Below the pieces are notes generated by a model. That model had not been told where the DNA came from. It saw nothing but the letters and a program-made list of their open reading frames with translations, and did no database searches. The translations under genes were made by a program, and so were the position numbers. Shown piece by piece: positions 1 through 59,593 of a stretch of 59,593 nucleotides of DNA; positions within the stretch are counted from its first letter, which is position 1; the number at the start of each line of letters is the position of its first letter. Source of the DNA: an uncultured Bacteroidales bacterium. GTDB taxonomy: Bacteria > Bacteroidota > Bacteroidia > Bacteroidales > UBA4417. The DNA is taken from assembly GCA_903913645.1 (NCBI GenBank), contig CAIWMA010000572.1, positions 1 to 59,593 of the forward strand, given 5' to 3'.

Positions 1-1
1 A

Positions 2-100
2 AAAATCAAAACTAATAATACCGTCAATAGTAGAACTAAACGCGCCCGCATAGGTAGATTTATTGGTACCGATAAAATTAAACAAATTACTTCAAACTAA
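2..100 (+). CDS. C-terminal tail of an unidentified protein, cut by the window edge
   Basis: A frame open from the first bases reads 32 codons to a TAA at 98-100. The residues are strongly basic and include TKRARIGRFIGTDKIKQ near the end, which reads like the tail of a nucleic-acid-binding or small basic protein. I do not recognise the family. About 100 bp of non-coding DNA follow before the next gene. Such a short open stretch could also be chance in AT-rich DNA, so this is tentative. Confidence 0.4.
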   Translation, partial: KIKTNNTVNSRTKRARIGRFIGTDKIKQITSN

Positions 101-202
101 AACATTAAAAAAGTCAAAATAAGTTCAACTTTACCTTGTAAGGTTGTGCACTTATGCCATTGATATTTTCACGACATTTGTGCCCAAATCAGGAATCAAG
201 GT

Positions 203-1369
203 ATGAAGGGCAAATTTAATTTTATTTTTGTTTTACTGTCAATATGGCTTTCCCAGGGATGTAAAAGCATTTCAGGAGATAAGGTAACTGTTCAGGGGAC
301 TTTCGCCAATATGCCTAATACAACGCTTTATTTTTACCAGCTCCTGCCCGCCAGTCAACCATTAATTGATTCAGTAAATACGGATGCTTCGGGCAGTTTC
401 AGGATTTCCTTCCCTGTTAAAAAATCCGGTTTTTACTTATTGAAACGAAATGCAGAAAATGAAATCACACTGGTCGTTTCACCTGGAGAAGACATTGTGC
501 TTGGCGGCAACGGTAATTCGATCCGAAATACATATACCATCGAAGGGTCAAAAGATTCGAAGGTATATTGGGAATATAATAAATTTACAACTTCCAACCT
601 CAACAAAGTCGATTCTTTGTCACGAATATTTGCCGAAAGCCAGTCTAATCCTGATTTTATTCAAATAAAAAAGCAGCTTGATTCTGCCTATTTAGGAATT
701 TTCAAGCATCAGAAAGAAAAGGTTATGTCATTTGTAAATTATCATACACACTCACTGGCATCGCTACTGGTAATTTCAAATAACTTCGGTCCAAACCCAC
801 TTTTATCTGAGCAATCAAATCCGGAATTATTCCTGAAACTCGACAGCGCTCTTTTTACTTCTTATCCTGAAAACAGCCTTGTAAATACCTTCCATCTGCG
901 GATGCTCGGTTTCAAAGCAGAAATGGCTGATGCCAGGGCGCATGATAAACTCCTGAAACCCGGAATGCCGGCTCCTGAAATTTCACTCTCCAATGCATCA
1001 GGAAAAGAAATTAAACTGTCATCCACACATGGGAAACTTACACTGGTTTATTTCTGGAGCAGTTGGAATGCGATGTGCAGGCAGGGCAACATCAATCTCA
1101 CCAGCATTTACAGCCGTTACCACGACAAAGGTTTTGAAATTTATTCTATTTCTATAGATTCGGATGCTGACTTGTGGAAAAAATCGTATATGCTTGATAA
1201 AGCATATTGGGTACAGGTAAACGATCCGAAAGGACTGGAATCGGATTATTGCAAAACTTACGCTGTAAAAGCCATCCCAATGATGGTTCTTGTTGGGAAA
1301 AATGGAGAAATAATTGCCCGCGATCCTGTGTTTGGCGAGGTGGAAGCATTGATAAAAAAGAATCTTTGA
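203..1369 (+). CDS. Thioredoxin-fold (AhpC/TSA-type) lipoprotein with DUF4369-like N-domain and a one-cysteine active site
   Basis: A 388-residue exported protein. Residues 1-20 are a lipoprotein signal ending at Cys20 (LSQGC). Residues ~27-115 resemble the DUF4369 beta-domain that precedes many Bacteroidota thioredoxins (GTFANMPNTTLYFYQ). Residues ~250-388 are a thioredoxin fold (KPGMPAPEISL, then VYFWSSW, then cis-Pro in AIPMM). In the family the active site reads WCxxC; here it is W288-N-A-M-C292, so the first, nucleophilic cysteine is Asn289 and only Cys292 remains. Dithiol reductase activity is therefore unlikely. A structural, monothiol or peroxidase-like role is possible, but that is inference. 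The protein should sit on the periplasmic face of the envelope. It appears to be monocistronic, with a repeat tract right after the stop. The ATG at 203 is the only start that keeps the whole lipoprotein signal. Confidence 0.85.
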   Translation: MKGKFNFIFVLLSIWLSQGCKSISGDKVTVQGTFANMPNTTLYFYQLLPASQPLIDSVNTDASGSFRISFPVKKSGFYLLKRNAENEITLVVSPGEDIVLGGNGNSIRNTYTIEGSKDSKVYWEYNKFTTSNLNKVDSLSRIFAESQSNPDFIQIKKQLDSAYLGIFKHQKEKVMSFVNYHTHSLASLLVISNNFGPNPLLSEQSNPELFLKLDSALFTSYPENSLVNTFHLRMLGFKAEMADARAHDKLLKPGMPAPEISLSNASGKEIKLSSTHGKLTLVYFWSSWNAMCRQGNINLTSIYSRYHDKGFEIYSISIDSDADLWKKSYMLDKAYWVQVNDPKGLESDYCKTYAVKAIPMMVLVGKNGEIIARDPVFGEVEALIKKNL

Positions 1370-1377
1370 TGTGGAAT

Positions 1378-1472
1378 GTCGGATTACGGATCGCGTCTGT
1401 CGGATCGCGGATTGCGGATATCTACACTCCCTACTTATAACTTATAATTCATAACTCATAACTCATATTTCA
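1378..1472. repeat. Two adjoining degenerate short tandem repeats
   Basis: Starting 8 bp after the preceding stop, 1378-1419 repeats variants of GGATYRCG (GTCGGATTACGGATCGCG and similar). Then 1433-1472 repeats variants of ATAACTCAT/ATAATTCAT. The second unit recurs at 56031-56082 on the other strand. No protein-coding signal is visible. Confidence 0.75.
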
Positions 1473-1479
1473 TCCTCAA

Positions 1480-2259
1480 ATGGAGCCAACAAAAACTAAT
1501 ATATACTTTGCAAGCGATTTTCACCTTGGCATTCCCGACAGGCAAAGCAGCCTGGTACGCGAGAAAAGGCTGATCCGTTGGTTGGATATGGTTCAGCAAG
1601 ATGCCGAAGCTATTTACATGCTTGGTGACCTTTTCGATTTCTGGTTCGAATATAAAACCGTTGTTCCCAAAGGATACACCCGTTTATTCGCAAAACTTGC
1701 TGAGATAACGGAAAGAGGCATTCCCATTCATTTTTTCAAAGGGAACCACGATTTCTGGGCTTTCGATTACCTGAACAATGAATCGGGAGTTATTATTCAC
1801 GACGACCCACTTGAAATAGAATTAAAAGGAAGTAAATTCTTTCTTGCTCATGGCGATGGCCTGGGTCCCGGCGATCATGGGTATAAATTCCTGAAAAAAG
1901 TCTTCCTTTTAAAATTCAACCAGTTTCTTTTTCGCTGGCTTCACCCAGACATAGGAACAAAAATGGGCTTGTATTTTTCGCGTGGAAGCCGAATTTCGAA
2001 TATGATAAAGCAGGATAAAGATGAAAATTTCTTCCTGCATGACCAGGAATTCCTTCTGGTATTTTCGCGTGAAATGGCAGCAAAAAAACCTGATACGGAT
2101 TACTTCGTTTTCGGACACAGGCATATCCCGACAAACATTAAAGTCTCTGATAAAGCCAGTTGCATCATCCTGGGTGATTGGGTAACACATTTCTCCTATG
2201 GCAAATTCGATGGCGAGACATTTGAAATAAAGTATTTTGAGAAAAAGGAAAAGGGATAA
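1480..2259 (+). CDS. lpxH: UDP-2,3-diacylglucosamine hydrolase-like metallophosphoesterase (LpxH type)
   Basis: A 259-residue calcineurin-fold phosphoesterase. Family motifs occur in order: SDFHLG (Asp13, His15), LGDLFDFW (Asp50), GNHD (Asn89, His90), AHGDG (His124) and FGHRH near the C-terminus. These are the two-metal ligands of LpxH, which cleaves UDP-2,3-diacylglucosamine to lipid X and UMP in lipid A synthesis on the cytoplasmic side of the inner membrane. LGDLFDFWFEY is typical of Bacteroidota LpxH homologues. Length is close to the family (~240-260). There is no signal peptide, as expected. It follows a repeat tract, with the next gene 72 bp on. Assignment to LpxH rather than a generic UDP-sugar phosphoesterase is strong but rests on motifs alone. 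Confidence 0.82.
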   Translation: MEPTKTNIYFASDFHLGIPDRQSSLVREKRLIRWLDMVQQDAEAIYMLGDLFDFWFEYKTVVPKGYTRLFAKLAEITERGIPIHFFKGNHDFWAFDYLNNESGVIIHDDPLEIELKGSKFFLAHGDGLGPGDHGYKFLKKVFLLKFNQFLFRWLHPDIGTKMGLYFSRGSRISNMIKQDKDENFFLHDQEFLLVFSREMAAKKPDTDYFVFGHRHIPTNIKVSDKASCIILGDWVTHFSYGKFDGETFEIKYFEKKEKG

Positions 2260-2331
2260 AAAATCTTGTATTAATTCTTTTAAAGAGGAATAAACTGCCA
2301 CAGTGATCAGCAATCCACTAACAATACTAAA

Positions 2332-2934
2332 TTGAAATTTTATATCCCGAAACTACTTTTATACAGCCGACTTGTAATTGCGTTTATTATACTTTTTGTT
2401 ACGCTGATGAATATTACTAATTTAAAATGGTTCGTATTGTCTTTGCTGCTTACAGGCATAATAACCGACATTTTTGATGGAATAATTGCTCGGAAACTAG
2501 AAATTTCGACCGAAAATTTCAGGCTGCTGGATACAGTTTTTGATCTGTTCTTTTATTTATCCGTTCTTATTTTTATTAATTCAACCAATCACCTTCAAAT
2601 CGCTGGCAATATAAAACTCATTTTGATCCTATTATCACTGGAAGGCTTAATGTATATCATCAGCTTAATCCGATTCGGGAAACTTCCATCCCCACACGCA
2701 ATTTTGTCAAAATTCTGGGGGCTTTATTTAGTTGTCGAATTTTCACTTCTAATTTTAGGTGTTCAGGGAAATCATTTTACAATTGCTTTGTGTATAGGCT
2801 TAGCAGTGCACATTGATAGAGTTTTAATTTACACAATCCTTAAAAAGTGGGCTCATGACATTCCTTCATCCTACCATGCCATTTTAATTTGGAACGGCAA
2901 GCTAATCGAAAGGAACAAGTTGTTCAATGGATAA
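2332..2934 (+). CDS. CDP-alcohol phosphatidyltransferase family membrane protein, motif partly degenerate
   Basis: A 200-residue protein with about six membrane segments. The CDP-alcohol phosphatidyltransferase signature D-x2-D-G-x2-A-R...D-x3-D is recognisable as DIFDGIIAR then LLDTVFD around residues 45-75, so the four metal-binding aspartates are kept. The glycine that normally precedes the LD pair is replaced (ENFRLLD). The family joins a CDP-activated lipid to an alcohol such as glycerol phosphate or inositol phosphate in the inner membrane. The frame begins with TTG at 2332; no in-frame ATG upstream gives a better start, and the first residues already form the N-terminal amphipathic/TM part. 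It follows lpxH by 72 bp. The specific substrate cannot be read. A link with the GGGP synthase at 39.6 kb is only a speculation. Confidence 0.72.
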   Translation: MKFYIPKLLLYSRLVIAFIILFVTLMNITNLKWFVLSLLLTGIITDIFDGIIARKLEISTENFRLLDTVFDLFFYLSVLIFINSTNHLQIAGNIKLILILLSLEGLMYIISLIRFGKLPSPHAILSKFWGLYLVVEFSLLILGVQGNHFTIALCIGLAVHIDRVLIYTILKKWAHDIPSSYHAILIWNGKLIERNKLFNG

Positions 2935-3058
2935 ATCATTGACAAATCGGTTTTTATAAGCTATTCTGATTTTAACAACTTTATCCGTTCATTGAATACA
3001 ATTTAACCCGCATTAGTCCAGACATTTGAATCATTAATCCTCACAAAAAAATATTTTA

Positions 3059-4438
3059 ATGGAAAATCTGAAAAGTTACATCCAATCGAACTCACAACGT
3101 TATCTCGATGAGTTATTCGGACTTATCCGCATTCCTTCAATTAGTTCCGAAAGCGAACATAAAGAGGATATGGTGAAAACAGCCCAATACGTAGTCGATT
3201 CACTTTTAAAAGCCGGTGCCGACACGGCTGAAATTATGCCTACTACCGGCCACCCTGTTGTATATGGCGAAAAGATAATTGATCCGGCAAAACCTACCAT
3301 CCTGGTTTATGGACATTATGATGTAATGCCTGTTGATCCGCTCGAGTTCTGGACTTCTCCACCTTTTGAGCCGGTAATACGGGATGGAAAAATATTTGCC
3401 CGGGGCTCTGTGGATGATAAAGGACAGCTCTTTATGCAGGTAAAGGCTTTTGAATATCTTGTTCTAACCGATCAGCTTCAGTTTAATGTAAAGTGGATGG
3501 TTGAAGGCGAGGAAGAAATGGGTTCTCCGGCTTTGGCGGCATGGCTTCCTGTAAACAAAGATCTTCTCAAAGCTGATCTTATCCTGGTTTCGGATACCAG
3601 TATGATTGGTTTAAATATTCCTAGTATTACAGTAGGTTTACGTGGGCTTGCCTATATGGAAGTAGAAGTTACCGGTCCCGACAAAGACCTGCATTCCGGA
3701 ATTTATGGCGGTGCTGTGGCAAATCCGGCAAATATCCTTGCCAAAATGATCGCGTCACTTCATGATGAGAACAACCACATTACTATTCCTGGTTTTTACG
3801 ATGATGTATTGGAACTTTCGGCCGAGGAACGTGCCGATATGGCCCGTGCTCCTTTTAACCTCGAAGAGTACAAGAAAAAGCTTGACGTAAAAACGACCCT
3901 TTGCGAAAAAGGATATACAGTGAACGAATGCACCGGTATACGCCCGACATTGGATGTAAACGGTATGTGGAGCGGTTATACAGGCGAAGGATCAAAAACC
4001 GTGCTACCGGGTAAGGCTTTCGCGAAAATCAGCATGCGACTGGTTCCTCACCAGGATCCACATAAAATTGCGGAACTTTTTACCCGTCATTTCGAATCCA
4101 TTGCTCCAGAATGTGTGAAAATTACTGTTAAAGAACACCATGGCGGTTATCCTTACGTAGCACCAACCAATACAGCTGCTTACCGGGCTGCAAGCAAAGC
4201 GTATGAAACAACTTTTGGAATAAAACCGGTACCTACCCGTAGCGGCGGAAGTATTCCTATTATCTCAACTTTCGAACAGGTATTGGGTATAAAATCCATT
4301 TTGATGGGATTTGGACTTGATACAGATGCCGCCCATTCGCCAAACGAAAATTACCACCTGGAATGTTTCTATAAAGGAATTGAAACGATAACGTGGTTTT
4401 ATAAATATTATGCTGATGAAATTAATGTAAAATCTTAA
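3059..4438 (+). CDS. M20/M25 family dipeptidase (CNDP-like)
   Basis: A 459-residue zinc peptidase without signal peptide, so cytoplasmic. Metal-site motifs in order: YGHYDV (His86, Asp88), GSVDDKGQ (bridging Asp119/120) and EGEEEMGS (catalytic and ligand glutamates ~149-152). VSDTSM (~178) and HSPNENY near the C-terminus supply the last ligands. The dimerisation/lid domain lies between ~190 and 330. Length and order match the cytosolic nonspecific dipeptidase/carnosinase group. The enzyme hydrolyses dipeptides for amino-acid recycling. The ATG at 3059 starts right at the family N-terminus. It is separated by 124 bp from the gene upstream and converges on the GH43 gene downstream, so it is probably transcribed alone. 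Confidence 0.88.
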   Translation: MENLKSYIQSNSQRYLDELFGLIRIPSISSESEHKEDMVKTAQYVVDSLLKAGADTAEIMPTTGHPVVYGEKIIDPAKPTILVYGHYDVMPVDPLEFWTSPPFEPVIRDGKIFARGSVDDKGQLFMQVKAFEYLVLTDQLQFNVKWMVEGEEEMGSPALAAWLPVNKDLLKADLILVSDTSMIGLNIPSITVGLRGLAYMEVEVTGPDKDLHSGIYGGAVANPANILAKMIASLHDENNHITIPGFYDDVLELSAEERADMARAPFNLEEYKKKLDVKTTLCEKGYTVNECTGIRPTLDVNGMWSGYTGEGSKTVLPGKAFAKISMRLVPHQDPHKIAELFTRHFESIAPECVKITVKEHHGGYPYVAPTNTAAYRAASKAYETTFGIKPVPTRSGGSIPIISTFEQVLGIKSILMGFGLDTDAAHSPNENYHLECFYKGIETITWFYKYYADEINVKS

Positions 4439-4555
4439 TCTTGGTCAAATTACAAATAGAAATCCCGTTCAGCTATAAGCCGTAGGGGCATTTTTGTATT
4501 AAAAGTTAAACCTAACTGACTTATATGAAAAGCATTGACATTCAGATTTTCGCCT

Positions 4556-5560
4556 TTAAGGTATATAAGGCTTACCAACGACTAATTTATCGCCCGATAA
4601 ATCTACTTCAAACAAATGTGGATTCCTTACAAAACGACCATTTATAACTTTATGGCTGTGCACTGCCATAAGTTGCTTTCCATTCAATGCAGTAAACAAC
4701 ATACCATGACCGTAATCAGGCGGTGTGATTGGATTTTTCTCCTGTATCCATGGGCCGTCGAGTGTACCGCTTTCTGAATAGGCAACTCCCTGTGTATAAA
4801 CAGAGTAAACCCAGCTGGTCCATATCATCCCCAATCGCCCTGTGGCTGTGTGAAACAAGTACGGGCCGTCGGTAACTTTATTCGGGCCGTCGTTGCCTTT
4901 TTCGTCTTTCTCACGACTCCACGGCGAATCACTGGCACGGAACAATATTTTTCCTTCGCCTAAAGTACCACTTAAATCGGGTTTCAGTTCAATCTTTTCA
5001 ATTGTTCCATTCCAATTCTGTAACCATTCGTAACAGTATACCATATAGGGTTTCCCATCCGTGTCAATCCAAAAAGTCCCATCCAGGGTAGGCTTATCAG
5101 CAGGTAAATACGTGGGATCTTTCATCGGAATAAAAGGACCATCCGGCTTATCGCTTACCAGTACATGGCTGGCGCGACGTTCTATTATATTACCTTTAAC
5201 TGTATCAATTTTAACCGATTGATTAGTAAAAGTGGCGAAATAGTAATACTTATCTTTGTATGTGTGAATTTCGGCAGCCCATATCATCGGCCTGGGTCCC
5301 ATCCATGAATTTGAATCTGTTTTTGCAACAGTGCAAGGTCCATCCCAATATTTCAAATCTTTGCTCTTCCAAAGCAGACCGCCTGTTCCGGTCATATAAT
5401 ACATATTTGTTTTATGATCTGCCAGTATAAAAGGATCACTTAAGACAATGGAGTCCAGAGGAATATTCAATCTGATTTCATGCTTCCAACTGTTCTGTGC
5501 CTTCAGTACTGATGAAAAAAACAAGAAACAGGGAATGATTAAAAAGAGCTTTTTCAACAT
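4556..5560 (-). CDS. Glycoside hydrolase family 43 protein, exported
   Basis: A 334-residue protein with an N-terminal signal peptide (residues ~1-21, ending around VLKA-QN). The five-bladed GH43 fold shows as repeated DPF/ADH, WAAEIH, DGTFWID and DGPYLF blade motifs. Asp of LSDPFIL is the probable catalytic base. At the usual general-acid position the motif is VTDGPYL, with Asp instead of the more common Glu; this form occurs in some Bacteroidota GH43 branches, so activity is not excluded. GH43 enzymes remove arabinose, xylose or galactose side groups. There is no SusC/SusD pair or other carbohydrate gene nearby, so this is not a polysaccharide utilisation locus. It is convergent with the M20 gene. 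Confidence 0.85.
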   Translation of the reverse strand: MLKKLFLIIPCFLFFSSVLKAQNSWKHEIRLNIPLDSIVLSDPFILADHKTNMYYMTGTGGLLWKSKDLKYWDGPCTVAKTDSNSWMGPRPMIWAAEIHTYKDKYYYFATFTNQSVKIDTVKGNIIERRASHVLVSDKPDGPFIPMKDPTYLPADKPTLDGTFWIDTDGKPYMVYCYEWLQNWNGTIEKIELKPDLSGTLGEGKILFRASDSPWSREKDEKGNDGPNKVTDGPYLFHTATGRLGMIWTSWVYSVYTQGVAYSESGTLDGPWIQEKNPITPPDYGHGMLFTALNGKQLMAVHSHKVINGRFVRNPHLFEVDLSGDKLVVGKPYIP

Positions 5561-5718
5561 ATTTATTTTTGGGGTTCAACATTAATGGAGCCTCTAATTG
5601 TGAGGGAATTGATAATAAATAATTACAGTACAAAAGTCGGGAAATATGCCTTTTAGCATTACAACCGGTTAAATGGCTTTACTTTCTACTACCTGAATTT
5701 AATGAGACGGTCAGCAAA

Positions 5719-6210
5719 TCAATCTTCATCTTTATCATTCTGGTGTTCAATGATATACCGCTTCGTAGCCTCATTCCTGAATTCGGCATGCCTTATTTGC
5801 CCGCCTGTCCGGCCGATATAGACCATTGCACAAGCACTGATCAATGAAAATGCGAGTGTAATAAGGATCAGCAAACGAATGGATTTATCTTTTTTCCAGA
5901 TACTGTATAATGAACTGGCAGCCAATAAGCCTGCAGTAGCCATAAGGTACATGCCAATTGTGGCAATATTTTCGTGGCGGCTGATCAGGCTTTTAGCAAT
6001 ATCGGGTAAGCCTCGCATTACTTCTCCTGCCGGATCGCCTGTCAAATAAGCAATAATTGCCATTAACGATGCAAAAACAATGGTTCCAAGTCCGCTGATT
6101 TTGACACCCTGATTTTTAAATATCATTCCGGTAGCCAATAATGTGGTGCCGATTATTACGCCAATAATAGGAAAATGATTGAAAACCAGATGCAAATATG
6201 CCCAATTCAT
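5719..6210 (-). CDS. Four-helix inner-membrane protein, DUF2231-like
   Basis: 163 residues from the ATG at 6208-6210 (MNWAYLHLVFNHFPIIG); a longer frame to 6306 exists, but its N-terminus is not membrane-like. Four hydrophobic segments are visible (about residues 10-28, 37-55, 85-103 and 115-135) and the tail is charged. The N-terminal H-x-x-x-N-H-F-P-I pattern with paired histidines resembles DUF2231-type membrane proteins, sometimes proposed to bind haem or metal. That is family knowledge, not something shown here. It is transcribed in the same direction as the DUF6600-like gene upstream, but a terminator separates them (6327-6361). Confidence 0.6.
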   Translation of the reverse strand: MNWAYLHLVFNHFPIIGVIIGTTLLATGMIFKNQGVKISGLGTIVFASLMAIIAYLTGDPAGEVMRGLPDIAKSLISRHENIATIGMYLMATAGLLAASSLYSIWKKDKSIRLLILITLAFSLISACAMVYIGRTGGQIRHAEFRNEATKRYIIEHQNDKDED

Positions 6211-6326
6211 AAAATTTATTTTAAAAGCATGTAAAACTAGAAAAGCAGGAGTCCTTAACCGGAACTTCAATTCGTTTACAAATATAAATGAATTTGTACA
6301 CGGCATAACTTTGATCGCCTACAGGT

Positions 6327-6361
6327 AAAAAAAAACGGCTGCAGAATCTCTCCTGCAACCG
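6327..6361 (-). terminator. Rho-independent terminator of the DUF6600-like gene
   Basis: On the minus strand, CGGTTGCAG and CTGCAGCCG form a 9-bp stem (one G-U pair) with an 8-nt loop, followed by nine U. It begins 24 bp after the stop of the gene at 6385. Confidence 0.85.
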
Positions 6362-6384
6362 TTCTTTCATTTATTCCAATCAAA

Positions 6385-7860
6385 TTACCTCCTGTTTGGA
6401 ATGCCTGATGATCTGTTTTCGGAATTCTCAATTGACTTTCTGCTCTCGCTAACTACTGGTTTCACTTCCTCTTTAGTCGATTGCTTTCTTTCGGTATTTT
6501 CATTGTGTGTATTTGACGTTGATGTTGCATTCTGAGTTCTTTGTTCACGGGTTGGCTGTATCACAGGAGTTTGTCTTTGTTGCGATTCACGCGAAGCGTT
6601 ATTGGTATTTACATTCTCGCGGACAGGAACGCTGTTACGGGTCTGACGATTATCTGTATTTTCAACCCTGTTGGTATTTCCTATAGCACGGTTGCCTTCT
6701 GTTACATTTATATTGCTTCTGCGGTCTGGATTTTCCTTTTGCGCTTCCGTGGAAGGACGGTTTGTATTCCTTTCAGGTGCTGCCTGGGATGAGTTTCGCG
6801 GATCATTCCGGGTTTCCCTGTTTGCTGAATTGTTGCGCGGTTCAGGCTGAGTGGTTGCGCGGGGAACTTCCCTTGAATACCTGGTATCCTCAGTAGTTGC
6901 TGTGTTTGGAGTTTGTGTTGAAGTATGTGAGTCAACTCTCGTTTCCCTAGATGAATTGTTTTCACGTTGAACTGGTTTTGGAGTTATTGTTCGGCCTACG
7001 GTCTGGTTTTCGCGAATCCGGTTTTCGCCGGGATCGTTTGTACGGGCAGTGGTCCGTTCTATTTTTCTTCCAGTTCTAACCTGTTCAACATTGCGGTATT
7101 CAGCCGGACGATAATCGTTGCGCTTGTTTTCAACAGTCGGGCGGTAAACATCCAACCTGTTATTGTGTATACCTGACTTTTCGGGCCTCTCACTTTCACC
7201 AACTTCCATTCTTCTTACTTTGGTAGTGCTGTACCTCTCAACATCTGCAACCTTGGGACCATTATACCACGAATTCTGGTTATTGCGGTTGTCACCAACA
7301 TATACATTAGTAATATGAGTAATGTTATTATGATGTACCGGGCGTTCGTAGATATAGCGGTCCCAGTTGCTTGAGCAGAAATGATCTTGGGAAACAAAGG
7401 TCCACCAGGGATCGGGAGCATACCAGTTCGATTGTACATAAACAGTTGGTCCCATAGGAGCCCAGCCCCAGTAGTTATCGTACGAACCCCAGTTTACCCA
7501 GGCAGGAGCCCAATCGTATCCGGGAATCCAAAGCCAACCCAGGTAATTATCGAAATCCCAGCGGCCGTAGTGGAAAGTAGCCCATCCCCAATCGTAACCG
7601 GAAGACCAGGTCCAGCCATAATCGGTATAAACCCAGTTACCATTAGATGAGTATGGCCTGAATGATTCAGGGTTATCGAAATACGGGCGCCAGACGTACC
7701 CGTAATCAGGAGAATTAATCCAATCTCCATAAGGCGAAAGTTGATCGTAAAAAGTCTGGATTGAGATGGTTATATTGGCATTTCTGTTTCTGTATCTGTG
7801 TGCTTCGGCACTGAATACTATAACCATCGAAAGGAACAGGAATAAGGTTATCTTTTTCAT
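6385..7860 (-). CDS. Exported DUF6600-like aromatic (YG/WG-rich) protein with long disordered N/R/T-rich tail
   Basis: 491 residues from the ATG at 7858-7860 (MKKITLFLFLSMV...); the in-frame ATG six codons earlier would place extra residues before the signal peptide. After the signal (~1-20), residues ~28-165 carry repeated short Trp/Tyr/Gly blocks: LSPYGDW, YGYVWRP, YGWTWSSGYDWGWA, YGRWDF and YWGWAPMGP. This pattern matches the DUF6600/YXWGXW-type beta-rich domain. Residues ~190-490 are low complexity and rich in Asn, Arg, Thr and Ser, and are probably disordered. A function in the outer envelope is likely, but no biochemical role is known to me. It is a single-gene unit with its own terminator. 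Confidence 0.72.
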   Translation of the reverse strand: MKKITLFLFLSMVIVFSAEAHRYRNRNANITISIQTFYDQLSPYGDWINSPDYGYVWRPYFDNPESFRPYSSNGNWVYTDYGWTWSSGYDWGWATFHYGRWDFDNYLGWLWIPGYDWAPAWVNWGSYDNYWGWAPMGPTVYVQSNWYAPDPWWTFVSQDHFCSSNWDRYIYERPVHHNNITHITNVYVGDNRNNQNSWYNGPKVADVERYSTTKVRRMEVGESERPEKSGIHNNRLDVYRPTVENKRNDYRPAEYRNVEQVRTGRKIERTTARTNDPGENRIRENQTVGRTITPKPVQRENNSSRETRVDSHTSTQTPNTATTEDTRYSREVPRATTQPEPRNNSANRETRNDPRNSSQAAPERNTNRPSTEAQKENPDRRSNINVTEGNRAIGNTNRVENTDNRQTRNSVPVRENVNTNNASRESQQRQTPVIQPTREQRTQNATSTSNTHNENTERKQSTKEEVKPVVSESRKSIENSENRSSGIPNRR

Positions 7861-8040
7861 GGCGGTAGAGATTAACATTACGTTATTAACAAAACTCTTT
7901 ATTTACAGTTGTTTCAGACAGTCTGTTATTAAGTGCGATGCAAAGCCCGTGCCACAATTACTGCTTTTATAAATAAATTATCGCGTGGTATAATAATCTG
8001 GAATAGGAAATAATCAAAGTGAATTGGTTATCAGCCAGAT

Positions 8041-8075
8041 AAAAAAAACCGGAAGTTGAAAAAACTTCCGGTTTT
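8041..8075 (-). terminator. Rho-independent terminator of dsbD
   Basis: AAAACCGGAAGTT and AACTTCCGGTTTT form a 13-bp perfect stem with a 5-nt loop. In the minus direction it ends in an uninterrupted U tract. The symmetry would allow bidirectional action, but the only gene ending here is dsbD, 22 bp away. Confidence 0.9.
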
Positions 8076-8096
8076 CAATAATTTATATTCTACAAT

Positions 8097-10172
8097 CTAC
8101 TTTATTCCATTCTTTTTATTGTAAGCAGCAACACCGTCATCTAGAAATTTAATGTAAGAAGCTTTATCCAAATCGTAAGCGTGCGGCGGAACCAGAGAAT
8201 TGCCATCACAATCCAGAATTACATAAAAGGGTTGGGCATTGGCACCGAATTTTTCAATCTGGATTTCGGTATTTTTCTTTCCTAAAAGTTTTACTTCACG
8301 GCCTTCCTTATTAGTATACCATTCATTCTTAGGCAACTCTATTACCTTATCGTCTACATAAAGTGCAGCAAGTACAAAATTTTCGCGTAAGCGTTTCAAC
8401 ACTTCAGGATCGCTCCAAACGCGGTTCTCCATTTCGCGGCAATTGGTGCAGCCATGACCGGTAAAGTCAACAAAAACAGGTTTGTTTAATGCTTTCGAAG
8501 CTTTTAAAGCTTCATCATAATCGAAGTAGCCTTTCAGTCCATGGGGCAGCTTTAAAGCGGTATTCAGATATTTTGGAGTTTCAGCAATATTCCCTTTGTT
8601 TTCAGCATTGCCGCTTACGCTGTTATCACGGACAATTGCCGTTATATCGAAATCCTGCGTCTCCATTGGAGGAAGCCAGCCTGAAATTCCTTTCAAAGGA
8701 GCGCCCCACAATCCAGGAACAAGATAGATTACAAAACTGAATGTTGCTATAATCAGGATTAATCTTGGAAAAGATTTTACTACAGGATAGTCGCTATCGT
8801 GCGGAAACCTGATTTTCCCCAACAGGTAAAAACCCATCATGGTAAATATAACAATCCAGAAACCGAGGTAAATTTCGCGGTCGAGTATTCCCCAATGGTA
8901 TGTTTGATCTGGCACATTCAGAAATTTCAGTGCAAAGGCAAGTTCTATAAATCCCAGTACAACCTTTACCGAATTCAGCCACCCACCCGACTTTGGCATT
9001 TTATTGAGCCACTGCGGGAATAATGCAAAAAGTGTAAACGGGATTGCAAATGCCAGTGAAAAACCGAGCATACCTATAATTGGCCTGAGAATTTGTCCTC
9101 CAACCGATTCAACTAATATAGTCCCTACTATCGGGCCAGTACAACTGAATGAAACCAAAACTAACGTGAGAGCCATAAAGATGGTTCCAACGGTGCCGCC
9201 TTTATCTTCAGCTGAAACTGATTTATTAACCAGCCAGTTGGGAACTGTAATTTCGAAATAACCGAAAAACGAAGCCGCGAAAACAACAAAGATGAGAAAG
9301 AATAAAACGTTTGGAATCCAATGTGTGCTTATCCAGTTACTGAATTCGGCACCAAATAGAACAGCTATAACGGTTCCAAAAAGTGTGTAAATTGCTATGA
9401 TTGCAATACCATAAATGGATGCCTGAATTTTGCCATTTGAACCGGATTTCATAAAATATGAAACTGTCATCGGGATCATCGGAAAAACACAGGGAGTTAA
9501 AATCGCTACTAAACCGGCAGCGAAAGCAATCAGAAAAAACATCCATAAGGGTGTTCTTCCATCGTCCAATGGTTTGGAAGCAATAGTTGCAGCAACTGTT
9601 TTCGTAGAATCAACCTTGGCAACAGCGACATTTATAATAGTCTTCGATTTGGCCATGTCAGCCAGAACCGGAGGGACTTTAGCTACATATGTTTTTAATC
9701 CTTCAAGATCGAAACTAAAAGGCTTTTCATCAAAAATACAGCTTTTGTTGTCGCATGCCTGGAACTCTACTGCCCCTGTAACTCTTACATGTTTATTGCT
9801 CTGGATTTTAATCTTCTGAGTAAAATTCGACTGCATCTGGAAATATTTGACTTTCATTTCAAACATTTCATCGTATTCTTCGAATGGTTTTGGCTCGGTA
9901 ACTTTACCTATCAGCTGAAAACCATTGGGTTTGTCGAATGTGAATACAGTAGGTCGCGGACCATCCTTTGGCACCAGTTGCGAATACATATGCCAGGTCA
10001 TATCAATTTTTGCAACAAATTGCAATTCCGCAATAGTATCGTTGATCCTGTTTGCTTTAAATGACCATTTTACAGGCTCCTGCAACTGTGAAAAGGCAGA
10101 AAAACCAACGAAAAGATTAATTATAAAAGTCAGTATCAGCGCTTTACCAGCGGCAAAATATATCCTATTCAT
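8097..10172 (-). CDS. dsbD: Thiol:disulfide interchange protein DsbD (transmembrane electron shuttle)
   Basis: 691 residues. A signal segment (~1-28) precedes a DsbD alpha-type N-domain (~30-165) with the cysteine pair Cys140/Cys145. The membrane core (~208-500, about eight helices) includes LTPCVFPMIP (Cys228) and VSFSCTGPIVG as the second core cysteine. The C-terminal thioredoxin domain (~550-691) carries GHGCTNC. All three redox pairs of DsbD are therefore present, and it should carry electrons from cytoplasmic thioredoxin to periplasmic thiol proteins. Length is longer than E. coli DsbD (~565) because of a longer N-domain and an insert before the C-domain, which is common in Bacteroidota. 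It has its own promoter box at 10220-10227 and a strong terminator. Confidence 0.92.
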   Translation of the reverse strand: MNRIYFAAGKALILTFIINLFVGFSAFSQLQEPVKWSFKANRINDTIAELQFVAKIDMTWHMYSQLVPKDGPRPTVFTFDKPNGFQLIGKVTEPKPFEEYDEMFEMKVKYFQMQSNFTQKIKIQSNKHVRVTGAVEFQACDNKSCIFDEKPFSFDLEGLKTYVAKVPPVLADMAKSKTIINVAVAKVDSTKTVAATIASKPLDDGRTPLWMFFLIAFAAGLVAILTPCVFPMIPMTVSYFMKSGSNGKIQASIYGIAIIAIYTLFGTVIAVLFGAEFSNWISTHWIPNVLFFLIFVVFAASFFGYFEITVPNWLVNKSVSAEDKGGTVGTIFMALTLVLVSFSCTGPIVGTILVESVGGQILRPIIGMLGFSLAFAIPFTLFALFPQWLNKMPKSGGWLNSVKVVLGFIELAFALKFLNVPDQTYHWGILDREIYLGFWIVIFTMMGFYLLGKIRFPHDSDYPVVKSFPRLILIIATFSFVIYLVPGLWGAPLKGISGWLPPMETQDFDITAIVRDNSVSGNAENKGNIAETPKYLNTALKLPHGLKGYFDYDEALKASKALNKPVFVDFTGHGCTNCREMENRVWSDPEVLKRLRENFVLAALYVDDKVIELPKNEWYTNKEGREVKLLGKKNTEIQIEKFGANAQPFYVILDCDGNSLVPPHAYDLDKASYIKFLDDGVAAYNKKNGIK

Positions 10173-10219
10173 TATTAAAATTTGATTTAAGTTTTCAGTA
10201 CTGACTTCAGCGAAAAGGG

Positions 10220-10254
10220 CAAAATTAGAAATAATTTAAAGAGGTGTTACACCT
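10220..10254 (-). promoter_or_regulatory. dsbD promoter with an inverted repeat upstream
   Basis: On the minus strand a TAATTTTG -7 box (10227-10220) fits TAnnTTTG and lies 47 bp before the dsbD start. The 13-bp inverted repeat AGGTGT-A-ACACCT occupies 10254-10242, where an activator or repressor could sit next to the -33 region. A clear TTTG -33 is not visible. Confidence 0.55.
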
Positions 10255-10329
10255 TTGAAATATAATTAATTAAGAAATTAGCTGATGTAAATCAAAGGAA
10301 GTAACGAGAAAGATATGTTTCACTCTCTG

Positions 10330-11709
10330 TTATCCAAATAAGCAGCAGGAAGGTCCTTCAACATCCTTACTCTCATCTACTGTAGTAAGCACAAAAGCTT
10401 TCCTTGTTTTTGGTGTAATCCGAAACCGGTTGTCTATCCTTTTTCCTACTACCCAAACAATATCTTCGCCAGAGACGAGCAGCCATGTTTTTTCCTTATC
10501 GGCGAGAGAAATTTTCTGATTAATAAAGAAATCACTCAGTTTTTTCTTCCCTTTCAATCCAAGCGGCATAAACCAATCACCCTTTTCCCATTTCCTTAAA
10601 TGTAGAGGAAATGTTAATTTTTCAATGTCAAGACAGGCTATGCAGGCTTTTCCCATGGGCAATTCTGCAACCTGATCAGATTCATGCCAATCCAGAATGA
10701 TTGGATCCACCATCTGAGATGCGCTGCGATTAATCGAATAAATTTCCTTATTGAAGGACGCTTCCGTCAATTCCGCCAAAGGCTGAATAATAAAGTTTTC
10801 GCGGTCGCGCAATAGTCTGTGAGTATGCGAATAAAAGACCTTTCCGGAAAATGTATCCAGCGAATGGACAATTTCTTTTACAACTGAAAATGTAAATCCA
10901 TAAGGCTTAAGCAGTTCAAATAAATACGTATCGTGTGGTTCGTATTCATACACCCAGTCTATCGAAATCAGGATTCCTTCAGCCGTATGTTGAACAAGGT
11001 CAGCAGTAACTCCGGCAATATGGCTGTTGTATATTGATTCAACATCACGCAGGTGCGTTATCGACTCGTTAAGTTTATGACTGAAAAGCGGGTTGATTTT
11101 ATATAATTCGCTTAAAACATCAAGCCTGAGTTTGTTACGCAGGTATTTGCGGCTTTTGTTCGAACGGTCCTCGCGCCAGGCCAGGTTACGGTCGATGGCG
11201 ACCGACATTATTTTTTCACGGGTTGTGAACATCAAAGGCCGGATAATTTTCCCTTGTTTTGGCAAGATACCGTGCATTCCGCTTATACCTGTTCCCCTCA
11301 ATACATTAATAAAGAAAGTCTCGGCCTGGTCATCCAGATGATGAGCAGTGGCAATAAAACGATATCCATGTTCATTTAGGAGTTCTTCAAACCAGGCATA
11401 GCGCAGGTCGCGGGCTGCCATTTGAATCGAAATCTTATTTTGGGAAGCATATTGTTTCGTGTTGAAATGCCTGACGTAGAATGGCACTTCTATTTGCTCA
11501 GCAAAGTTCTGAACGAAAGCTTCATCACCTTGCGATTCTTCACCCCTCAATCCAAAATTTACATGTGCAATACCGAAGTTAAAACCGGCATCTTTAAACA
11601 GATGCACCATCACAATTGAATCAACACCACCGCTGACTGCCAGTAGAATACGTTCTGACTTCTCGAATAATCCGGAATCTTTAATGTACGATTTAAATGC
11701 CTGTAACAT
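10330..11709 (-). CDS. tilS: tRNA(Ile)-lysidine synthetase
   Basis: 459 residues. The N-terminal PP-loop ATP pyrophosphatase domain begins LLAVSGGVDS (residues ~22-31), followed by the family motifs HVNFGLRGEES and ATAHHLDDQAET. Residues ~190-320 are a linker with the TilS middle region. The C-terminal TilS domain (~370-445) includes LRKWEKGDWFMPLGLKGKK and WVVGKRID. The enzyme converts the wobble cytidine of tRNA-Ile(CAU) to lysidine using lysine and ATP, and is essential in nearly all bacteria. It ends with a short Cys-containing tail (GPSCCLFG). The ATG at 11709 lies only a few bases after a -7 promoter box, so the mRNA may be nearly leaderless or a further promoter may exist. Confidence 0.93.
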   Translation of the reverse strand: MLQAFKSYIKDSGLFEKSERILLAVSGGVDSIVMVHLFKDAGFNFGIAHVNFGLRGEESQGDEAFVQNFAEQIEVPFYVRHFNTKQYASQNKISIQMAARDLRYAWFEELLNEHGYRFIATAHHLDDQAETFFINVLRGTGISGMHGILPKQGKIIRPLMFTTREKIMSVAIDRNLAWREDRSNKSRKYLRNKLRLDVLSELYKINPLFSHKLNESITHLRDVESIYNSHIAGVTADLVQHTAEGILISIDWVYEYEPHDTYLFELLKPYGFTFSVVKEIVHSLDTFSGKVFYSHTHRLLRDRENFIIQPLAELTEASFNKEIYSINRSASQMVDPIILDWHESDQVAELPMGKACIACLDIEKLTFPLHLRKWEKGDWFMPLGLKGKKKLSDFFINQKISLADKEKTWLLVSGEDIVWVVGKRIDNRFRITPKTRKAFVLTTVDESKDVEGPSCCLFG

Positions 11710-11714
11710 ATGTA

Positions 11715-11722
11715 CAAATGTA
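11715..11722 (-). promoter_or_regulatory. Candidate -7 box (TACATTTG) immediately before tilS
   Basis: TACATTTG on the minus strand fits TAnnTTTG and ends 6 bp before the tilS ATG. It lies in TGTACAAATGTACA (11711-11724), a symmetric element with two TGTACA blocks. Confidence 0.45.
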
Positions 11723-11790
11723 CATTATTTTTTACATTACAAGTATTCTTTGGAATTTAGAAACTGTCTAAATATGGCAAGGGATTCCGG

Positions 11791-11952
11791 CTAGGAATGC
11801 CCCCCGATAATGATCCGCATTATCTTAAGATTGAGCACAAAAAAGCGAATGATCTGCCATGGGAAAAACTTCCGCCAGAAACGTGTACTTCCTGTTGGAA
11901 CAGGCGGATATGCTTCGTCTTTATATCCTTTTACAAGGTTTTTCTTTATCAT
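11791..11952 (-). CDS. 53-residue conserved-looking small protein downstream of the SQR-like gene
   Basis: An ATG at 11950-11952 opens a 53-codon frame to TAG at 11791-11793. The product starts MIKKNLVKGYKDEAYPPVP, and its C-terminal half is amphipathic to hydrophobic: RFWRKFFPWQIIRFFVLNLK, ending IIIGGHS. The mixed composition, the Pro-rich N-part followed by an aromatic/hydrophobic helix, and the position 78 bp after the flavoprotein gene on the same strand all favour a real gene. I believe similar short proteins accompany SQR-like flavoproteins in Bacteroidota, but I cannot search for this. The helix may sit on the membrane surface, possibly anchoring or modulating the neighbouring quinone-reducing enzyme. 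That function is inference only. Confidence 0.6.
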   Translation of the reverse strand: MIKKNLVKGYKDEAYPPVPTGSTRFWRKFFPWQIIRFFVLNLKIMRIIIGGHS

Positions 11953-11955
11953 TTG

Positions 11956-11996
11956 ATAGACTGTTAGGCTGTTAGACTCTTAGACTATAAGGCTGA
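11956..11996. repeat. Degenerate ~9-bp tandem repeat (TAGACTGT/TAGACTCT)
   Basis: Units of the type TTAGACTST and TTAGGCTGT are repeated about five times, between the SQR-like stop (12031) and the 53-residue gene. No coding signal is seen in it. Confidence 0.65.
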
Positions 11997-12030
11997 TGGG
12001 GTGTTGGAAAATCGGAATTTCGAATCAATT

Positions 12031-13488
12031 CTACTCTGGGATAAGCCACCAGAAAGGTTTTGCTTTCGCTTTGTAAATAAACATAAAGTGCAGAACGAGT
12101 TTAATCCAGTGGCCGGCAAGTCCGGGTTCGCCCATGGTGTAGTTGGAATCACGACCCCATTTAGGATATTTTTCATAATCAGGAACAATTGGAAATACAG
12201 TCATAGTTGCAGCCATTCCATCGCGCAAGCCATAACCAGATGAAATAATGCATGCAGCTCCCATTTTACCCATCGAAGCTTTGTGTTTAAGTTCTTTCCT
12301 GCCTGTTTTGATTTGGTCAGCAATATTGAGCGCAACTACCTTGCCCATAATTCCGGAAGGCATTCCTGTTCGCGGCGGCGTCGGGAAAATTGCCAGCCCG
12401 TTTTTATTAGTCATTGGTTTCGAAATAGCATGAGGCGGAGCAAAAGCAATACCTGCAGCAAAAATAGTATCATATTTCGGGCTCTGATATACAGATGGCC
12501 AATCAGCTACCGACCAGTCCTCAAAGTCCTTCGGCTGATAATTGGCATCTACTTTCATAAAACCGCTAGGAGCAAAAAGTTCCGATGTTATCTCAGTACC
12601 ATCTTTCGCAAAAGCTTTTATACCAACTCCTGCAAAAGCAGGTATCAGCATAGCAAAATCGAATTCCTGCTCGTGTAGTTCGCCATCGAGAGTCTGGTAG
12701 TGGGCCTTGCCTGGCTCAACTTTTGTAATTCCTGCACGTTTTATCCATTTAATGCCATATTCCGAAAGAATGGATTCAGTGAAAATCCGCGTAGATGTTA
12801 CATAACCGCCCTTTTTGATAAAGGCGCCACCCATCCCGAAATCACCTACTTCGTATTCGTTGGTGAGCCAGGTAATTTCGGCCATATCGTTAAGTTTCCG
12901 CTTGTTAATTTCAAATGCAACATTTAATGCATATTCAAATGCGGCACCCTGGCACGTGGCTGTAGGATGACCGGTACCGATGAGGAAACGCTGTTTCTCG
13001 CCTTTTGCCATTTTTTCGAGCGAAACCTGAAGCTTTTCCCAGGCATGACCGGCATGCTGATAGGTACACACCGATTCGCTATAACCTTCTGGACCTAATC
13101 CTTCGGTTGCACCAAAATTAAGTCGTGGGCCGGTAGCATTTATAAGAAAATCGTATTCTATTTTATCCGTTTGTCCGCTTTTATAGTGGCTTGTATATTC
13201 AACAGCTACAAATGGGTTCAACAGGTCGGCATCGCCGTCGGGGAAAATAGCTGTAGCTTTAGCCTGCTTATATTCGATCCCCAGTTTTTTATATACAGGG
13301 GCCAATTCGAAAGTGACATTTTTAACTGTCATCTGGCCGATACCAACCCAGATATTGGAAGGTATCCACTGGTATTTCGTATTAGGACTTACAACGATCA
13401 CTTCATGATTCCGCCCGAGTTTCCGCTTCAGTATCTGAGCGGCAGTGTGTCCGGAAATGCCGGCTCCAAGCACTACAATCCTTGCCAT
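12031..13488 (-). CDS. FAD/NAD(P)-binding oxidoreductase, sulfide:quinone oxidoreductase-like
   Basis: 485 residues. The N-terminus is an FAD Rossmann motif (VVLGAGISGHTAAQIL, residues ~4-19). A second nucleotide-binding region lies at ~165-200. Three cysteines occupy places expected for the SQR family: SVCTYQH (~140), TATCQGAAFEY (~177) and AACIISSG (~419). The C-terminus (GHWIKLVLHFMFIYKAK, then PFWWLIPE) is amphipathic, as in SQRs that dock on the membrane. SQRs oxidise sulfide to sulfane sulfur and reduce quinone. The family also contains other flavoproteins, so the substrate is not proven. A possible operator lies 3 bp upstream and a TetR-like gene follows at 13634-14248. The 53-residue gene downstream is probably co-transcribed. 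Confidence 0.75.
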   Translation of the reverse strand: MARIVVLGAGISGHTAAQILKRKLGRNHEVIVVSPNTKYQWIPSNIWVGIGQMTVKNVTFELAPVYKKLGIEYKQAKATAIFPDGDADLLNPFVAVEYTSHYKSGQTDKIEYDFLINATGPRLNFGATEGLGPEGYSESVCTYQHAGHAWEKLQVSLEKMAKGEKQRFLIGTGHPTATCQGAAFEYALNVAFEINKRKLNDMAEITWLTNEYEVGDFGMGGAFIKKGGYVTSTRIFTESILSEYGIKWIKRAGITKVEPGKAHYQTLDGELHEQEFDFAMLIPAFAGVGIKAFAKDGTEITSELFAPSGFMKVDANYQPKDFEDWSVADWPSVYQSPKYDTIFAAGIAFAPPHAISKPMTNKNGLAIFPTPPRTGMPSGIMGKVVALNIADQIKTGRKELKHKASMGKMGAACIISSGYGLRDGMAATMTVFPIVPDYEKYPKWGRDSNYTMGEPGLAGHWIKLVLHFMFIYKAKAKPFWWLIPE

Positions 13489-13490
13489 AA

Positions 13491-13512
13491 TTAACTGGAT
13501 TTAATCAGTTAA
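13491..13512. promoter_or_regulatory. Candidate operator: inverted repeat TTAACTG-N8-CAGTTAA
   Basis: A 7-bp arm palindrome lies directly in front of the flavoprotein start (13488). Its size (22 bp) and symmetry fit a TetR-type dimer site, and a TetR-like gene is adjacent. No binding has been shown. Confidence 0.45.
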
Positions 13513-13633
13513 AGATAAAAATAAAAATAATACATCGTGCAATAATATATTTATAATTTCCTTGGAATGGAACTTCAATCAATCACGAGAAAAAGCCAAT
13601 GAAAACCAGATAATGACAAGGAAGAGTAACAGA

Positions 13634-14248
13634 TTAAAACTGCATTCCTTTTATTTTCTTCTCATAATATTTTTTACCCTTTTCGGTAACTATACCCCTT
13701 ATAAATGTATCGAACATTACATCAAAAAGTACTGAAAAAGAAATGGTTTCGTTTGGGAAAAAGTCAGGATTATGCATATCGATAAGCCTGCTCATATATA
13801 TACGGGAAACAAGTTCTGCACTCAGGTCGGGACGATACATGCCTTGTTGCATGCCAAGTTCGAAGTTCGATCTGATTTTAGCGCTTACAAAACTGATACG
13901 CTTTTCAACAAATTTTTGCCGTACTTCAGGAAATCTGGATCGTAAATCAAAAGTTATACTCGGCAAAATATAGTCAAGCTTATCGTTTATCTCTTTACTC
14001 ACAACCAATAAGTCATCAACCGAGTTAGTCCCCTCAAAATCAAATTTCGAGAAAATATTTTCCAGGTTCTGCTGTTCAAAATTCAATATTCCTTCCACTA
14101 GCTGGGATTCGGTACCAAAAGCAAGTACAAGTGTTTCAACAGGTATATTCAAATCCTCTGCCAGGTTCCGGAAGGTAAATTCATGGGATTTATATCCAGA
14201 GAGCAATTTTCGTACTTCTTCAACCAAAAGTAAATTGGAATCGGGCAT
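13634..14248 (-). CDS. TetR/AcrR-like transcriptional regulator
   Basis: 204 residues from the ATG at 14246-14248 (MPDSNLLLVEEVRKLL). A longer frame to 14350 would add a hydrophobic, implausible N-terminus lying upstream of the likely -7 box at 14293-14300. Residues ~8-55 form the helix-turn-helix: FTFRNLAEDLNIPVETLVLAFGTESQLVEGIL corresponds to the TetR pattern in which ...ia...gvs...ly.yF..K..L is expected. The conserved Tyr-Phe of recognition is replaced by LAFGTE, so the HTH is divergent. Residues ~60-204 are the all-helical ligand and dimer domain. It follows the flavoprotein gene on the same strand direction but is transcribed first. Regulation of that gene is inferred from position. 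Confidence 0.68.
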   Translation of the reverse strand: MPDSNLLLVEEVRKLLSGYKSHEFTFRNLAEDLNIPVETLVLAFGTESQLVEGILNFEQQNLENIFSKFDFEGTNSVDDLLVVSKEINDKLDYILPSITFDLRSRFPEVRQKFVEKRISFVSAKIRSNFELGMQQGMYRPDLSAELVSRIYMSRLIDMHNPDFFPNETISFSVLFDVMFDTFIRGIVTEKGKKYYEKKIKGMQF

Positions 14249-14292
14249 ATAGCTTTTTATTATGATAAGCCTTGATGATGAACACCAAAGTA

Positions 14293-14300
14293 CAAATATA
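14293..14300 (-). promoter_or_regulatory. -7 box of the TetR-like gene (TATATTTG)
   Basis: A match to TAnnTTTG on the minus strand, 44 bp before the chosen start at 14248. This supports the short form of the protein. Confidence 0.5.
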
Positions 14301-14400
14301 AATAAAAATATACCTTCAACTAAAAAACATTGTAACTTATTCAACACCAATACTATAAAAATCTTTATTCAGTATCTTCAACAGACTGTATTCTGCCTGT

Positions 14401-14419
14401 TAACTTTGTCATACCTTTG
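14401..14419 (+). promoter_or_regulatory. pfkA promoter, two overlapping -7 boxes
   Basis: TAACTTTG (14401-14408) and TACCTTTG (14412-14419) both fit the Bacteroidota -7 consensus. Transcription would start near 14415-14426, which rules out the TTG at 14417 as initiator. Confidence 0.6.
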
Positions 14420-14443
14420 TCAAAGTTACTTAAAGCTATAGCA

Positions 14444-15484
14444 ATGTCACTTGCAACCCGTGGAATGAAGGTAGGAATTCTTACAGCCGGAGGCGATTGC
14501 CCCGGTATTAATGCTGCTATTCGTGGCGTTGGTAAAACAGCAATTATCGAATATGGAATGAAGGTAATTGGTATTTCCTCAGGATTTCGGGGACTCATAG
14601 AGAAGGAATATATAGAACTGGACGAAACACAGCTTTCAGGCATGCTCACTCTTGGTGGCACTATACTAGGCACTTCCCGAGACAAGCCTTTCAAAAACGA
14701 TCCTGTTACCGGGGAGAATATGTCGAAAATCATAAAGAAAAACTATAAAGAAATCGGTCTTGACGCTTTGGTAGTTATTGGTGGAAACGGCACACAAAAA
14801 ACTGCTGCCAAGCTTGCTGCTGAGGGTTTAAATATTATCGGGCTTCCAAAAACTATTGACAATGATGTATATGGCACCGACGTTACTTTCGGGTTTGATA
14901 CTGCCGTTAGTATTGCTACTGAAGCCATTGACAGGTTGCATTCCACAGCAAATTCGCACAAGCGTATCATGGTTATAGAACTTATGGGACATAACGCTGG
15001 TTGGTTAACTCTTTATTCGGGTGTTGCCGGTGGTGGTGATGTAATTTTAATTCCCGAAATTCCATATGATATGGATATAGTTGCAAGATATTTGGAAAAA
15101 CGATCAAAAAACAAAAAGCCATATTCCATCGTAGTTGTTGCTGAAGGTATTGCTAAGCCGAAAGGAACCTCCGCAGCTTCTTTTGTAGCACAGTCTATTA
15201 AAGAAAAAACCGGTCTCGAAACGCGTGAAACCATTCTCGGGTATGTACAACGTGGAGGGTCACCAACACCTATGGATCGCATATTAGCTACCCGCTATGG
15301 TGCCCATGCGGTTGAACTTATAGCGGAAGGTAAATTCGGCTTAATGGTTTGTAAAGATGGCGAAACCATAACCTCAGTACCCTTAGATCAGGTTGGAGGT
15401 AAGCTTAAACTAGTGCCACCCGATCATTCTATTGTTAAGAAATCGCGTAAGATGGGTATTTGTTTTGGTGACAAGAAAATATAA
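14444..15484 (+). CDS. pfkA: 6-phosphofructokinase, group III (G/K active-site type)
   Basis: 346 residues from the ATG at 14444; the ATG at 14465 (MKVGILTAGGDCPG) is an equally good start. Phosphofructokinase motifs are GGDCPGINAAIRG near the start, VIGGNGT and LPKTIDNDVYGTD with the catalytic TIDND. In E. coli numbering the family uses residues 104 and 124 to separate ATP from PPi enzymes. Here the motifs give Gly at 104 (GGNGT) and Lys at 124 (PKTIDND), the mixed combination known from group III enzymes, most of which use ATP. It makes fructose 1,6-bisphosphate, the committed step of glycolysis. Unlike E. coli PfkA, allosteric control by PEP or ADP is often absent in this group. It has its own promoter and a hairpin after the stop. 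Confidence 0.88.
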   Translation: MSLATRGMKVGILTAGGDCPGINAAIRGVGKTAIIEYGMKVIGISSGFRGLIEKEYIELDETQLSGMLTLGGTILGTSRDKPFKNDPVTGENMSKIIKKNYKEIGLDALVVIGGNGTQKTAAKLAAEGLNIIGLPKTIDNDVYGTDVTFGFDTAVSIATEAIDRLHSTANSHKRIMVIELMGHNAGWLTLYSGVAGGGDVILIPEIPYDMDIVARYLEKRSKNKKPYSIVVVAEGIAKPKGTSAASFVAQSIKEKTGLETRETILGYVQRGGSPTPMDRILATRYGAHAVELIAEGKFGLMVCKDGETITSVPLDQVGGKLKLVPPDHSIVKKSRKMGICFGDKKI

Positions 15485-15490
15485 AGCATA

Positions 15491-15518
15491 AAGTTGAAAG
15501 GTTTTAAAAGTTCAACTT
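15491..15518 (+). terminator. Weak hairpin after pfkA
   Basis: AAGTTGAA and TTCAACTT form an 8-bp stem with a 12-nt loop, 6 bp after the stop. No long U tract follows, so termination would be inefficient or Rho-assisted. Confidence 0.35.
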
Positions 15519-15549
15519 CATCTTTCTACAGGAAAGTTGATAATATGTT

Positions 15550-15557
15550 TACTTTTG
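15550..15557 (+). promoter_or_regulatory. -7 box (TACTTTTG) of the M14 carboxypeptidase gene
   Basis: An exact TAnnTTTG match followed by C, 19 bp before the ATG at 15577. The implied 5' leader is short. Confidence 0.6.
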
Positions 15558-15576
15558 CGCCCAAACTATTTTCAGC

Positions 15577-17355
15577 ATGAAATTAATTCTTGTCCTTTCT
15601 GGCTTCTTCCTGATGCTTCAACTTTCAGCCCAGGATACAGCATTTCAAACCTATTATGAAAAATCACATTATCTGGCTACTCCCCGCTACGCCGAAACTA
15701 TTGAATTTTGTAAAAAACTGGACAAAGCTTCACCCATTTTAAAATATACAACTTTCGGTAAAAGTCCGCAAGGGCGGGACCTTCCTTTACTTATTGCCGA
15801 TAAGAATGGTAATTTCACAGCCGAAGCAGTTCGCAAAAGCGGAAATGCTGTCTTGCTCATTGAGGCCTGCATCCATGCAGGAGAATGTGACGGTAAAGAT
15901 GCGGGGCTGATGCTCTTGCGGGATATAGCTATATATAAAAAAAGCTTGCCCCTACTGGATCATGTAACCATTCTTTTTATTCCAATTTTAAATACTGACG
16001 GTCATGAACGTTTTGGACCTTACAACAGGGTCAATCAGAATGGTCCTGAAGAAATGGGATGGCGGACTACTGCTCAGAATCTGAATCTGAACCGCGATTT
16101 CATGAAAGCAGATGCACCTGAAATGCAGGCATGGCATAAGCTATATAACGAATGGCTCCCTGAATTCTTTGTGGATTGCCATGTTACCGACGGAGCAGAC
16201 TTTCAATACACCATGACTTATGCGCTCGAAACAAACGGCTGCATGGAAAAGAACCTGTCGGAATGGACCAGGAATATTTGTGAATCCTACCTTGTAAGTG
16301 AAATGAAGAAATCAGGTTTTCCTGTATTCCCTTATGTAGAGTTTCGCAACTGGCATGACCCGCGCAGCGGGCTTACCCAGACAGTAGCGCCACCTATGCT
16401 TTCGCAGGGATATACAGCTGTGCAGAACCGACCAGGCCTGCTTATTGAAACACATATGCTAAAACCTTATAAAGCAAGGGTAACCAGCACTTACACCATG
16501 CTTACGCATACAATTGAAATACTTAATAAAGAGTATAAATCGCTTCAGGCACTTGAAACAAAAGCTGATGAATTCACAGCAAGTGAAAAATTCAGGAAAG
16601 AACCTTTTCCCGTCAGTTTTTCAGAATCGTATGCCGACAGCACTCAGATTGAATTCCTTGGATTCGAATACACCATTGACACCAGCGACCTTACTGGTGG
16701 TTTATGGTTTAAATACAATAACCAGAAGCCAACTGTGTGGCAGCTTACCATGTTCCCAAATTGCAAAGCAGATAAGTATGTGACCTTGCCAGAGGCATAC
16801 CTAATCCCTCCGCAATGCATTTCAGTTATTGAAGGGCTGCAATTGCATGGGGTAAAAATGACAAAGCTGAATCATGAAGTTACATGCTCTGTGAAATCAA
16901 GCCGGTTCGGAAAAATGCGCTGGCAGCAGAAACCTTTTGAAGGACATCACAAACTTACCTATGAGCTTGCTGATTCAATTGAACAGCGTACTTTCCCTGC
17001 CGGGACTATGCTTGTGGAAATGAACCAGCGCACTGCAAGAGTAATTGCTCATTTGTTGGAACCTGCTTCGCCCGATTCATATGCATCCTGGGGATTTTTT
17101 GATGCGTACTTGGAACAAAAAGAATATTCTGAGTCGTATGTAATGGAAACCCTGGCGCGCGAAATGATTCAGAAAAACCCTTCATTAAAAGCTGAGTTTG
17201 ACCAGAAAAAAGCCGCTGATAAAAATTTTGATGCCGATCCGGATGCTATGTTAAATTGGTTTTATAGTAAATCACCTTATTGGGATAGCCGATTGAACCT
17301 GTATCCTGTTGGAAGAATTGTAAACAGAAGCGAAATTGATAAGATAAAGCAATAA
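15577..17355 (+). CDS. Exported M14 family zinc carboxypeptidase
   Basis: 592 residues with a signal peptide (~1-19, ending LSAQ). The M14 metal site is seen as IHAGECDGKD (H-x2-E, ~residues 96-99) and VDCHVTDG (third ligand His, ~209). Substrate-binding NLNRDFMKADAPEM lies between them. LLIETHML (~290) carries the catalytic glutamate. The catalytic domain spans ~20-320. The remaining ~270 residues form C-terminal beta-rich domain(s) without recognisable sorting signal. The enzyme should act in the periplasm, or on the cell surface, on C-terminal residues of peptides. It is flanked by its own promoter and by the convergent ogt gene. Confidence 0.87.
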   Translation: MKLILVLSGFFLMLQLSAQDTAFQTYYEKSHYLATPRYAETIEFCKKLDKASPILKYTTFGKSPQGRDLPLLIADKNGNFTAEAVRKSGNAVLLIEACIHAGECDGKDAGLMLLRDIAIYKKSLPLLDHVTILFIPILNTDGHERFGPYNRVNQNGPEEMGWRTTAQNLNLNRDFMKADAPEMQAWHKLYNEWLPEFFVDCHVTDGADFQYTMTYALETNGCMEKNLSEWTRNICESYLVSEMKKSGFPVFPYVEFRNWHDPRSGLTQTVAPPMLSQGYTAVQNRPGLLIETHMLKPYKARVTSTYTMLTHTIEILNKEYKSLQALETKADEFTASEKFRKEPFPVSFSESYADSTQIEFLGFEYTIDTSDLTGGLWFKYNNQKPTVWQLTMFPNCKADKYVTLPEAYLIPPQCISVIEGLQLHGVKMTKLNHEVTCSVKSSRFGKMRWQQKPFEGHHKLTYELADSIEQRTFPAGTMLVEMNQRTARVIAHLLEPASPDSYASWGFFDAYLEQKEYSESYVMETLAREMIQKNPSLKAEFDQKKAADKNFDADPDAMLNWFYSKSPYWDSRLNLYPVGRIVNRSEIDKIKQ

Positions 17356-17384
17356 GTCAGGAATTCGCTATACATTTTGTTTAG

Positions 17385-17879
17385 CTACACATTTTCAAAA
17401 CCTGCAAACAATCCCGGCATGGTATCGCCCATTTCGTGTATCAAAAGGATTTCCTTACGCCACAAACCTCCACCATACCCGGTAAGCTTACCATTGCTGC
17501 CAATAACCCGGTGGCAGGGAACGACAATGTTGATTTTATTTTTCCCGTTCGCGTTACCAACTGCACGGGTGTTTGCTTCACTACCGGTCATGCGTGCAAG
17601 TTCAAGGTAACTAATGGTTTTACCAAAAGGAATCTGCTGAAGTTTTTCCCATACTTTCAGTCGGAATTCCGTTCCTTCAGGATCGAGTTTTAAATCAAAC
17701 TCCTTCCGATTACCTTCGAAATATTCATTCAATTGCTTTACACATTCTTGAAGGCATAAAGGAACCTGAGTTTGCTCGCTTGCATTATCCATAAATAGAA
17801 TTGAACGTATACCAGCCTCACTACCAGATATTTCGAGAATTCCAACCGGAGATTGAATGCGTGCTGATTCTAAATTCAT
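17385..17879 (-). CDS. ogt: Methylated-DNA--[protein]-cysteine S-methyltransferase
   Basis: 164 residues from the ATG at 17877-17879 (MNLESARIQSPVG); the TTG at 17909 is less likely. The active-site motif VVPCHRVIGSNG is intact, with the acceptor cysteine at ~131. The conserved RAVGNANGKN and GKTISYLELAR (helix-turn-helix) elements are present. The N-terminal domain is short, as in Ogt rather than Ada. The protein moves alkyl groups from O6-alkylguanine in DNA to its own cysteine, a one-time suicide repair reaction. There is no Ada-type regulatory domain. It converges on the M14 gene and follows the phosphoesterase gene on the same strand by 56 bp, possibly in one transcript. Confidence 0.92.
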   Translation of the reverse strand: MNLESARIQSPVGILEISGSEAGIRSILFMDNASEQTQVPLCLQECVKQLNEYFEGNRKEFDLKLDPEGTEFRLKVWEKLQQIPFGKTISYLELARMTGSEANTRAVGNANGKNKINIVVPCHRVIGSNGKLTGYGGGLWRKEILLIHEMGDTMPGLFAGFENV

Positions 17880-17935
17880 GATAAAACCAATTAGCTTCTT
17901 ATTGTGCAAATTAAACTGTTAACGTTATTTATTTA

Positions 17936-19090
17936 TTAGTTAAATGTGATATAAATATCAAGAATTTCGGGTCTGTTGCCTGTGCGCACCGGTGGTCCCC
18001 AGCCACCATAACCACTTGAAACATAAAAGTGAGTATTTCCCTTCATTTTATGACCCCAGCTTAATTCATAAATGGCATCGGTAATATAGCCAAAAGGCCA
18101 CAACTGCCCGTGATGAGTGTGTCCTGATAATTGAAAATCGACACCGGCATCAGCAACCTGCTGAAGGTTAAAAGGCTGGTGATCCATCATGATCACCGGA
18201 AGTGAGAGGTCTACGCCTTCGAGTACTTTATCGAGCCCTTTACGTTCTTTTCTGCTGAATCGTTTCGAATCGCGGTCGTTACGACCTGCCAGGTAAAAAC
18301 TATTATTTATCATGATTGAAGTATCCCTAAGCATATGAATACCATGATCATTAAGATATTTTACAGCCGAATCAGCCCCTCCAATGTATTCATGATTACC
18401 GGTAATGGCAAAAACGCCCAAGGGTGCTTTTAGTTTCACTAATGATCTTCCAAGGTCGTTGTGAATAACCGGCGCCAGATCTTCATCCACAATATCTCCT
18501 GCAAGTAATATCATATCAGCATTGCATTCATTGAGCATACGAACAAGTTTTGCTGTTCGTCGCGGCCCAACAAGCGTTCCCATATGAATATCCGATGCGG
18601 CAGCAATATGCAGCGTTTTCATTTGACCGGCCTTTTTATTGATATGAATATCAATTCGTTTAACACGGGGATTAAGTGCATTTATATGTCCTGCCAGAAC
18701 AATAATACCTGTAATGCCAGCAACGGCAATGAAAATGTATTTTTTGATCTCGGCATAATTGGCGACCATAAAAGCTGGCTTGGGCAGTATAAAGAGAATG
18801 AATCTCAATATGTCTATAACAAGTACAGCCATCAAAAGGTAAATCATGAATGCCAGCCAGAATGATCCGACAAAAGTAAAAAAGCTGCTGACAGGCGAAA
18901 TCCATGCGCGTTCCATGAACCGGCCGATTACATAGGATGCGCTCACGAAAAGAAAAATCCATGGATACCAGTTTTTAAAAATCGTCCCTTGCGGTAACGC
19001 CTGCATTCCCCTGATATAAATGTAAAAATTGATGCCGCCGTAGAACAGCAGAACAATACTGAAAAAGACAAGAAATTGATAGGACTTCAT
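17936..19090 (-). CDS. Membrane-anchored metallophosphoesterase (YkoQ/YaeI-like)
   Basis: 384 residues. Three or four hydrophobic segments occupy ~1-135 (MKSYQFLVFFSIVLLFYGGI, then further ones). The C-terminal domain (~150-384) is a calcineurin-like phosphoesterase: AASDIHMG, LLAGDIVDE, ITGNHEYIGG, MMDHQPF and LSGHTHHGQLWP supply all two-metal ligands. Orientation suggests the catalytic domain follows the last helix. Related enzymes act on lipid-linked phosphates or on UDP-sugar lipids near the membrane; the substrate here is unknown. It ends in TFN without a tag. It is followed by ogt and starts 229 bp from the divergent T9SS gene. Confidence 0.82.
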   Translation of the reverse strand: MKSYQFLVFFSIVLLFYGGINFYIYIRGMQALPQGTIFKNWYPWIFLFVSASYVIGRFMERAWISPVSSFFTFVGSFWLAFMIYLLMAVLVIDILRFILFILPKPAFMVANYAEIKKYIFIAVAGITGIIVLAGHINALNPRVKRIDIHINKKAGQMKTLHIAAASDIHMGTLVGPRRTAKLVRMLNECNADMILLAGDIVDEDLAPVIHNDLGRSLVKLKAPLGVFAITGNHEYIGGADSAVKYLNDHGIHMLRDTSIMINNSFYLAGRNDRDSKRFSRKERKGLDKVLEGVDLSLPVIMMDHQPFNLQQVADAGVDFQLSGHTHHGQLWPFGYITDAIYELSWGHKMKGNTHFYVSSGYGGWGPPVRTGNRPEILDIYITFN

Positions 19091-19208
19091 AACTTAAAGA
19101 CACATTTAAACCACTAAATATGGCACAAATTAACGTTAAAAATTGCTAATAATAGATAACTCCACACACCTATATTTGTTCAACCCATTTTAATTGCTCC
19201 GGAATTTG

Positions 19209-19216
19209 TAAATTTG
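19209..19216 (+). promoter_or_regulatory. -7 box (TAAATTTG) ahead of the T9SS cargo gene
   Basis: An exact TAnnTTTG match, 104 bp before the start at 19321, giving a ~100-nt leader. A second match, TATATTTG, is at 19171-19178. Confidence 0.4.
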
Positions 19217-19320
19217 CACTTTTCAAACAAGCCAGCTTACTTTGAATAAACTACAATTTGTTGTATTACAATACTATAAAAGGTATTTCAAAGATTCATG
19301 GTTTTTATTTTAATTGAACG

Positions 19321-20499
19321 ATGAGAAAATTTTCTATTGTAATCCTATTCATCCTGGCAAGCACAGTGGCCGCAAAAGCCCAACAGGTTATTTACCACCA
19401 GACATTTGAAGACACTGCTCACCTTTTTCAGGATTATGTATTGGCAAATATTGACAAAGCTGATCCAATAGGCACAGAATGGGATACATTGCGAAGCGTT
19501 CCCTGGTTTGTAAACACTGCCGGCGATGCCGGAAATCATGCTGCAATAGCTACTTCAAATTATCTTGGTGATACCGTTGCCAACGATTGGTTTGTTACTC
19601 CTGCCATCCGTATAGGGGCAGCTTCGTCATTATCATGGAAAAACCAAGAATTAACCAGCGGAAAAACTGATACATATCAGGTTTATATTTCTACAACAGA
19701 GCAGTCTGTGGCGGGTTGCCTCTTCAACGGAACCGCCGCGAACTACAGCTCTTCTAATTCAAATGCATTTACAACAAATACACTCGATCTGGCCAATGCA
19801 GGTTATGCCGACCAGGTAATTTTTGTAGGATTCAGACTTAATACAAAATCAGGGGGCGATAAGATTGCGATAGATGACATTACCGTTACAGAAAGTTCCA
19901 CTCAGTTTGTAAGCCTGAAATTTGAAGTCAATATGTCGCGCTATATTGCAGACAGCCATTTTAACCCCAAGACAGATAAAGTGGATATAGCTGGTACATT
20001 TAATAGTTTTGACGGCAAAAAGAACATTCTATCCATTGTACCCGGATCCGATTCTGCTATATATGCAACTACAATTTCAGGGTTTCTGGATGGCGACAAA
20101 CTTGAATTCAAATTTCGAATAAACAGTTCATGGAATGATACATCAGTTGAATTTCCTTACGGGCAGCCAAACAGGGTATGGACCATTGAACATAATCAAT
20201 ACACTTACAACTGCTATTATAATAACATTAGCGGTTCGTTCGGCATCCCCGAAACCAAATTGATGGACCAGGTAACTGTTTTTCCGAATCCTGCACAAAG
20301 CATGGTGTGGGTCGGAATTCCTAAAAGCATAATGAAGGTAAGTTTGATAAATCTTACCGGGCAAAAAATATTTGAACGGGAAACGCTGTCGGGGAATATT
20401 GTTAACCTCGACCTGAGTTCAAAGTCGAAAGGAACTTATATCTTGTTGTTTTACACCAACCAGGGTTTTGCAGGAAGTAAAAAACTGATTAAGAATTAA
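19321..20499 (+). CDS. T9SS-secreted protein with choice-of-anchor J-like domain and type A sorting domain
   Basis: 392 residues. Signal peptide 1-20 (ends AKAQQ). Residues ~22-195 resemble the jelly-roll choice-of-anchor J/cleaved-adhesin domain (HQTFEDTAHLF near the start, DWFVTPAIRIGAASSLSW, KIAIDDITVTE). Residues ~200-305 are a second beta-domain (KFEVNMSRYI, then IAGTFNSFDG and FKFRINSSW), which looks like a carbohydrate-binding/CBM20-type fold. The last ~75 residues form a type A T9SS sorting domain: VFPNPA, then VSLINLTGQKI and KGTYILLFYT, ending KKLIKN. The protein should be exported by Sec, moved across the outer membrane by T9SS, and either anchored or released. No enzymatic site is visible. 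It is probably monocistronic. Confidence 0.83.
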   Translation: MRKFSIVILFILASTVAAKAQQVIYHQTFEDTAHLFQDYVLANIDKADPIGTEWDTLRSVPWFVNTAGDAGNHAAIATSNYLGDTVANDWFVTPAIRIGAASSLSWKNQELTSGKTDTYQVYISTTEQSVAGCLFNGTAANYSSSNSNAFTTNTLDLANAGYADQVIFVGFRLNTKSGGDKIAIDDITVTESSTQFVSLKFEVNMSRYIADSHFNPKTDKVDIAGTFNSFDGKKNILSIVPGSDSAIYATTISGFLDGDKLEFKFRINSSWNDTSVEFPYGQPNRVWTIEHNQYTYNCYYNNISGSFGIPETKLMDQVTVFPNPAQSMVWVGIPKSIMKVSLINLTGQKIFERETLSGNIVNLDLSSKSKGTYILLFYTNQGFAGSKKLIKN

Positions 20500-20632
20500 T
20501 TAACTCTTCAAACAGTGATACAGAAAAAACATCAGGCAGAAAAATATTTTACCTGACGCTATCTCTTTTTTCATTTAGCCTGTTTAATACCAAAGTGCTT
20601 AAATCAATCAATTTAAAATCGACACTTATCTC

Positions 20633-22534
20633 ATGAGTGAACAAATAAAACATGAATGTGGTATTGCCTTTATCAGGTTGCTAAAACCCCTGGAGTATTA
20701 TTACACGCGTTATGGCACCACGCTCTATGGAATTAACAAATTGCACCTGCTCATGGAAAAGCAACACAACCGTGGTCAGGACGGAGCAGGTGTTGCAAGC
20801 ATAAAACTCAACGTAGTTCCCGGAAACAGGTATATCGACAGGGTGAGGTCGAACGCAGCAGGGCCTATTGATGACATTTTCAAGCAGATATATAAACCTT
20901 TTCAGGAAATTTTAAATAAAACTCCGGAAAAATTAAATGACTCAGAATGGCTAAAGAAAAGTATTCCTTTTTATGGAGAGTTATTTATTGGCCACCTCAG
21001 GTATGGCACTTTCGGGAAGAATAATATTGAAAACCTTCATCCCGTAGTTCGTTACAACAACTGGATGACGCGGAACCTGGTATTAGCCGGGAATTTTAAC
21101 ATGACCAATGTTGATGAACTTTTCCAACGGCTTGTTGGATTTGGTCAGTACCCGGTGGAAACATCCGATACTGTAACAATCCTTGAAAAGATAGGCCATT
21201 TCCTCGACGATGCCAACGAAGATCTATACCGTAAATTCAAAAAAGAAGGATTTACCAAGCAGCAAAGTACCGAGCTCATTGCTAAAAACCTTGATATTAA
21301 AGATTTGCTTTCAGAATCATCTGAACATTGGGATGGCGGTTATGCCATTGCAGGGATGTTTGGACACGGTGATGCTTTTATTTTACGCGATCCGAATGGA
21401 ATAAGGCCTGCATACTGGTATAAGGACGATGAAATTGTAGTAGCAGCTTCGGAGCGGCCGGTGATACAAACTACCATGAATGTTTTGTCTGAAGATGTTC
21501 ATGAAGTGAAACCTGGTCATGCACTTATTGTTCGCCGCGATGGCTCTGTGGAGGAAGCCCAGATCAAAAAACCCGGTCCAAGGCGCTCTTGTTCGTTCGA
21601 AAGGATATATTTCAGCCGGGGCACAGATAAAGATATTTACAATGAGCGCAAGCGATTAGGAATCGTTCTGACGAAAAACATACTTTCCGAAGTTGGCCAC
21701 GACCTGGAGAATACTGTTTTTAGTTACATTCCGAATACAGCCGGATCGGCTTTTTACGGCATGGTGGAAGAACTGAACAATGTCTGCGACCTGATAAAAT
21801 CCGATAAAATCCTGAAAGCCGGACCTTCCATCACCCGCGAAAAACTGCAGGAAATATTCAAATTAAAACCCAGGGTTGAGAAAGTAGCTGTTAAGGACAT
21901 CAAACTCCGCACGTTTATAACACAGGACTCCAAACGCAACGACCTTGTAGCACACGTATATGATGTAACCTATGGTACGGTTCGCCGTGGCACCGATAAC
22001 CTTGTTGTGCTGGACGATTCAATTGTACGCGGCACAACATTGAAGCAGAGCATTATACGAATACTTGACAGGCTGGGTCCAAAGAAAATCGTTGTAGCTT
22101 CATCAGCACCTCAAATCCGTTACCCGGATTGTTATGGAATTGATATGGCTAAGATCACTGATTTTATCGCTTTTAATGCCACTATCGAATTACTGAAAGA
22201 TACCCATCAAAGTGATATCCTCAATGAAGTTTACCGTAAATGCAAGGCGCAGGAAAAACTTCCCAAGGAGCAGGTAGTAAACTACGTAAAGGAAATTTAT
22301 GATTTGTTCACTACGCAACAGATTTCGGCAAAAATAGCCCAATTAGTTACGCCTCCTGGTTGTAAAGCCGAAATTGCCGTCGTATATCAGTCTGTCGAGG
22401 ATTTACACCATGCAATTCCAAACCATACCGGCGACTGGTATTTTACAGGAAATTACCCAACTCCAGGCGGAAATAAAGTGGTGAATAAATCCTTTATTAA
22501 TTTTATCGAAGGAAAAAACGAACGGGCTTATTGA
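20633..22534 (+). CDS. purF: Amidophosphoribosyltransferase-type enzyme (PurF family, long Bacteroidota form)
   Basis: 633 residues. An N-terminal Ntn glutaminase domain begins after a short propeptide, MSEQIKHE, that leaves Cys9 as the N-terminal nucleophile (CGIAFIRL). HNRGQDGAGVA and GHLRYGTFG are the glutamine-site motifs. The C-terminal phosphoribosyltransferase domain shows the PRPP loop VVLDDSIVRGTTLKQSI (~460-476). The family makes 5-phosphoribosylamine from PRPP and glutamine, the first step of purine synthesis. At 633 residues it is ~130 longer than E. coli PurF, with inserts at ~75-110 and at the C-terminus. This long form exists alongside a standard PurF in many Bacteroidota, so it may be a paralogue. 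A repeat tract follows the stop. Confidence 0.85.
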   Translation: MSEQIKHECGIAFIRLLKPLEYYYTRYGTTLYGINKLHLLMEKQHNRGQDGAGVASIKLNVVPGNRYIDRVRSNAAGPIDDIFKQIYKPFQEILNKTPEKLNDSEWLKKSIPFYGELFIGHLRYGTFGKNNIENLHPVVRYNNWMTRNLVLAGNFNMTNVDELFQRLVGFGQYPVETSDTVTILEKIGHFLDDANEDLYRKFKKEGFTKQQSTELIAKNLDIKDLLSESSEHWDGGYAIAGMFGHGDAFILRDPNGIRPAYWYKDDEIVVAASERPVIQTTMNVLSEDVHEVKPGHALIVRRDGSVEEAQIKKPGPRRSCSFERIYFSRGTDKDIYNERKRLGIVLTKNILSEVGHDLENTVFSYIPNTAGSAFYGMVEELNNVCDLIKSDKILKAGPSITREKLQEIFKLKPRVEKVAVKDIKLRTFITQDSKRNDLVAHVYDVTYGTVRRGTDNLVVLDDSIVRGTTLKQSIIRILDRLGPKKIVVASSAPQIRYPDCYGIDMAKITDFIAFNATIELLKDTHQSDILNEVYRKCKAQEKLPKEQVVNYVKEIYDLFTTQQISAKIAQLVTPPGCKAEIAVVYQSVEDLHHAIPNHTGDWYFTGNYPTPGGNKVVNKSFINFIEGKNERAY

Positions 22535-22543
22535 GATGTGGTG

Positions 22544-22620
22544 TGGTTGAGTACTTGAGACTGGTTGACTAAGAGAATGAGAGACTGAGAGCCCTAGAGA
22601 CTAAGGGACTGAGAGAATGT
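22544..22620. repeat. Degenerate tandem repeat, GAGACTGAGAG-type
   Basis: About seven imperfect units of the form GAGACTRAG/GAGAATGAG begin 10 bp after the purF stop. No reading frame of note is present. Confidence 0.7.
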
Positions 22621-22695
22621 ATATTGGGTGAGTAGAAATAGAGGGGGATTTTACGCTTATTTAGTGAATTCCAAACATCAAAATCATTATAAATA

Positions 22696-23673
22696 ATGCT
22701 GCATACCGCTGAAAAGGTTTTTGATCTGATGAATCTTCATGGAAGCAGGTTGCAGCCTTTTCTTTTTGGAATTGATTTTGAAGTAAAGCAAGGATTTTTT
22801 TTAGATCCAGCCAATGCCAGCGCTTCAGGCATATATTTCAACATCAATGGAATTGGTAATACCATTCCACCCGGAATTGAAACTTCTGTTGTAAATCTGG
22901 TTAAGAATCCTGTTGATCAGAGTAAGTATAACAGTGCATTTGAAATTGTTTACAGAAACCTTGTTGAAGGGAATTCATACCTTACAAATCTCACGTTTCC
23001 AACTGCCATTGATTTAAATATTGCATTGCCCGAAATTTTTTCCAGGAGTAAAGCACGTTATCGTTTGTTATTTAAGGATGAGTTTGTTGTTTTTTCGCCG
23101 GAGAAATTTGTTCAGATCGAAAACGGAACCATTAGCTCATTCCCAATGAAAGGAACCATTGACGCATCGCTTCCGGATGCTGAAAACCAAATACTTTCCG
23201 ATCCGAAAGAAACTGCCGAACATAACACAATCATCGACCTGATAAGGAATGATCTAAGTATGGTTGCATCGGAAGTAAAAGTGAATCATTTCAGGTATAT
23301 TGAGAAAATTGAAACACACGAAAAAACGCTGTTACAGGTTAGTTCTAAAATTTCAGGAAAGCTCTCAAAAAACTACAATTCTGAACTTGGGACCATATTT
23401 CGAAAACTCTTACCGGCAGGTTCCATTTCAGGAGCGCCAAAGAAAAAAACGCTCCAGATAATCCATGAAGCAGAAACATATTCTAGGGGATTTTATACCG
23501 GCGTTTTTGGGTATTTTGACGGATCAAAACTCGATTCCGGAGTAATGATACGGTTTATTAAAAAAGAGAACGGCAGGCTTATTTTCTGCAGTGGTGGCGG
23601 CATAACCGCAAACAGCAATCCGCTAACCGAATACAATGAATTAATAGATAAAGTCTATGTCCCTATTATTTGA
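22696..23673 (+). CDS. pabB: Aminodeoxychorismate synthase component I
   Basis: 325 residues, the short PabB form lacking most of the N-terminal Trp-binding part. Chorismate-binding motifs: MKGTID (the PabB lysine region), DLIRNDLSMVA, AGSISGAPKKKT and YTGVFGYFDG. With a glutamine amidotransferase subunit (PabA, not in this window) it aminates chorismate to 4-amino-4-deoxychorismate for folate synthesis. The MKGT lysine separates PabB from anthranilate synthase TrpE, which has Ala there. The last 17 bp overlap the start of pabC, so the two are translationally coupled. The resulting folate feeds the MetH/MetF methyl cycle elsewhere in the window, though no regulatory link is seen. Confidence 0.88.
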   Translation: MLHTAEKVFDLMNLHGSRLQPFLFGIDFEVKQGFFLDPANASASGIYFNINGIGNTIPPGIETSVVNLVKNPVDQSKYNSAFEIVYRNLVEGNSYLTNLTFPTAIDLNIALPEIFSRSKARYRLLFKDEFVVFSPEKFVQIENGTISSFPMKGTIDASLPDAENQILSDPKETAEHNTIIDLIRNDLSMVASEVKVNHFRYIEKIETHEKTLLQVSSKISGKLSKNYNSELGTIFRKLLPAGSISGAPKKKTLQIIHEAETYSRGFYTGVFGYFDGSKLDSGVMIRFIKKENGRLIFCSGGGITANSNPLTEYNELIDKVYVPII

Positions 23674-24256
23674 AACCATCAGACTGCTGGATGGTATCCT
23701 TCAGAACATTGAATACCATAATTTAAGGCTGAATCGTAGCCGGAAATTACTTTATAAATCCACCGATGAAATTGATCTGGAGCAACTAATCCAAATCCCG
23801 TCAACACTCAAAACTGGGCTTTATAAATGCAGGGTCGTGTACAGTAAAGAAGTGAAAAGCATTGATTTTGAACCTTATCTGCCACGCACTATAAAATCTT
23901 TGAGGTTAATTGAAGACAATAAAATTTCATACGATTACAAATATACAAATCGGGGAAGCCTCAACCAATTGCTTACAAAACGCGAACGTTTTGATGAAAT
24001 AGTAATCGTTAAAAACGGCTTTATAACTGATACCAGTTATTCGAATATTTTATTTTTTGATGGGAAGCAATGGATTACACCTTCCACTCCCCTGCTCCCC
24101 GGTACGATGCGCAGTTTTTTGCTGGAAAACAAATTGATAACGGAAGCTGATATTAAAGTGGTAGATCTTAAACAATTTCAAAAAGTCCGACTAATCAATG
24201 CCATGAATCCGTTTGAATCGGGTAAGGATATAAAAATTGAAAAGATTGGTTACTGA
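23657..24256 (+). CDS. pabC: Aminodeoxychorismate lyase (class IV PLP aminotransferase fold)
   Basis: 199 residues, shorter than E. coli PabC (269), because the N-terminal domain is reduced. The Schiff-base lysine candidate lies in YDYKYTNRGSLN (~97). The PLP-phosphate-binding TDTSYSNILFFD and TPLLPGTMRSFLL motifs of class IV aminotransferases follow. It splits aminodeoxychorismate into 4-aminobenzoate and pyruvate. The 17-bp overlap with pabB supports the assignment. Confusion with a branched-chain or D-amino-acid aminotransferase is possible on motif grounds, but the context argues against it. Transcription runs toward the convergent HIT gene with a hairpin between. Confidence 0.85.
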   Translation: MSLLFETIRLLDGILQNIEYHNLRLNRSRKLLYKSTDEIDLEQLIQIPSTLKTGLYKCRVVYSKEVKSIDFEPYLPRTIKSLRLIEDNKISYDYKYTNRGSLNQLLTKRERFDEIVIVKNGFITDTSYSNILFFDGKQWITPSTPLLPGTMRSFLLENKLITEADIKVVDLKQFQKVRLINAMNPFESGKDIKIEKIGY

Positions 24257-24282
24257 TCTCAAAAAGTAAAACTACCAGCAAT

Positions 24283-24312
24283 AAAAAAACCGCCTCTATA
24301 AAAAAGCGGTTT
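24283..24312 (-). terminator. Terminator of the greA-HIT unit (and possibly pabC)
   Basis: AAACCGC and GCGGTTT form a 7-bp stem with a 12-nt loop. In the minus direction seven U follow. On the plus strand the U run is missing, so it mainly serves the minus-strand genes. Confidence 0.75.
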
Positions 24313-24339
24313 CCTAACTATCTATCTAATTTTTCCGAT

Positions 24340-24735
24340 TTATATCAATAAGGCTGCAATTTCGCCGGCAAGTATTTTCATTTCATCCGCCGGAAAAGTT
24401 AGTTTAGCACGGCTAAAATTGATATCGTCCATCGTATTCATTGGCACCAGGTGAATGTGGGCATGCGGCACTTCAAGCCCGATAACTGCTACACCCACTT
24501 TAATGCATGGAACAACCTGCTTAATGGCTATGGCCACTTTCATTGCGAATTGCCAGAGATCTTTGTGCGTCTCTTCGTCCATATCAAACAGATAATCAAT
24601 TTCCTGTTTTGGAATCACAAGCGTATGGCCTTTGGCCAACGGGTTAATATCCAGGAAAGCGAAAAACCTGTCGTCTTCAGCAATTCTATACGATGGAATT
24701 TCGCCGGAAGCTATACGTGCAAATATTCCTGCCAT
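24340..24735 (-). CDS. HIT family nucleotide hydrolase/transferase
   Basis: 131 residues. The histidine triad is seen as VPHAHIHLVPMN (~94-105), in the H-x-H-x-H form, with the N-terminal FARIASGEIPSYRIAEDD and LDINPLAKGHTLVIPKQE typical of HINT-like proteins. The family hydrolyses AMP-linked phosphoramidates such as AMP-lysine or aminoacyl-adenylates. It is cytoplasmic. It lies 7 bp downstream of greA on the same strand, an arrangement that I recall as common in Bacteroidota, and shares the terminator at 24283-24312. The assignment to the family is firm; the natural substrate is not known. Confidence 0.92.
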   Translation of the reverse strand: MAGIFARIASGEIPSYRIAEDDRFFAFLDINPLAKGHTLVIPKQEIDYLFDMDEETHKDLWQFAMKVAIAIKQVVPCIKVGVAVIGLEVPHAHIHLVPMNTMDDINFSRAKLTFPADEMKILAGEIAALLI

Positions 24736-24742
24736 GGTTGTA

Positions 24743-25219
24743 TTATTTAGTGATTATTTCAACGATCTCAAAATTAATCGAGCCAGACGGTATGGTAATA
24801 GCCACCTTGCTTCCATTGGATTTACCCAGAAGTCCTTTGGCGATTGGTGAAGAAACCGACAATTTCCCAACTTTCAGGTCTGCTTCATTTTCAGGAACAA
24901 GGGTATATGTCATCTCTGCATTGCTGTTCAGGTTCCTGATCTTAACGGTGGATAATATCTGCACCTTGGTAGAATCCATTTTGGACTCATCAATTAAGCG
25001 GGCACTTCGAATGAGGTCCTGCAGCTTGGAAATACGCATTTCGAGCATCCCCTGTGCATTTTTTGCCGCGTCGTATTCTGCATTTTCCGAAAGATCGCCT
25101 TTGTCGCGGGCTTCAGCAATCTGTTGGGAAATAAGTGGACGTTCAATGTGAACCAGGTGCTCCAGTTCAACCTTCAGTTTCTCGAATCCTTCTTTTGTGT
25201 AATACGTTACATTTGTCAT
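24743..25219 (-). CDS. greA: Transcription elongation factor GreA
   Basis: 158 residues from the ATG at 25217-25219 (MTNVTYYTKEGFEKLK); an ATG four codons earlier at 25231 is possible. The N-terminal coiled coil (~1-75) contains RPLISQQIAEARDKGDLSEN and AEYDAAKNAQ, whose acidic tip (DKGDLSENAEYD) enters the RNA polymerase secondary channel. The C-terminal FKBP-like domain (~80-158) includes SPIAKGLLGKSNG. GreA makes polymerase cleave backtracked transcripts and restart. Length is the usual 157-160. It is upstream of the HIT gene in a two-gene operon. A hairpin 28 bp upstream would end transcripts from farther upstream. Confidence 0.95.
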   Translation of the reverse strand: MTNVTYYTKEGFEKLKVELEHLVHIERPLISQQIAEARDKGDLSENAEYDAAKNAQGMLEMRISKLQDLIRSARLIDESKMDSTKVQILSTVKIRNLNSNAEMTYTLVPENEADLKVGKLSVSSPIAKGLLGKSNGSKVAITIPSGSINFEIVEIITK

Positions 25220-25246
25220 AACGGTAGTCATTTGTATTTATTAAAT

Positions 25247-25277
25247 AAGAAGAAAAGACCCTTTACTAAAAAGGGTC
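25247..25277 (-). terminator. Terminator upstream of greA
   Basis: In the minus direction GACCCTTT and AAAGGGTC form an 8-bp stem with a 5-nt loop, then a U-rich TTTTCTTCTT. It would stop transcripts coming from the broken gene at 25556-25971 and isolate greA. Confidence 0.7.
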
Positions 25278-25555
25278 CTTTCCGTATGTGTTTGCTTGTT
25301 TATGTAGATATTACTACATGTGTTTATCAGTACTCAGGAAGTTATTCATCAGTCGCAACTATAAACAACCTGATATTTTTTTGAATAATTTCTGTTTTCA
25401 GAATTTATTCAAGGACAGAATCTTTTTGTAATTAATACTAGTATTGGTGTATGTTGCTGACAATTTCAGGTAAGCTTGCTGTCAAAAAAGCATGTAAAGA
25501 TATAAAGATTTTTAACTTCTGGTTACAAGTAATTAACAAATTAGAGATTTCCTGG
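25278..25555. other. Gene-free stretch between greA and the broken gene
   Basis: No open frame with coding character is seen. It contains the small inverted repeat ATGTAG-N6-CTACAT (25302-25319), which could be part of the greA control region, but I do not see a clear TAnnTTTG box. Otherwise I see nothing in it. Confidence 0.4.
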
Positions 25556-25971
25556 TCAAAAATACTTCAGGTTTAATAATTCGCTGTAAATCACTGCTTC
25601 GCTAAGATCAAATTTCATTGAAACATATTGCTCCAGCTTTATTTGTTCACGAAGTTCCTGCGCTTTCCAGTTAGTAGCTATATCGGTTAAGGAAGTGGCA
25701 GCAGACGGAGTGGTGATAGATTTGTATCCCGAGTGGCCTTCATAGGCTTGATTTAATTCGGAAATATTTTTAGACTTTACTGGTTTGGCAGGCTCTACAG
25801 ATTTTGTACAACTTGTTGCGGCACCGGCCTGGATCCGCCTGTAATTTCTCGCAAAATATCATCGAATAAGGATTTCCGGCTACCCAAGTTTGCAGGAATA
25901 GAAAGTGGTTACGAAGTTGATGGGCCCCTGGGAGGTAATCCTGTCGATTGTTGCTTCTGTATATTAATCAT
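25556..25971 (-). pseudogene. Broken gene of unknown family (one nonsense codon plus a frameshift)
   Basis: Read on the minus strand from an ATG at 25969-25971: MINIQKQQSTGLPPRGPSTS, a TAA, then in the same frame PLSIPANLGSRKSLFDDIL and REITGG, after which coding sense moves to another frame. That frame runs SCTKSVEPAKPVKSKNISE and on through NWKAQELREQIKLEQYVSM, finishing ELLNLKYF and TGA at 25556-25558. The last frame is open for more than 80 codons with protein-like composition and a helical, charged C-terminus. Together the pieces give ~135 residues. I do not recognise the family. The simplest reading is a decaying gene. Sequencing errors could also produce one of the two lesions. The downstream terminator at 25247-25277 is in the right place for it. 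Confidence 0.55.
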
Positions 25972-26010
25972 ATATTTTCATTACATTCTGAAAAATGAAA
26001 ATGCACCCGG

Positions 26011-26310
26011 CTAACGGCATGTTGATTTGGAAGATCTTTTACGTTGCTTTGGCTTATTGTATATCGAAGCTTGTTTTTCAGTTTGCTTCATCATCTTTTT
26101 GGTGTTTTTTGCCTGATGGTCATAATGCTGCTGGCGGGCTTTTTCGTATTCTGTATCTGCCTTTTTATCAGCTTCTTCCGTCTTTTTTTCAGCAACCGCC
26201 TGCTTATCCCTTTTCAGCAGCCGGCAACCTGTAAAGGTGATGTTGAATGATGCTAAAATCAGGATTGAAACAAATAAAATCCTCCGTCCTCGTGATACCT
26301 TTATGTTCAT
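26011..26310 (-). CDS. Small Lys/Glu-rich lipoprotein
   Basis: 99 residues from the ATG at 26308-26310 (MNIKVSRGRRILFVSIL). The signal ends at a lipobox, FTGC, at about residue 28. The rest is highly charged and helical, with Lys/Glu/Ala-rich stretches (KQAVAEKKTEEADKKADTEY) suggesting a coiled coil, and a basic C-terminus ending SSKSTCR. A frame extending to 26376 lacks a membrane-compatible start. I do not recognise a domain. The localisation is the inner leaflet of the outer membrane or the periplasmic face, by analogy with other Bacteroidota lipoproteins. It is divergent from the Rieske-like gene. Confidence 0.6.
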   Translation of the reverse strand: MNIKVSRGRRILFVSILILASFNITFTGCRLLKRDKQAVAEKKTEEADKKADTEYEKARQQHYDHQAKNTKKMMKQTEKQASIYNKPKQRKRSSKSTCR

Positions 26311-26462
26311 TTTTCTTAGCTGAGACAAATAATTGAAAAGCAGATCAAGTAATTCGGTTAAAATACATTGAAACAAAGTAAAAAATGCAATTTTAAACGA
26401 TCATTTACGTTTTTACCATGTTAAACTGTACTTTTACAACGAAAATAATTCACAATAAGTAT

Positions 26463-26873
26463 ATGCTGCGATTTCTGGCATTGATAATTCTTCTTTTAAT
26501 TGTAGTTCCGGGATGCAGAAAGGACAATCAGCCGGTGATACCTTATGTTTATGTAAACCTGCAATTGTACCCGAATACCATGGACAATATTCCTGTTGGC
26601 GGATACATCTACAGACCTGAAGGCTACAGAGGAATTGTAATTTACAGGTTGCTTCCTGAAGAATTCGTTGTTTACGAGCGTTGTTGCCCTTTCGATCCGG
26701 AGAAAACCGGGGCACGGATTACTATTGATCCATCGCACCTTACGTGTACCGATTCAGTCTGTATGTCAAGATTTGTAATTACTGACGGAACACCTTTCAG
26801 TGGGCCTTCGCCTTATGCCCTTATGCAATACAGGTGGAATTACGACGGGGAGGTTTTGTATATCTACAATTAA
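26463..26873 (+). CDS. Rieske-fold lipoprotein with degenerate cluster site
   Basis: 136 residues from the ATG at 26463 (MLRFLALIILLLI); the frame upstream to 26418 adds a non-signal leader. The lipobox is VVPGC (~18). The body has the beta-sandwich pattern of Rieske [2Fe-2S] proteins: GYRGIVIYRL, VYERCCPFDPE where CxH is expected, then LTCTDSVCMSRF in place of the second C-x2-H, and a DGTPFSGPSPYAL loop resembling the Rieske G-x-P-x-x-x-P. Cysteines stand where cluster-ligand histidines would be, so a normal Rieske cluster is unlikely. Disulfide formation or metal binding is possible. Similar lipoproteins are known to me from Bacteroidota without function. Confidence 0.62.
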   Translation: MLRFLALIILLLIVVPGCRKDNQPVIPYVYVNLQLYPNTMDNIPVGGYIYRPEGYRGIVIYRLLPEEFVVYERCCPFDPEKTGARITIDPSHLTCTDSVCMSRFVITDGTPFSGPSPYALMQYRWNYDGEVLYIYN

Positions 26874-26890
26874 AGGGATTTTCATTTTTC

Positions 26891-26938
26891 AAAAGTTCCA
26901 GTTTCCAGTTTCTATTTTCTATTTTCCCATTTTCCATT
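26891..26938. repeat. Degenerate tandem repeat, TTTCCAGTTTCTATTTTC-type
   Basis: About six pyrimidine-rich units (TTTCCA, TTTCTA, TTTTCCCA) begin 18 bp after the stop of the preceding gene. It lies between convergent genes. Confidence 0.65.
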
Positions 26939-26945
26939 AACAAAT

Positions 26946-26975
26946 AAAGGCCATCATATTTCTATGACAGCCTTT
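26946..26975 (-). terminator. Probable terminator of ahcY
   Basis: In the minus direction AAAGGC and GCCTTT pair; a 2x2 internal loop separates four further pairs, with loop AGAAAT. A U-rich TTTATTTGTT follows. It lies 22 bp from the ahcY stop. Confidence 0.55.
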
Positions 26976-26997
26976 AAAATTTTATGTGCCGAAAATT

Positions 26998-28419
26998 TTA
27001 GTACCGGTAATGATCAGCTTTGTAAGGTCCTTCGGCAGGAACCGAAATATACTCAGCCTGTTCAGGAGTTAGCTTGGTGAGTTTTACACCTATATGCTCG
27101 AGGTGCAGGCGGGCAACTTCTTCATCCAGGTATTTCGGCAAGCGATAAACACCAACTTCGTAGTTGTTTTTCCACAAATCCAACTGTGCAAGTGTCTGGT
27201 TCGAGAATGAATTACTCATCACAAACGAAGGATGTCCTGTTGCACAGCCTAGGTTCACCAGGCGGCCTTCGGCAAGCATAAAAATGGCGTGCCCGTCAGG
27301 GAAAACATATTTGTCAACCTGTGGCTTGATCTCAATTTTTTCAACACCTGGCATCACATTAAGTTTATCAACCTGAATTTCGTTGTCGAAATGGCCGATA
27401 TTACAAACGATAGCCTGATCCTTCATTTTAAGCATATGCTCGATTGTGATCACATCCCTGTTGCCGGTAGTGGTAACATAGATATTTCCTTCGTCCAGCG
27501 CGTCTTCAACCGGTTTAATCTCGAAACCTTCCATGGCAGCCTGTAAAGCACAGATAGGATCAATTTCGGTAACAATAACACGGGCTCCGTATGCACGCAT
27601 CGATTTGGCACTGCCTTTTCCAACATCACCATAACCGCAAACAACAACCACCTTACCAGCCAGCATAACATCGGTAGCACGTTTTATACCGTCTGCCAAT
27701 GATTCGCGGCAACCGTAAAGATTATCGAATTTTGATTTGGTAACTGAATCGTTAACATTGATAGCAGGAATCAGCAATTCGCCTTTTTCCATCATCTGAT
27801 ACAAACGGTGAACGCCGGTAGTGGTTTCTTCCGAAACACCTTTCCAGTCGGCTACTACACCATGCCATTTGGTTGGATTTTCAACAAATGTTTCGCGCAG
27901 AAGATTCATAATAACCTGCTCTTCAGCGTTAGCACCAACTTCTTCCAGTAATCTAGGATTTTTTTCTGCAGCAAATCCTTTGTGAATCAATAAAGTAGCA
28001 TCGCCACCATCGTCAACAATCAGGTGCGGTCCTTTTCCACCTTCAAAAGTAAGAGCCATATTGGTACACCACCAGTATTCGTCAAGGCTTTCACCTTTCC
28101 AGGCAAATACAGGAATACCAGCGGCAGCAATAGCGGCAGCAGCATGATCCTGGGTGGAGAAAATATTACAACTGGCCCAACGCACTTCAGCGCCAAGTTC
28201 AGCCAATGTTTCAATTAAAACTGCAGTTTGGATAGTCATATGCAGAGAACCGGTTATCCGCGCACCTTTCAGTGGTTTCTCAGCTGCATATTTATTGCGA
28301 ATGCTCATCAGTCCGGGCATTTCTTTCTCGGCGACTTCAATTTCCTTGCGGCCCCAATCGGCCAGAGCAATATCACGCACTTTAAATTTCATAGTAGTAT
28401 CAGAAGTGAGGTGTTCCAT
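26998..28419 (-). CDS. ahcY: Adenosylhomocysteinase (S-adenosylhomocysteine hydrolase)
   Basis: 473 residues from the ATG at 28417-28419 ([16 protein letters not shown]), chosen because the -7 box at 28447-28440 excludes the longer frame to 28482. Family landmarks: [20 protein letters not shown], the S-adenosylhomocysteine site near [15 protein letters not shown], the NAD-binding [17 protein letters not shown] (~268), and the C-terminal DHYRY where Lys and Tyr contact NAD of the neighbouring subunit. It splits S-adenosylhomocysteine to adenosine and homocysteine, which MetH in this window remethylates. It acts in the cytoplasm as a tetramer. It is transcribed divergently from the cysteine-leader unit. 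No SAM or SAH riboswitch is visible in its 5' leader. Confidence 0.96.
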
Positions 28420-28439
28420 TATATATAATTTTAGGGGTG

Positions 28440-28447
28440 CAAAGGTA
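28440..28447 (-). promoter_or_regulatory. ahcY -7 box (TACCTTTG)
   Basis: An exact TAnnTTTG match followed by C on the minus strand, 20 bp before the start at 28419, so the 5' leader is about 14 nt. Confidence 0.6.
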
Positions 28448-28482
28448 CAATTTATTTCTAAACTGACTCGTATATAACTCAA

Positions 28483-28752
28483 AATGAAACTTATTGTTCA
28501 GGATTTTTGATTGTTTCTTCCATGTTGCAAAGTCTGACAACTATTTCCTGCAAATGTTTGTTTTTTATTCACTTTACCTGATATTACCAAGTACATACTA
28601 ATCCAGATCAATTCTAAATATTGTCGATTATAATTCGAAAACCGTAATCGCAAAAATAAATATTTTACACATAAAAACATAATTATCAGTAGTATAATGA
28701 AAGATCAGAAAAATAAATTTAAGAATAAACTATGTTAATGAAAAGTAATTTG
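28483..28752. other. Upstream region between the ahcY and leader-peptide promoters
   Basis: AT-rich DNA between two divergent promoters. I see no coding frame with protein-like composition and no further structured RNA. Confidence 0.4.
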
Positions 28753-28760
28753 TAATTTTG
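28753..28760 (+). promoter_or_regulatory. -7 box (TAATTTTG) of the cysteine-leader transcription unit
   Basis: An exact TAnnTTTG match followed by C. The leader-peptide ATG is 20 bp downstream. The -33 element is not obvious. Confidence 0.65.
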
Positions 28761-28779
28761 CCCTTCAACTATTAAATCA

Positions 28780-28851
28780 ATGAAGAATAGCGCTCAGAAT
28801 ATTTTAAATGTCACTTGCTGCACAAATATGTGTTGCCTGATGTGTTTTTAA
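28780..28851 (+). CDS. 23-residue cysteine-rich leader peptide
   Basis: ATG at 28780, TAA at 28849-28851. The sequence begins MKNSAQNILN and ends VTCCTNMCCLMCF. Five of the last 11 residues are Cys (positions 13, 14, 18, 19, 22), the rest including two Met. It lies between a good -7 box and a terminator hairpin that starts 43 bp after the stop codon. This is the arrangement of an amino-acid attenuator, in which ribosomes stall at cysteine codons when Cys-tRNA is short. The composition is very unlikely in random AT-rich DNA. I recall cysteine-rich leader peptides regulating sulfur genes in other bacteria, for example actinobacteria, but I cannot say whether this one has been described. It precedes the TonB receptor gene by 286 bp. 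Cysteine codons use both TGC and TGT. Confidence 0.75.
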   Translation: MKNSAQNILNVTCCTNMCCLMCF

Positions 28852-28856
28852 TATAT

Positions 28857-28927
28857 GGAGAGCTTATTTACTAAGATATTATTTAAAAGTAACAGGCTTT
28901 CCGGAAACGGGGAGCCTTTTTCATTTT
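28857..28927 (+). promoter_or_regulatory. Attenuator: antiterminator strand plus intrinsic terminator
   Basis: The terminator is AGGCTTTCC (28894-28902) with GGGGAGCCT (28909-28917): 9 bp including two G-U pairs, loop GGAAAC, followed by UUUUCAUUUU. The alternative partner for AGGCTTTCC is GGAGAGCTT (28857-28865), which also forms 9 bp with two G-U pairs. GGAGAGCTT begins 6 nt after the leader stop codon. A ribosome that finishes the peptide would cover it, leaving the terminator free to form. A ribosome held at the first Cys codons (28816-28821) leaves it exposed, so the antiterminator can form. A weaker upstream partner, AGCGCTC (28789-28795), could pair with the exposed strand when no ribosome is present. 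Confidence 0.72.
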
Positions 28928-29137
28928 AAGATAAGTGTATCGTATTGCCATTAATAAGTTGAAGAAAATGACGTTTTAGCCAACATTGAATTTCAGAATC
29001 AGAACTATTTGAACTCATTTATCTGATTTACTGTTATTTGACAAGTTCACTAATTTATTTTTAATCATTTCGCAGAACACAAAAAATCACTACATTTATC
29101 AGTACAATGTCTAAGTCCTAACCAAAACAAACCACTT

Positions 29138-31792
29138 ATGAAAAAAACTCTAAAACTTGTTATTGCAGCACTTTTAATTTTTTCAGGCAATTTGCTCTAT
29201 TCTCAAAATCATACGATAAAGGGAATCGTAAAAGATGAAAAAGGAGCACCCCTGGAATTTGCATCAATCGCTATTAAAGGTACCACCAGCGGCACTATAA
29301 GTGAAACTGGCGGGAAGTTCTCACTAACAACAGAATTGAGCGCACCAACTTTACTGATTTCCTCCATTGGTTATGAAACTAAAGAAGTTGTGGCAAAAAG
29401 CGACTTCATCGAGATCCAACTTAATTTATTGAACACCAGCCTCAACGAATTTGTTGTTGTTGGAAGCCGTAATCCTAAATTAAGCAAATTGGAAACCCCT
29501 GTTCCTGTTGATGTTGTGAATATGATGAAATCAAGGACTCTTACTCCTCAAAACTCAGCAAACGACATTTTAACCTACCTCATTCCTTCATTTAACTCCA
29601 ATCGTCAATCAGCATCCGACGGAACCGAACATATTGATCCTGCATCCCTGAGAGGCCTCGGTCCTGATCAGGTTTTGGTTTTGATTAATGGTAAAAGAAG
29701 GCACACCACTTCGTTGGTAAATTATCAGAATACCGTTGGTAATGGATCGGTTGGAACCGATTTAAGCGCCATTCCTGCTTCGGCAATAAAACGAATTGAA
29801 GTTTTACGTGATGGAGCTGCAGCACAGTATGGCTCTGATGCAATTGCAGGTGTTATCAATTTGATTCTGAACGACAATATAGGTTTTCAAGCCGAAGCAA
29901 CTTATGGTCAGACTTCCCGTAACGATGGACAAACGGCGGATGTAAATCTGAATTATGGAGCCAAGCTTGGCAAAAAAGGTGGTTTTATCAATCTTACTGC
30001 TGAATATAACCATCGCGAAAAAACAAACCGGTCACAAAATAACAACCTGATCATCTTTGATCAATCGGCTTATAATAATTATTTTTCCTACGATTTCTGT
30101 GAAGATCCGGCCGCGGCCCGCAAAATTGATGACGATGCACTTGCTGCCGCTCATATGACACGTGACGATTTTAACTTCCAGGTTGGTGATGCCAAAATTC
30201 AAAATATCCAGTTTTTCTTAAACTCCACAATTCCATTAAATAAAAATGCCGAATTGTATTTTTCAGGTGGTGCCAGCAAACGAAATGGTACAGGGTTTGG
30301 ATTCAGGCGATTGCCAAGTGAAACCGAAAATGTTGTTGCTGCATTATTTCCTTTTGGGTTTCAACCCGAATTGAAATCCAACATTAATGATCTTTCCATG
30401 ATTTCAGGAATACGGTTTAAACTATCAGACTGGAAATTCGATGTAAGCAACACTATTGGAAATAATAACTTCAAATACGAAGTGGCCAACTCAAACAATG
30501 CTTCTATGGGTGCAAGCAGCCCGACTGATTTTAAGGCTGGAAGCCACTCGTTTTTACAAAACACCGTGAATGCCGATGCATCGCGTTCCTATGCATCTTT
30601 TTTAAGCGGACTAAATGTAGCCTTCGGCGCTGAATTCCGTTTGGAAGAATATCAGATCAAAGCCGGTGAAGAAGCTTCGTACATTAATGGCGGAGCGCAA
30701 TCATTCCCCGGATTTTCTCCCCTGAATGCAGTAAATAAACAAAGACACAGTCTCGGAGCTTATGCTGATGTTGAAGCTGATATAACTAAAAGATTTTTAG
30801 TTGGCGTAGCCTTACGTTATGAAAATTATTCGGATTTTGGCAATACAACTACTGGTAAATTAAGTTCAAGGTATAAAATTACCAACAACTTTTTCGTCCG
30901 TGGTTCAATGAGCACTGGATTCAGAGCTCCTTCTTTACAGCAAACCTATTTCAATAATATTGCAACCGATGTTGTGGACGGTGTGATGTTAAATTCAGGT
31001 ATTTTCAGAACTGATAGTCAGCTTGCAAAGGAACTTGGAATTCCTGCCCTGAAAGAGGAAACTTCCAATAACTACAGCCTCGGCCTTGTGTATACACCAA
31101 TCAAAAAATTGAATATCACCATCGATGCATACCAGATTAACATCAAAAACAGGATTATCCTTACCGGTAATCTGGGGAATGACGCTTATGGCAACCCTGT
31201 TCCTGAACTGCAGGCTTTATTCGCTCAATATGGTGCTCAAACAGGACGTTTCTTTACCAATGCCATCAACACTACAACCCAGGGACTGGATTTAGTGATT
31301 GATTACACTTTTGCATTAGCTGGCGGAAACCTGAATGCTTCATTGTTGTACAATTTCAACAAGAACACTGTTGATGATAAGTTAAATAATCTTCCGGCGG
31401 CATTCGTTGGACAGGACTCAGTTTATTTTGGACCGCAGGAAAGAAGCCTGATTGAGACCAACACTCCAAGAAGCAAAGGAACCCTGGCCTTGAATTACGA
31501 AATCAAGAGAATCTCCGTTTTGTTGCGAAACACTTATTTTGGAGAGGTTACCAGGGATGGTTTCCCCTTTGGCACAACCCAGAAACATGCCGGAAAAGTT
31601 GTTACCGATCTCACTTTTTCCTATAAGTTGACACCAAAAATTGTGTTCGCTTTTGGTGCGAACAATCTTTTTGATGTATTTCCTGATTTACAGGTTTACG
31701 ATAACAGCTATTTCGGCGTATTTAAATATGCCCCTGTTCAAATGGGAACAACAGGCTCTTACTTTTTTGGAAGGATAAGTTGCAATCTTTAG
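29138..31792 (+). CDS. TonB-dependent outer-membrane receptor with carboxypeptidase-like N-domain
   Basis: 884 residues. Signal peptide ~1-22 (ends LLYSQ). Residues ~23-105 are the carboxypeptidase-D regulatory-like (CarbopepD_reg_2) domain: IKGIVKDEKGAPLEFASIAI. The plug domain is at ~115-245, with VDVVNMMKS, LRGLGPDQVLVLINGKRRH and VLRDGAAAQYGSDAIAGVINLIL. A 22-strand barrel fills ~260-884, with the TonB-receptor motif FRAPSLQQTYFNN (~588) and a C-terminal strand ending GRISCNL. It is not a SusC, since there is no SusD partner and the size is smaller. It imports an unknown substrate using TonB energy. The cysteine attenuator ahead of it points to a sulfur-containing nutrient, though this is inference. 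A strong terminator follows directly. Confidence 0.9.
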   Translation: MKKTLKLVIAALLIFSGNLLYSQNHTIKGIVKDEKGAPLEFASIAIKGTTSGTISETGGKFSLTTELSAPTLLISSIGYETKEVVAKSDFIEIQLNLLNTSLNEFVVVGSRNPKLSKLETPVPVDVVNMMKSRTLTPQNSANDILTYLIPSFNSNRQSASDGTEHIDPASLRGLGPDQVLVLINGKRRHTTSLVNYQNTVGNGSVGTDLSAIPASAIKRIEVLRDGAAAQYGSDAIAGVINLILNDNIGFQAEATYGQTSRNDGQTADVNLNYGAKLGKKGGFINLTAEYNHREKTNRSQNNNLIIFDQSAYNNYFSYDFCEDPAAARKIDDDALAAAHMTRDDFNFQVGDAKIQNIQFFLNSTIPLNKNAELYFSGGASKRNGTGFGFRRLPSETENVVAALFPFGFQPELKSNINDLSMISGIRFKLSDWKFDVSNTIGNNNFKYEVANSNNASMGASSPTDFKAGSHSFLQNTVNADASRSYASFLSGLNVAFGAEFRLEEYQIKAGEEASYINGGAQSFPGFSPLNAVNKQRHSLGAYADVEADITKRFLVGVALRYENYSDFGNTTTGKLSSRYKITNNFFVRGSMSTGFRAPSLQQTYFNNIATDVVDGVMLNSGIFRTDSQLAKELGIPALKEETSNNYSLGLVYTPIKKLNITIDAYQINIKNRIILTGNLGNDAYGNPVPELQALFAQYGAQTGRFFTNAINTTTQGLDLVIDYTFALAGGNLNASLLYNFNKNTVDDKLNNLPAAFVGQDSVYFGPQERSLIETNTPRSKGTLALNYEIKRISVLLRNTYFGEVTRDGFPFGTTQKHAGKVVTDLTFSYKLTPKIVFAFGANNLFDVFPDLQVYDNSYFGVFKYAPVQMGTTGSYFFGRISCNL

Positions 31793-31816
31793 CCTACATT
31801 TTAAGCTGATTTAATA

Positions 31817-31853
31817 CTTTGTCGGGGATTAAGGCCTCGACAAAGTTTTTTTT
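31817..31853 (+). terminator. Strong rho-independent terminator after the TonB receptor gene
   Basis: CTTTGTCGGGG pairs with CCTCGACAAAG over 11 bp (one G-U), loop ATTAAGG, then eight U. It starts 24 bp after the stop. The permease gene 23 bp downstream therefore relies on read-through or its own promoter. Confidence 0.92.
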
Positions 31854-31875
31854 ATTTTAACACTACCGCATCAAA

Positions 31876-33165
31876 TTGAAAAAAATCACCTGGATTACTG
31901 CCACAGCCTTAGTGGTTTCAAACATGATAGGAACCGGAATTTTTACTTCCTTAGGCTACCAGGTTGCCAGTTTGACAAATACGTATACCATAATTTTGCT
32001 CTGGTCAATTGGTGGAGTTTTAGCCTTGTTCGGTGCTTTCTGTTATTCCGAGTTAGGGAATTATTATAAAGAAACCGGTGGTGATTACATCTATTTATCA
32101 CGTGGGTTCCATCCTGTTTTCGGATACCTGAGCAGTTGGGTTTCGCTGATTGTAGGCTTTTCGGCACCTGTTTCACTGGCAGCTTTGGCAATGAGTAAAT
32201 ACCTGCAGATTTTCGGATTGGGATTAGGTAAAGGCTTCGCTATTGCCGTCATCATTCTGATAGCGCTCTCGCAATCATTTAGCTTGCGAACAAGCAGTGA
32301 TTTTCACAACCTTTTTACGCTGCTGAAAGTTGTATTTGTTTTAGCACTTATTGGCCTGGGCTTGTACATTGCTCCTGATGCTGTGAATGCTTTGAATTTT
32401 AGCACAAGTTGGAAAAGGGAAGTGCAAATGCCTGAATTTGCAAGTTCACTAGTGTTTGTTGCCTTTGCTTATACCGGCTGGAATTCGGCTTCGTATATTG
32501 TTGGTGAAATTAAGAATCCAAAAAAGAATCTCCCCAAATCTCTCATTGTCGGCACTTTGTTCGTGACATTGGTATATGTTTTTATAAACTATGTTTTTCT
32601 GAAACATGCGTCAATCCTTTCCCTTGTTAACCAGGAGGATGTAGCATCTATTGCCTCTATAGGTTTCCTGGGAATGAACGGCGCTAAATGGGTGAGTTTC
32701 TTTATTGCCTTACAATTAACTGCAACTATCAGTGGTTATTTATGGATTGGCTCTAGGGTAAGTTTTGCTACAGCAAAGGAGAATAAGCTTTGGAGCTTTA
32801 TGAATAAATCAAAAAATGATATTCCATATCTGGCATTATGGATGCATGCAGGTATTGCAATTGTGATTATTCTGACTGGCGAATTTGAACAAATTTTCAT
32901 TTATGCTTCCTTTCTGCTTCAGATTTTAAGTACTATTGCAGTAGCTACAGTGTTTACAATCCCATCACTTAAAAGGCACATATTCAGAGGGAAATATTTC
33001 TGGATTTTCCCTGTGGTATTTTTAGCTTTTGGGATGTATATTTGCTATTTCACCTTTGTAGCTCACCCTAAAGAAAGCATCATAGGATTATCAACCATAG
33101 TCTTAGGATTGATTGCTTACTCGTTCGATACGAAACTTTCAAATAAATCTGACATTATCTTATAG
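31876..33165 (+). CDS. APC-superfamily amino acid permease
   Basis: 429 residues, about twelve membrane segments. The APC TM1 signature VVSNMIGTGIFTSLGYQV is at ~12-29. TM2-TM3 contain GGVLALFGAFCYSELG and TGGDYIYLSRGFHP. The start is TTG at 31876, because the TTG codon directly precedes KKITWITATAL, needed for TM1; the first Met is already inside it. Proteins of this type exchange or import amino acids across the inner membrane. The substrate is not deducible, and one should not over-read the cysteine leader upstream, because a strong terminator lies in between. It sits 67 bp before the SAM hydrolase gene, so those two are likely co-transcribed. Confidence 0.86.
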   Translation: MKKITWITATALVVSNMIGTGIFTSLGYQVASLTNTYTIILLWSIGGVLALFGAFCYSELGNYYKETGGDYIYLSRGFHPVFGYLSSWVSLIVGFSAPVSLAALAMSKYLQIFGLGLGKGFAIAVIILIALSQSFSLRTSSDFHNLFTLLKVVFVLALIGLGLYIAPDAVNALNFSTSWKREVQMPEFASSLVFVAFAYTGWNSASYIVGEIKNPKKNLPKSLIVGTLFVTLVYVFINYVFLKHASILSLVNQEDVASIASIGFLGMNGAKWVSFFIALQLTATISGYLWIGSRVSFATAKENKLWSFMNKSKNDIPYLALWMHAGIAIVIILTGEFEQIFIYASFLLQILSTIAVATVFTIPSLKRHIFRGKYFWIFPVVFLAFGMYICYFTFVAHPKESIIGLSTIVLGLIAYSFDTKLSNKSDIIL

Positions 33166-33232
33166 GCAGAATAAACGATTGAAACCTTAAACCAAGCCGG
33201 ATTTTTTTAAATTTAATTAAACAAACTCTTTT

Positions 33233-34135
33233 ATGAAACAAATTATCACCTCTCTGTTAATTATGTTGGTTGCATTTCAACTGACGGCACAAAATAAAAT
33301 AGTGGTTTTTCAAACCGATTTCGGATTAAAAGATGGCGCCGTTTCTGCAATGAAAGGCGTTGCTTCAAGTGTTTCGCCTGATTTAAAATTATTCGATCTC
33401 ACACACGAAATTCCCGCTTACAATATTTGGGAAGCGGCTTATCGCCTGGTACAAACAGCTCCGTACTGGCCTGCAGGAACCGTTTTTGTTTCGGTGGTTG
33501 ATCCGGGAGTGGGCACCAGCCGGAAATCGGTGGTATTAAAAACAAACAGCGGCCATTTTTTCGTTACACCCGATAACGGCACGCTTACTTTGGTTGCCGA
33601 AAGTATGGGCATTGCCGAAATCAGGGAAATTGATGAAGCTGTTAACCGGAGAGCAAATTCCGAAAAATCATACACATTTCATGGCCGTGATGTATATGCT
33701 TATACAGCTGCCAGGTTAGCTGCAGGTGCAATTACTTTCGAACAGGTTGGTAAAGAATTGCCAAAACAAGTGGTGAGTATCCCTTATCAGAAAGCCGTGC
33801 TGGAAGGGAAAAAATTGAAAGGCAACATTTCAATTCTCGATATCCAATACGGAAACATCTGGACCAACATCACAGCCGATTTGGTCAAGCAACTCAATCC
33901 GCAATATGGCGATCTTCTGCATGTAGTTATTTATCATGATAAAACTAAAGTATTTGAAGGCAATGCACCTTACAGTCAGACCTTTGGCGCAGTTGCAAAA
34001 GGAATGCCCTTATCCTATCTGAACAGCCTGATGCAATTATCGTTTGCGTTAAATCAGGGAAGCTTTGCAAAACTTTATAAGATTGAAAGCGGAAATAACT
34101 GGAATGTAGAAGTTACCGTTGTTACGAAAAAATAG
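33233..34135 (+). CDS. Exported SAM hydroxide adenosyltransferase (SAM hydrolase, DUF62)
   Basis: 300 residues. The N-terminus MKQIITSLLIMLVAFQLTAQ is a signal peptide, so the enzyme should be periplasmic. The mature part has the DUF62/fluorinase fold: VFQTDFGLKDGAVSAMKG, FDLTHEIPAYNIWEAA, SVVDPGVGTSR, VTPDNGTLTLV and FHGRDVYAYTAARLA. The conserved Asp of TDFG and Asp-Asn of TPDNG are present. The family splits S-adenosylmethionine with water to adenosine and methionine. Such an enzyme outside the cytoplasm is odd, because SAM is normally an intracellular cofactor. It could salvage SAM or another adenosyl compound taken up through the outer membrane. It directly precedes the SAM riboswitch of metH. 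Confidence 0.85.
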   Translation: MKQIITSLLIMLVAFQLTAQNKIVVFQTDFGLKDGAVSAMKGVASSVSPDLKLFDLTHEIPAYNIWEAAYRLVQTAPYWPAGTVFVSVVDPGVGTSRKSVVLKTNSGHFFVTPDNGTLTLVAESMGIAEIREIDEAVNRRANSEKSYTFHGRDVYAYTAARLAAGAITFEQVGKELPKQVVSIPYQKAVLEGKKLKGNISILDIQYGNIWTNITADLVKQLNPQYGDLLHVVIYHDKTKVFEGNAPYSQTFGAVAKGMPLSYLNSLMQLSFALNQGSFAKLYKIESGNNWNVEVTVVTKK

Positions 34136-34286
34136 CTTTTTCGTTCTAATTCGTTAAATAAGATTTCCCGAAATCCGGTTTTACCTTTGATACAAGCATA
34201 TAAGCTTGATTATCAACGAACTAAGTTATCGTTTGTCCTGGAACAAAATCTGTTCGAAGTCATGCGCTAAAATATCTATACTTTCA

Positions 34287-34294
34287 TATCTTTG
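34287..34294 (+). promoter_or_regulatory. -7 box (TATCTTTG) of the SAM-riboswitch metH unit
   Basis: An exact TAnnTTTG match followed by C. The start of RNA would be about 34301, some 30 nt before the riboswitch P1 stem. This supports a separate metH transcript. Confidence 0.6.
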
Positions 34295-34331
34295 CATCTT
34301 CAAATATTCCTTTCACACTAAGGAGGTTTGA

Positions 34332-34440
34332 GTTATACAGAAGGGGGGAGAGAACAGGCTCACTGAACCTCTGGCAACCACCACCACATGGTGTGTAAGG
34401 TGCCAATACCTGATCCCGATACTAATCGGGAGATTATAAT
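34332..34440 (+). promoter_or_regulatory. SAM-I (S-box) riboswitch
   Basis: The core is unmistakable: GAACAGGCT (34352-34360), CTCTGGCAACC (34369-34379, kink-turn side), AAGGTGCCAATACCT (34397-34411) and CGGGAGAT (34427-34434). P1 pairs GTTATA (34332-34337) with TATAAT (34435-34440), and P3/P4 hairpins are seen at CCACCACATGGTG and TCCCGATACTAATCGGGA. It binds S-adenosylmethionine and lowers metH expression. The expression platform (34441-34549) has AACACA/TGTGTT outer pairing and a further hairpin, but no U-rich terminator, so control could be translational. Confidence 0.88.
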
Positions 34441-34504
34441 TAAAACACACTCCTGCTCCCGGAATACGGAGAAACTGAATGTGTTAAGTTTAAAACTTCT
34501 GCCG

Positions 34505-34529
34505 TGCTGCTTTGTTTAAGTAAGCAGCA
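34505..34529 (+). promoter_or_regulatory. Hairpin in the metH leader
   Basis: TGCTGCTT and AAGCAGCA form an 8-bp stem with a 9-nt loop, 20 bp before the metH ATG. There is no U tract. It could be part of the riboswitch expression platform near the ribosome binding region. Confidence 0.5.
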
Positions 34530-34549
34530 GTGTAAAACATATAGGTAAG

Positions 34550-37500
34550 ATGATTGAAAAGGAAAATATATATAAGGTTTTAGAAAATCGCGTTTTAGTG
34601 CTTGATGGTGCCATGGGCACTATGATTCAGCGTTTTAAACTTAAAGATTCGGATTACCGCGGAGAGCGGTTTGCCACGCATCCTATCGATCTGAAAGGCT
34701 GCAACGATTTACTTTCCCTCACGAAACCAAATGTAATCAGCGAAATTCACCAGGCTTATCTTGAGGCCGGAGCTGATATTATTGAAACCAATACGTTTAA
34801 TGCCACTTCGGTTTCTATGGCTGATTACCAGCTGGAACCTAATGTATATGAAATGAATGTGGCTTCCGCAAAAATTGCAGTTGTTGAAGCAGAAAAGTTC
34901 ACAGCGCTTAATCCAAACAAACCTCGCTTTGTAGCAGGAGCCGTTGGTCCTACCAGCAAAACAGCTAGCATGTCGCCCGATGTAAACGATCCCGGATTTC
35001 GTGCCGTAAGTTATGATCAGCTTAAGGATTCATATAAAGAACAAATTCGCGGATTGATCGACGGCGGAGTAGATTTACTTCTGGTAGAAACCATTTTTGA
35101 TACGTTGAATGCAAAAGCTGCACTTTATGCTATAAATGAAGTTCTTGCAGAACGAGACTTCCGCCTTCCGGTTATGGTTTCGGGAACTATCACCGATGCC
35201 AGCGGCCGAACTCTTTCCGGGCAAACTACTGAAGCATTCCTGAATTCAGTTTCTCATATTGATCTTTTGAGCGTTGGCTTTAACTGTTCATTAGGTGCTG
35301 AGCAGCTTAATCCATTTATTGAAGAACTTTCAAGGAAAGCGCCATTTTATGTAAGCGCGTATCCAAATGCCGGCCTGCCAAACCAATTCGGGGAATATGA
35401 TGAATCACCTCTGCAAATGGCACATCATATTCAGCCTATTCTTACTAATAAATCGGTAAACATTATTGGCGGTTGTTGCGGCACCACGCCGGAACATATC
35501 AGGGAACTTTGTAAAGTAGCCGAACAATCTACGCCAAGGCATATCCCTACAATTCCTAAATATTTGCGGCTCAGCGGCCTTGAGCCATTGATGGTTTTCG
35601 AGAACAGCAATTTTATCAATATCGGTGAACGGACCAACGTTTCCGGATCAAAGAAATTTGCACGGCTTATCCGCGAAGAAAAATACGATGAAGCACTTTC
35701 AGTTGCCCGCCAGCAGGTGGATTCAGGCGCGCAGGTGTTGGATATCAATATGGACGATGCCTTGCTGGATGCCAAGCGTGAAATGACGCGCTATCTGCAC
35801 TTGCTTATGGCAGAACCTGAAATTGCCAGGGTGCCGATTATGATCGACTCTTCGAAATGGGAAGTTATCGAAGCAGGCTTGAAATGCCTTCAAGGCAAAG
35901 CCATTGTGAATTCCATCAGCATGAAGGAAGGCGAAGACGCTTTCAGGGAACATGCGCGAAAAATAAGGAATTACGGCGCAGCCATGGTGGTTATGGCTTT
36001 TGACGAAGATGGCCAGGCCAGCACGCTCGAACGCCGGAAAGAAATCTGCTCACGGGCTTATCATATTCTTGTTGATGAAATCGGGGTTCCACCCGAAGAT
36101 ATTATTTTCGATCCGAATATCCTGGCTATTGCAACCGGCATTGAAGAACATAATAATTACGCAGTCGATTTTATTGAAACCATTAAATGGATCAAGCAAA
36201 ATCTTCCGTATGCAAGGATCAGCGGCGGCATAAGCAATCTTTCGTTTTCGTTCCGGGGAAATGATGCATTACGCGAAGCCATGCATTCGGCCTTTCTGTA
36301 TCATGCCATAAAAGCCGGTATGGATATGGGAATTGTAAATGCGGGAAACCTGCCGGTTTATGATGATATTCCTGCTGACTTACTTGAACTTATTGAGGAT
36401 GTTCTCTTTAACCGCAGGCACGATTCAACCGAAAGGCTGATTGATTATGCCTCAAAAATGAAAGCGACGGAAAAGACCGAAGCAGCTGCAAAAGCATGGC
36501 GCGGACTTCCTGTAAACGAGCGATTAACCTATGCTTTGGTTCATGGATTGGATGCTGATGTAGCAACCGATGTGGAAGAAGCACGACCACATTTTAGCAG
36601 GGCACTCGAAGTTATTGAAGGCCCGCTGATGGCCGGAATGAACGTAGTTGGCGATCTGTTTGGAGCCGGCAAAATGTTCCTGCCACAAGTAGTAAAAAGT
36701 GCCCGTGTAATGAAAAAAGCAGTTGCCGTTTTGCTGCCTTATATTGAAGCTGAAAAAATAGTAGGTGAAAATAACAAAGCTGGAAAAATCCTGATGGCTA
36801 CAGTAAAAGGTGATGTTCACGATATTGGTAAAAATATTGTCGGAGTAGTCCTAGGCTGCAACAATTATGAAGTTATTGACCTTGGCGTGATGGTTCATGC
36901 TGAGAAAATCCTGGATGCAGCTATTAAGGAAAATGTTGATATTATTGGATTGTCGGGCCTGATCACACCTTCATTGGAGGAAATGGCTTTTGTAGCTTCA
37001 GAAATGGAACGCAGAGGATTTACTATTCCTTTGCTGATTGGCGGCGCCACTACTAGTGAAATGCATACAGCTGTGAAGATTGCGCCCGAATACCATAACC
37101 CGGTTATACACGTTCGTGATGCTTCAAGAGCAACCGGGGTTGTAGCAGCTCTGCTTTCGGCTGATGGCAAAAAACCTTTCATCGATTCAGTTACCGAAAA
37201 GTATTCAGTATTACGTCAAAAACACGAAAGTACAAGGGCTGGCGTTACATACGTTTCTCTGGAAAAGGCACGGGCTAACAAATTCAAAATGGATTGGAGC
37301 AGCTTCAAACCTGTTAAACCTTCATTTTTAGGCGTAAAGCATGTTGATAATTTTCCTTTGCTAGAAATCAGTAAATATATCGACTGGACCTTCTTCTTCC
37401 ATGCATGGAAAATCAGCGGGAAATACCCGGCAATATTTGATGATCCGTTGAAAGGCGTTGAAGCACTTAAACTTTTCAATGATGCCCAGGTAATGCTGAA

Positions 37501-38212
37501 ACAGATCATTGATAAGAAAATGGTACAGGCAAACGGCGTTTTCGGATTCTTTGAAACGAATGCGATAGGCGACAGTATTGAGCTAAACCTTGAAGGGAAC
37601 AAAAAAACAATGCTTCATTTCCTGCGTAACGAAGAGGAAAAAGAACCAGGAATTCCAAATCTTTCACTCGCCGATTTTATTGCGCCAAAACAAACCGGCT
37701 ATCCCGATTATATTGGTCTATTTGCTGTAACTGCAGGTCTTGGAATCGAGAAATGGGTGAAAGAATATGAAGATGAAAACGACGACTACAATGCCATTAT
37801 GGTTAAAATTCTTGCCGACAGGCTTGCTGAAGCTTTTGCCGAGTTGCTGCATGATATAGTCCGTAAGGAATATTGGGGTTATGCCAAAGATGAAAATCTG
37901 ACTATTGAAGAAATCATTCATGAAGGCTATGCAGGTATTCGCCCGGCTCCGGGTTACCCGGCTTGTCCGGAACACAGCGAAAAAGGTACTATTTTCAATT
38001 TGCTTGAAGCCAATAAAACCGGAATTACGCTCACTGAAAATTTTTCCATGTATCCGGCGGCTGCCGTAAGCGGGTATTATTTTGCCAACCCCGATTCACA
38101 ATATTTTGCCATCAGCCGCATAAGTCGCGAACAAGTTGAAGATTATGCTTCGCGAAAGAATTTAACCGTTAAAGAAGTCGAAAGGTTGCTGGCTTCAAAT
38201 CTGAATTATTGA
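34550..38212 (+). CDS. metH: Cobalamin-dependent methionine synthase
   Basis: 1220 residues, full length. Homocysteine domain (~1-330) with zinc-site [10 protein letters not shown]. Pterin (methyltetrahydrofolate) domain (~345-610) with [17 protein letters not shown] and VLDINMDD. B12 cap and binding domains (~650-880) include [12 protein letters not shown], in which His757 is the lower cobalt ligand. The AdoMet activation domain (~900-1220) carries [15 protein letters not shown]. The enzyme moves the methyl group of 5-methyltetrahydrofolate to homocysteine through methylcobalamin in the cytoplasm. It is controlled by the SAM-I riboswitch upstream. MetF follows after a repeat tract and supplies its methyl donor. 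There are no cobalamin riboswitches nearby. Confidence 0.97.
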
Positions 38213-38221
38213 GAAAAGGCT

Positions 38222-38306
38222 AGGAGTCAGGAGTTGGAAGTCGGAAGTCAGAAGTCGGAAGTCGGAAGACAGAAAATTGAAGACAGAAGTAGGAAGTAGG
38301 GATTGG
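38222..38306. repeat. Degenerate tandem repeat GGAAGTCGGAAGTC-type after metH
   Basis: About nine units of GGAAGTCR or RGAAGACA begin 10 bp after the metH stop. An inverted copy lies at 38411-38443, so the region between can fold back. Confidence 0.75.
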
Positions 38307-38410
38307 AAAAATGATGATGACTTAGACGAAATTGAAATGATTGATCAAAACAGAAAATACTAATTACTGTAATTAAAAGATTTGTTGTTACGAATAAATC
38401 TGGACCAAAG

Positions 38411-38443
38411 AGTCTTCCGACTTCTGTCTTCGGACTTCCAACC
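38411..38443. repeat. Inverted copy of the post-metH repeat
   Basis: AGTCTTCCGACTTCTGTCTT is the reverse complement of units at 38222-38306. Together they form long imperfect inverted arms around a ~100-bp spacer ahead of metF. Confidence 0.65.
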
Positions 38444-38492
38444 TTTTTAATTTCACAATAATCAGAATAAAACATACAAGAAGAACCATCCC

Positions 38493-39449
38493 ATGAAAGT
38501 CACTGAATATATTGCACAGAGTAAAGGAAAAACACTTTTTACATTTGAATTGCTTCCGCCGCTTAAAGGCGAAAATATCAATTCGATATACCAGACTATT
38601 GATCCGCTGATTGAGTTCAATCCTTCATTTATTGATGTTACATATCATCGTGAAGAAGTTATTTTTAAAGAACGCGAAGACGGCCTGCTCGAGCGAAGAA
38701 CCGTTCGCAAAAGGCCTGGGACCGTTGGTATTACTGCCGCCATCAAATTTAAATATGGTATTGATGTAGTTCCACACCTGATATGTGGAGGCTTCAGCCT
38801 GGAAGAAACCGAAAACGCACTTATCGACCTGCAGTTCCTCGGAATTGATAATATTTTGCTCATTAGGGGCGATAATTTAAAAGGCGAAAAACAATTTAAA
38901 CCTCAGAGTGACGGGCATCGATATGCCGTTGACCTGGTGAAACAGGTTATCAGGCTTAACAACGGGATTTTTCTTGAAGAAGATATCCTGAATCCGGTGC
39001 CGACAAACTTCTGTATCGGTGTTGGCGGTTATCCCGAAAAACACCTGGAATCGCCAAACCTGGCTACCGATTTGCAGTATCTGAAAGCAAAAGTGGATGC
39101 CGGGGCAGATTATATTGTTACCCAGATGTTTTTCGATAATGCGAAATATTTTGAATTTGAAAAAGCCTGCCGCGAAACAGGTATCACAGTTCCTATTATT
39201 CCGGGGTTAAAACCGCTTTCAATGAAATCGCAACTTTCCACATTGCCACGCACATTTTCGATTGATATTCCGGAAGAACTTGTTTCGGCAGTTGATAAGT
39301 GTACTGATAATCAGCAAGTACGGCAGGTTGGCGTTGAATGGGCCATTAAACAATCGAAAGAGTTGATTAAATTTGGAGTGCCTGTGCTTCACTTTTATAC
39401 TATGGGGAAATCGGATAACATCTGTAAAATTGCAAAGGCGGTTTTCTAA
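38493..39449 (+). CDS. metF: 5,10-methylenetetrahydrofolate reductase
   Basis: 318 residues. The TIM-barrel FAD protein starts FTFELLPPLKGENI (~16-29), includes the catalytic Glu of FELLPP, and then FIDVTYHRE, NILLIRGD, IGVGGYPEKHLE and DAGADYIVTQMFFDN, the folate- and FAD-binding elements. It reduces methylenetetrahydrofolate to 5-methyltetrahydrofolate for MetH. The length matches bacterial MetF without the eukaryotic regulatory domain. It lies 280 bp after metH, with an inverted repeat between, so it is either part of the same long transcript or has an unseen promoter. I see no separate S-box before it. A terminator follows at 39505-39529. Confidence 0.95.
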   Translation: MKVTEYIAQSKGKTLFTFELLPPLKGENINSIYQTIDPLIEFNPSFIDVTYHREEVIFKEREDGLLERRTVRKRPGTVGITAAIKFKYGIDVVPHLICGGFSLEETENALIDLQFLGIDNILLIRGDNLKGEKQFKPQSDGHRYAVDLVKQVIRLNNGIFLEEDILNPVPTNFCIGVGGYPEKHLESPNLATDLQYLKAKVDAGADYIVTQMFFDNAKYFEFEKACRETGITVPIIPGLKPLSMKSQLSTLPRTFSIDIPEELVSAVDKCTDNQQVRQVGVEWAIKQSKELIKFGVPVLHFYTMGKSDNICKIAKAVF

Positions 39450-39504
39450 TTCATTTTGCCCGAAGTGGACCGCAATTGTTTGCAATTTGATGTTTCAAAA
39501 ATAG

Positions 39505-39529
39505 AAAGGCAGACTTTAAAGCCTTTTTT
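39505..39529 (+). terminator. Terminator of metF
   Basis: AAAGGC and GCCTTT form a 6-bp stem with a 10-nt loop, with six U at 39524-39529. It lies 56 bp after the metF stop and directly abuts the next -7 box. Confidence 0.75.
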
Positions 39530-39530
39530 C

Positions 39531-39538
39531 TACATTTG
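39531..39538 (+). promoter_or_regulatory. -7 box (TACATTTG) of the GGGP synthase gene
   Basis: An exact TAnnTTTG match followed by C, 18 bp before the ATG at 39556. The terminator of metF is packed against it, so the -33 region falls within the terminator. Confidence 0.65.
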
Positions 39539-39555
39539 CGCTTTAAACGCAACCA

Positions 39556-40305
39556 ATGTCAATTTACCAGGATATTCTCAGTCGTACGGAACTAGGCAGG
39601 AAACAGCTTGCTGTTCTTGTAGATCCAGATAAATTACTGAATATAGAGGTAGAAAGTATCGCCATTAATGCCGCTAAATCCGGAGTCGATTACTTTTTCG
39701 TTGGAGGAAGCCTGTTGGTTAATAATGAACTGGATCAATGCATTAAAACGATGAAAGCAAATAGCGAAATTCCTGTAATCCTTTTTCCCGGTAACAATAT
39801 GCAACTGAGTTGGAAAGCCGATGCCATTCTGTTTCTCTCTCTAATCAGCGGTCGCAACGCCGAAATGCTTATTGGCCGTCATGTAATTGCGGCACCATAC
39901 CTGAAACTCAGTCCGCTCGAAGTTATTTCCTGCGGGTATATGCTGATCGAAAGCGGCAAATCCACAGCTGTACAGTATATGAGTAATACCATGCCAATTC
40001 CGTCGGATAAACTGGATATCGCCATCTGCACAGCAATGGCCGGCGAAATGCTGGGGTTAAAAATGATTTACCTCGAAGCCGGAAGCGGCGCACAATACAG
40101 CATTCCGATTCCAATGATTGAACAAGTGAAACAAAATTTAACAATTCCTTTAATAGCAGGCGGTGGTTTACGTACTCCTGAAAAAGCCAGTGAGGCCGCC
40201 GTTGCAGGCGCTGACATTATTGTGATAGGAAATGCATTTGAAAAAAACTCCGGCCTGATTTGCGAAATGGCTGATGCGGTGCATAAGGCACCGAAAATTA
40301 TATAA
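39556..40305 (+). CDS. Geranylgeranylglyceryl phosphate synthase-like enzyme (PcrB/GGGPS family)
   Basis: 249 residues forming a TIM barrel. Family motifs: LAVLVDPDKL (~20-29), VDYFFVGGSLLV, LFPGNNMQLS, ICTAMAGEMLGLKMIYLEAGSGA and AGGGLRTPEKA (phosphate site). This family joins glycerol-1-phosphate to a prenyl chain with an ether bond. In archaea it starts membrane lipid synthesis; in Bacillus PcrB uses heptaprenyl diphosphate. Bacteroidota encode group II homologues whose products are little studied. Chain length cannot be read here. No glycerol-1-phosphate dehydrogenase is in the window. It has its own promoter and lies 27 bp before the S9 peptidase gene. Confidence 0.86.
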   Translation: MSIYQDILSRTELGRKQLAVLVDPDKLLNIEVESIAINAAKSGVDYFFVGGSLLVNNELDQCIKTMKANSEIPVILFPGNNMQLSWKADAILFLSLISGRNAEMLIGRHVIAAPYLKLSPLEVISCGYMLIESGKSTAVQYMSNTMPIPSDKLDIAICTAMAGEMLGLKMIYLEAGSGAQYSIPIPMIEQVKQNLTIPLIAGGGLRTPEKASEAAVAGADIIVIGNAFEKNSGLICEMADAVHKAPKII

Positions 40306-40332
40306 TTCAACAAAATTCCAGAATCAATATTT

Positions 40333-42465
40333 ATGAATAAAAAAATCACCTCCACCCTACTGGCATTACTCTTAATGCTTGGTTCACACTTATTTGCACA
40401 ACAAAAACAACTGGCAATTGAGGACCTGATGAACAGGAAACTTTATCCATCATCGTTGTCAAATATCCAATGGCAGAGCAACAACCTCTTCACTTGGAAC
40501 GCAAATAATTGCGTTGTACAAAGTATAGTAAAAACAGGGATTACTGATACCATTCTTTCGCTTGCCAGACTCAACAAGGTTGTTGAAAAGAACCAGCAGA
40601 AAAAACTGAAAAGCATGCCGGCTTTTAAATGGGAAAGTGAGAATATTTTCAGGTATTCAAATGATTCGAAAATTTTCAGGTTCAACATGCTCACAAGTGA
40701 TCTGATTTTGGTCAACAACTTTGAAAGTGAAGGTGAGAATTCAGAATTTGAGCCAACCTCAGGTCGCATTGCTTTTACAAAAGACAACAACCTTTATGTT
40801 TCCGAAAATGGGAAAACTTTGGCCGTAACCAACGATTCGGAAAAAGGAATTGTAAACGGCAAAACAGTGCACCGCAACGAATTCGGTATTGACGGCGGTA
40901 TCTTCTGGTCGCCGAAAGGAAACCTGCTTGCCTTTTACCGAATGGACGAAACAATGGTAACCGAATATCCTTTGGTGAACATTGACGAACGCGTGGCCAA
41001 AGTTGAATATATCCGCTATCCTATGGCAGGAATGGCAAGCCATCATGTAACAGTTGGAGTATTTGATCCGGTGAAAAACCTGGTTATTTTCCTCAAAACC
41101 GGTGAACCTGCCGAGCAATATCTCACCAACGTAACCTGGAGCCCCGACGAAAAGTATATTTTTATTGCTGTTCTCAACCGCGATCAGAACCATATGTGGT
41201 TGAATAAATATGATGCCACAACCGGTGAATTTGTGAAAACACTTTTTGAAGAAACAGATAACGAATACGTGGAACCTTTGCATGGATTGGATTTCCTGAA
41301 AACCAATCCATCACAATTTCTCTGGCAGAGCCGTCGCGATGGTTTCAACCACTTATATTTATATGATGTTGATGGCAACCTTGTAAAGCAAATCACCAAA
41401 GGCCCGTGGGAAGTTATATCCTATCAGGGATTTGATCCGAAAGAAACTAAAATCTTCTACACCTCCACACAGGAAAGCCCATTGCAGAGGCATTTGTATT
41501 CAGTTGAACTGAAAACAGGAAAGACTTTCAAGTACACTTCAGAAAAAGGAACTCATAATACGCTGGTTTCTCCTGATGGCAAACTGGTTATTGACCGTTT
41601 GAGCAGCCTTGAAATCGGATCGCGCACAACTCTGATTAACGAAAAGGCTGCTGTGGTAAGACTTATCGCGGAAGATGCAAATCCTTTGAAAGACTTCAAA
41701 CTTGGCACAACTTCATTTGTAACTTTAAAAGCTGATGACGGAAGCGATTTATATGGCAGGTTGATTTTACCTGTTGGTTTTGATCCTACAAAAAAATACC
41801 CGACGCTGGTTTATGTATATGGCGGTCCTCATTCGCAATTAGTATCTGATACCTGGCTTGGAGCAGCAAACCTCTATTTCAATTACCTGGCAACCAAAGG
41901 ATATATTGTCTGGACAATGGATAACCATGGAACGTCAAACCGGGGTGCAGATTTTGAACAAATAATTCATCGCCGGCTTGGTGATGTCGAAAGCAATGAC
42001 CAGATGATTGGCGTTAATTACCTGAAATCTTTGCCATATGTTGATGCAACCCGAATGGGTATTGATGGCTGGAGTTATGGTGGATTTATGACGCTGACTT
42101 TGTATTTACGCAATCCCGGGGTTTTTAAAGTTGCGACCTGCGGCGGTCCGGTTATCGACTGGAAGTACTACGAAATCATGTACGGCGAACGCTATATGGA
42201 TACTCCTGAGCAGAATCCTGAAGGATACAAAAAAGCCTGCATCCTGAATTATGTGGATCAGCTTCAAGGCAAGCTGCTGGTGATTCATGGCGGACAGGAT
42301 AATACTGTAGTTTGGCAGAACAGTCTTCAGTTTATCCAGACCTGCATAAAGAAAGGCAAACAAGTAGATTATTTCGTATATCCCCAGCACGAACATAATG
42401 TTAGTGGTACTGACCGGCTTCACCTTTACAGGAAACTGGCTGAATATTACGATCAGAATTTGTAG
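40333..42465 (+). CDS. S9 family peptidase (dipeptidyl peptidase IV type)
   Basis: 710 residues with a signal peptide (~1-23, ending LFAQQ). An eight-bladed beta-propeller fills ~40-460, with DPP4-type EFGIDGGIFWSPKGNLLAFYRMDE and YIRYPMAG. The alpha/beta-hydrolase domain (~480-710) has Ser581 in GWSYGG, Asp656 in GGQDN and His688 in QHEHNVSG, the complete triad. It should release X-Pro dipeptides in the periplasm or on the surface. The propeller Glu-Glu motif that binds the peptide N-terminus is not obvious to me. It follows the GGGP synthase gene by 27 bp and may share its transcript. Confidence 0.9.
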   Translation: MNKKITSTLLALLLMLGSHLFAQQKQLAIEDLMNRKLYPSSLSNIQWQSNNLFTWNANNCVVQSIVKTGITDTILSLARLNKVVEKNQQKKLKSMPAFKWESENIFRYSNDSKIFRFNMLTSDLILVNNFESEGENSEFEPTSGRIAFTKDNNLYVSENGKTLAVTNDSEKGIVNGKTVHRNEFGIDGGIFWSPKGNLLAFYRMDETMVTEYPLVNIDERVAKVEYIRYPMAGMASHHVTVGVFDPVKNLVIFLKTGEPAEQYLTNVTWSPDEKYIFIAVLNRDQNHMWLNKYDATTGEFVKTLFEETDNEYVEPLHGLDFLKTNPSQFLWQSRRDGFNHLYLYDVDGNLVKQITKGPWEVISYQGFDPKETKIFYTSTQESPLQRHLYSVELKTGKTFKYTSEKGTHNTLVSPDGKLVIDRLSSLEIGSRTTLINEKAAVVRLIAEDANPLKDFKLGTTSFVTLKADDGSDLYGRLILPVGFDPTKKYPTLVYVYGGPHSQLVSDTWLGAANLYFNYLATKGYIVWTMDNHGTSNRGADFEQIIHRRLGDVESNDQMIGVNYLKSLPYVDATRMGIDGWSYGGFMTLTLYLRNPGVFKVATCGGPVIDWKYYEIMYGERYMDTPEQNPEGYKKACILNYVDQLQGKLLVIHGGQDNTVVWQNSLQFIQTCIKKGKQVDYFVYPQHEHNVSGTDRLHLYRKLAEYYDQNL

Positions 42466-42638
42466 TTCATTAAGAATTTCATTATCCTGAAGGATTAGAA
42501 TGAAAAAGCAAATCACATAATATCAGCTTTATATATGCTGAACGAATACGCATTTATTCGTTAATGCATTGTTAATATTTCGAAACATATGTACTAATTG
42601 GGATAATTATGTGTTACTTTGTAACATAATAGACCGTT

Positions 42639-43016
42639 ATGCTTAGGAAAGCCGGAAATATTGTAATAATCATACTCTTGTTGGTAGCAACAGGTGGTAT
42701 GCCTGTTACCCGGCATTTTTGCGGTAAAGCTGAAATGTCCATTGCAGTTTATTCCACTCCCAAAGCTTGTTGCGAGGGTCATTGCGACAAATGTCATAAT
42801 GTTTTTAAATTCTCAAAAGTAAACGATGCTTTCGAGCCTGGCTCTTCAGTGACAGCGCTGGCATCAACAGATTTTATTACTCTCCATACAAGTTTATTTA
42901 TTGAACTATTTAATAACGTAAATAGCTCAATCACTTCTGGTTTTCCTAATCAGCGAGCGACTTTTACGCAAAAAGCCGGCCATTCGCCGGCATCCCTTGG
43001 CAATTTCCGTTGCTGA
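42639..43016 (+). CDS. HYC_CC_PP family small protein, first gene of the metal-efflux locus
   Basis: 125 residues. The N-terminal segment is hydrophobic (NIVIIILLLVATGGMPVTRH). HFCGKAEMSIAVYSTPKACC with GHCDKCHNV forms the H-x-C ... CC ... CxxC cysteine pattern that names the HYC_CC_PP family, found in Bacteroidota near metal-efflux genes. These residues could bind copper or silver. The C-terminus is unstructured. Function unknown. Upstream, 42607-42630 holds an imperfect palindrome, TTATGTGTTAC-TTT-GTAACATAA, with a near-match -7 (TTACTTTG), only ~17 bp before the ATG. A regulator could overlap the promoter there. Confidence 0.75.
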   Translation: MLRKAGNIVIIILLLVATGGMPVTRHFCGKAEMSIAVYSTPKACCEGHCDKCHNVFKFSKVNDAFEPGSSVTALASTDFITLHTSLFIELFNNVNSSITSGFPNQRATFTQKAGHSPASLGNFRC

Positions 43017-43231
43017 AATCCCTTTATAAGGGAGTAATTCTGCATTGTAATACATGCTAAATCCATTGGCATTAGAATATTGCCCATTTTGGAATTCTTG
43101 TTCTTGCTTGTAGTTTTTAAACTTCCCTCCTATTCCCATCCCTTTAATTATAATTCGTTACCTGGACAATTCAGCTTTTAAAGCTTTTGTACTATGTAAT
43201 ATAATCTATAGAATCTTTAAAAACGCAAACT

Positions 43232-43492
43232 ATGAAAAAGTCAATTCTCATCGTAACGCTCGCATTTGCCATGGCTATCACTTTCAATGCTTGTACTAAC
43301 TCAATGTCGAACGGCACTTCTGTTGCATCAAAAACAGCTGAGAAGGAAATATATACATGCTCCATGCACCCGGAAGTGCGAAGCGACAAACCTGGTGATT
43401 GTCCTAAATGTGGCATGCATCTAGTTAAAATGGAAGTTTCTGATACCACAAAAGTGGATGTTCAATCTGATACTTCCATGAAAATGAAGTAA
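43232..43492 (+). CDS. Heavy-metal-binding domain (HMBD) lipoprotein
   Basis: 86 residues. The lipoprotein signal ends at FNAC (Cys ~22). The mature part contains a single HMBD/YHS-like domain, YTCSMHPEVRSDKPGDCPKC with GMHLVKME, in which two Cys, a His, a CxxC and Met residues are the metal ligands. The same domain appears at the N-terminus of CusB in this locus. The protein probably sits in the periplasm and binds copper or silver, passing it to the efflux complex. It precedes cusA by 113 bp, with a long hairpin between. The ATG at 43232 is the natural start of the signal. Confidence 0.85.
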   Translation: MKKSILIVTLAFAMAITFNACTNSMSNGTSVASKTAEKEIYTCSMHPEVRSDKPGDCPKCGMHLVKMEVSDTTKVDVQSDTSMKMK

Positions 43493-43509
43493 TCGGATTA
43501 CAAAGAATG

Positions 43510-43545
43510 ACTGACGAATTGTACTTTTTTGTACAGTTTGTCAGT
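43510..43545 (+). promoter_or_regulatory. Long hairpin between the HMBD lipoprotein gene and cusA
   Basis: CTGACGAATTGTAC (43511-43524) pairs with GTACAGTTTGTCAG (43531-43544), extended by one A-T pair: 15 bp with two G-U pairs and a six-U loop. No U tract follows. It may be a processing or stability element or an operator-like site. Confidence 0.6.
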
Positions 43546-43604
43546 TGTACTCTGATTCTAACTTTAAAAGATTGCCACTAAATAAACAAATTAATAAGTG
43601 ACAT

Positions 43605-46600
43605 ATGTTTAACCGACTTGTCAAATACTTTCTCGAAAACCGGCTCATCACCTTTATATTCCTGATTACATTTATTGTATTAGGAGTTATTTATATGCCG
43701 TTCAGCTTGAATTCAGGGTTCCTTCCCCGCGATCCGATTTCAGTGGATGCTATTCCTGATATTGGCGAAAATCAGCAGATTGTCGCTACCGAATGGATGG
43801 GCCGTTCGCCCAAAGATATACAGGATCAGGTAACTTATCCATTAACAACAGCTTTGCTTGGTATTCCTGGTGTTCAAACTGTGAGAAGCACTTCTATGTT
43901 CGGGATGTCATTTATCTATATCATTTTTAAGGATAATGTCGAGTTCTATTGGAGTCGTTCGCGCATTCTTGAAAAACTAAGTTCACTACCAACTGGAACA
44001 TTGCCAACCGGTGTACAGCCAACCCTCGGACCTGACGCCACTGCCTTAGGCCAGATTTTCTGGTATACGCTCGAAGGCCGTGATCCTAAAACAGGCAAAC
44101 CAAATGGCGGCTGGGATCCACAGGAACTCAGAACCATCCAGGATTTTTATGTTAAATATGGACTTTCGACTGCCGAAGGTGTATCAGAAGTGGCTTCAGT
44201 GGGTGGTTTTATCAAAGAATATCAGGTGGATTTAAATCCGGAAGCTTTGAAAGCATTCAACGTATCTGTAATGGATGTGATGAATGCCGTTCGCAAAAGC
44301 AACCTTGATATTGGTGCCGAAACCATGGAATTGAATAATGTGGAATATATTATCCGTGGCCTGGGCTATGTCAAAAACCTGGAAGACCTCGAAATCTCTG
44401 TGGTTACTGTCCGAAATAATGTACCAGTGCGGATCAAAGATGTGGCTCAAGTGTCTTTTGGCCCGGCTACCCGACGTGGCGGACTTGACAAAGCCGGATC
44501 AGAGGCAGTTGGAGCTGTTGTTGTTGCGCGATATGGTTCAAATCCCATGGATGTCATCAATAATGTGAAAACCAAAATAAAGGAAATTGAAGCTGGAATG
44601 CCTCAGAAAACATTGCCCAACGGTTCCATTTCCAAAGTTACTGTTGTTCCTTTTTACGATCGTACCGGATTGATCAGGGAAACCATTGGCACTCTTGAAT
44701 CAGCTCTTTCACATGAAATCCTGATCAGTATAATCGTTATTATTATTCTGGTCATGAACCTCAGGGCATCCCTTATTGTAGCCGGATTATTACCAATCGG
44801 CGTATTAATGACTTTTATCCTTATGCGGATTTTCGGCATCGAAGCCAATATTGTTGCCTTATCAGGAATTGCAATAGCTATAGGTGTCATGGTAGATATA
44901 GGAATTGTGGATGTTGAAAATATTTTAAGGCACCTTGAAATGCACGAAAACAAAGGTATTCGCGGCAAAAAACTTATGGATGTCATTTACCTGGCAACAA
45001 CCGAAGTCCGAGCTGCTGTAGTTACTTCCATAGCAACAACTATTGTCAGTTTCCTCCCGGTTTTTGCCATGCAGGCTGCCGAAGGCAAGTTGTTTCATCC
45101 GCTGGCTTTCACCAAAACATTTGCTTTGATTGCTGCCTTTATCCTGGGAATTGTTGTGTTGCCAACCTTAACTCATGTGTTCTTTTCTATAAGGATCGAT
45201 ACAAAGAAAATCCGCAAATTCTGGAATGGAGGTCTTATTATTGCAGGATTATTCGCAATTATCTTCTGGCAAACATGGCCTGCCCTGGCATTAATAGCAA
45301 TAGGCTTTAATAATCTGCTCGATTACCGTTGGGCAGAAAACCGGAAAGAATTCACGAATTATATCAATATTGCTATCACCGTTTTGGTTGCCGCTTATTA
45401 TTTGTCTATTGAATGGCTGCCGTTAGGTGCGCACAACAGTACGCTTATCAACTTCATTTTTGTGGCTGGAATTATTGCTATAATCCTTGGAGTCCTTATG
45501 TCGATGGTACATTTCTATGAGAATATAATGCGCTGGGCATTGGAAAACAAAGGAAAGTTTCTGATTATACCTTTCATTATTTTACTTTTTGGTTTGTTAG
45601 CCTGGCAGGGATATGATAAAATATTCGGTTTTGTAGCTTTAGGTGCTGAAAAAGCAGGCTGGAAAAATATTCGTCAAACAGAAGCCTGGCAAGGTCCTGC
45701 AAAAACATTTCCCGGAACCGGGAAAGAGTTTATGCCATCTTTAAACGAAGGTTCCTTCCTGCTTATGCCAACCAGCATGCCACATTCGAGCATCGAAAAA
45801 AACCTGGAATATATCGAAACTCTTGACAAACGACTTTCAACCATTCCTGAAGTCGAAATAGCAGTTGGGAAATGGGGTCGCGTAAATTCAGCGCTGGATC
45901 CTGCTCCGGTTCAGATGTTTGAGAATACAATCAATTACAGGCCGGAATATGCGCTGGATGAAAACGGTCAGCGTATGCGTTTCAAAGTTGATAGGGATGG
46001 AAACTATATCTTTAAAAACGGATCAAAATATAACCTCGATAAAGAAGGTTTTCGTTCCATTCCAACTGACAGCCTGGTCCCCGACAATAAAGGTGAATAT
46101 TTCCGTCAATGGAGGCCTGAAATCAGGAAACCGGATGATATCTGGAATGAAATTGTGAAAGTTACCAATATTCCCGGTTTGACTTCTGCGCCAAAACTGC
46201 AACCGATCGAAACCCGCCTGGTAATGCTCTCGACAGGAATGCGTGCACCCATGGGGTTAAAAGTTTATGGCCCCGACCTTGATGCAATTGAAAAAGCCGG
46301 AATGCAGCTGGAACAGGCATTGAAAGAAGTTTCTTCAATCAAATCATCAAGTGTATTTTACGATAGAGCCGTTGGCGCACCATACCTTGAAATCAAACTT
46401 AACCGCGAAGCTATGGCCCGTTATGGCATGACTGTCGCCGATATCCAGGAAGTGTTGCAGGTAGCTGTCGGTGGCATGGCACTTTCATCTTCTGTTGAGG
46501 GTCGCGAACGATTTCCAATGAGGGTTCGTTATGCCCGTGAATTACGCGACAATCCCGATGATCTCAAGCGAATCCTTATCCCGACCAGTAATGGCGTTCA

Positions 46601-47468
46601 GGTTCCGTTAAGCGAAATCGCCGATATTGATTATACCCGCGGTGCTCAGATGATCCGGAGTGAAAATACTTTCCTGAACGGGTATGTAATTTTCGATAGG
46701 AATGAAGGTAAAGCAGAAGTGGATGTGGTTCAGGAAGCCGAAAAAGTTCTGCAGCTTAAATTGAGTTCCGGTTCTTTGATATTACCGGATGGAGTATCAT
46801 ATAAATTCGCTGGAAACTACGAAAATCAACTGAGAGCTACTAAGCGGCTGGCAATTGTAATTCCGATAAGCTTGCTCTTAATACTGCTACTGTTGTATTT
46901 GCAATTCCGCACGGTTACAGCCTCATTTATCCACTTTTCGGGAGTATTTGTTGCCTTTGCAGGCGGTTTTATTATGCTTTGGCTGTACGGACAGGGTTGG
47001 TTTATGAACTTTTCAGTTGCCGGAATCAACCTTCGTGATATGTTCCAGATGCACACAATAAATCTGAGTGTGGCTGTTTGGGTTGGGTTTATTGCCTTGT
47101 TCGGAATTGCAACCAACGATGGAGTAATTATGGGAACCTATATTCACCAGGTTTTTGAAGACCGCCATCCCGCTACTATCCACGAAGTGCGTGAAGCCGT
47201 TGTAGCTGCAGGCATTAAACGAGTCCGGCCCGCTATGATGACCACCGCTGTAGCTGTGATTGCGTTATTGCCTGTTTTGTCATCATCAGGTAAAGGTTCC
47301 GACATTATGATCCCGATGGCAATTCCAATGTTTGGAGGTATGATTATACAGGTAATGACAGTATATGTTGTGCCTCTGTTCCAGGCGATGTGGAGGGAAA
47401 GATCTGTTACACATCAAAATAAAATGGCCATTCATACCTTAAAAAGTCAGGAAAATGATGAGAACTAA
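43605..47468 (+). CDS. cusA: CusA/CzcA-type RND efflux permease (long Bacteroidota form)
   Basis: 1287 residues, about 240 longer than E. coli CusA. Core RND features: N-terminal TM1, MVDIGIVDVENILRHLE in the TM4 proton-relay region, the SSVEGRERFPMRVRY and STGMRAPMGLKVYGPD periplasmic elements that in CusA line the metal path, and a C-terminal TM cluster. Two inserts explain the length: ~525-680 adds extra hydrophobic segments (RKFWNGGLIIAGLFAIIF, and several more), and ~770-850 adds a hydrophilic stretch (NYRPEYALDENGQRMRFKVD). It exports monovalent copper or silver from the periplasm or inner membrane through the CusBC channel. Its last 14 bp overlap the TolC gene, so the two are coupled. 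Confidence 0.92.
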   Translation: MFNRLVKYFLENRLITFIFLITFIVLGVIYMPFSLNSGFLPRDPISVDAIPDIGENQQIVATEWMGRSPKDIQDQVTYPLTTALLGIPGVQTVRSTSMFGMSFIYIIFKDNVEFYWSRSRILEKLSSLPTGTLPTGVQPTLGPDATALGQIFWYTLEGRDPKTGKPNGGWDPQELRTIQDFYVKYGLSTAEGVSEVASVGGFIKEYQVDLNPEALKAFNVSVMDVMNAVRKSNLDIGAETMELNNVEYIIRGLGYVKNLEDLEISVVTVRNNVPVRIKDVAQVSFGPATRRGGLDKAGSEAVGAVVVARYGSNPMDVINNVKTKIKEIEAGMPQKTLPNGSISKVTVVPFYDRTGLIRETIGTLESALSHEILISIIVIIILVMNLRASLIVAGLLPIGVLMTFILMRIFGIEANIVALSGIAIAIGVMVDIGIVDVENILRHLEMHENKGIRGKKLMDVIYLATTEVRAAVVTSIATTIVSFLPVFAMQAAEGKLFHPLAFTKTFALIAAFILGIVVLPTLTHVFFSIRIDTKKIRKFWNGGLIIAGLFAIIFWQTWPALALIAIGFNNLLDYRWAENRKEFTNYINIAITVLVAAYYLSIEWLPLGAHNSTLINFIFVAGIIAIILGVLMSMVHFYENIMRWALENKGKFLIIPFIILLFGLLAWQGYDKIFGFVALGAEKAGWKNIRQTEAWQGPAKTFPGTGKEFMPSLNEGSFLLMPTSMPHSSIEKNLEYIETLDKRLSTIPEVEIAVGKWGRVNSALDPAPVQMFENTINYRPEYALDENGQRMRFKVDRDGNYIFKNGSKYNLDKEGFRSIPTDSLVPDNKGEYFRQWRPEIRKPDDIWNEIVKVTNIPGLTSAPKLQPIETRLVMLSTGMRAPMGLKVYGPDLDAIEKAGMQLEQALKEVSSIKSSSVFYDRAVGAPYLEIKLNREAMARYGMTVADIQEVLQVAVGGMALSSSVEGRERFPMRVRYARELRDNPDDLKRILIPTSNGVQVPLSEIADIDYTRGAQMIRSENTFLNGYVIFDRNEGKAEVDVVQEAEKVLQLKLSSGSLILPDGVSYKFAGNYENQLRATKRLAIVIPISLLLILLLLYLQFRTVTASFIHFSGVFVAFAGGFIMLWLYGQGWFMNFSVAGINLRDMFQMHTINLSVAVWVGFIALFGIATNDGVIMGTYIHQVFEDRHPATIHEVREAVVAAGIKRVRPAMMTTAVAVIALLPVLSSSGKGSDIMIPMAIPMFGGMIIQVMTVYVVPLFQAMWRERSVTHQNKMAIHTLKSQENDEN

Positions 47469-48897
47469 GGCTTTCAAAAAAATAATTCTTTTGGCACTGG
47501 GGCTCTGTAGCTGGAACCTGGTCAGTAGCCAGCAACAAACGGACTCTCTTTACAGCTATTTGGAAATTGCTACCAAGAATAACCCAACAGTTCTGCAACG
47601 TTACTATGAATATGAAGCTGCATTACAAAAAATACCGCAGGTCGGTAGTTTGCCTGATCCGGATCTAAGCTTAGGTGTGTTCCTAAGCCCAATGGAACAG
47701 TTGGGCGGAAACCAATTAGCCGATATTAGGCTGATGCAGATGTTTCCCTGGTTTGGCGTTTTAAGATCAGCAAAAGATGAGATGAGCCTGATGGCAAATG
47801 CTAAGTACGAACTGCTGCGCGATGCCAAACTGCAACTAAGTTTTGATTTACAACGTTCTTGGTACGAATTGCATAAGGTTAAACAGAATATACGCATTTC
47901 GGAGAAAAACATTGAAATTTTACAATCGATTGAACGGCTGGCCATTGTCCGGTTTAAAGCTACTCCAACGAGCAATGGGTCCTCATCAAGCGGAAAGCTG
48001 TCATCGCCGGCATCTGCAGCCAACTCATCATCCGGTTCATCGGGTATGAATACGATGGGAAGCAGTTCGGGATATTCAGCCGGAACAGCTAAACAGTCAG
48101 CCTCATCAATGCCGTTTAATTCAATGGGTTCTTCAGCCGGTAGTTCGGGGCTTACAGATGTTTACCGCATTCAGATTGAAATCAATGATGTTCAAAATAC
48201 GATCGAACAGCTTAAAAATCAATTTACTACGTTGTCAGCTCAGTTCAACGGTTACCTGAACAGACCACAGGATGCCTTAGTCACAGTTCCAGACACTTTA
48301 ATTTCCGATAATTTTCCACTATCTCAATTGGCACTATCCGACACCACGCTTGGAAAAAATCCAATGCTTGGAATGCTTCAATATGAACAGAAGTCGCTGG
48401 ATGCCCGTAAGCAAATGGTTACCCGAATGGGATATCCAATGATTGGACTCGGTGTAAATTATTCGGTGATTAACAAAAGTGAAATGTCATCTTCATCCAT
48501 GAACGGCCGCGACATGATTATGCCGATGGTTACCGCTACTTTGCCAATTTACCGCAGAAAATATAAGGCTATGCAAACTGAAGCAGACATACTGAAATCA
48601 GCTAATGAACAAAGTTATAAAGCTACGGCTAACGAGTTGAGTACTGAATATTACCAGGCCATGCAGCTATACCAGGATGCTCAACGCAGGACAAAACTTT
48701 ATGGGAACCAGCAACAACTGGCTTCAAAATCACTTGAAATTATGTTTAAAAGCTTTGCCTCATCAGGCACTGATTTAAGTGATATTCTAAGGGTTCGTCA
48801 GCAAACACTAGATTACGAATACAAGCAAATGGAAGCAATTGCCGACAACAATATTTCCATCTCCTGGCTCAAACGATTAATGGCATTTTCACAATAA
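47455..48897 (+). CDS. TolC-family outer-membrane channel (CusC-like) with Ser/Gly/Met-rich insert
   Basis: 480 residues; signal peptide ~1-25. Two TolC repeats of long helices are visible (~28-170 and ~240-475), including LPDPDLSLGVFLSPMEQLGG and the alternating helices around YYQAMQLYQDAQRRTKLYG. Between them, ~175-240 is a low-complexity insert of Ser, Gly, Asn, Ala and spaced Met (SGMNTMGSSSG, SMPFNSMGSSAGSS), unusual for a channel protein. The insert lies before the second repeat, so it should be periplasmic or near the barrel loop. The Met residues might help copper/silver capture, but this is inference. The start overlaps the end of cusA, so cusAC are one unit, and cusB follows 23 bp later. 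Confidence 0.88.
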   Translation: MMRTKAFKKIILLALGLCSWNLVSSQQQTDSLYSYLEIATKNNPTVLQRYYEYEAALQKIPQVGSLPDPDLSLGVFLSPMEQLGGNQLADIRLMQMFPWFGVLRSAKDEMSLMANAKYELLRDAKLQLSFDLQRSWYELHKVKQNIRISEKNIEILQSIERLAIVRFKATPTSNGSSSSGKLSSPASAANSSSGSSGMNTMGSSSGYSAGTAKQSASSMPFNSMGSSAGSSGLTDVYRIQIEINDVQNTIEQLKNQFTTLSAQFNGYLNRPQDALVTVPDTLISDNFPLSQLALSDTTLGKNPMLGMLQYEQKSLDARKQMVTRMGYPMIGLGVNYSVINKSEMSSSSMNGRDMIMPMVTATLPIYRRKYKAMQTEADILKSANEQSYKATANELSTEYYQAMQLYQDAQRRTKLYGNQQQLASKSLEIMFKSFASSGTDLSDILRVRQQTLDYEYKQMEAIADNNISISWLKRLMAFSQ

Positions 48898-48920
48898 AGT
48901 AAATCTGAAAACTTTTCAAA

Positions 48921-50516
48921 ATGAAAAATATTCTTTTAAATAAATACCTCCGCTTCAGTGTCATATTAACAGGTGGAATTTTTCTCGGATGGTTGTTCTT
49001 TCATACTTCAACAAAAACTGAAGACAAACGCAACCACACCAGTGAAATTGTGAAAGGCACCATCTGGACCTGCGCTATGCATCCGCAGATACGATTGACT
49101 GAACCAGGGAAATGTCCGATTTGTGGCATGGATTTAATCCAGTTAAACCAGGAACGTACATCAACCGATCCTAACGCCATTCACCTGACAAAGGAATCTG
49201 CTCAACTGGCAAATGTCCTTACATCGGTAGTTTCAAAACAAAATCCGGTAAAAGATATCCGTTTATTTGGAAAAGTACAGGCTGATGAACGTTTGCTGCA
49301 AAGCCAGGTTTCATACCTGCCTGGCCGGATCGAGAAACTGTTAGTAAACTTTACCGGCGAAGTTGTGCGGAAAGGGCAGACACTGGCAGTAATTTATTCC
49401 CCTGAGCTGGTCACTGCCCAGCAGGAATTACTCGAAACCGTTTCAACTAAAAATACGCAACCAATACTGTATGAAGCCGCAAAAGATAAACTCCGCCATT
49501 GGAAACTTTCCGAAAGCCAGATTTCAGCAATCGAAAGTTCCGGTAAAGTGAAAACAGAATTTGAAGTTTTCGCAAATACGAGCGGAATTGTTTCTGCAAG
49601 ACTTGTCAACAATGGCGATTATGTGTCTCCAGGCTCAGTATTATTTGATGTTGCTGATCTTTCAAATATCTGGATCATGTTTGATGCCTACGAAAGTGAT
49701 CTTCCATACCTGTCGCAGGGGCAAAAAGTATCCTTTACAATCCAGGCATTACCAGGAGCTGAATATTCAGGAAATATTGAATTTATCGATCCTGTAATTG
49801 ATCCGGTTATCCGTGTTGCAAAAGTCAGGATTGAAATTCATAACCTGGGTGGAAAATTAAAACCCGAAATGTTTGCAACAGGAATGGTGAATGCGAACCT
49901 GACTCAATACAAAGGCAAATTAGTGATTCCCCGCTCATCTGTTTTATGGACAGGCAAACGCTCAGTTGTATATGTGAAACTGGCAGGCAGCGATGAACCT
50001 GTTTTTAAAATTCGTGAAATTGAACTCGGACCCATGCTGGGAAACAGTTATGTGGTTGAAAATGGATTATCAGACGGTGAAGAAATTGTTACACAAGGAG
50101 CTTTCAGTGTGGATGCTTCAGCACAGCTCGAAGGGAAAACCAGTATGATGAATCCGAAAGCTGAACAGCTAAATTCAATGCCTGCTATGAATATGCCCAT
50201 TTCGCCAAAACCAGCTAAGGATTCCCCTGTGTCAAAAAAGCCATCCTTTTCTCTTCAAAATGCCACGTTTATTGTATCAGGTAATTGCGAAATGTGCAAG
50301 GATCGTATAGAAGAAGCAGCCAAATCGGTAAAAGGAGTTTCAACAGCTGATTGGGATGTAAAATCAAAAAAAATAACACTGGTATACAATATCGCACTAA
50401 CTTCGTTTAATGCAATTCAAAAAGCTATTGCAAAAGCAGGCCATGATACAGGGAAATTTAAAGCCGATGATAAGGTATATAGATCTTTACCAAACTGCTG
50501 CAAGTACAGAAAATAG
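48921..50516 (+). CDS. cusB: CusB-type periplasmic adaptor with N-terminal HMBD and C-terminal HMA domain
   Basis: 531 residues. An N-terminal membrane anchor (~10-28), then the heavy-metal-binding domain WTCAMHPQIRLTEPGKCPIC (~49-68). The adaptor core follows (~95-400), with barrel-sandwich and alpha-hairpin pieces, for example LPGRIEKLLVNFTGEVVRKG and IYSPELVTAQQELLETV. The last ~75 residues are a heavy-metal-associated ferredoxin-like domain with GNCEMCKDRIEEAAK, where CxxC binds Cu(I). It links CusA to the outer-membrane channel and delivers metal. The fusion with an HMA domain joins a metal chaperone to the adaptor; comparable fusions occur in some Bacteroidota. It ends the locus, with 93 bp to the next, unrelated gene. 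Confidence 0.9.
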   Translation: MKNILLNKYLRFSVILTGGIFLGWLFFHTSTKTEDKRNHTSEIVKGTIWTCAMHPQIRLTEPGKCPICGMDLIQLNQERTSTDPNAIHLTKESAQLANVLTSVVSKQNPVKDIRLFGKVQADERLLQSQVSYLPGRIEKLLVNFTGEVVRKGQTLAVIYSPELVTAQQELLETVSTKNTQPILYEAAKDKLRHWKLSESQISAIESSGKVKTEFEVFANTSGIVSARLVNNGDYVSPGSVLFDVADLSNIWIMFDAYESDLPYLSQGQKVSFTIQALPGAEYSGNIEFIDPVIDPVIRVAKVRIEIHNLGGKLKPEMFATGMVNANLTQYKGKLVIPRSSVLWTGKRSVVYVKLAGSDEPVFKIREIELGPMLGNSYVVENGLSDGEEIVTQGAFSVDASAQLEGKTSMMNPKAEQLNSMPAMNMPISPKPAKDSPVSKKPSFSLQNATFIVSGNCEMCKDRIEEAAKSVKGVSTADWDVKSKKITLVYNIALTSFNAIQKAIAKAGHDTGKFKADDKVYRSLPNCCKYRK

Positions 50517-50540
50517 TTTTTAAAATTGTACAAAATTCTA

Positions 50541-50548
50541 TATATTTG
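50541..50548 (+). promoter_or_regulatory. -7 box (TATATTTG) of the methyltransferase gene
   Basis: An exact TAnnTTTG match, 62 bp before the ATG at 50610 in AT-rich DNA. Such matches are easier to find by chance here. Confidence 0.35.
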
Positions 50549-50609
50549 ATTTGCTTATCAAGTATTTGTATATCCTTTTATAATAATTTAAATATAAAAC
50601 ACGAATTGT

Positions 50610-51470
50610 ATGGAAATTTGTTATTCAAATATAGGCTGCAATGAAGCGAAGCTTCTTTTGTTCAGTAAAAACGGATATCCGATTATGGATTGTAAAAATT
50701 GCGCTCGCCGATTTGCTGTAATAAAAGATGAAAAAGCGCATCTTTCGGAAGTATATTCCGATGATTATTTCTTTGCAGGCAAAGAAGGCTATCCTAACTA
50801 CCTGGAAGAAAGGAATATATTAATCCATGAAGGAATCCATTATGCAGAATTGATTGGGAAGTACAGTAAACCTGGTAGAATGTTAGATGTAGGATGTGCA
50901 GCAGGTTTTATTTTACAGGGATTTGAAAGTATGGGATGGAAAGGAACTGGTCTTGATCCTAACGAAACCATGGCGAAATATGGCAGAAACGAATTAAATC
51001 TTGATATCCAAACAGGTAGTTTAGAAAACTTCAATACTGAAAATAAATTCGACCTTATTTCCATGATCCAGGTTATTGGTCACTTGTATGATATAGACAA
51101 GGCTATGGAAAATATTATAAATCTGACAAATCATAATGGATTGGTACTAGTTGAATCATGGGATATGAACAGCTTGGTTGCCAGAATATTAGGCAGACGT
51201 TGGCATGAATATAGCCCTCCAAGCGTTATAAACTGGTTCTCGAACAAATCATTAACAACACTTTTTAATAAACATGGCTTTGAATTGATAGATACCGGAT
51301 TCCCGGCAAAACGAATTAATCTGAAACATGCACTCTCGCTTTTGGAAAAAGACTCACCCAAGGCAATTTATAAAATGAAATTATTTAATTTCCTGATCAA
51401 AATAGCAGGAAAAATTGTAATCAATTATCCTCCTTTTGATCTTAAATGGTATATTTTCAGAAAAATGTAG
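50610..51470 (+). CDS. Class I SAM-dependent methyltransferase with N-terminal Cys-rich (zinc-ribbon-like) motif
   Basis: 286 residues. The N-terminus has CYSNIGC and CKNCARRFAV (C4-x5-C10 ... C28-x2-C31), a metal-binding knuckle typical of methyltransferases linked to cell-surface sugar or lipid synthesis. The SAM-binding motif I is LDVGCAAGFILQGFE (~91), followed by GLDPNE and LISMIQVIGHLYDIDKAM. Residues ~170-286 are the helical C-part (WSWDMNS...HEYSPPSVINWFS). Such proteins often methylate sugars in polysaccharide clusters, but no such cluster is here. It is isolated, has longer non-coding flanks and a more AT-rich reading frame than its neighbours, which could indicate acquisition. Substrate unknown. 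Confidence 0.78.
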   Translation: MEICYSNIGCNEAKLLLFSKNGYPIMDCKNCARRFAVIKDEKAHLSEVYSDDYFFAGKEGYPNYLEERNILIHEGIHYAELIGKYSKPGRMLDVGCAAGFILQGFESMGWKGTGLDPNETMAKYGRNELNLDIQTGSLENFNTENKFDLISMIQVIGHLYDIDKAMENIINLTNHNGLVLVESWDMNSLVARILGRRWHEYSPPSVINWFSNKSLTTLFNKHGFELIDTGFPAKRINLKHALSLLEKDSPKAIYKMKLFNFLIKIAGKIVINYPPFDLKWYIFRKM

Positions 51471-51665
51471 TTATGCACTATACCAGGATCAAAAAACGGA
51501 ATAGCTATTAGTTGTATAAAATTCATGAAAATATTAACTGCTTGTTCCTTAGTAATTATTTAACAATAGTTATTTGATTGCTGTGAACATCTTAATTGTT
51601 GGTTTTTAATTTGTTTTTGAAAAGACAGATGGAATACACTATAATAATATAACTAATCACAAATA

Positions 51666-51703
51666 TTATGTAACACTTTCAGGAATGAAGCGAATTACCT
51701 TTG
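51666..51703 (+). promoter_or_regulatory. Extended promoter: TTATGTAACACTTTCA-N14-TACCTTTG
   Basis: The 16-bp element at 51666-51681 and the -7 box at 51696-51703 have exactly the arrangement found upstream of mlaE on the other strand (57917-57880). The ATG at 51729 is 25 bp after the -7 box. Confidence 0.6.
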
Positions 51704-51728
51704 CGTCATACTTTTCAAATTCGTATTT

Positions 51729-51914
51729 ATGTCACTTCTAACCATTTTACTGGTAATAATTGTTGCAGGCTTTGTTCTGTACCTTGTTAATAATATGATT
51801 CCGATGGATCGTAAAATCAAAAAAATCCTCAACATTGTGGTTGTGGTAGTTGTAATTGTTTGGCTGCTTAAGGTTTTTGGCCTTCTGACTGCTCTGACGA
51901 ATATACATGTTTAA
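51729..51914 (+). CDS. Thivi_2564 family small membrane protein
   Basis: 61 residues. Two hydrophobic segments separated by a basic turn: LLTILLVIIVAGFVLYLVNN and KKILNIVVVVVVIVWLLKVF. The MIPMDRKIKKILN turn is characteristic of the Thivi_2564 family of two-helix proteins, found in many environmental bacteria with unknown function. It probably is a hairpin in the inner membrane. It has the strong-looking extended promoter described above, which it shares in layout with the lipid-transport operon. It is separated by 116 bp from the next small membrane-protein gene. Confidence 0.72.
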   Translation: MSLLTILLVIIVAGFVLYLVNNMIPMDRKIKKILNIVVVVVVIVWLLKVFGLLTALTNIHV

Positions 51915-52030
51915 AACTAAGCATCGGAATCGTTAATCGCGTAACTGCTTACATTGCAAATCCGTTTCAAAGATTACTGGTTTTTGAAACCCTGATTTTT
52001 ATTCAAATTGTTAAAATAAAATAAAAGAAG

Positions 52031-52231
52031 ATGAATCTTAAAAGAATCTTTGGTGCATTGCTTACTTTGCTCGGAATTGGCGGACTTATGTATACCGCTA
52101 TAGTTTTTGTGAATACTTCAGGTGGCACCCGCGACATAAAAGCACTCATTATTTATGGCGTGCTTGGAATCGTTTTCTTTAGTGCAGGTATCAGCCTAGT
52201 GCGTACAACAAAGACGAGACGTAAGGATTAA
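52031..52231 (+). CDS. Small two-helix membrane protein of unknown function
   Basis: 66 residues with two hydrophobic stretches (ALLTLLGIGGLMYTAIVFV and ALIIYGVLGIVFFSAGISLV) and a charged C-terminus (TTKTRRKD). It starts with an ATG preceded by AAAAGAAG, an unusually purine-rich stretch that could act as a ribosome binding site. I do not recognise the family. Following a Thivi_2564 protein gene, it may be part of the same transcript and envelope-related role. Convergent with the BrkB-type gene. Confidence 0.7.
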   Translation: MNLKRIFGALLTLLGIGGLMYTAIVFVNTSGGTRDIKALIIYGVLGIVFFSAGISLVRTTKTRRKD

Positions 52232-52293
52232 TATTAACATTTTCAGTGACTTGTAAGTTTCAAGTCGCAGCTATCTCGATTGCTTTTTCTCCA

Positions 52294-53316
52294 TTACTTT
52301 CTTGCTGTTCCAACTATAGAATTTTTCCTGGAAGAATTATCGTTCAGCGGTTCTGCCATTCTTATTTCTTCAACTTCAATTTTATGTTTAATAATCTGAA
52401 CGGAATATCCGTTTGGGATTATTTTTTTTCCATGGGTTTCGGCAAATACCCGGGTAAATTCGGCACCGAAATACAATATAATTGCTGAATAATATACCCA
52501 AATGAGAATTAGAATAACTGAGCCGGCAGCGCCGTACCACGAACCAATCGCTGAGCGGCCAAGATATGCACCGATAGCAAATTTCCCAACCATAAATAGA
52601 ATCGTTGTAAATGATGCCCCGATAAGGCAATCGCGGAGCGCCAGTCTTCCATCGGGAAGGGTTTTAAAAATAACAGTAAACAAGAGTGTTATAATTGCGA
52701 AAACGATCACTAGATTGAGCACATAAATAAAATAAACAGCGTCAACGGGGAAGAAACCGGCAAGCCTATTATTGAGTATATCCATTAATGAATTTATGAT
52801 TAACCCGACCAACATCAAAAAGCCAACCGAACCTATCATAGAGAAAGACATCAGGCGGTTTTTAATGTATTTAACTAATCCGCGTTTAGGTTTTGCTTTA
52901 AGCCCCCAAATAAAATTAATCGAATCCTGAATTTCGGCAAACACTCCTGAGGCTCCGATCAGTAAAACAATTACGCCAAAAGTAGTTGCAAATGTAGAAC
53001 TGTGTGAAAGTTTTACATTTTTAATAATCTCTTGAATCTGTAATGCAGCTGCATTGCCGACCAACCCATTAATCTGTCCGAAGAGTTCGCCCTGAACTGC
53101 TTCCGTTCCATAGAAAAATCCTGATAAACTTATGATAATGATGAGCAGCGGAGGCAACGAAAATATGGTATAATACGATAAGGCTGCAGACAGTTTCATG
53201 CCGTCGTCTTCAATAAATCCGTTATATGACCCTTTAAGGAGATTGAATATCCATCTTACTTTTACCTGTATCCTAAGTTTATCAAGATGTTTCATTTGCT
53301 GGTTATTTTTATTCAT
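52294..53316 (-). CDS. YihY/BrkB family membrane protein
   Basis: 340 residues, about six membrane segments at ~40-285. Family motifs: AALSYYTIFSLPPLLIIIIS, FGVIVLLIGASGVFAEIQDS, NRLMSFSMIGSVGFLMLVGL and GSWYGAAGSVILILIWVYYSA. The C-terminus (~285-340) is hydrophilic and cytoplasmic. Earlier annotation of the family as ribonuclease BN is wrong. It is now regarded as an inner-membrane protein of unknown transport or barrier role. The start is the ATG at 53314-53316; a second in-frame ATG seven codons in (MKHLDKL) is possible. It follows the BamA-like gene 89 bp downstream on the same strand, with a short repeat between. Confidence 0.85.
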   Translation of the reverse strand: MNKNNQQMKHLDKLRIQVKVRWIFNLLKGSYNGFIEDDGMKLSAALSYYTIFSLPPLLIIIISLSGFFYGTEAVQGELFGQINGLVGNAAALQIQEIIKNVKLSHSSTFATTFGVIVLLIGASGVFAEIQDSINFIWGLKAKPKRGLVKYIKNRLMSFSMIGSVGFLMLVGLIINSLMDILNNRLAGFFPVDAVYFIYVLNLVIVFAIITLLFTVIFKTLPDGRLALRDCLIGASFTTILFMVGKFAIGAYLGRSAIGSWYGAAGSVILILIWVYYSAIILYFGAEFTRVFAETHGKKIIPNGYSVQIIKHKIEVEEIRMAEPLNDNSSRKNSIVGTARK

Positions 53317-53341
53317 ACAAAACCTTATTATTTATAATTCA

Positions 53342-53371
53342 GTGTTTCAGCGTTTCATGTTTCATCGTTTG
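53342..53371. repeat. Degenerate tandem repeat, GTTTCAGC/GTTTCATG-type
   Basis: Four imperfect units (GTTTCAGC, GTTTCATG, TTTCATC, GTTTG) lie 35 bp after the BamA-like stop, ahead of the BrkB-type gene. Confidence 0.5.
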
Positions 53372-53405
53372 AAAAGTTTACTAGTTACCCCAAAACGAAT
53401 TGATA

Positions 53406-55235
53406 TTACCGAAACTCCACCACTGATGGTTTTCCGATTTCAAAATCGCGGAATCCAAAATCAACTGTTCGGAATGAGTTTGCTTTGAAAATATTCTGCC
53501 CATTACCCGGGATTGCAGGGAAATACGAAATGGATAGCTGAAATGTATTAATAATCAAGAAGTCATTTTTAATTAAAACCCCCAATCCAATTAGCGGATA
53601 TAGTTTACTGTTTGCAAACCCGGTTTCTGCATCACCCAGCATACCAATTGAAAAATTTATGAATGGCCCGAAACGGAATCCTATAAAATTCCATGGAGCA
53701 TAGGATTGGGTTTGCAATGTAATCATCATGCGGCTTATACCCGACAATGAGGAACTGTTGAACCCATCAATTCCAAATCCATCGTTCAGAGTCAGGCTAT
53801 CGAATGCAAAGCGGCTGATACCAATAATAATCTGTGGCTTTACAAATTGCCGGAATTTCCATTTCCCTATTTCTATCAAGCCAGTAAAATAATTCACTCC
53901 TGCTGTAAAAACACCCTGTTCAAAATTGGATTCATGAATAAATGTTCCATATTCGAAGTTGAAGCTGAGGTATCCCCAGGAATAATAATTGCCTGTCGAA
54001 ACCCGCGCGCCTAGGTACTTACGGACTGACTCATTTTTTCTCTGAAAGCCGGCTGTCAGGTTATATACTTTACCAACCGGTACATCTTCGGTAACACCAA
54101 ATCTAAAAATGTATTTATCCTGAACATACCTTCGTGTTGAAATGCCAATGCTTGCCAGGTAAAAATTTTCGTTTGCAAAATAATGCTGCACATCATAGGT
54201 ATCATCAGGCTTTTCGAGATAACGAACCCTATAAAAACGCAATGCGGTTATAAGGTTTGTAGCACGATTGTATTCTGTATTTCCCTTAAAAATCTGGATG
54301 GCATCACCTACCCAATAGTCCTGGGTGTTGAATTTAAAAGGCTGCAGGATTATCATCGAATCACTGGCATGGATGTAATTCAGCCGGAATATATGGGAAT
54401 AATTCACCCCTGCCGCCCACTTTGCAAAAGGTGAAAAAAACGGTCGGTCCAATCCAATACTCCGTGTATAGTCTCCGGTTTCTTCCCTGTCAATATGAAA
54501 TGTAGAATTGATATAGGTATTCCGTATATTTGGGATATAGTAATTCACTTTGTAAGCATAATCGTTGGCGACATTGTTCCATTTGTATTCATTTTTCGAT
54601 TCGTGGCCTAAACCCATGAAATTATTATCCCGCAAATTAACAGTGATACTGGATGAGGAAATTGCTCCATCAGGAATCAGGCTCCATTTATCCAGTTCGC
54701 GGATAAAAATATCAACGGAGTCGGAGTTCAAAGCTGATTCTTTAACAAGAAATGAAACATCATTCACATAACTCTGACTTCGCACCAGGCGTTCTGATTC
54801 CTTTACAAGCAATGAGTCAAATGCCTGGTTTCTCCTTATAAGTAACAAATTTCGGATGGTGATCCTTTGCGATTTAATATGGAGTCTATTTGCGTTTTTT
54901 GCGAAGTGCCCTTGCTCTTTCTCAATAGTATCGGCGATAGAAAATCCAAATGGATCAAGGGTTTCAATATCAATTTTCCGAATAATCTTCCCTTCGAACG
55001 CACTGTAAGGTTTTTGGATAAGTTTTTTGTAAACTTTCTTTTTATGGTTGCCAACCGGTTTAAAAAAAACGCTGTACATATATTTTGTAACCTGGCGTTT
55101 TGTGGAAAAGGATTCAATATTCTTGTAAATGTGGGCAGTATCTTTTTTATACGGAGTCTTTTGTGCAAATGCGAAATCACATTTTACAACTGAAACAAGT
55201 ATCAGTAAGAAGAGTATGACAGACCATTTTTGCAT
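53406..55235 (-). CDS. BamA/TamA-like outer-membrane protein with POTRA region
   Basis: 609 residues. Signal peptide ~1-24 (ends FAFAQK). The soluble part (~25-200) includes one POTRA-like unit: GKIIRKIDIETLDPFG with ENLRIK-like continuation, then RQSYVNDVSFLVKE and DSVDIFIRELDKWSL. Residues ~205-609 look like an outer-membrane barrel with alternating aromatic strands (KVNYYIPNIRNTYINSTFHI, FEYGTFIHESNFEQGVFTAG) and a final strand ending VVEFR. Bacteroidota proteins of this kind may insert outer-membrane proteins or carry lipids. Position at the end of the lipid-transport operon suggests the outer-membrane end of an Mla/MCE pathway. That link is inference. Gap to mlaD is 63 bp. Confidence 0.78.
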   Translation of the reverse strand: MQKWSVILFLLILVSVVKCDFAFAQKTPYKKDTAHIYKNIESFSTKRQVTKYMYSVFFKPVGNHKKKVYKKLIQKPYSAFEGKIIRKIDIETLDPFGFSIADTIEKEQGHFAKNANRLHIKSQRITIRNLLLIRRNQAFDSLLVKESERLVRSQSYVNDVSFLVKESALNSDSVDIFIRELDKWSLIPDGAISSSSITVNLRDNNFMGLGHESKNEYKWNNVANDYAYKVNYYIPNIRNTYINSTFHIDREETGDYTRSIGLDRPFFSPFAKWAAGVNYSHIFRLNYIHASDSMIILQPFKFNTQDYWVGDAIQIFKGNTEYNRATNLITALRFYRVRYLEKPDDTYDVQHYFANENFYLASIGISTRRYVQDKYIFRFGVTEDVPVGKVYNLTAGFQRKNESVRKYLGARVSTGNYYSWGYLSFNFEYGTFIHESNFEQGVFTAGVNYFTGLIEIGKWKFRQFVKPQIIIGISRFAFDSLTLNDGFGIDGFNSSSLSGISRMMITLQTQSYAPWNFIGFRFGPFINFSIGMLGDAETGFANSKLYPLIGLGVLIKNDFLIINTFQLSISYFPAIPGNGQNIFKANSFRTVDFGFRDFEIGKPSVVEFR

Positions 55236-55298
55236 TTGCTCCTTTCAGGTATTTTGTATAAGCCATTTTATTAAGGGTAGAATTTGTTTCTATTAAAG

Positions 55299-56027
55299 TT
55301 ACTTCTTAAGTTCTTCAGCCTTTTCCTCAGCAGCATTAGCTTTCTTTTCTTCGGCCGCTTTTTCCTTCTTTTTAAAATATCCTTTAAAAAGGATACTATG
55401 CTTTGCCGCTTTCATATTTTCGTCCAACCCTTTAGAACTCGTTTTAAGATTTACGATGGTTTGATTCAGGTTTTCGGCAATGGTTGTATCTTGTATCAAC
55501 CGGCCCATTGTCCCTCTTCCTTTATTAATTTTTGTCATAATTTCGGCAAGTTGTTGGGTGATAATTTCGGCATTTTGGGCTGTAACCTGTAAACTTGCCA
55601 TGATGGCATCCGTTTCAACAGGCTCGGTTGATGCAAGTTCCTGGCCTTCTTTTGCCAATGGAGCATCATTGCTTCCTTGTGTAATGGTTAAAAGTTTGTC
55701 GCCTATAAGTCCTTCGGAACCAATGGCAACTTCGCAGTCGGATTTGATAAACTGGTGTACTTCTTTACGAATCATCAAATCAACTCTTACAGTAGAATCG
55801 TTAATGATATGGATGTTGTCAACAGTGCCTACATTAATGCCGGAGAAACGGATGTTATTTCCAACCTGCAAACCGCTTACGCTATAGAAAGTTGTAGTAA
55901 GTTTAAAAACAGGGTTAAACAGGTTTTTTTGTTTCCCGATAATAAAGATGGCCAGCACGAAAATCGCCAGCCCACCTGCTACAAACAAGCCTAATCGTAC
56001 TTTATATTTTTGTGAATGTGGTTCCAT
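55299..56027 (-). CDS. mlaD: MlaD-family (MCE domain) lipid-transport protein
   Basis: 242 residues. One N-terminal helix (~12-30) anchors it in the inner membrane. The MCE domain spans ~37-118, with NNIRFSGINVGTVDNIHI and GSEGLIGDKLLTI. The C-terminal part is a helical coiled coil (~130-215) ending in a basic/Glu-rich tail, LKGYFKKKEKAAEEKKANAA. MCE proteins form hexameric rings through which phospholipids pass between membranes. Its C-terminal motif is shared with the second MCE gene at 57996-58730, so they are paralogues. The gene is 107 bp from mlaF, with a repeat tract in that gap, and 63 bp from the BamA-like gene. The start is the ATG at 56025-56027 (MEPHSQKYKVRLG). Confidence 0.88.
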   Translation of the reverse strand: MEPHSQKYKVRLGLFVAGGLAIFVLAIFIIGKQKNLFNPVFKLTTTFYSVSGLQVGNNIRFSGINVGTVDNIHIINDSTVRVDLMIRKEVHQFIKSDCEVAIGSEGLIGDKLLTITQGSNDAPLAKEGQELASTEPVETDAIMASLQVTAQNAEIITQQLAEIMTKINKGRGTMGRLIQDTTIAENLNQTIVNLKTSSKGLDENMKAAKHSILFKGYFKKKEKAAEEKKANAAEEKAEELKK

Positions 56028-56030
56028 GGG

Positions 56031-56082
56031 AGTTATGAATTATGAGTTATGAATTATGAGTTATGAATTATGAGTTATGAGT
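56031..56082. repeat. Tandem repeat ATGAATTATGAGTTATGA-type between mlaF and mlaD
   Basis: About seven units of ATGARTT A are nearly exact. In the sense of the minus-strand genes this reads ATAACTCATAATTCAT, the same unit as at 1433-1472 in the sense of the plus gene there. It ends 53 bp after the mlaF stop. Confidence 0.8.
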
Positions 56083-56134
56083 TGGCGATTGGGGATTGAA
56101 ATTTGAGACTTAGAATAAAATTCCTGGACAACCT

Positions 56135-56917
56135 CTATTTAAAAAATGCTTTTACCAGCGGATCATCTAAATGTTCAAAATCCTTAAGTTTTCCTTCTTT
56201 ATACACTCCACCATCAGCTAGCATTATCAACCTGTTTGCAGTGGCTCTTGCACATTTAATATCGTGCGTTATGATAATTGAGGAGGTTTTATATTTTTTC
56301 TGAACATCGTTGATAAGTTCGCTGATTTCATCAGAAGTAACGGGATCGAGCCCTGTTGTGGGTTCGTCGTAAAGCATGATAAGCGGATCAACCACAATGG
56401 TGCGTGCCAGGCTTATCCGTTTGCGCATTCCGCCTGAAAGTTGCGATGGCATTTTATTTAAGGCGTCTGCCAGGCCAACATTTTCAAGCACTTCATTTAT
56501 TTTCTCGGCAATTTCCTTTTCATTCAGATTCCGCCTGATCCTTCTCAGAGGGAATTCCAGATTCTGCTTCACTGTCATAGAATCGTATAACGCACCGCTT
56601 TGGAAAAGGAAACCGATTTTCTGGCGCAGTTCGCCCAATTCCTTGTTTTCCAGCTTGTTTACTTCCTTGTCAAATACATTTATGGTTCCACCATCTGAAC
56701 GGAGTAAACCAACTATACATTTTATCAACACCGATTTCCCGCTGCCTGATTTACCAAGTATTACCAGGTTTTCTCCGTTATTAAGCTGCAACGAAAGATC
56801 AGTTAAGACCTGTTGAGTGCCAAAAGATTTCTTCAGGTTATTTATTTCAATAACAATTTCCTTATTTGCAGCTTCAGGCATAAGCTCACTTAAAGTCTCT
56901 GTATCCTTCATGATCAT
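56135..56917 (-). CDS. mlaF: Lipid-transport ABC ATPase (MlaF-like)
   Basis: 260 residues. Walker A GKSGSGKS (~55-62), Q-loop GFLFQSGALYDSMTV, signature LSGGMRKRISLARTI, Walker B LIMLYDEPTTGLDPVTSDEI and switch His in IITHD are all present. The long D-loop region VTSDEISELINDVQKK is typical of MlaF/MkL rather than drug pumps. It powers phospholipid movement by the MlaE permease in the inner membrane. Its first base overlaps the last base of the mlaE stop (TAATG), so translation is coupled. A start two codons on (MKDTETLSE) is also possible. Confidence 0.9.
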   Translation of the reverse strand: MIMKDTETLSELMPEAANKEIVIEINNLKKSFGTQQVLTDLSLQLNNGENLVILGKSGSGKSVLIKCIVGLLRSDGGTINVFDKEVNKLENKELGELRQKIGFLFQSGALYDSMTVKQNLEFPLRRIRRNLNEKEIAEKINEVLENVGLADALNKMPSQLSGGMRKRISLARTIVVDPLIMLYDEPTTGLDPVTSDEISELINDVQKKYKTSSIIITHDIKCARATANRLIMLADGGVYKEGKLKDFEHLDDPLVKAFFK

Positions 56918-57777
56918 TAAGTTAACATATCGGTTATCTGTACTGCGATTACATCTAAAATTATGACCAGCAGCGAAGCAAGCACAACTGCTGAATTAGC
57001 AGCAATACCAACACTTTCGGTTCCCCGGCCGGCATTGTAGCCTTTAAAACATCCTACTAACCCAATTACTGCCCCGAAAAAGAACGACTTTATAACAGCT
57101 GGTAAAAAGTCCATAAAATTAACGGAGGCGAAAGCCTGGTGGAAAAACAACGAAAATGAAACCTCGCCTTTAATATTAGCACCTATCCAGCTTCCTATAA
57201 TTCCCAATGCATCAGCATAAAGAATCAGAAGTGGAATCATTAAAGTAGCTGCCAGTACCCGCGTAACAACCAGAAACCGCATCGGATTTGTAGAGGATAC
57301 TTCCATTGCATCAATTTGTTCGGTTACCTTCATTGAACCTAATTCGGCTCCCATTCCTGAACCAATCTTTCCTGCACAAATCAGTGCGGTTATAACCGGG
57401 CCCATTTCCCTTATCATAGATACAGCTACCATGCCGGGAAGCATGCTCACCGCACCAAAATTTACCAGAGCCGGCCGCGACTGTATTGTAAGAACAAGGC
57501 CCATTATAGCCCCGGTGACTGAAACAAGCGGTAACGACTTATACCCTATCTGGAAACACTGGCGAAAAAATTCCTTGAATTCAAATTCGCGTGAAAAGGA
57601 TTCTTTTACGATACGTGTAAGGAACAGGATCACATCTGCAAAATCGGTTAAGAAGTTGCTGGCTAACTCGGTTTTTTCAAGTGTTTTATCACTGAGTTTA
57701 CTCATGGAATTCACCGTAGCAACCCGAATTTTTGGAATTACCTTTTTAATAGGATGTATCTTTTTTATTTTATCCAT
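56917..57777 (-). CDS. mlaE: Lipid-transport permease MlaE-like
   Basis: 286 residues from the ATG at 57775-57777 (MDKIKKIHPIKKV); a frame to 57804 would put a short hydrophobic leader in front. The MlaE/YrbE signature is clear: GYKSLPLVSVTGAIMGLVLTIQ, REMGPVITALICAGKIGSGMGAELGSMKVTEQIDAMEV, with membrane segments ~60-275. The N-terminal ~50 residues are a longer cytoplasmic part than in E. coli MlaE. It forms the dimeric membrane channel with MlaF at the inner membrane. It has the extended promoter at 57880-57917, so this operon may start here rather than at the upstream MCE gene. Confidence 0.9.
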   Translation of the reverse strand: MDKIKKIHPIKKVIPKIRVATVNSMSKLSDKTLEKTELASNFLTDFADVILFLTRIVKESFSREFEFKEFFRQCFQIGYKSLPLVSVTGAIMGLVLTIQSRPALVNFGAVSMLPGMVAVSMIREMGPVITALICAGKIGSGMGAELGSMKVTEQIDAMEVSSTNPMRFLVVTRVLAATLMIPLLILYADALGIIGSWIGANIKGEVSFSLFFHQAFASVNFMDFLPAVIKSFFFGAVIGLVGCFKGYNAGRGTESVGIAANSAVVLASLLVIILDVIAVQITDMLT

Positions 57778-57995
57778 GTAGTAATATATGATGGCAAAAG
57801 CCATTTATTCTTATCCATTTTTTTAATTCTTTTGCCGGGGAAATGCAGGAAGCAATGTTCCTTAGTTATTGAATATCAACAAAATTACATATAAACCCCT
57901 GTGAAAGTGTTACATAACTATTTCAATAAGTTACATGATTCACACCTTGAATCAGAAGGATTCAAATGAGACTTTACAAATAAATTTTTAATTGG
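57778..57995. other. Intergenic region between mlaE and the upstream MCE gene
   Basis: 218 bp without coding frame. It contains the extended promoter (57880-57917) and a further ATGTAAC-like block at ~57930. I see no terminator for the MCE gene. Confidence 0.45.
57880..57917 (-). promoter_or_regulatory. Extended promoter of mlaE: TTATGTAACACTTTCA-N14-TAATTTTG
   Basis: On the minus strand the 16-bp element (57917-57902) is separated by 14 bp from the -7 box (57887-57880), exactly as at 51666-51703 on the plus strand. The mlaE start is 103 bp downstream of the box. Confidence 0.6.
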
Positions 57996-58730
57996 TTACT
58001 TTTCAGGAGTTTCGCTGGCTTCAGTTTTCGCCTTCTTCTTGAAATACCCTTTCAGTAAAAAACTACTCTGAGCAGCCTTTAGATCTTCATCCAGTTGTTG
58101 GGAGCTGGTTTCCAGGTTTTTAATCGTTTCTTTTAAGCGAGCACCCGAAACTTCATCACGGAGTAATACACCAATTGGAGAATTTGGATTAGTGCCGGCC
58201 TGTTTCAGATTGGCGATAAATGCGGATGCCGTATCTGCCATTTGCTGCAACTGCCTTACAGAAACTTTAACCGACTTAAATACAATTGTGTCCGTAGTTA
58301 ATTCGTTTGCCAGTGATCCTTTTTTATTCAAACCTGAACTGAACGTGTTAAGCGAACCGACTAATTGATCAGCCTTCACAGAAGCAAGCTTAAGGGATGC
58401 AGTGGCAGCATTGATGTTTGCATATACATCGTCTTCTTTCAGCAATTTCCCGATGGTGCCTTCGCCGGCAGCCAGGCTCTTGCTGATCACTTTAAAATCG
58501 TTGGTGATTGCCAGGACGTTTTTATTGTTTTCCTGAAGCGTATTGATCATATCTTCCGTCGAAAATGTTTTTTCTACACCTAAAGTGTCGCCTTCCTGAA
58601 TTTGACCTGCGGTGGAACTACCTCCGTAAATAATCAGTATTTTATTGCCGATAATTCCGTCGCTGCTTATTTTAACCATGGCATCCCTGCGAATGTATTG
58701 CTGTGTTTTGGTGTCGATCTTAATAAGCAC
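57996..58730 (-). CDS. MCE-domain (MlaD-family) protein, N-terminally truncated at a DNA junction
   Basis: 244 residues from a GTG at 58728-58730 (MLIKIDTKTQ), but homology does not begin there. In the same frame the sequence upstream, VKIGTVSSLHFYGKSQVEV, is clearly the MCE domain, matching NVGTVDNIHI of the other MCE protein. This continues back to about 58785, then meets a TAA at 58805-58803. The inner-membrane anchor and the first ~40-50 residues of the family are missing. The rest is intact: MCE core (FISSDGIIGNKILII-like), helical hairpin and a C-terminal LLKGYFKKK motif shared with its paralogue at 55299-56027. Without the anchor it is probably not functional as written. Either the gene is broken or the contig is. 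Confidence 0.7.
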   Translation of the reverse strand: MLIKIDTKTQQYIRRDAMVKISSDGIIGNKILIIYGGSSTAGQIQEGDTLGVEKTFSTEDMINTLQENNKNVLAITNDFKVISKSLAAGEGTIGKLLKEDDVYANINAATASLKLASVKADQLVGSLNTFSSGLNKKGSLANELTTDTIVFKSVKVSVRQLQQMADTASAFIANLKQAGTNPNSPIGVLLRDEVSGARLKETIKNLETSSQQLDEDLKAAQSSFLLKGYFKKKAKTEASETPEK

Positions 58731-58731
58731 C

Positions 58732-58998
58732 TCAACCTGTGATTTTCCATAAAAATGCAGGCTGCTTACGGTGCCTATTTTTACGCGTGTTATAATCGGG
58801 AATTATATTTGCGGCAGGTGGATTACAAATAAGGATTTTAAAGCCACTTTTTTCAGCGACAGCCTGTAATGTAAAGGTCACATCATCAGCAGAAATGGGC
58901 TGAACTGTTTTATCATTATTCCAACCCATTTCATTAAAGAGCTCCCGGAAATTAAATTGCCTTATGAAACCTGAAAATACTTGTTTAGTAATAGCCAT
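58732..58998 (-). CDS. N-terminal fragment of an Eco57I-type adenine-specific DNA methylase, fused to foreign sequence
   Basis: An 88-residue frame. The first ~75 residues are the start of an Eco57I-type restriction-modification/DISARM- or PglX-like methylase: QFNFRELFNEMGWNN, followed by a spacer, EKSGFKILICNP and IPDYNTRK, where the family normally continues into KIERQV and then the methylase body. After IPDYNTRK the frame has no further family resemblance (NRHRKQPAFLWKITG), because the DNA there codes in another frame for the MCE protein. The gene starts 1 bp after the stop of the helicase upstream, so they were an operon. No catalytic NPPY motif remains. A nonfunctional remnant or assembly artefact. 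Confidence 0.72.
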   Translation of the reverse strand: MAITKQVFSGFIRQFNFRELFNEMGWNNDKTVQPISADDVTFTLQAVAEKSGFKILICNPPAANIIPDYNTRKNRHRKQPAFLWKITG

Positions 58999-58999
58999 A

Positions 59000-59593
59000 C
59001 TATAAAACCTTATTTATTAAACCTAAAGAACATACAATCTGTGGTTCTTTATTAGGCATTTCATCCTGATCAACGATGCAGAGCTTATCTTCTTCGCGTA
59101 AAGAAACGACTAAATTGACCAGCTCTTCGTCGGAAATTCCGGATTTCAGCTGACGATTAAGTGTTTCCCTGGCAAATTCTTTTAATGGATATTTGTAAAT
59201 ATCATCAACCGCTTTTTTTAAACCATCATTCACAAATAATGTGTTCTCAAATTCTTTGCAATACCTGTCGAGGCGCATATAGACACGATATTTTGCGCCT
59301 GTCTTCTTTCCTAGAGAGCCACCTGTATTTTTTTCATCGTCACGGATGTACTCAATACCTTTCTTAACAAGTTCGTGATGTTCAGGAATTTTGTACTTGG
59401 GTTGTTCATCGGCATTACAGGCTGCAGCTTTCAAAATAGTTAGCTGTGATTGTGTAATTATGCTGCCTTTCGTATCAATCCATGCCAAAACATCATTTTC
59501 TTCGTAAGTACGGGTATAGACAATCACACCTTCTTTTTCAGGAGACAGATTGTTTTGTTTTGTTGCATAAATGACATTAGGAAGATTAGGTAT
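59000..59593 (-). CDS. C-terminal part of a large defence-type helicase, cut by the window edge
   Basis: The frame is open from the right edge to TAG at 59002-59000, ~197 residues; the ORF with an initiator at 59527 is only the in-window part. The sequence includes IVYTRTYEENDVLAWIDTKG, ITQSQLTILKAAAC, PEHHELVKKGIEYI, RDDEKNTGGSLGKKTGAKYR and PNKEPQIVCSLGLI. This is the C-terminal module that I associate with SNF2-like helicases next to Eco57I-type methylases in defence islands (drmD/drmMI of class 1 DISARM is one such pair). I cannot confirm which system. The helicase motor motifs lie outside the window. It is directly followed by the methylase fragment. Confidence 0.65.
   Translation of the reverse strand: MPNLPNVIYATKQNNLSPEKEGVIVYTRTYEENDVLAWIDTKGSIITQSQLTILKAAACNADEQPKYKIPEHHELVKKGIEYIRDDEKNTGGSLGKKTGAKYRVYMRLDRYCKEFENTLFVNDGLKKAVDDIYKYPLKEFARETLNRQLKSGISDEELVNLVVSLREEDKLCIVDQDEMPNKEPQIVCSLGLINKVL

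Follow-up and report, generated by a model that had tools for sequence, protein, structure and literature searches.

The trp, his and leu attenuators of enterobacteria combine regulatory codons with alternative antiterminator and terminator hairpins, and a ribosome finishing the leader peptide masks the strand called region 2. Cysteine attenuators as such are already known, from mycobacteria and from Rhodobacterales. In Rhodobacterales, the uORFC-8-2 motif found before cysS consists of a short frame, in which the tandem codons 14-15 specify Cys, and an intrinsic terminator behind it; ribosome-mediated cysteine attenuation has been proposed for this motif (PMC8632094). In Actinobacteria, cysteine attenuation was predicted or proposed at cys operons (PMC1262725; PMC4633059), and it has been shown in mycobacteria according to PMC13236596, which cites Canestrari 2020. 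Leader-peptide attenuation has also been proposed in Bacteroidota, namely in Flavobacterium psychrophilum (PMC9723704) and Bacteroides thetaiotaomicron (PMC7366714), and the passages on these attenuators mention no cysteine, metY or TonB receptor in connection with them. The literature that we searched yielded no Bacteroidota attenuator linked to cysteine, metY or a TonB receptor, although this literature is incomplete and such an absence is weak evidence. A preliminary description of the locus studied here had known of no cysteine attenuator on a TonB receptor of Bacteroidota; this agrees with our search, but the principle itself has precedents elsewhere (PMC8632094; PMC1262725; PMC4633059).

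Here we analyse a leader unit in a 59,593-nucleotide stretch of DNA from an uncultured Bacteroidales bacterium (hereafter the window). It precedes its presumed target, a TonB-dependent receptor gene on the forward strand (29138..31792) encoding plug, barrel and carboxypeptidase-regulatory-like domains (Pfam PF07715, PF00593, PF13715). We consider it likely that this unit is a trp-type, ribosome-mediated transcription attenuator, which senses cysteine as charged tRNA-Cys and was copied from metY to the TonB receptor. The case is built on its parts, homology, conservation, link to metY and alternative folds, all established by sequence and computation. If the reading is true, this would be, to our knowledge, the first cysteine attenuator known in Bacteroidota and the first on a TonB receptor.

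The unit shares with the trp, his and leu attenuators its regulatory codons, its alternative hairpins and the predicted masking of region 2, but it has cysteine in place of Trp, His or Leu, a weak 1:2 protector and a transporter as its target. By description, uORFC-8-2 resembles it in frame, tandem Cys codons and terminator; however, that motif belongs to Alphaproteobacteria, stands before cysteinyl-tRNA synthetase and has a different structure, whereas the unit described here occurs in Bacteroidota and has the TonB receptor and metY as its presumed targets. In the polycysteine leaders of mycobacteria, a short frame upstream of cysteine and sulfur genes likewise has its Cys codons close to the stop, and cysteine-responsive attenuation is associated with it (PMC4633059; PMC1262725; PMC13236596). 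Unlike the unit in the window, they are leaderless, have no intrinsic terminator that could be found, and are described as translation attenuation; the window unit, with its ATG 20 nt past the -7 box, is predicted to be leadered and has both terminator and antiterminator.

The leader unit upstream of the receptor

All parts of the unit lie on the forward strand. The promoter block AAAAGTAATTTGTAATTTTGC (28741..28761) is invariant in 20 of 21 columns across the four copies that we found (see below) and includes TAATTTTG (28753-28760), a -7 box of the Bacteroidota type TAnnTTTG. From the putative start site, an untranslated stretch of about 13 nt would lead to the leader frame, 23 codons encoding MKNSAQNILNVTCCTNMCCLMCF (28780..28851, stop included). 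Its five Cys, at residues 13, 14, 18, 19 and 22 (codons at 28816-28821, 28831-28836 and 28843-28845; span 28816-28845), form a regulatory-codon cluster near the end of the frame. Region 1, AGCGCTC (AAAGCTC in one copy; 28789..28795), is a weak candidate partner for region 2 in full-length minimum free energy (MFE) folds. Region 2, the antiterminator strand GGAGAGCTT (28857..28865), starts on the sixth base past the leader stop, with five bases between, and pairs over 9 bp, two of them G-U, with region 3, AGGCTTTCC (28894..28902). Region 3 is common to the antiterminator and the terminator: through the loop GGAAAC it also faces region 4, the terminator 3' arm GGGGAGCCT (28909..28917), and the stem at 28894-28917 runs directly into the U-rich tract TTTTCATTTT (28918..28927). 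Direct reading thus recovered what the preliminary description had listed, namely the -7 box, the 23-codon frame with five Cys, the terminator and a second strand in perfect pairing with its 5' arm; the 6 nt after the stop codon at which it let the antiterminator begin are correct if counted to the first base of the strand.

Could such an arrangement arise by chance, from a random short frame lying beside an ordinary terminator in an AT-rich intergenic region? Short frames abound between genes, and a single terminator there is unremarkable. The terminator at 28894-28927 is the sole terminator-like site in 28483-29137, where 0.1 are expected in shuffles. Shuffling the 42-nt spacer produced a 9-bp complement of the terminator arm in 0.05% of cases, and such a complement occurs in 35 of 8508 segments of that length drawn at random from the window. 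Nevertheless, we take the unit as real because of its homology and conservation and not because of the pattern itself. Three conserved homologs before metY, a phylum-wide enrichment of Cys and the invariant pairing strands contradict chance, which is hardly credible as an explanation; on these comparisons, the unit is not a chance pattern. The receptor leader matches no Rfam covariance model, the sole match in the window being a SAM-I riboswitch at 34330-34442, and a loose threshold gave nothing relevant at the receptor and metY leaders (those of L051 and L053 included).

Homologs before metY

A DNA search of the genus's 16 genomes uncovered three homologs, which cover the unit from its promoter block into the U run (28741-28921), one in the same genome (contig C237) and one each in genomes G008 and G012. 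All three precede the gene of a 434-aa O-acetylhomoserine sulfhydrylase (MetY), a sulfur assimilation enzyme serving the very amino acid that the leader codons name. Behind MetY, G008 and G012 encode a DUF4395-like protein, CysK and MetX (all these gene names were assigned by reading translations). The homologous leader peptides are MYNKAQVILNASNDTMMCCCMYF, MYIKAEEILNASNNTMMCCCMCF and MYIKASVILNASNNAMMCCCMCV. The homologs are 90-94% identical among themselves and about 70% (70-74%) identical to the window copy.

Across the four copies, which differ by about 30% overall, 121 of 187 columns are invariant, and regions 2 and 3 (each 9/9) account for 18 invariant columns out of 18 (hypergeometric P=0.0002). 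The leader frame keeps its 23 codons free of indels and retains Cys18-Cys19 throughout, while Cys13-Cys14 are extra in the window copy, which has gained two Cys. The terminator is present in four of four copies, and its 3' arm has changed from GGGAAGCCT in the homologs to GGGGAGCCT in the window with pairing retained. Substitutions in the frame show no third-position (synonymous) bias, which fits a leader where only some codons matter and, alone, is no proof of translation; it is the open length and the retained Cys codons, and nothing else, that suggest a translated frame.

At the genus's metY genes, a second Cys frame, for example MAFQTSITNPLFHMCMCCCMILRMRNG, follows behind the first terminator (L051:8020-8200, L053:5545-5725, L213:9370-9560). 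This tandem unit has its own terminator, GAGCCCTTCCGC...GAAAGGGCTC with a U run; GCGGAAYGG, within the conserved 'RNG' codons just past the Cys run, may be its antiterminator. The metY of G001 has the second unit only, and the receptor copy consists of unit 1 only. Of the two Cys attenuators that would thus stand in tandem before the genus's metY operon, the first is the one of which the receptor unit appears to be a copy, and the direction of copying was presumably from metY to the receptor.

The preliminary description made conservation in close relatives a test of its proposal, and the proposal does not pass this test at the receptor but does so at metY. Upstream of orthologous receptors (83-89% identical), the unit is absent in 8 of 8 congeners, which have other leaders there; at metY, it is conserved in three homologs. 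No receptor orthologs above the cut-off were found outside the genus among 393 genomes, and among the receptor paralogs L017-L021 no leader has four Cys (L020 has one unrelated frame with three). Because none of the eight orthologs carries the unit and the unit matches a metY leader copy, it appears not to be ancestral at the receptor: a single species would seem to have placed its receptor behind a metY-type leader. The cysteine-codon control by terminator and antiterminator put forward in the preliminary description is well supported as a mechanism by the homologs, the metY context and the folding, but not as an ancestral feature of the receptor.

That the receptor example is found in one species only counts against an attenuator and invites another explanation, in which the transcript of the duplicated metY leader mostly serves as a short stand-alone RNA, or the leader has become a dead remnant, and the receptor uses its own, nearer promoter, which could bypass the attenuator. 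Indeed 211 nt separate the U run from the receptor ATG, and the orthologs L003, L004 and L005 have a promoter-like box, TAnnTTTG, about 75 nt before their receptor ATG. However, this box is degenerate in the window (TATTTTTA, 29056..29063, forward strand, from an alignment of receptor upstream regions), and at about 30% divergence the promoter, Cys18-Cys19 and both pairing strands have been kept and two Cys gained. We therefore regard a remnant or stand-alone RNA as improbable.

Upstream of the orthologous receptor, L002, L005 and L006 have different promoters, behind which lie short GC hairpins with T runs, for example CGGGTTTCATACAACCCGAAATTTTGTTTT, and no Cys frame. These are possibly a different attenuator or a small RNA; they have no match in Rfam.

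Folding and proposed mechanism

At equilibrium, the terminator always wins. The outcome differs when the nascent RNA is folded up to region 3 with a ribosome in place (its footprint was assumed to reach about 12 nt past the A site). A ribosome placed at any of the Cys codons lets the antiterminator form 8.7 of its 9 pairs in the window copy (8.3-8.7 in the nascent folds overall), and one placed at the stop leaves it 3.6 pairs (2.5-3.6 over the four copies). In these models, the nascent transcript would follow the kinetic logic of trp. The 2:3 antiterminator also forms without a ribosome, and the protective 1:2 hairpin is thus weak; it is present in full-length MFE folds and hardly formed in nascent ones.

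We propose the following sequence of events. Transcription would start directly past the -7 box and the 23-codon peptide would be translated. When cysteine is plentiful, the ribosome would reach the stop and cover region 2 (28857-28865), so that the 3:4 hairpin ends transcription. When cysteine is scarce, the ribosome would wait at a Cys codon and region 2 would pair with region 3, blocking the terminator. The TonB receptor would then be transcribed, probably together with the permease and SAM hydrolase genes behind it. Because a metY-type Cys leader precedes a transporter gene, cysteine shortage probably switches the receptor on.

The receptor and its neighbours

Upstream of the receptor lies a divergent sahH. 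Downstream on the forward strand are an amino-acid permease (31876..33165, PF13520; order kept in congeners), probably co-transcribed with the receptor, a SAM hydrolase/SAM hydroxide adenosyltransferase-like protein (33233..34135; PF01887, PF20257) and metH, preceded by the SAM-I riboswitch. The same succession, from sahH through receptor, permease and SAM hydrolase to metH, recurs in G012 and, in part, elsewhere. It is this neighbourhood alone that speaks for the receptor's tie to cysteine supply, and from its place in this SAM/methionine cluster the receptor may, as the preliminary description proposed, take up a sulfur compound. This matters since the genomes of the phylum hold dozens of TonB receptors without an assigned substrate. 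More generally, promoter, leader and terminator would have moved together, as one complete module that left a biosynthetic gene for a transporter gene, tying a receptor to a nutrient.

Within 34330-34549, which includes the SAM-I riboswitch, a GTG-started frame between riboswitch and metH, MLSLKLLPCCFV, encodes two Cys inside a hairpin-forming stretch. Its presence is probably due to chance.

Cys-run leaders at metY across Bacteroidota

Cys-rich frames are not restricted to the genus. Across many Bacteroidota, 47 of 106 metY upstream regions contain a Cys-run frame (at least 4 Cys among the last 12 residues), whereas the reverse strand has none and dinucleotide shuffles give about 0.2; among the species are Mucilaginibacter, Pontibacter, Hymenobacter, Chryseolinea and Bernardetia. 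Cys is the sole strongly enriched residue at metY leaders (3.9-fold; Met 1.4-fold, the other 18 residues none). A blind search for CMCCCC codons in 395 genomes of the phylum returned seven matches. Six of them lie directly before metY; the remaining one is antisense to a coding gene. The reversed pattern was found in none of the genomes listed. A looser Cys-run pattern, TGYTGYTGYTGYTRR, was dropped because it had too many matches, with coding repeats a likely source.

Cys-rich leaders can also be read in another way, in that metal or redox sensing with ribosome stalling has been proposed for some of them. Here the peptide itself would sense copper, zinc or redox state and stall the ribosome, irrespective of tRNA-Cys charging. 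Cys clusters do bind metals, and the solved structures nearest to the receptor are those of siderophore and B12 receptors, which match it over the plug region. Yet the gene associated with these leaders phylum-wide is metY, the spacing of the Cys varies, the remaining peptide is unconserved and no fixed metal-type motif is seen, and we judge such sensing very unlikely. The attenuator reading exposes a phylum-wide metY leader that is testable in cultured species.

In other clades, a strict search for U-run terminators after the Cys runs found mostly none, so the mechanism there may differ. In Cytophagales metY leaders (L108, L112, L114, L131), a conserved motif around TGCC(A/C)(A/G)GTGACAGG, a putative RNA element, lies about 40 nt past the Cys-frame stop with a flanking helix and no U run.

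A riboswitch before the metY leader

Among the metY loci scanned, 38 have a SAM-I riboswitch close upstream (L108, L113, L106, L114, L166 and 33 others), and at every one of these an ATG stands 6-14 nt past the aptamer, mostly 7-10, where about 0.5 per position would be expected over the 38 loci. This ATG opens the Cys-run frame where such a frame exists. It is possible that a SAM-I riboswitch followed by a short frame amounts to a riboswitch-gated leader peptide. In the genus of the window, the metY leaders (L051, L053) have no SAM-I match in Rfam. Taking these findings together, the metY leader of Bacteroidota may have two inputs, with SAM gating a peptide that reads cysteine; the lineage of the window, without the riboswitch, would have a terminator-based unit that was copied to a TonB receptor, placing outer-membrane uptake under cysteine control. 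For this joint reading, we see the arguments as evenly balanced.

The short frame past SAM-I ends in a Cys run at about half of the loci. Three Sphingobacterium loci have a Met/Arg/His repeat at its end, for example MSMRMRMHMHLPTC.
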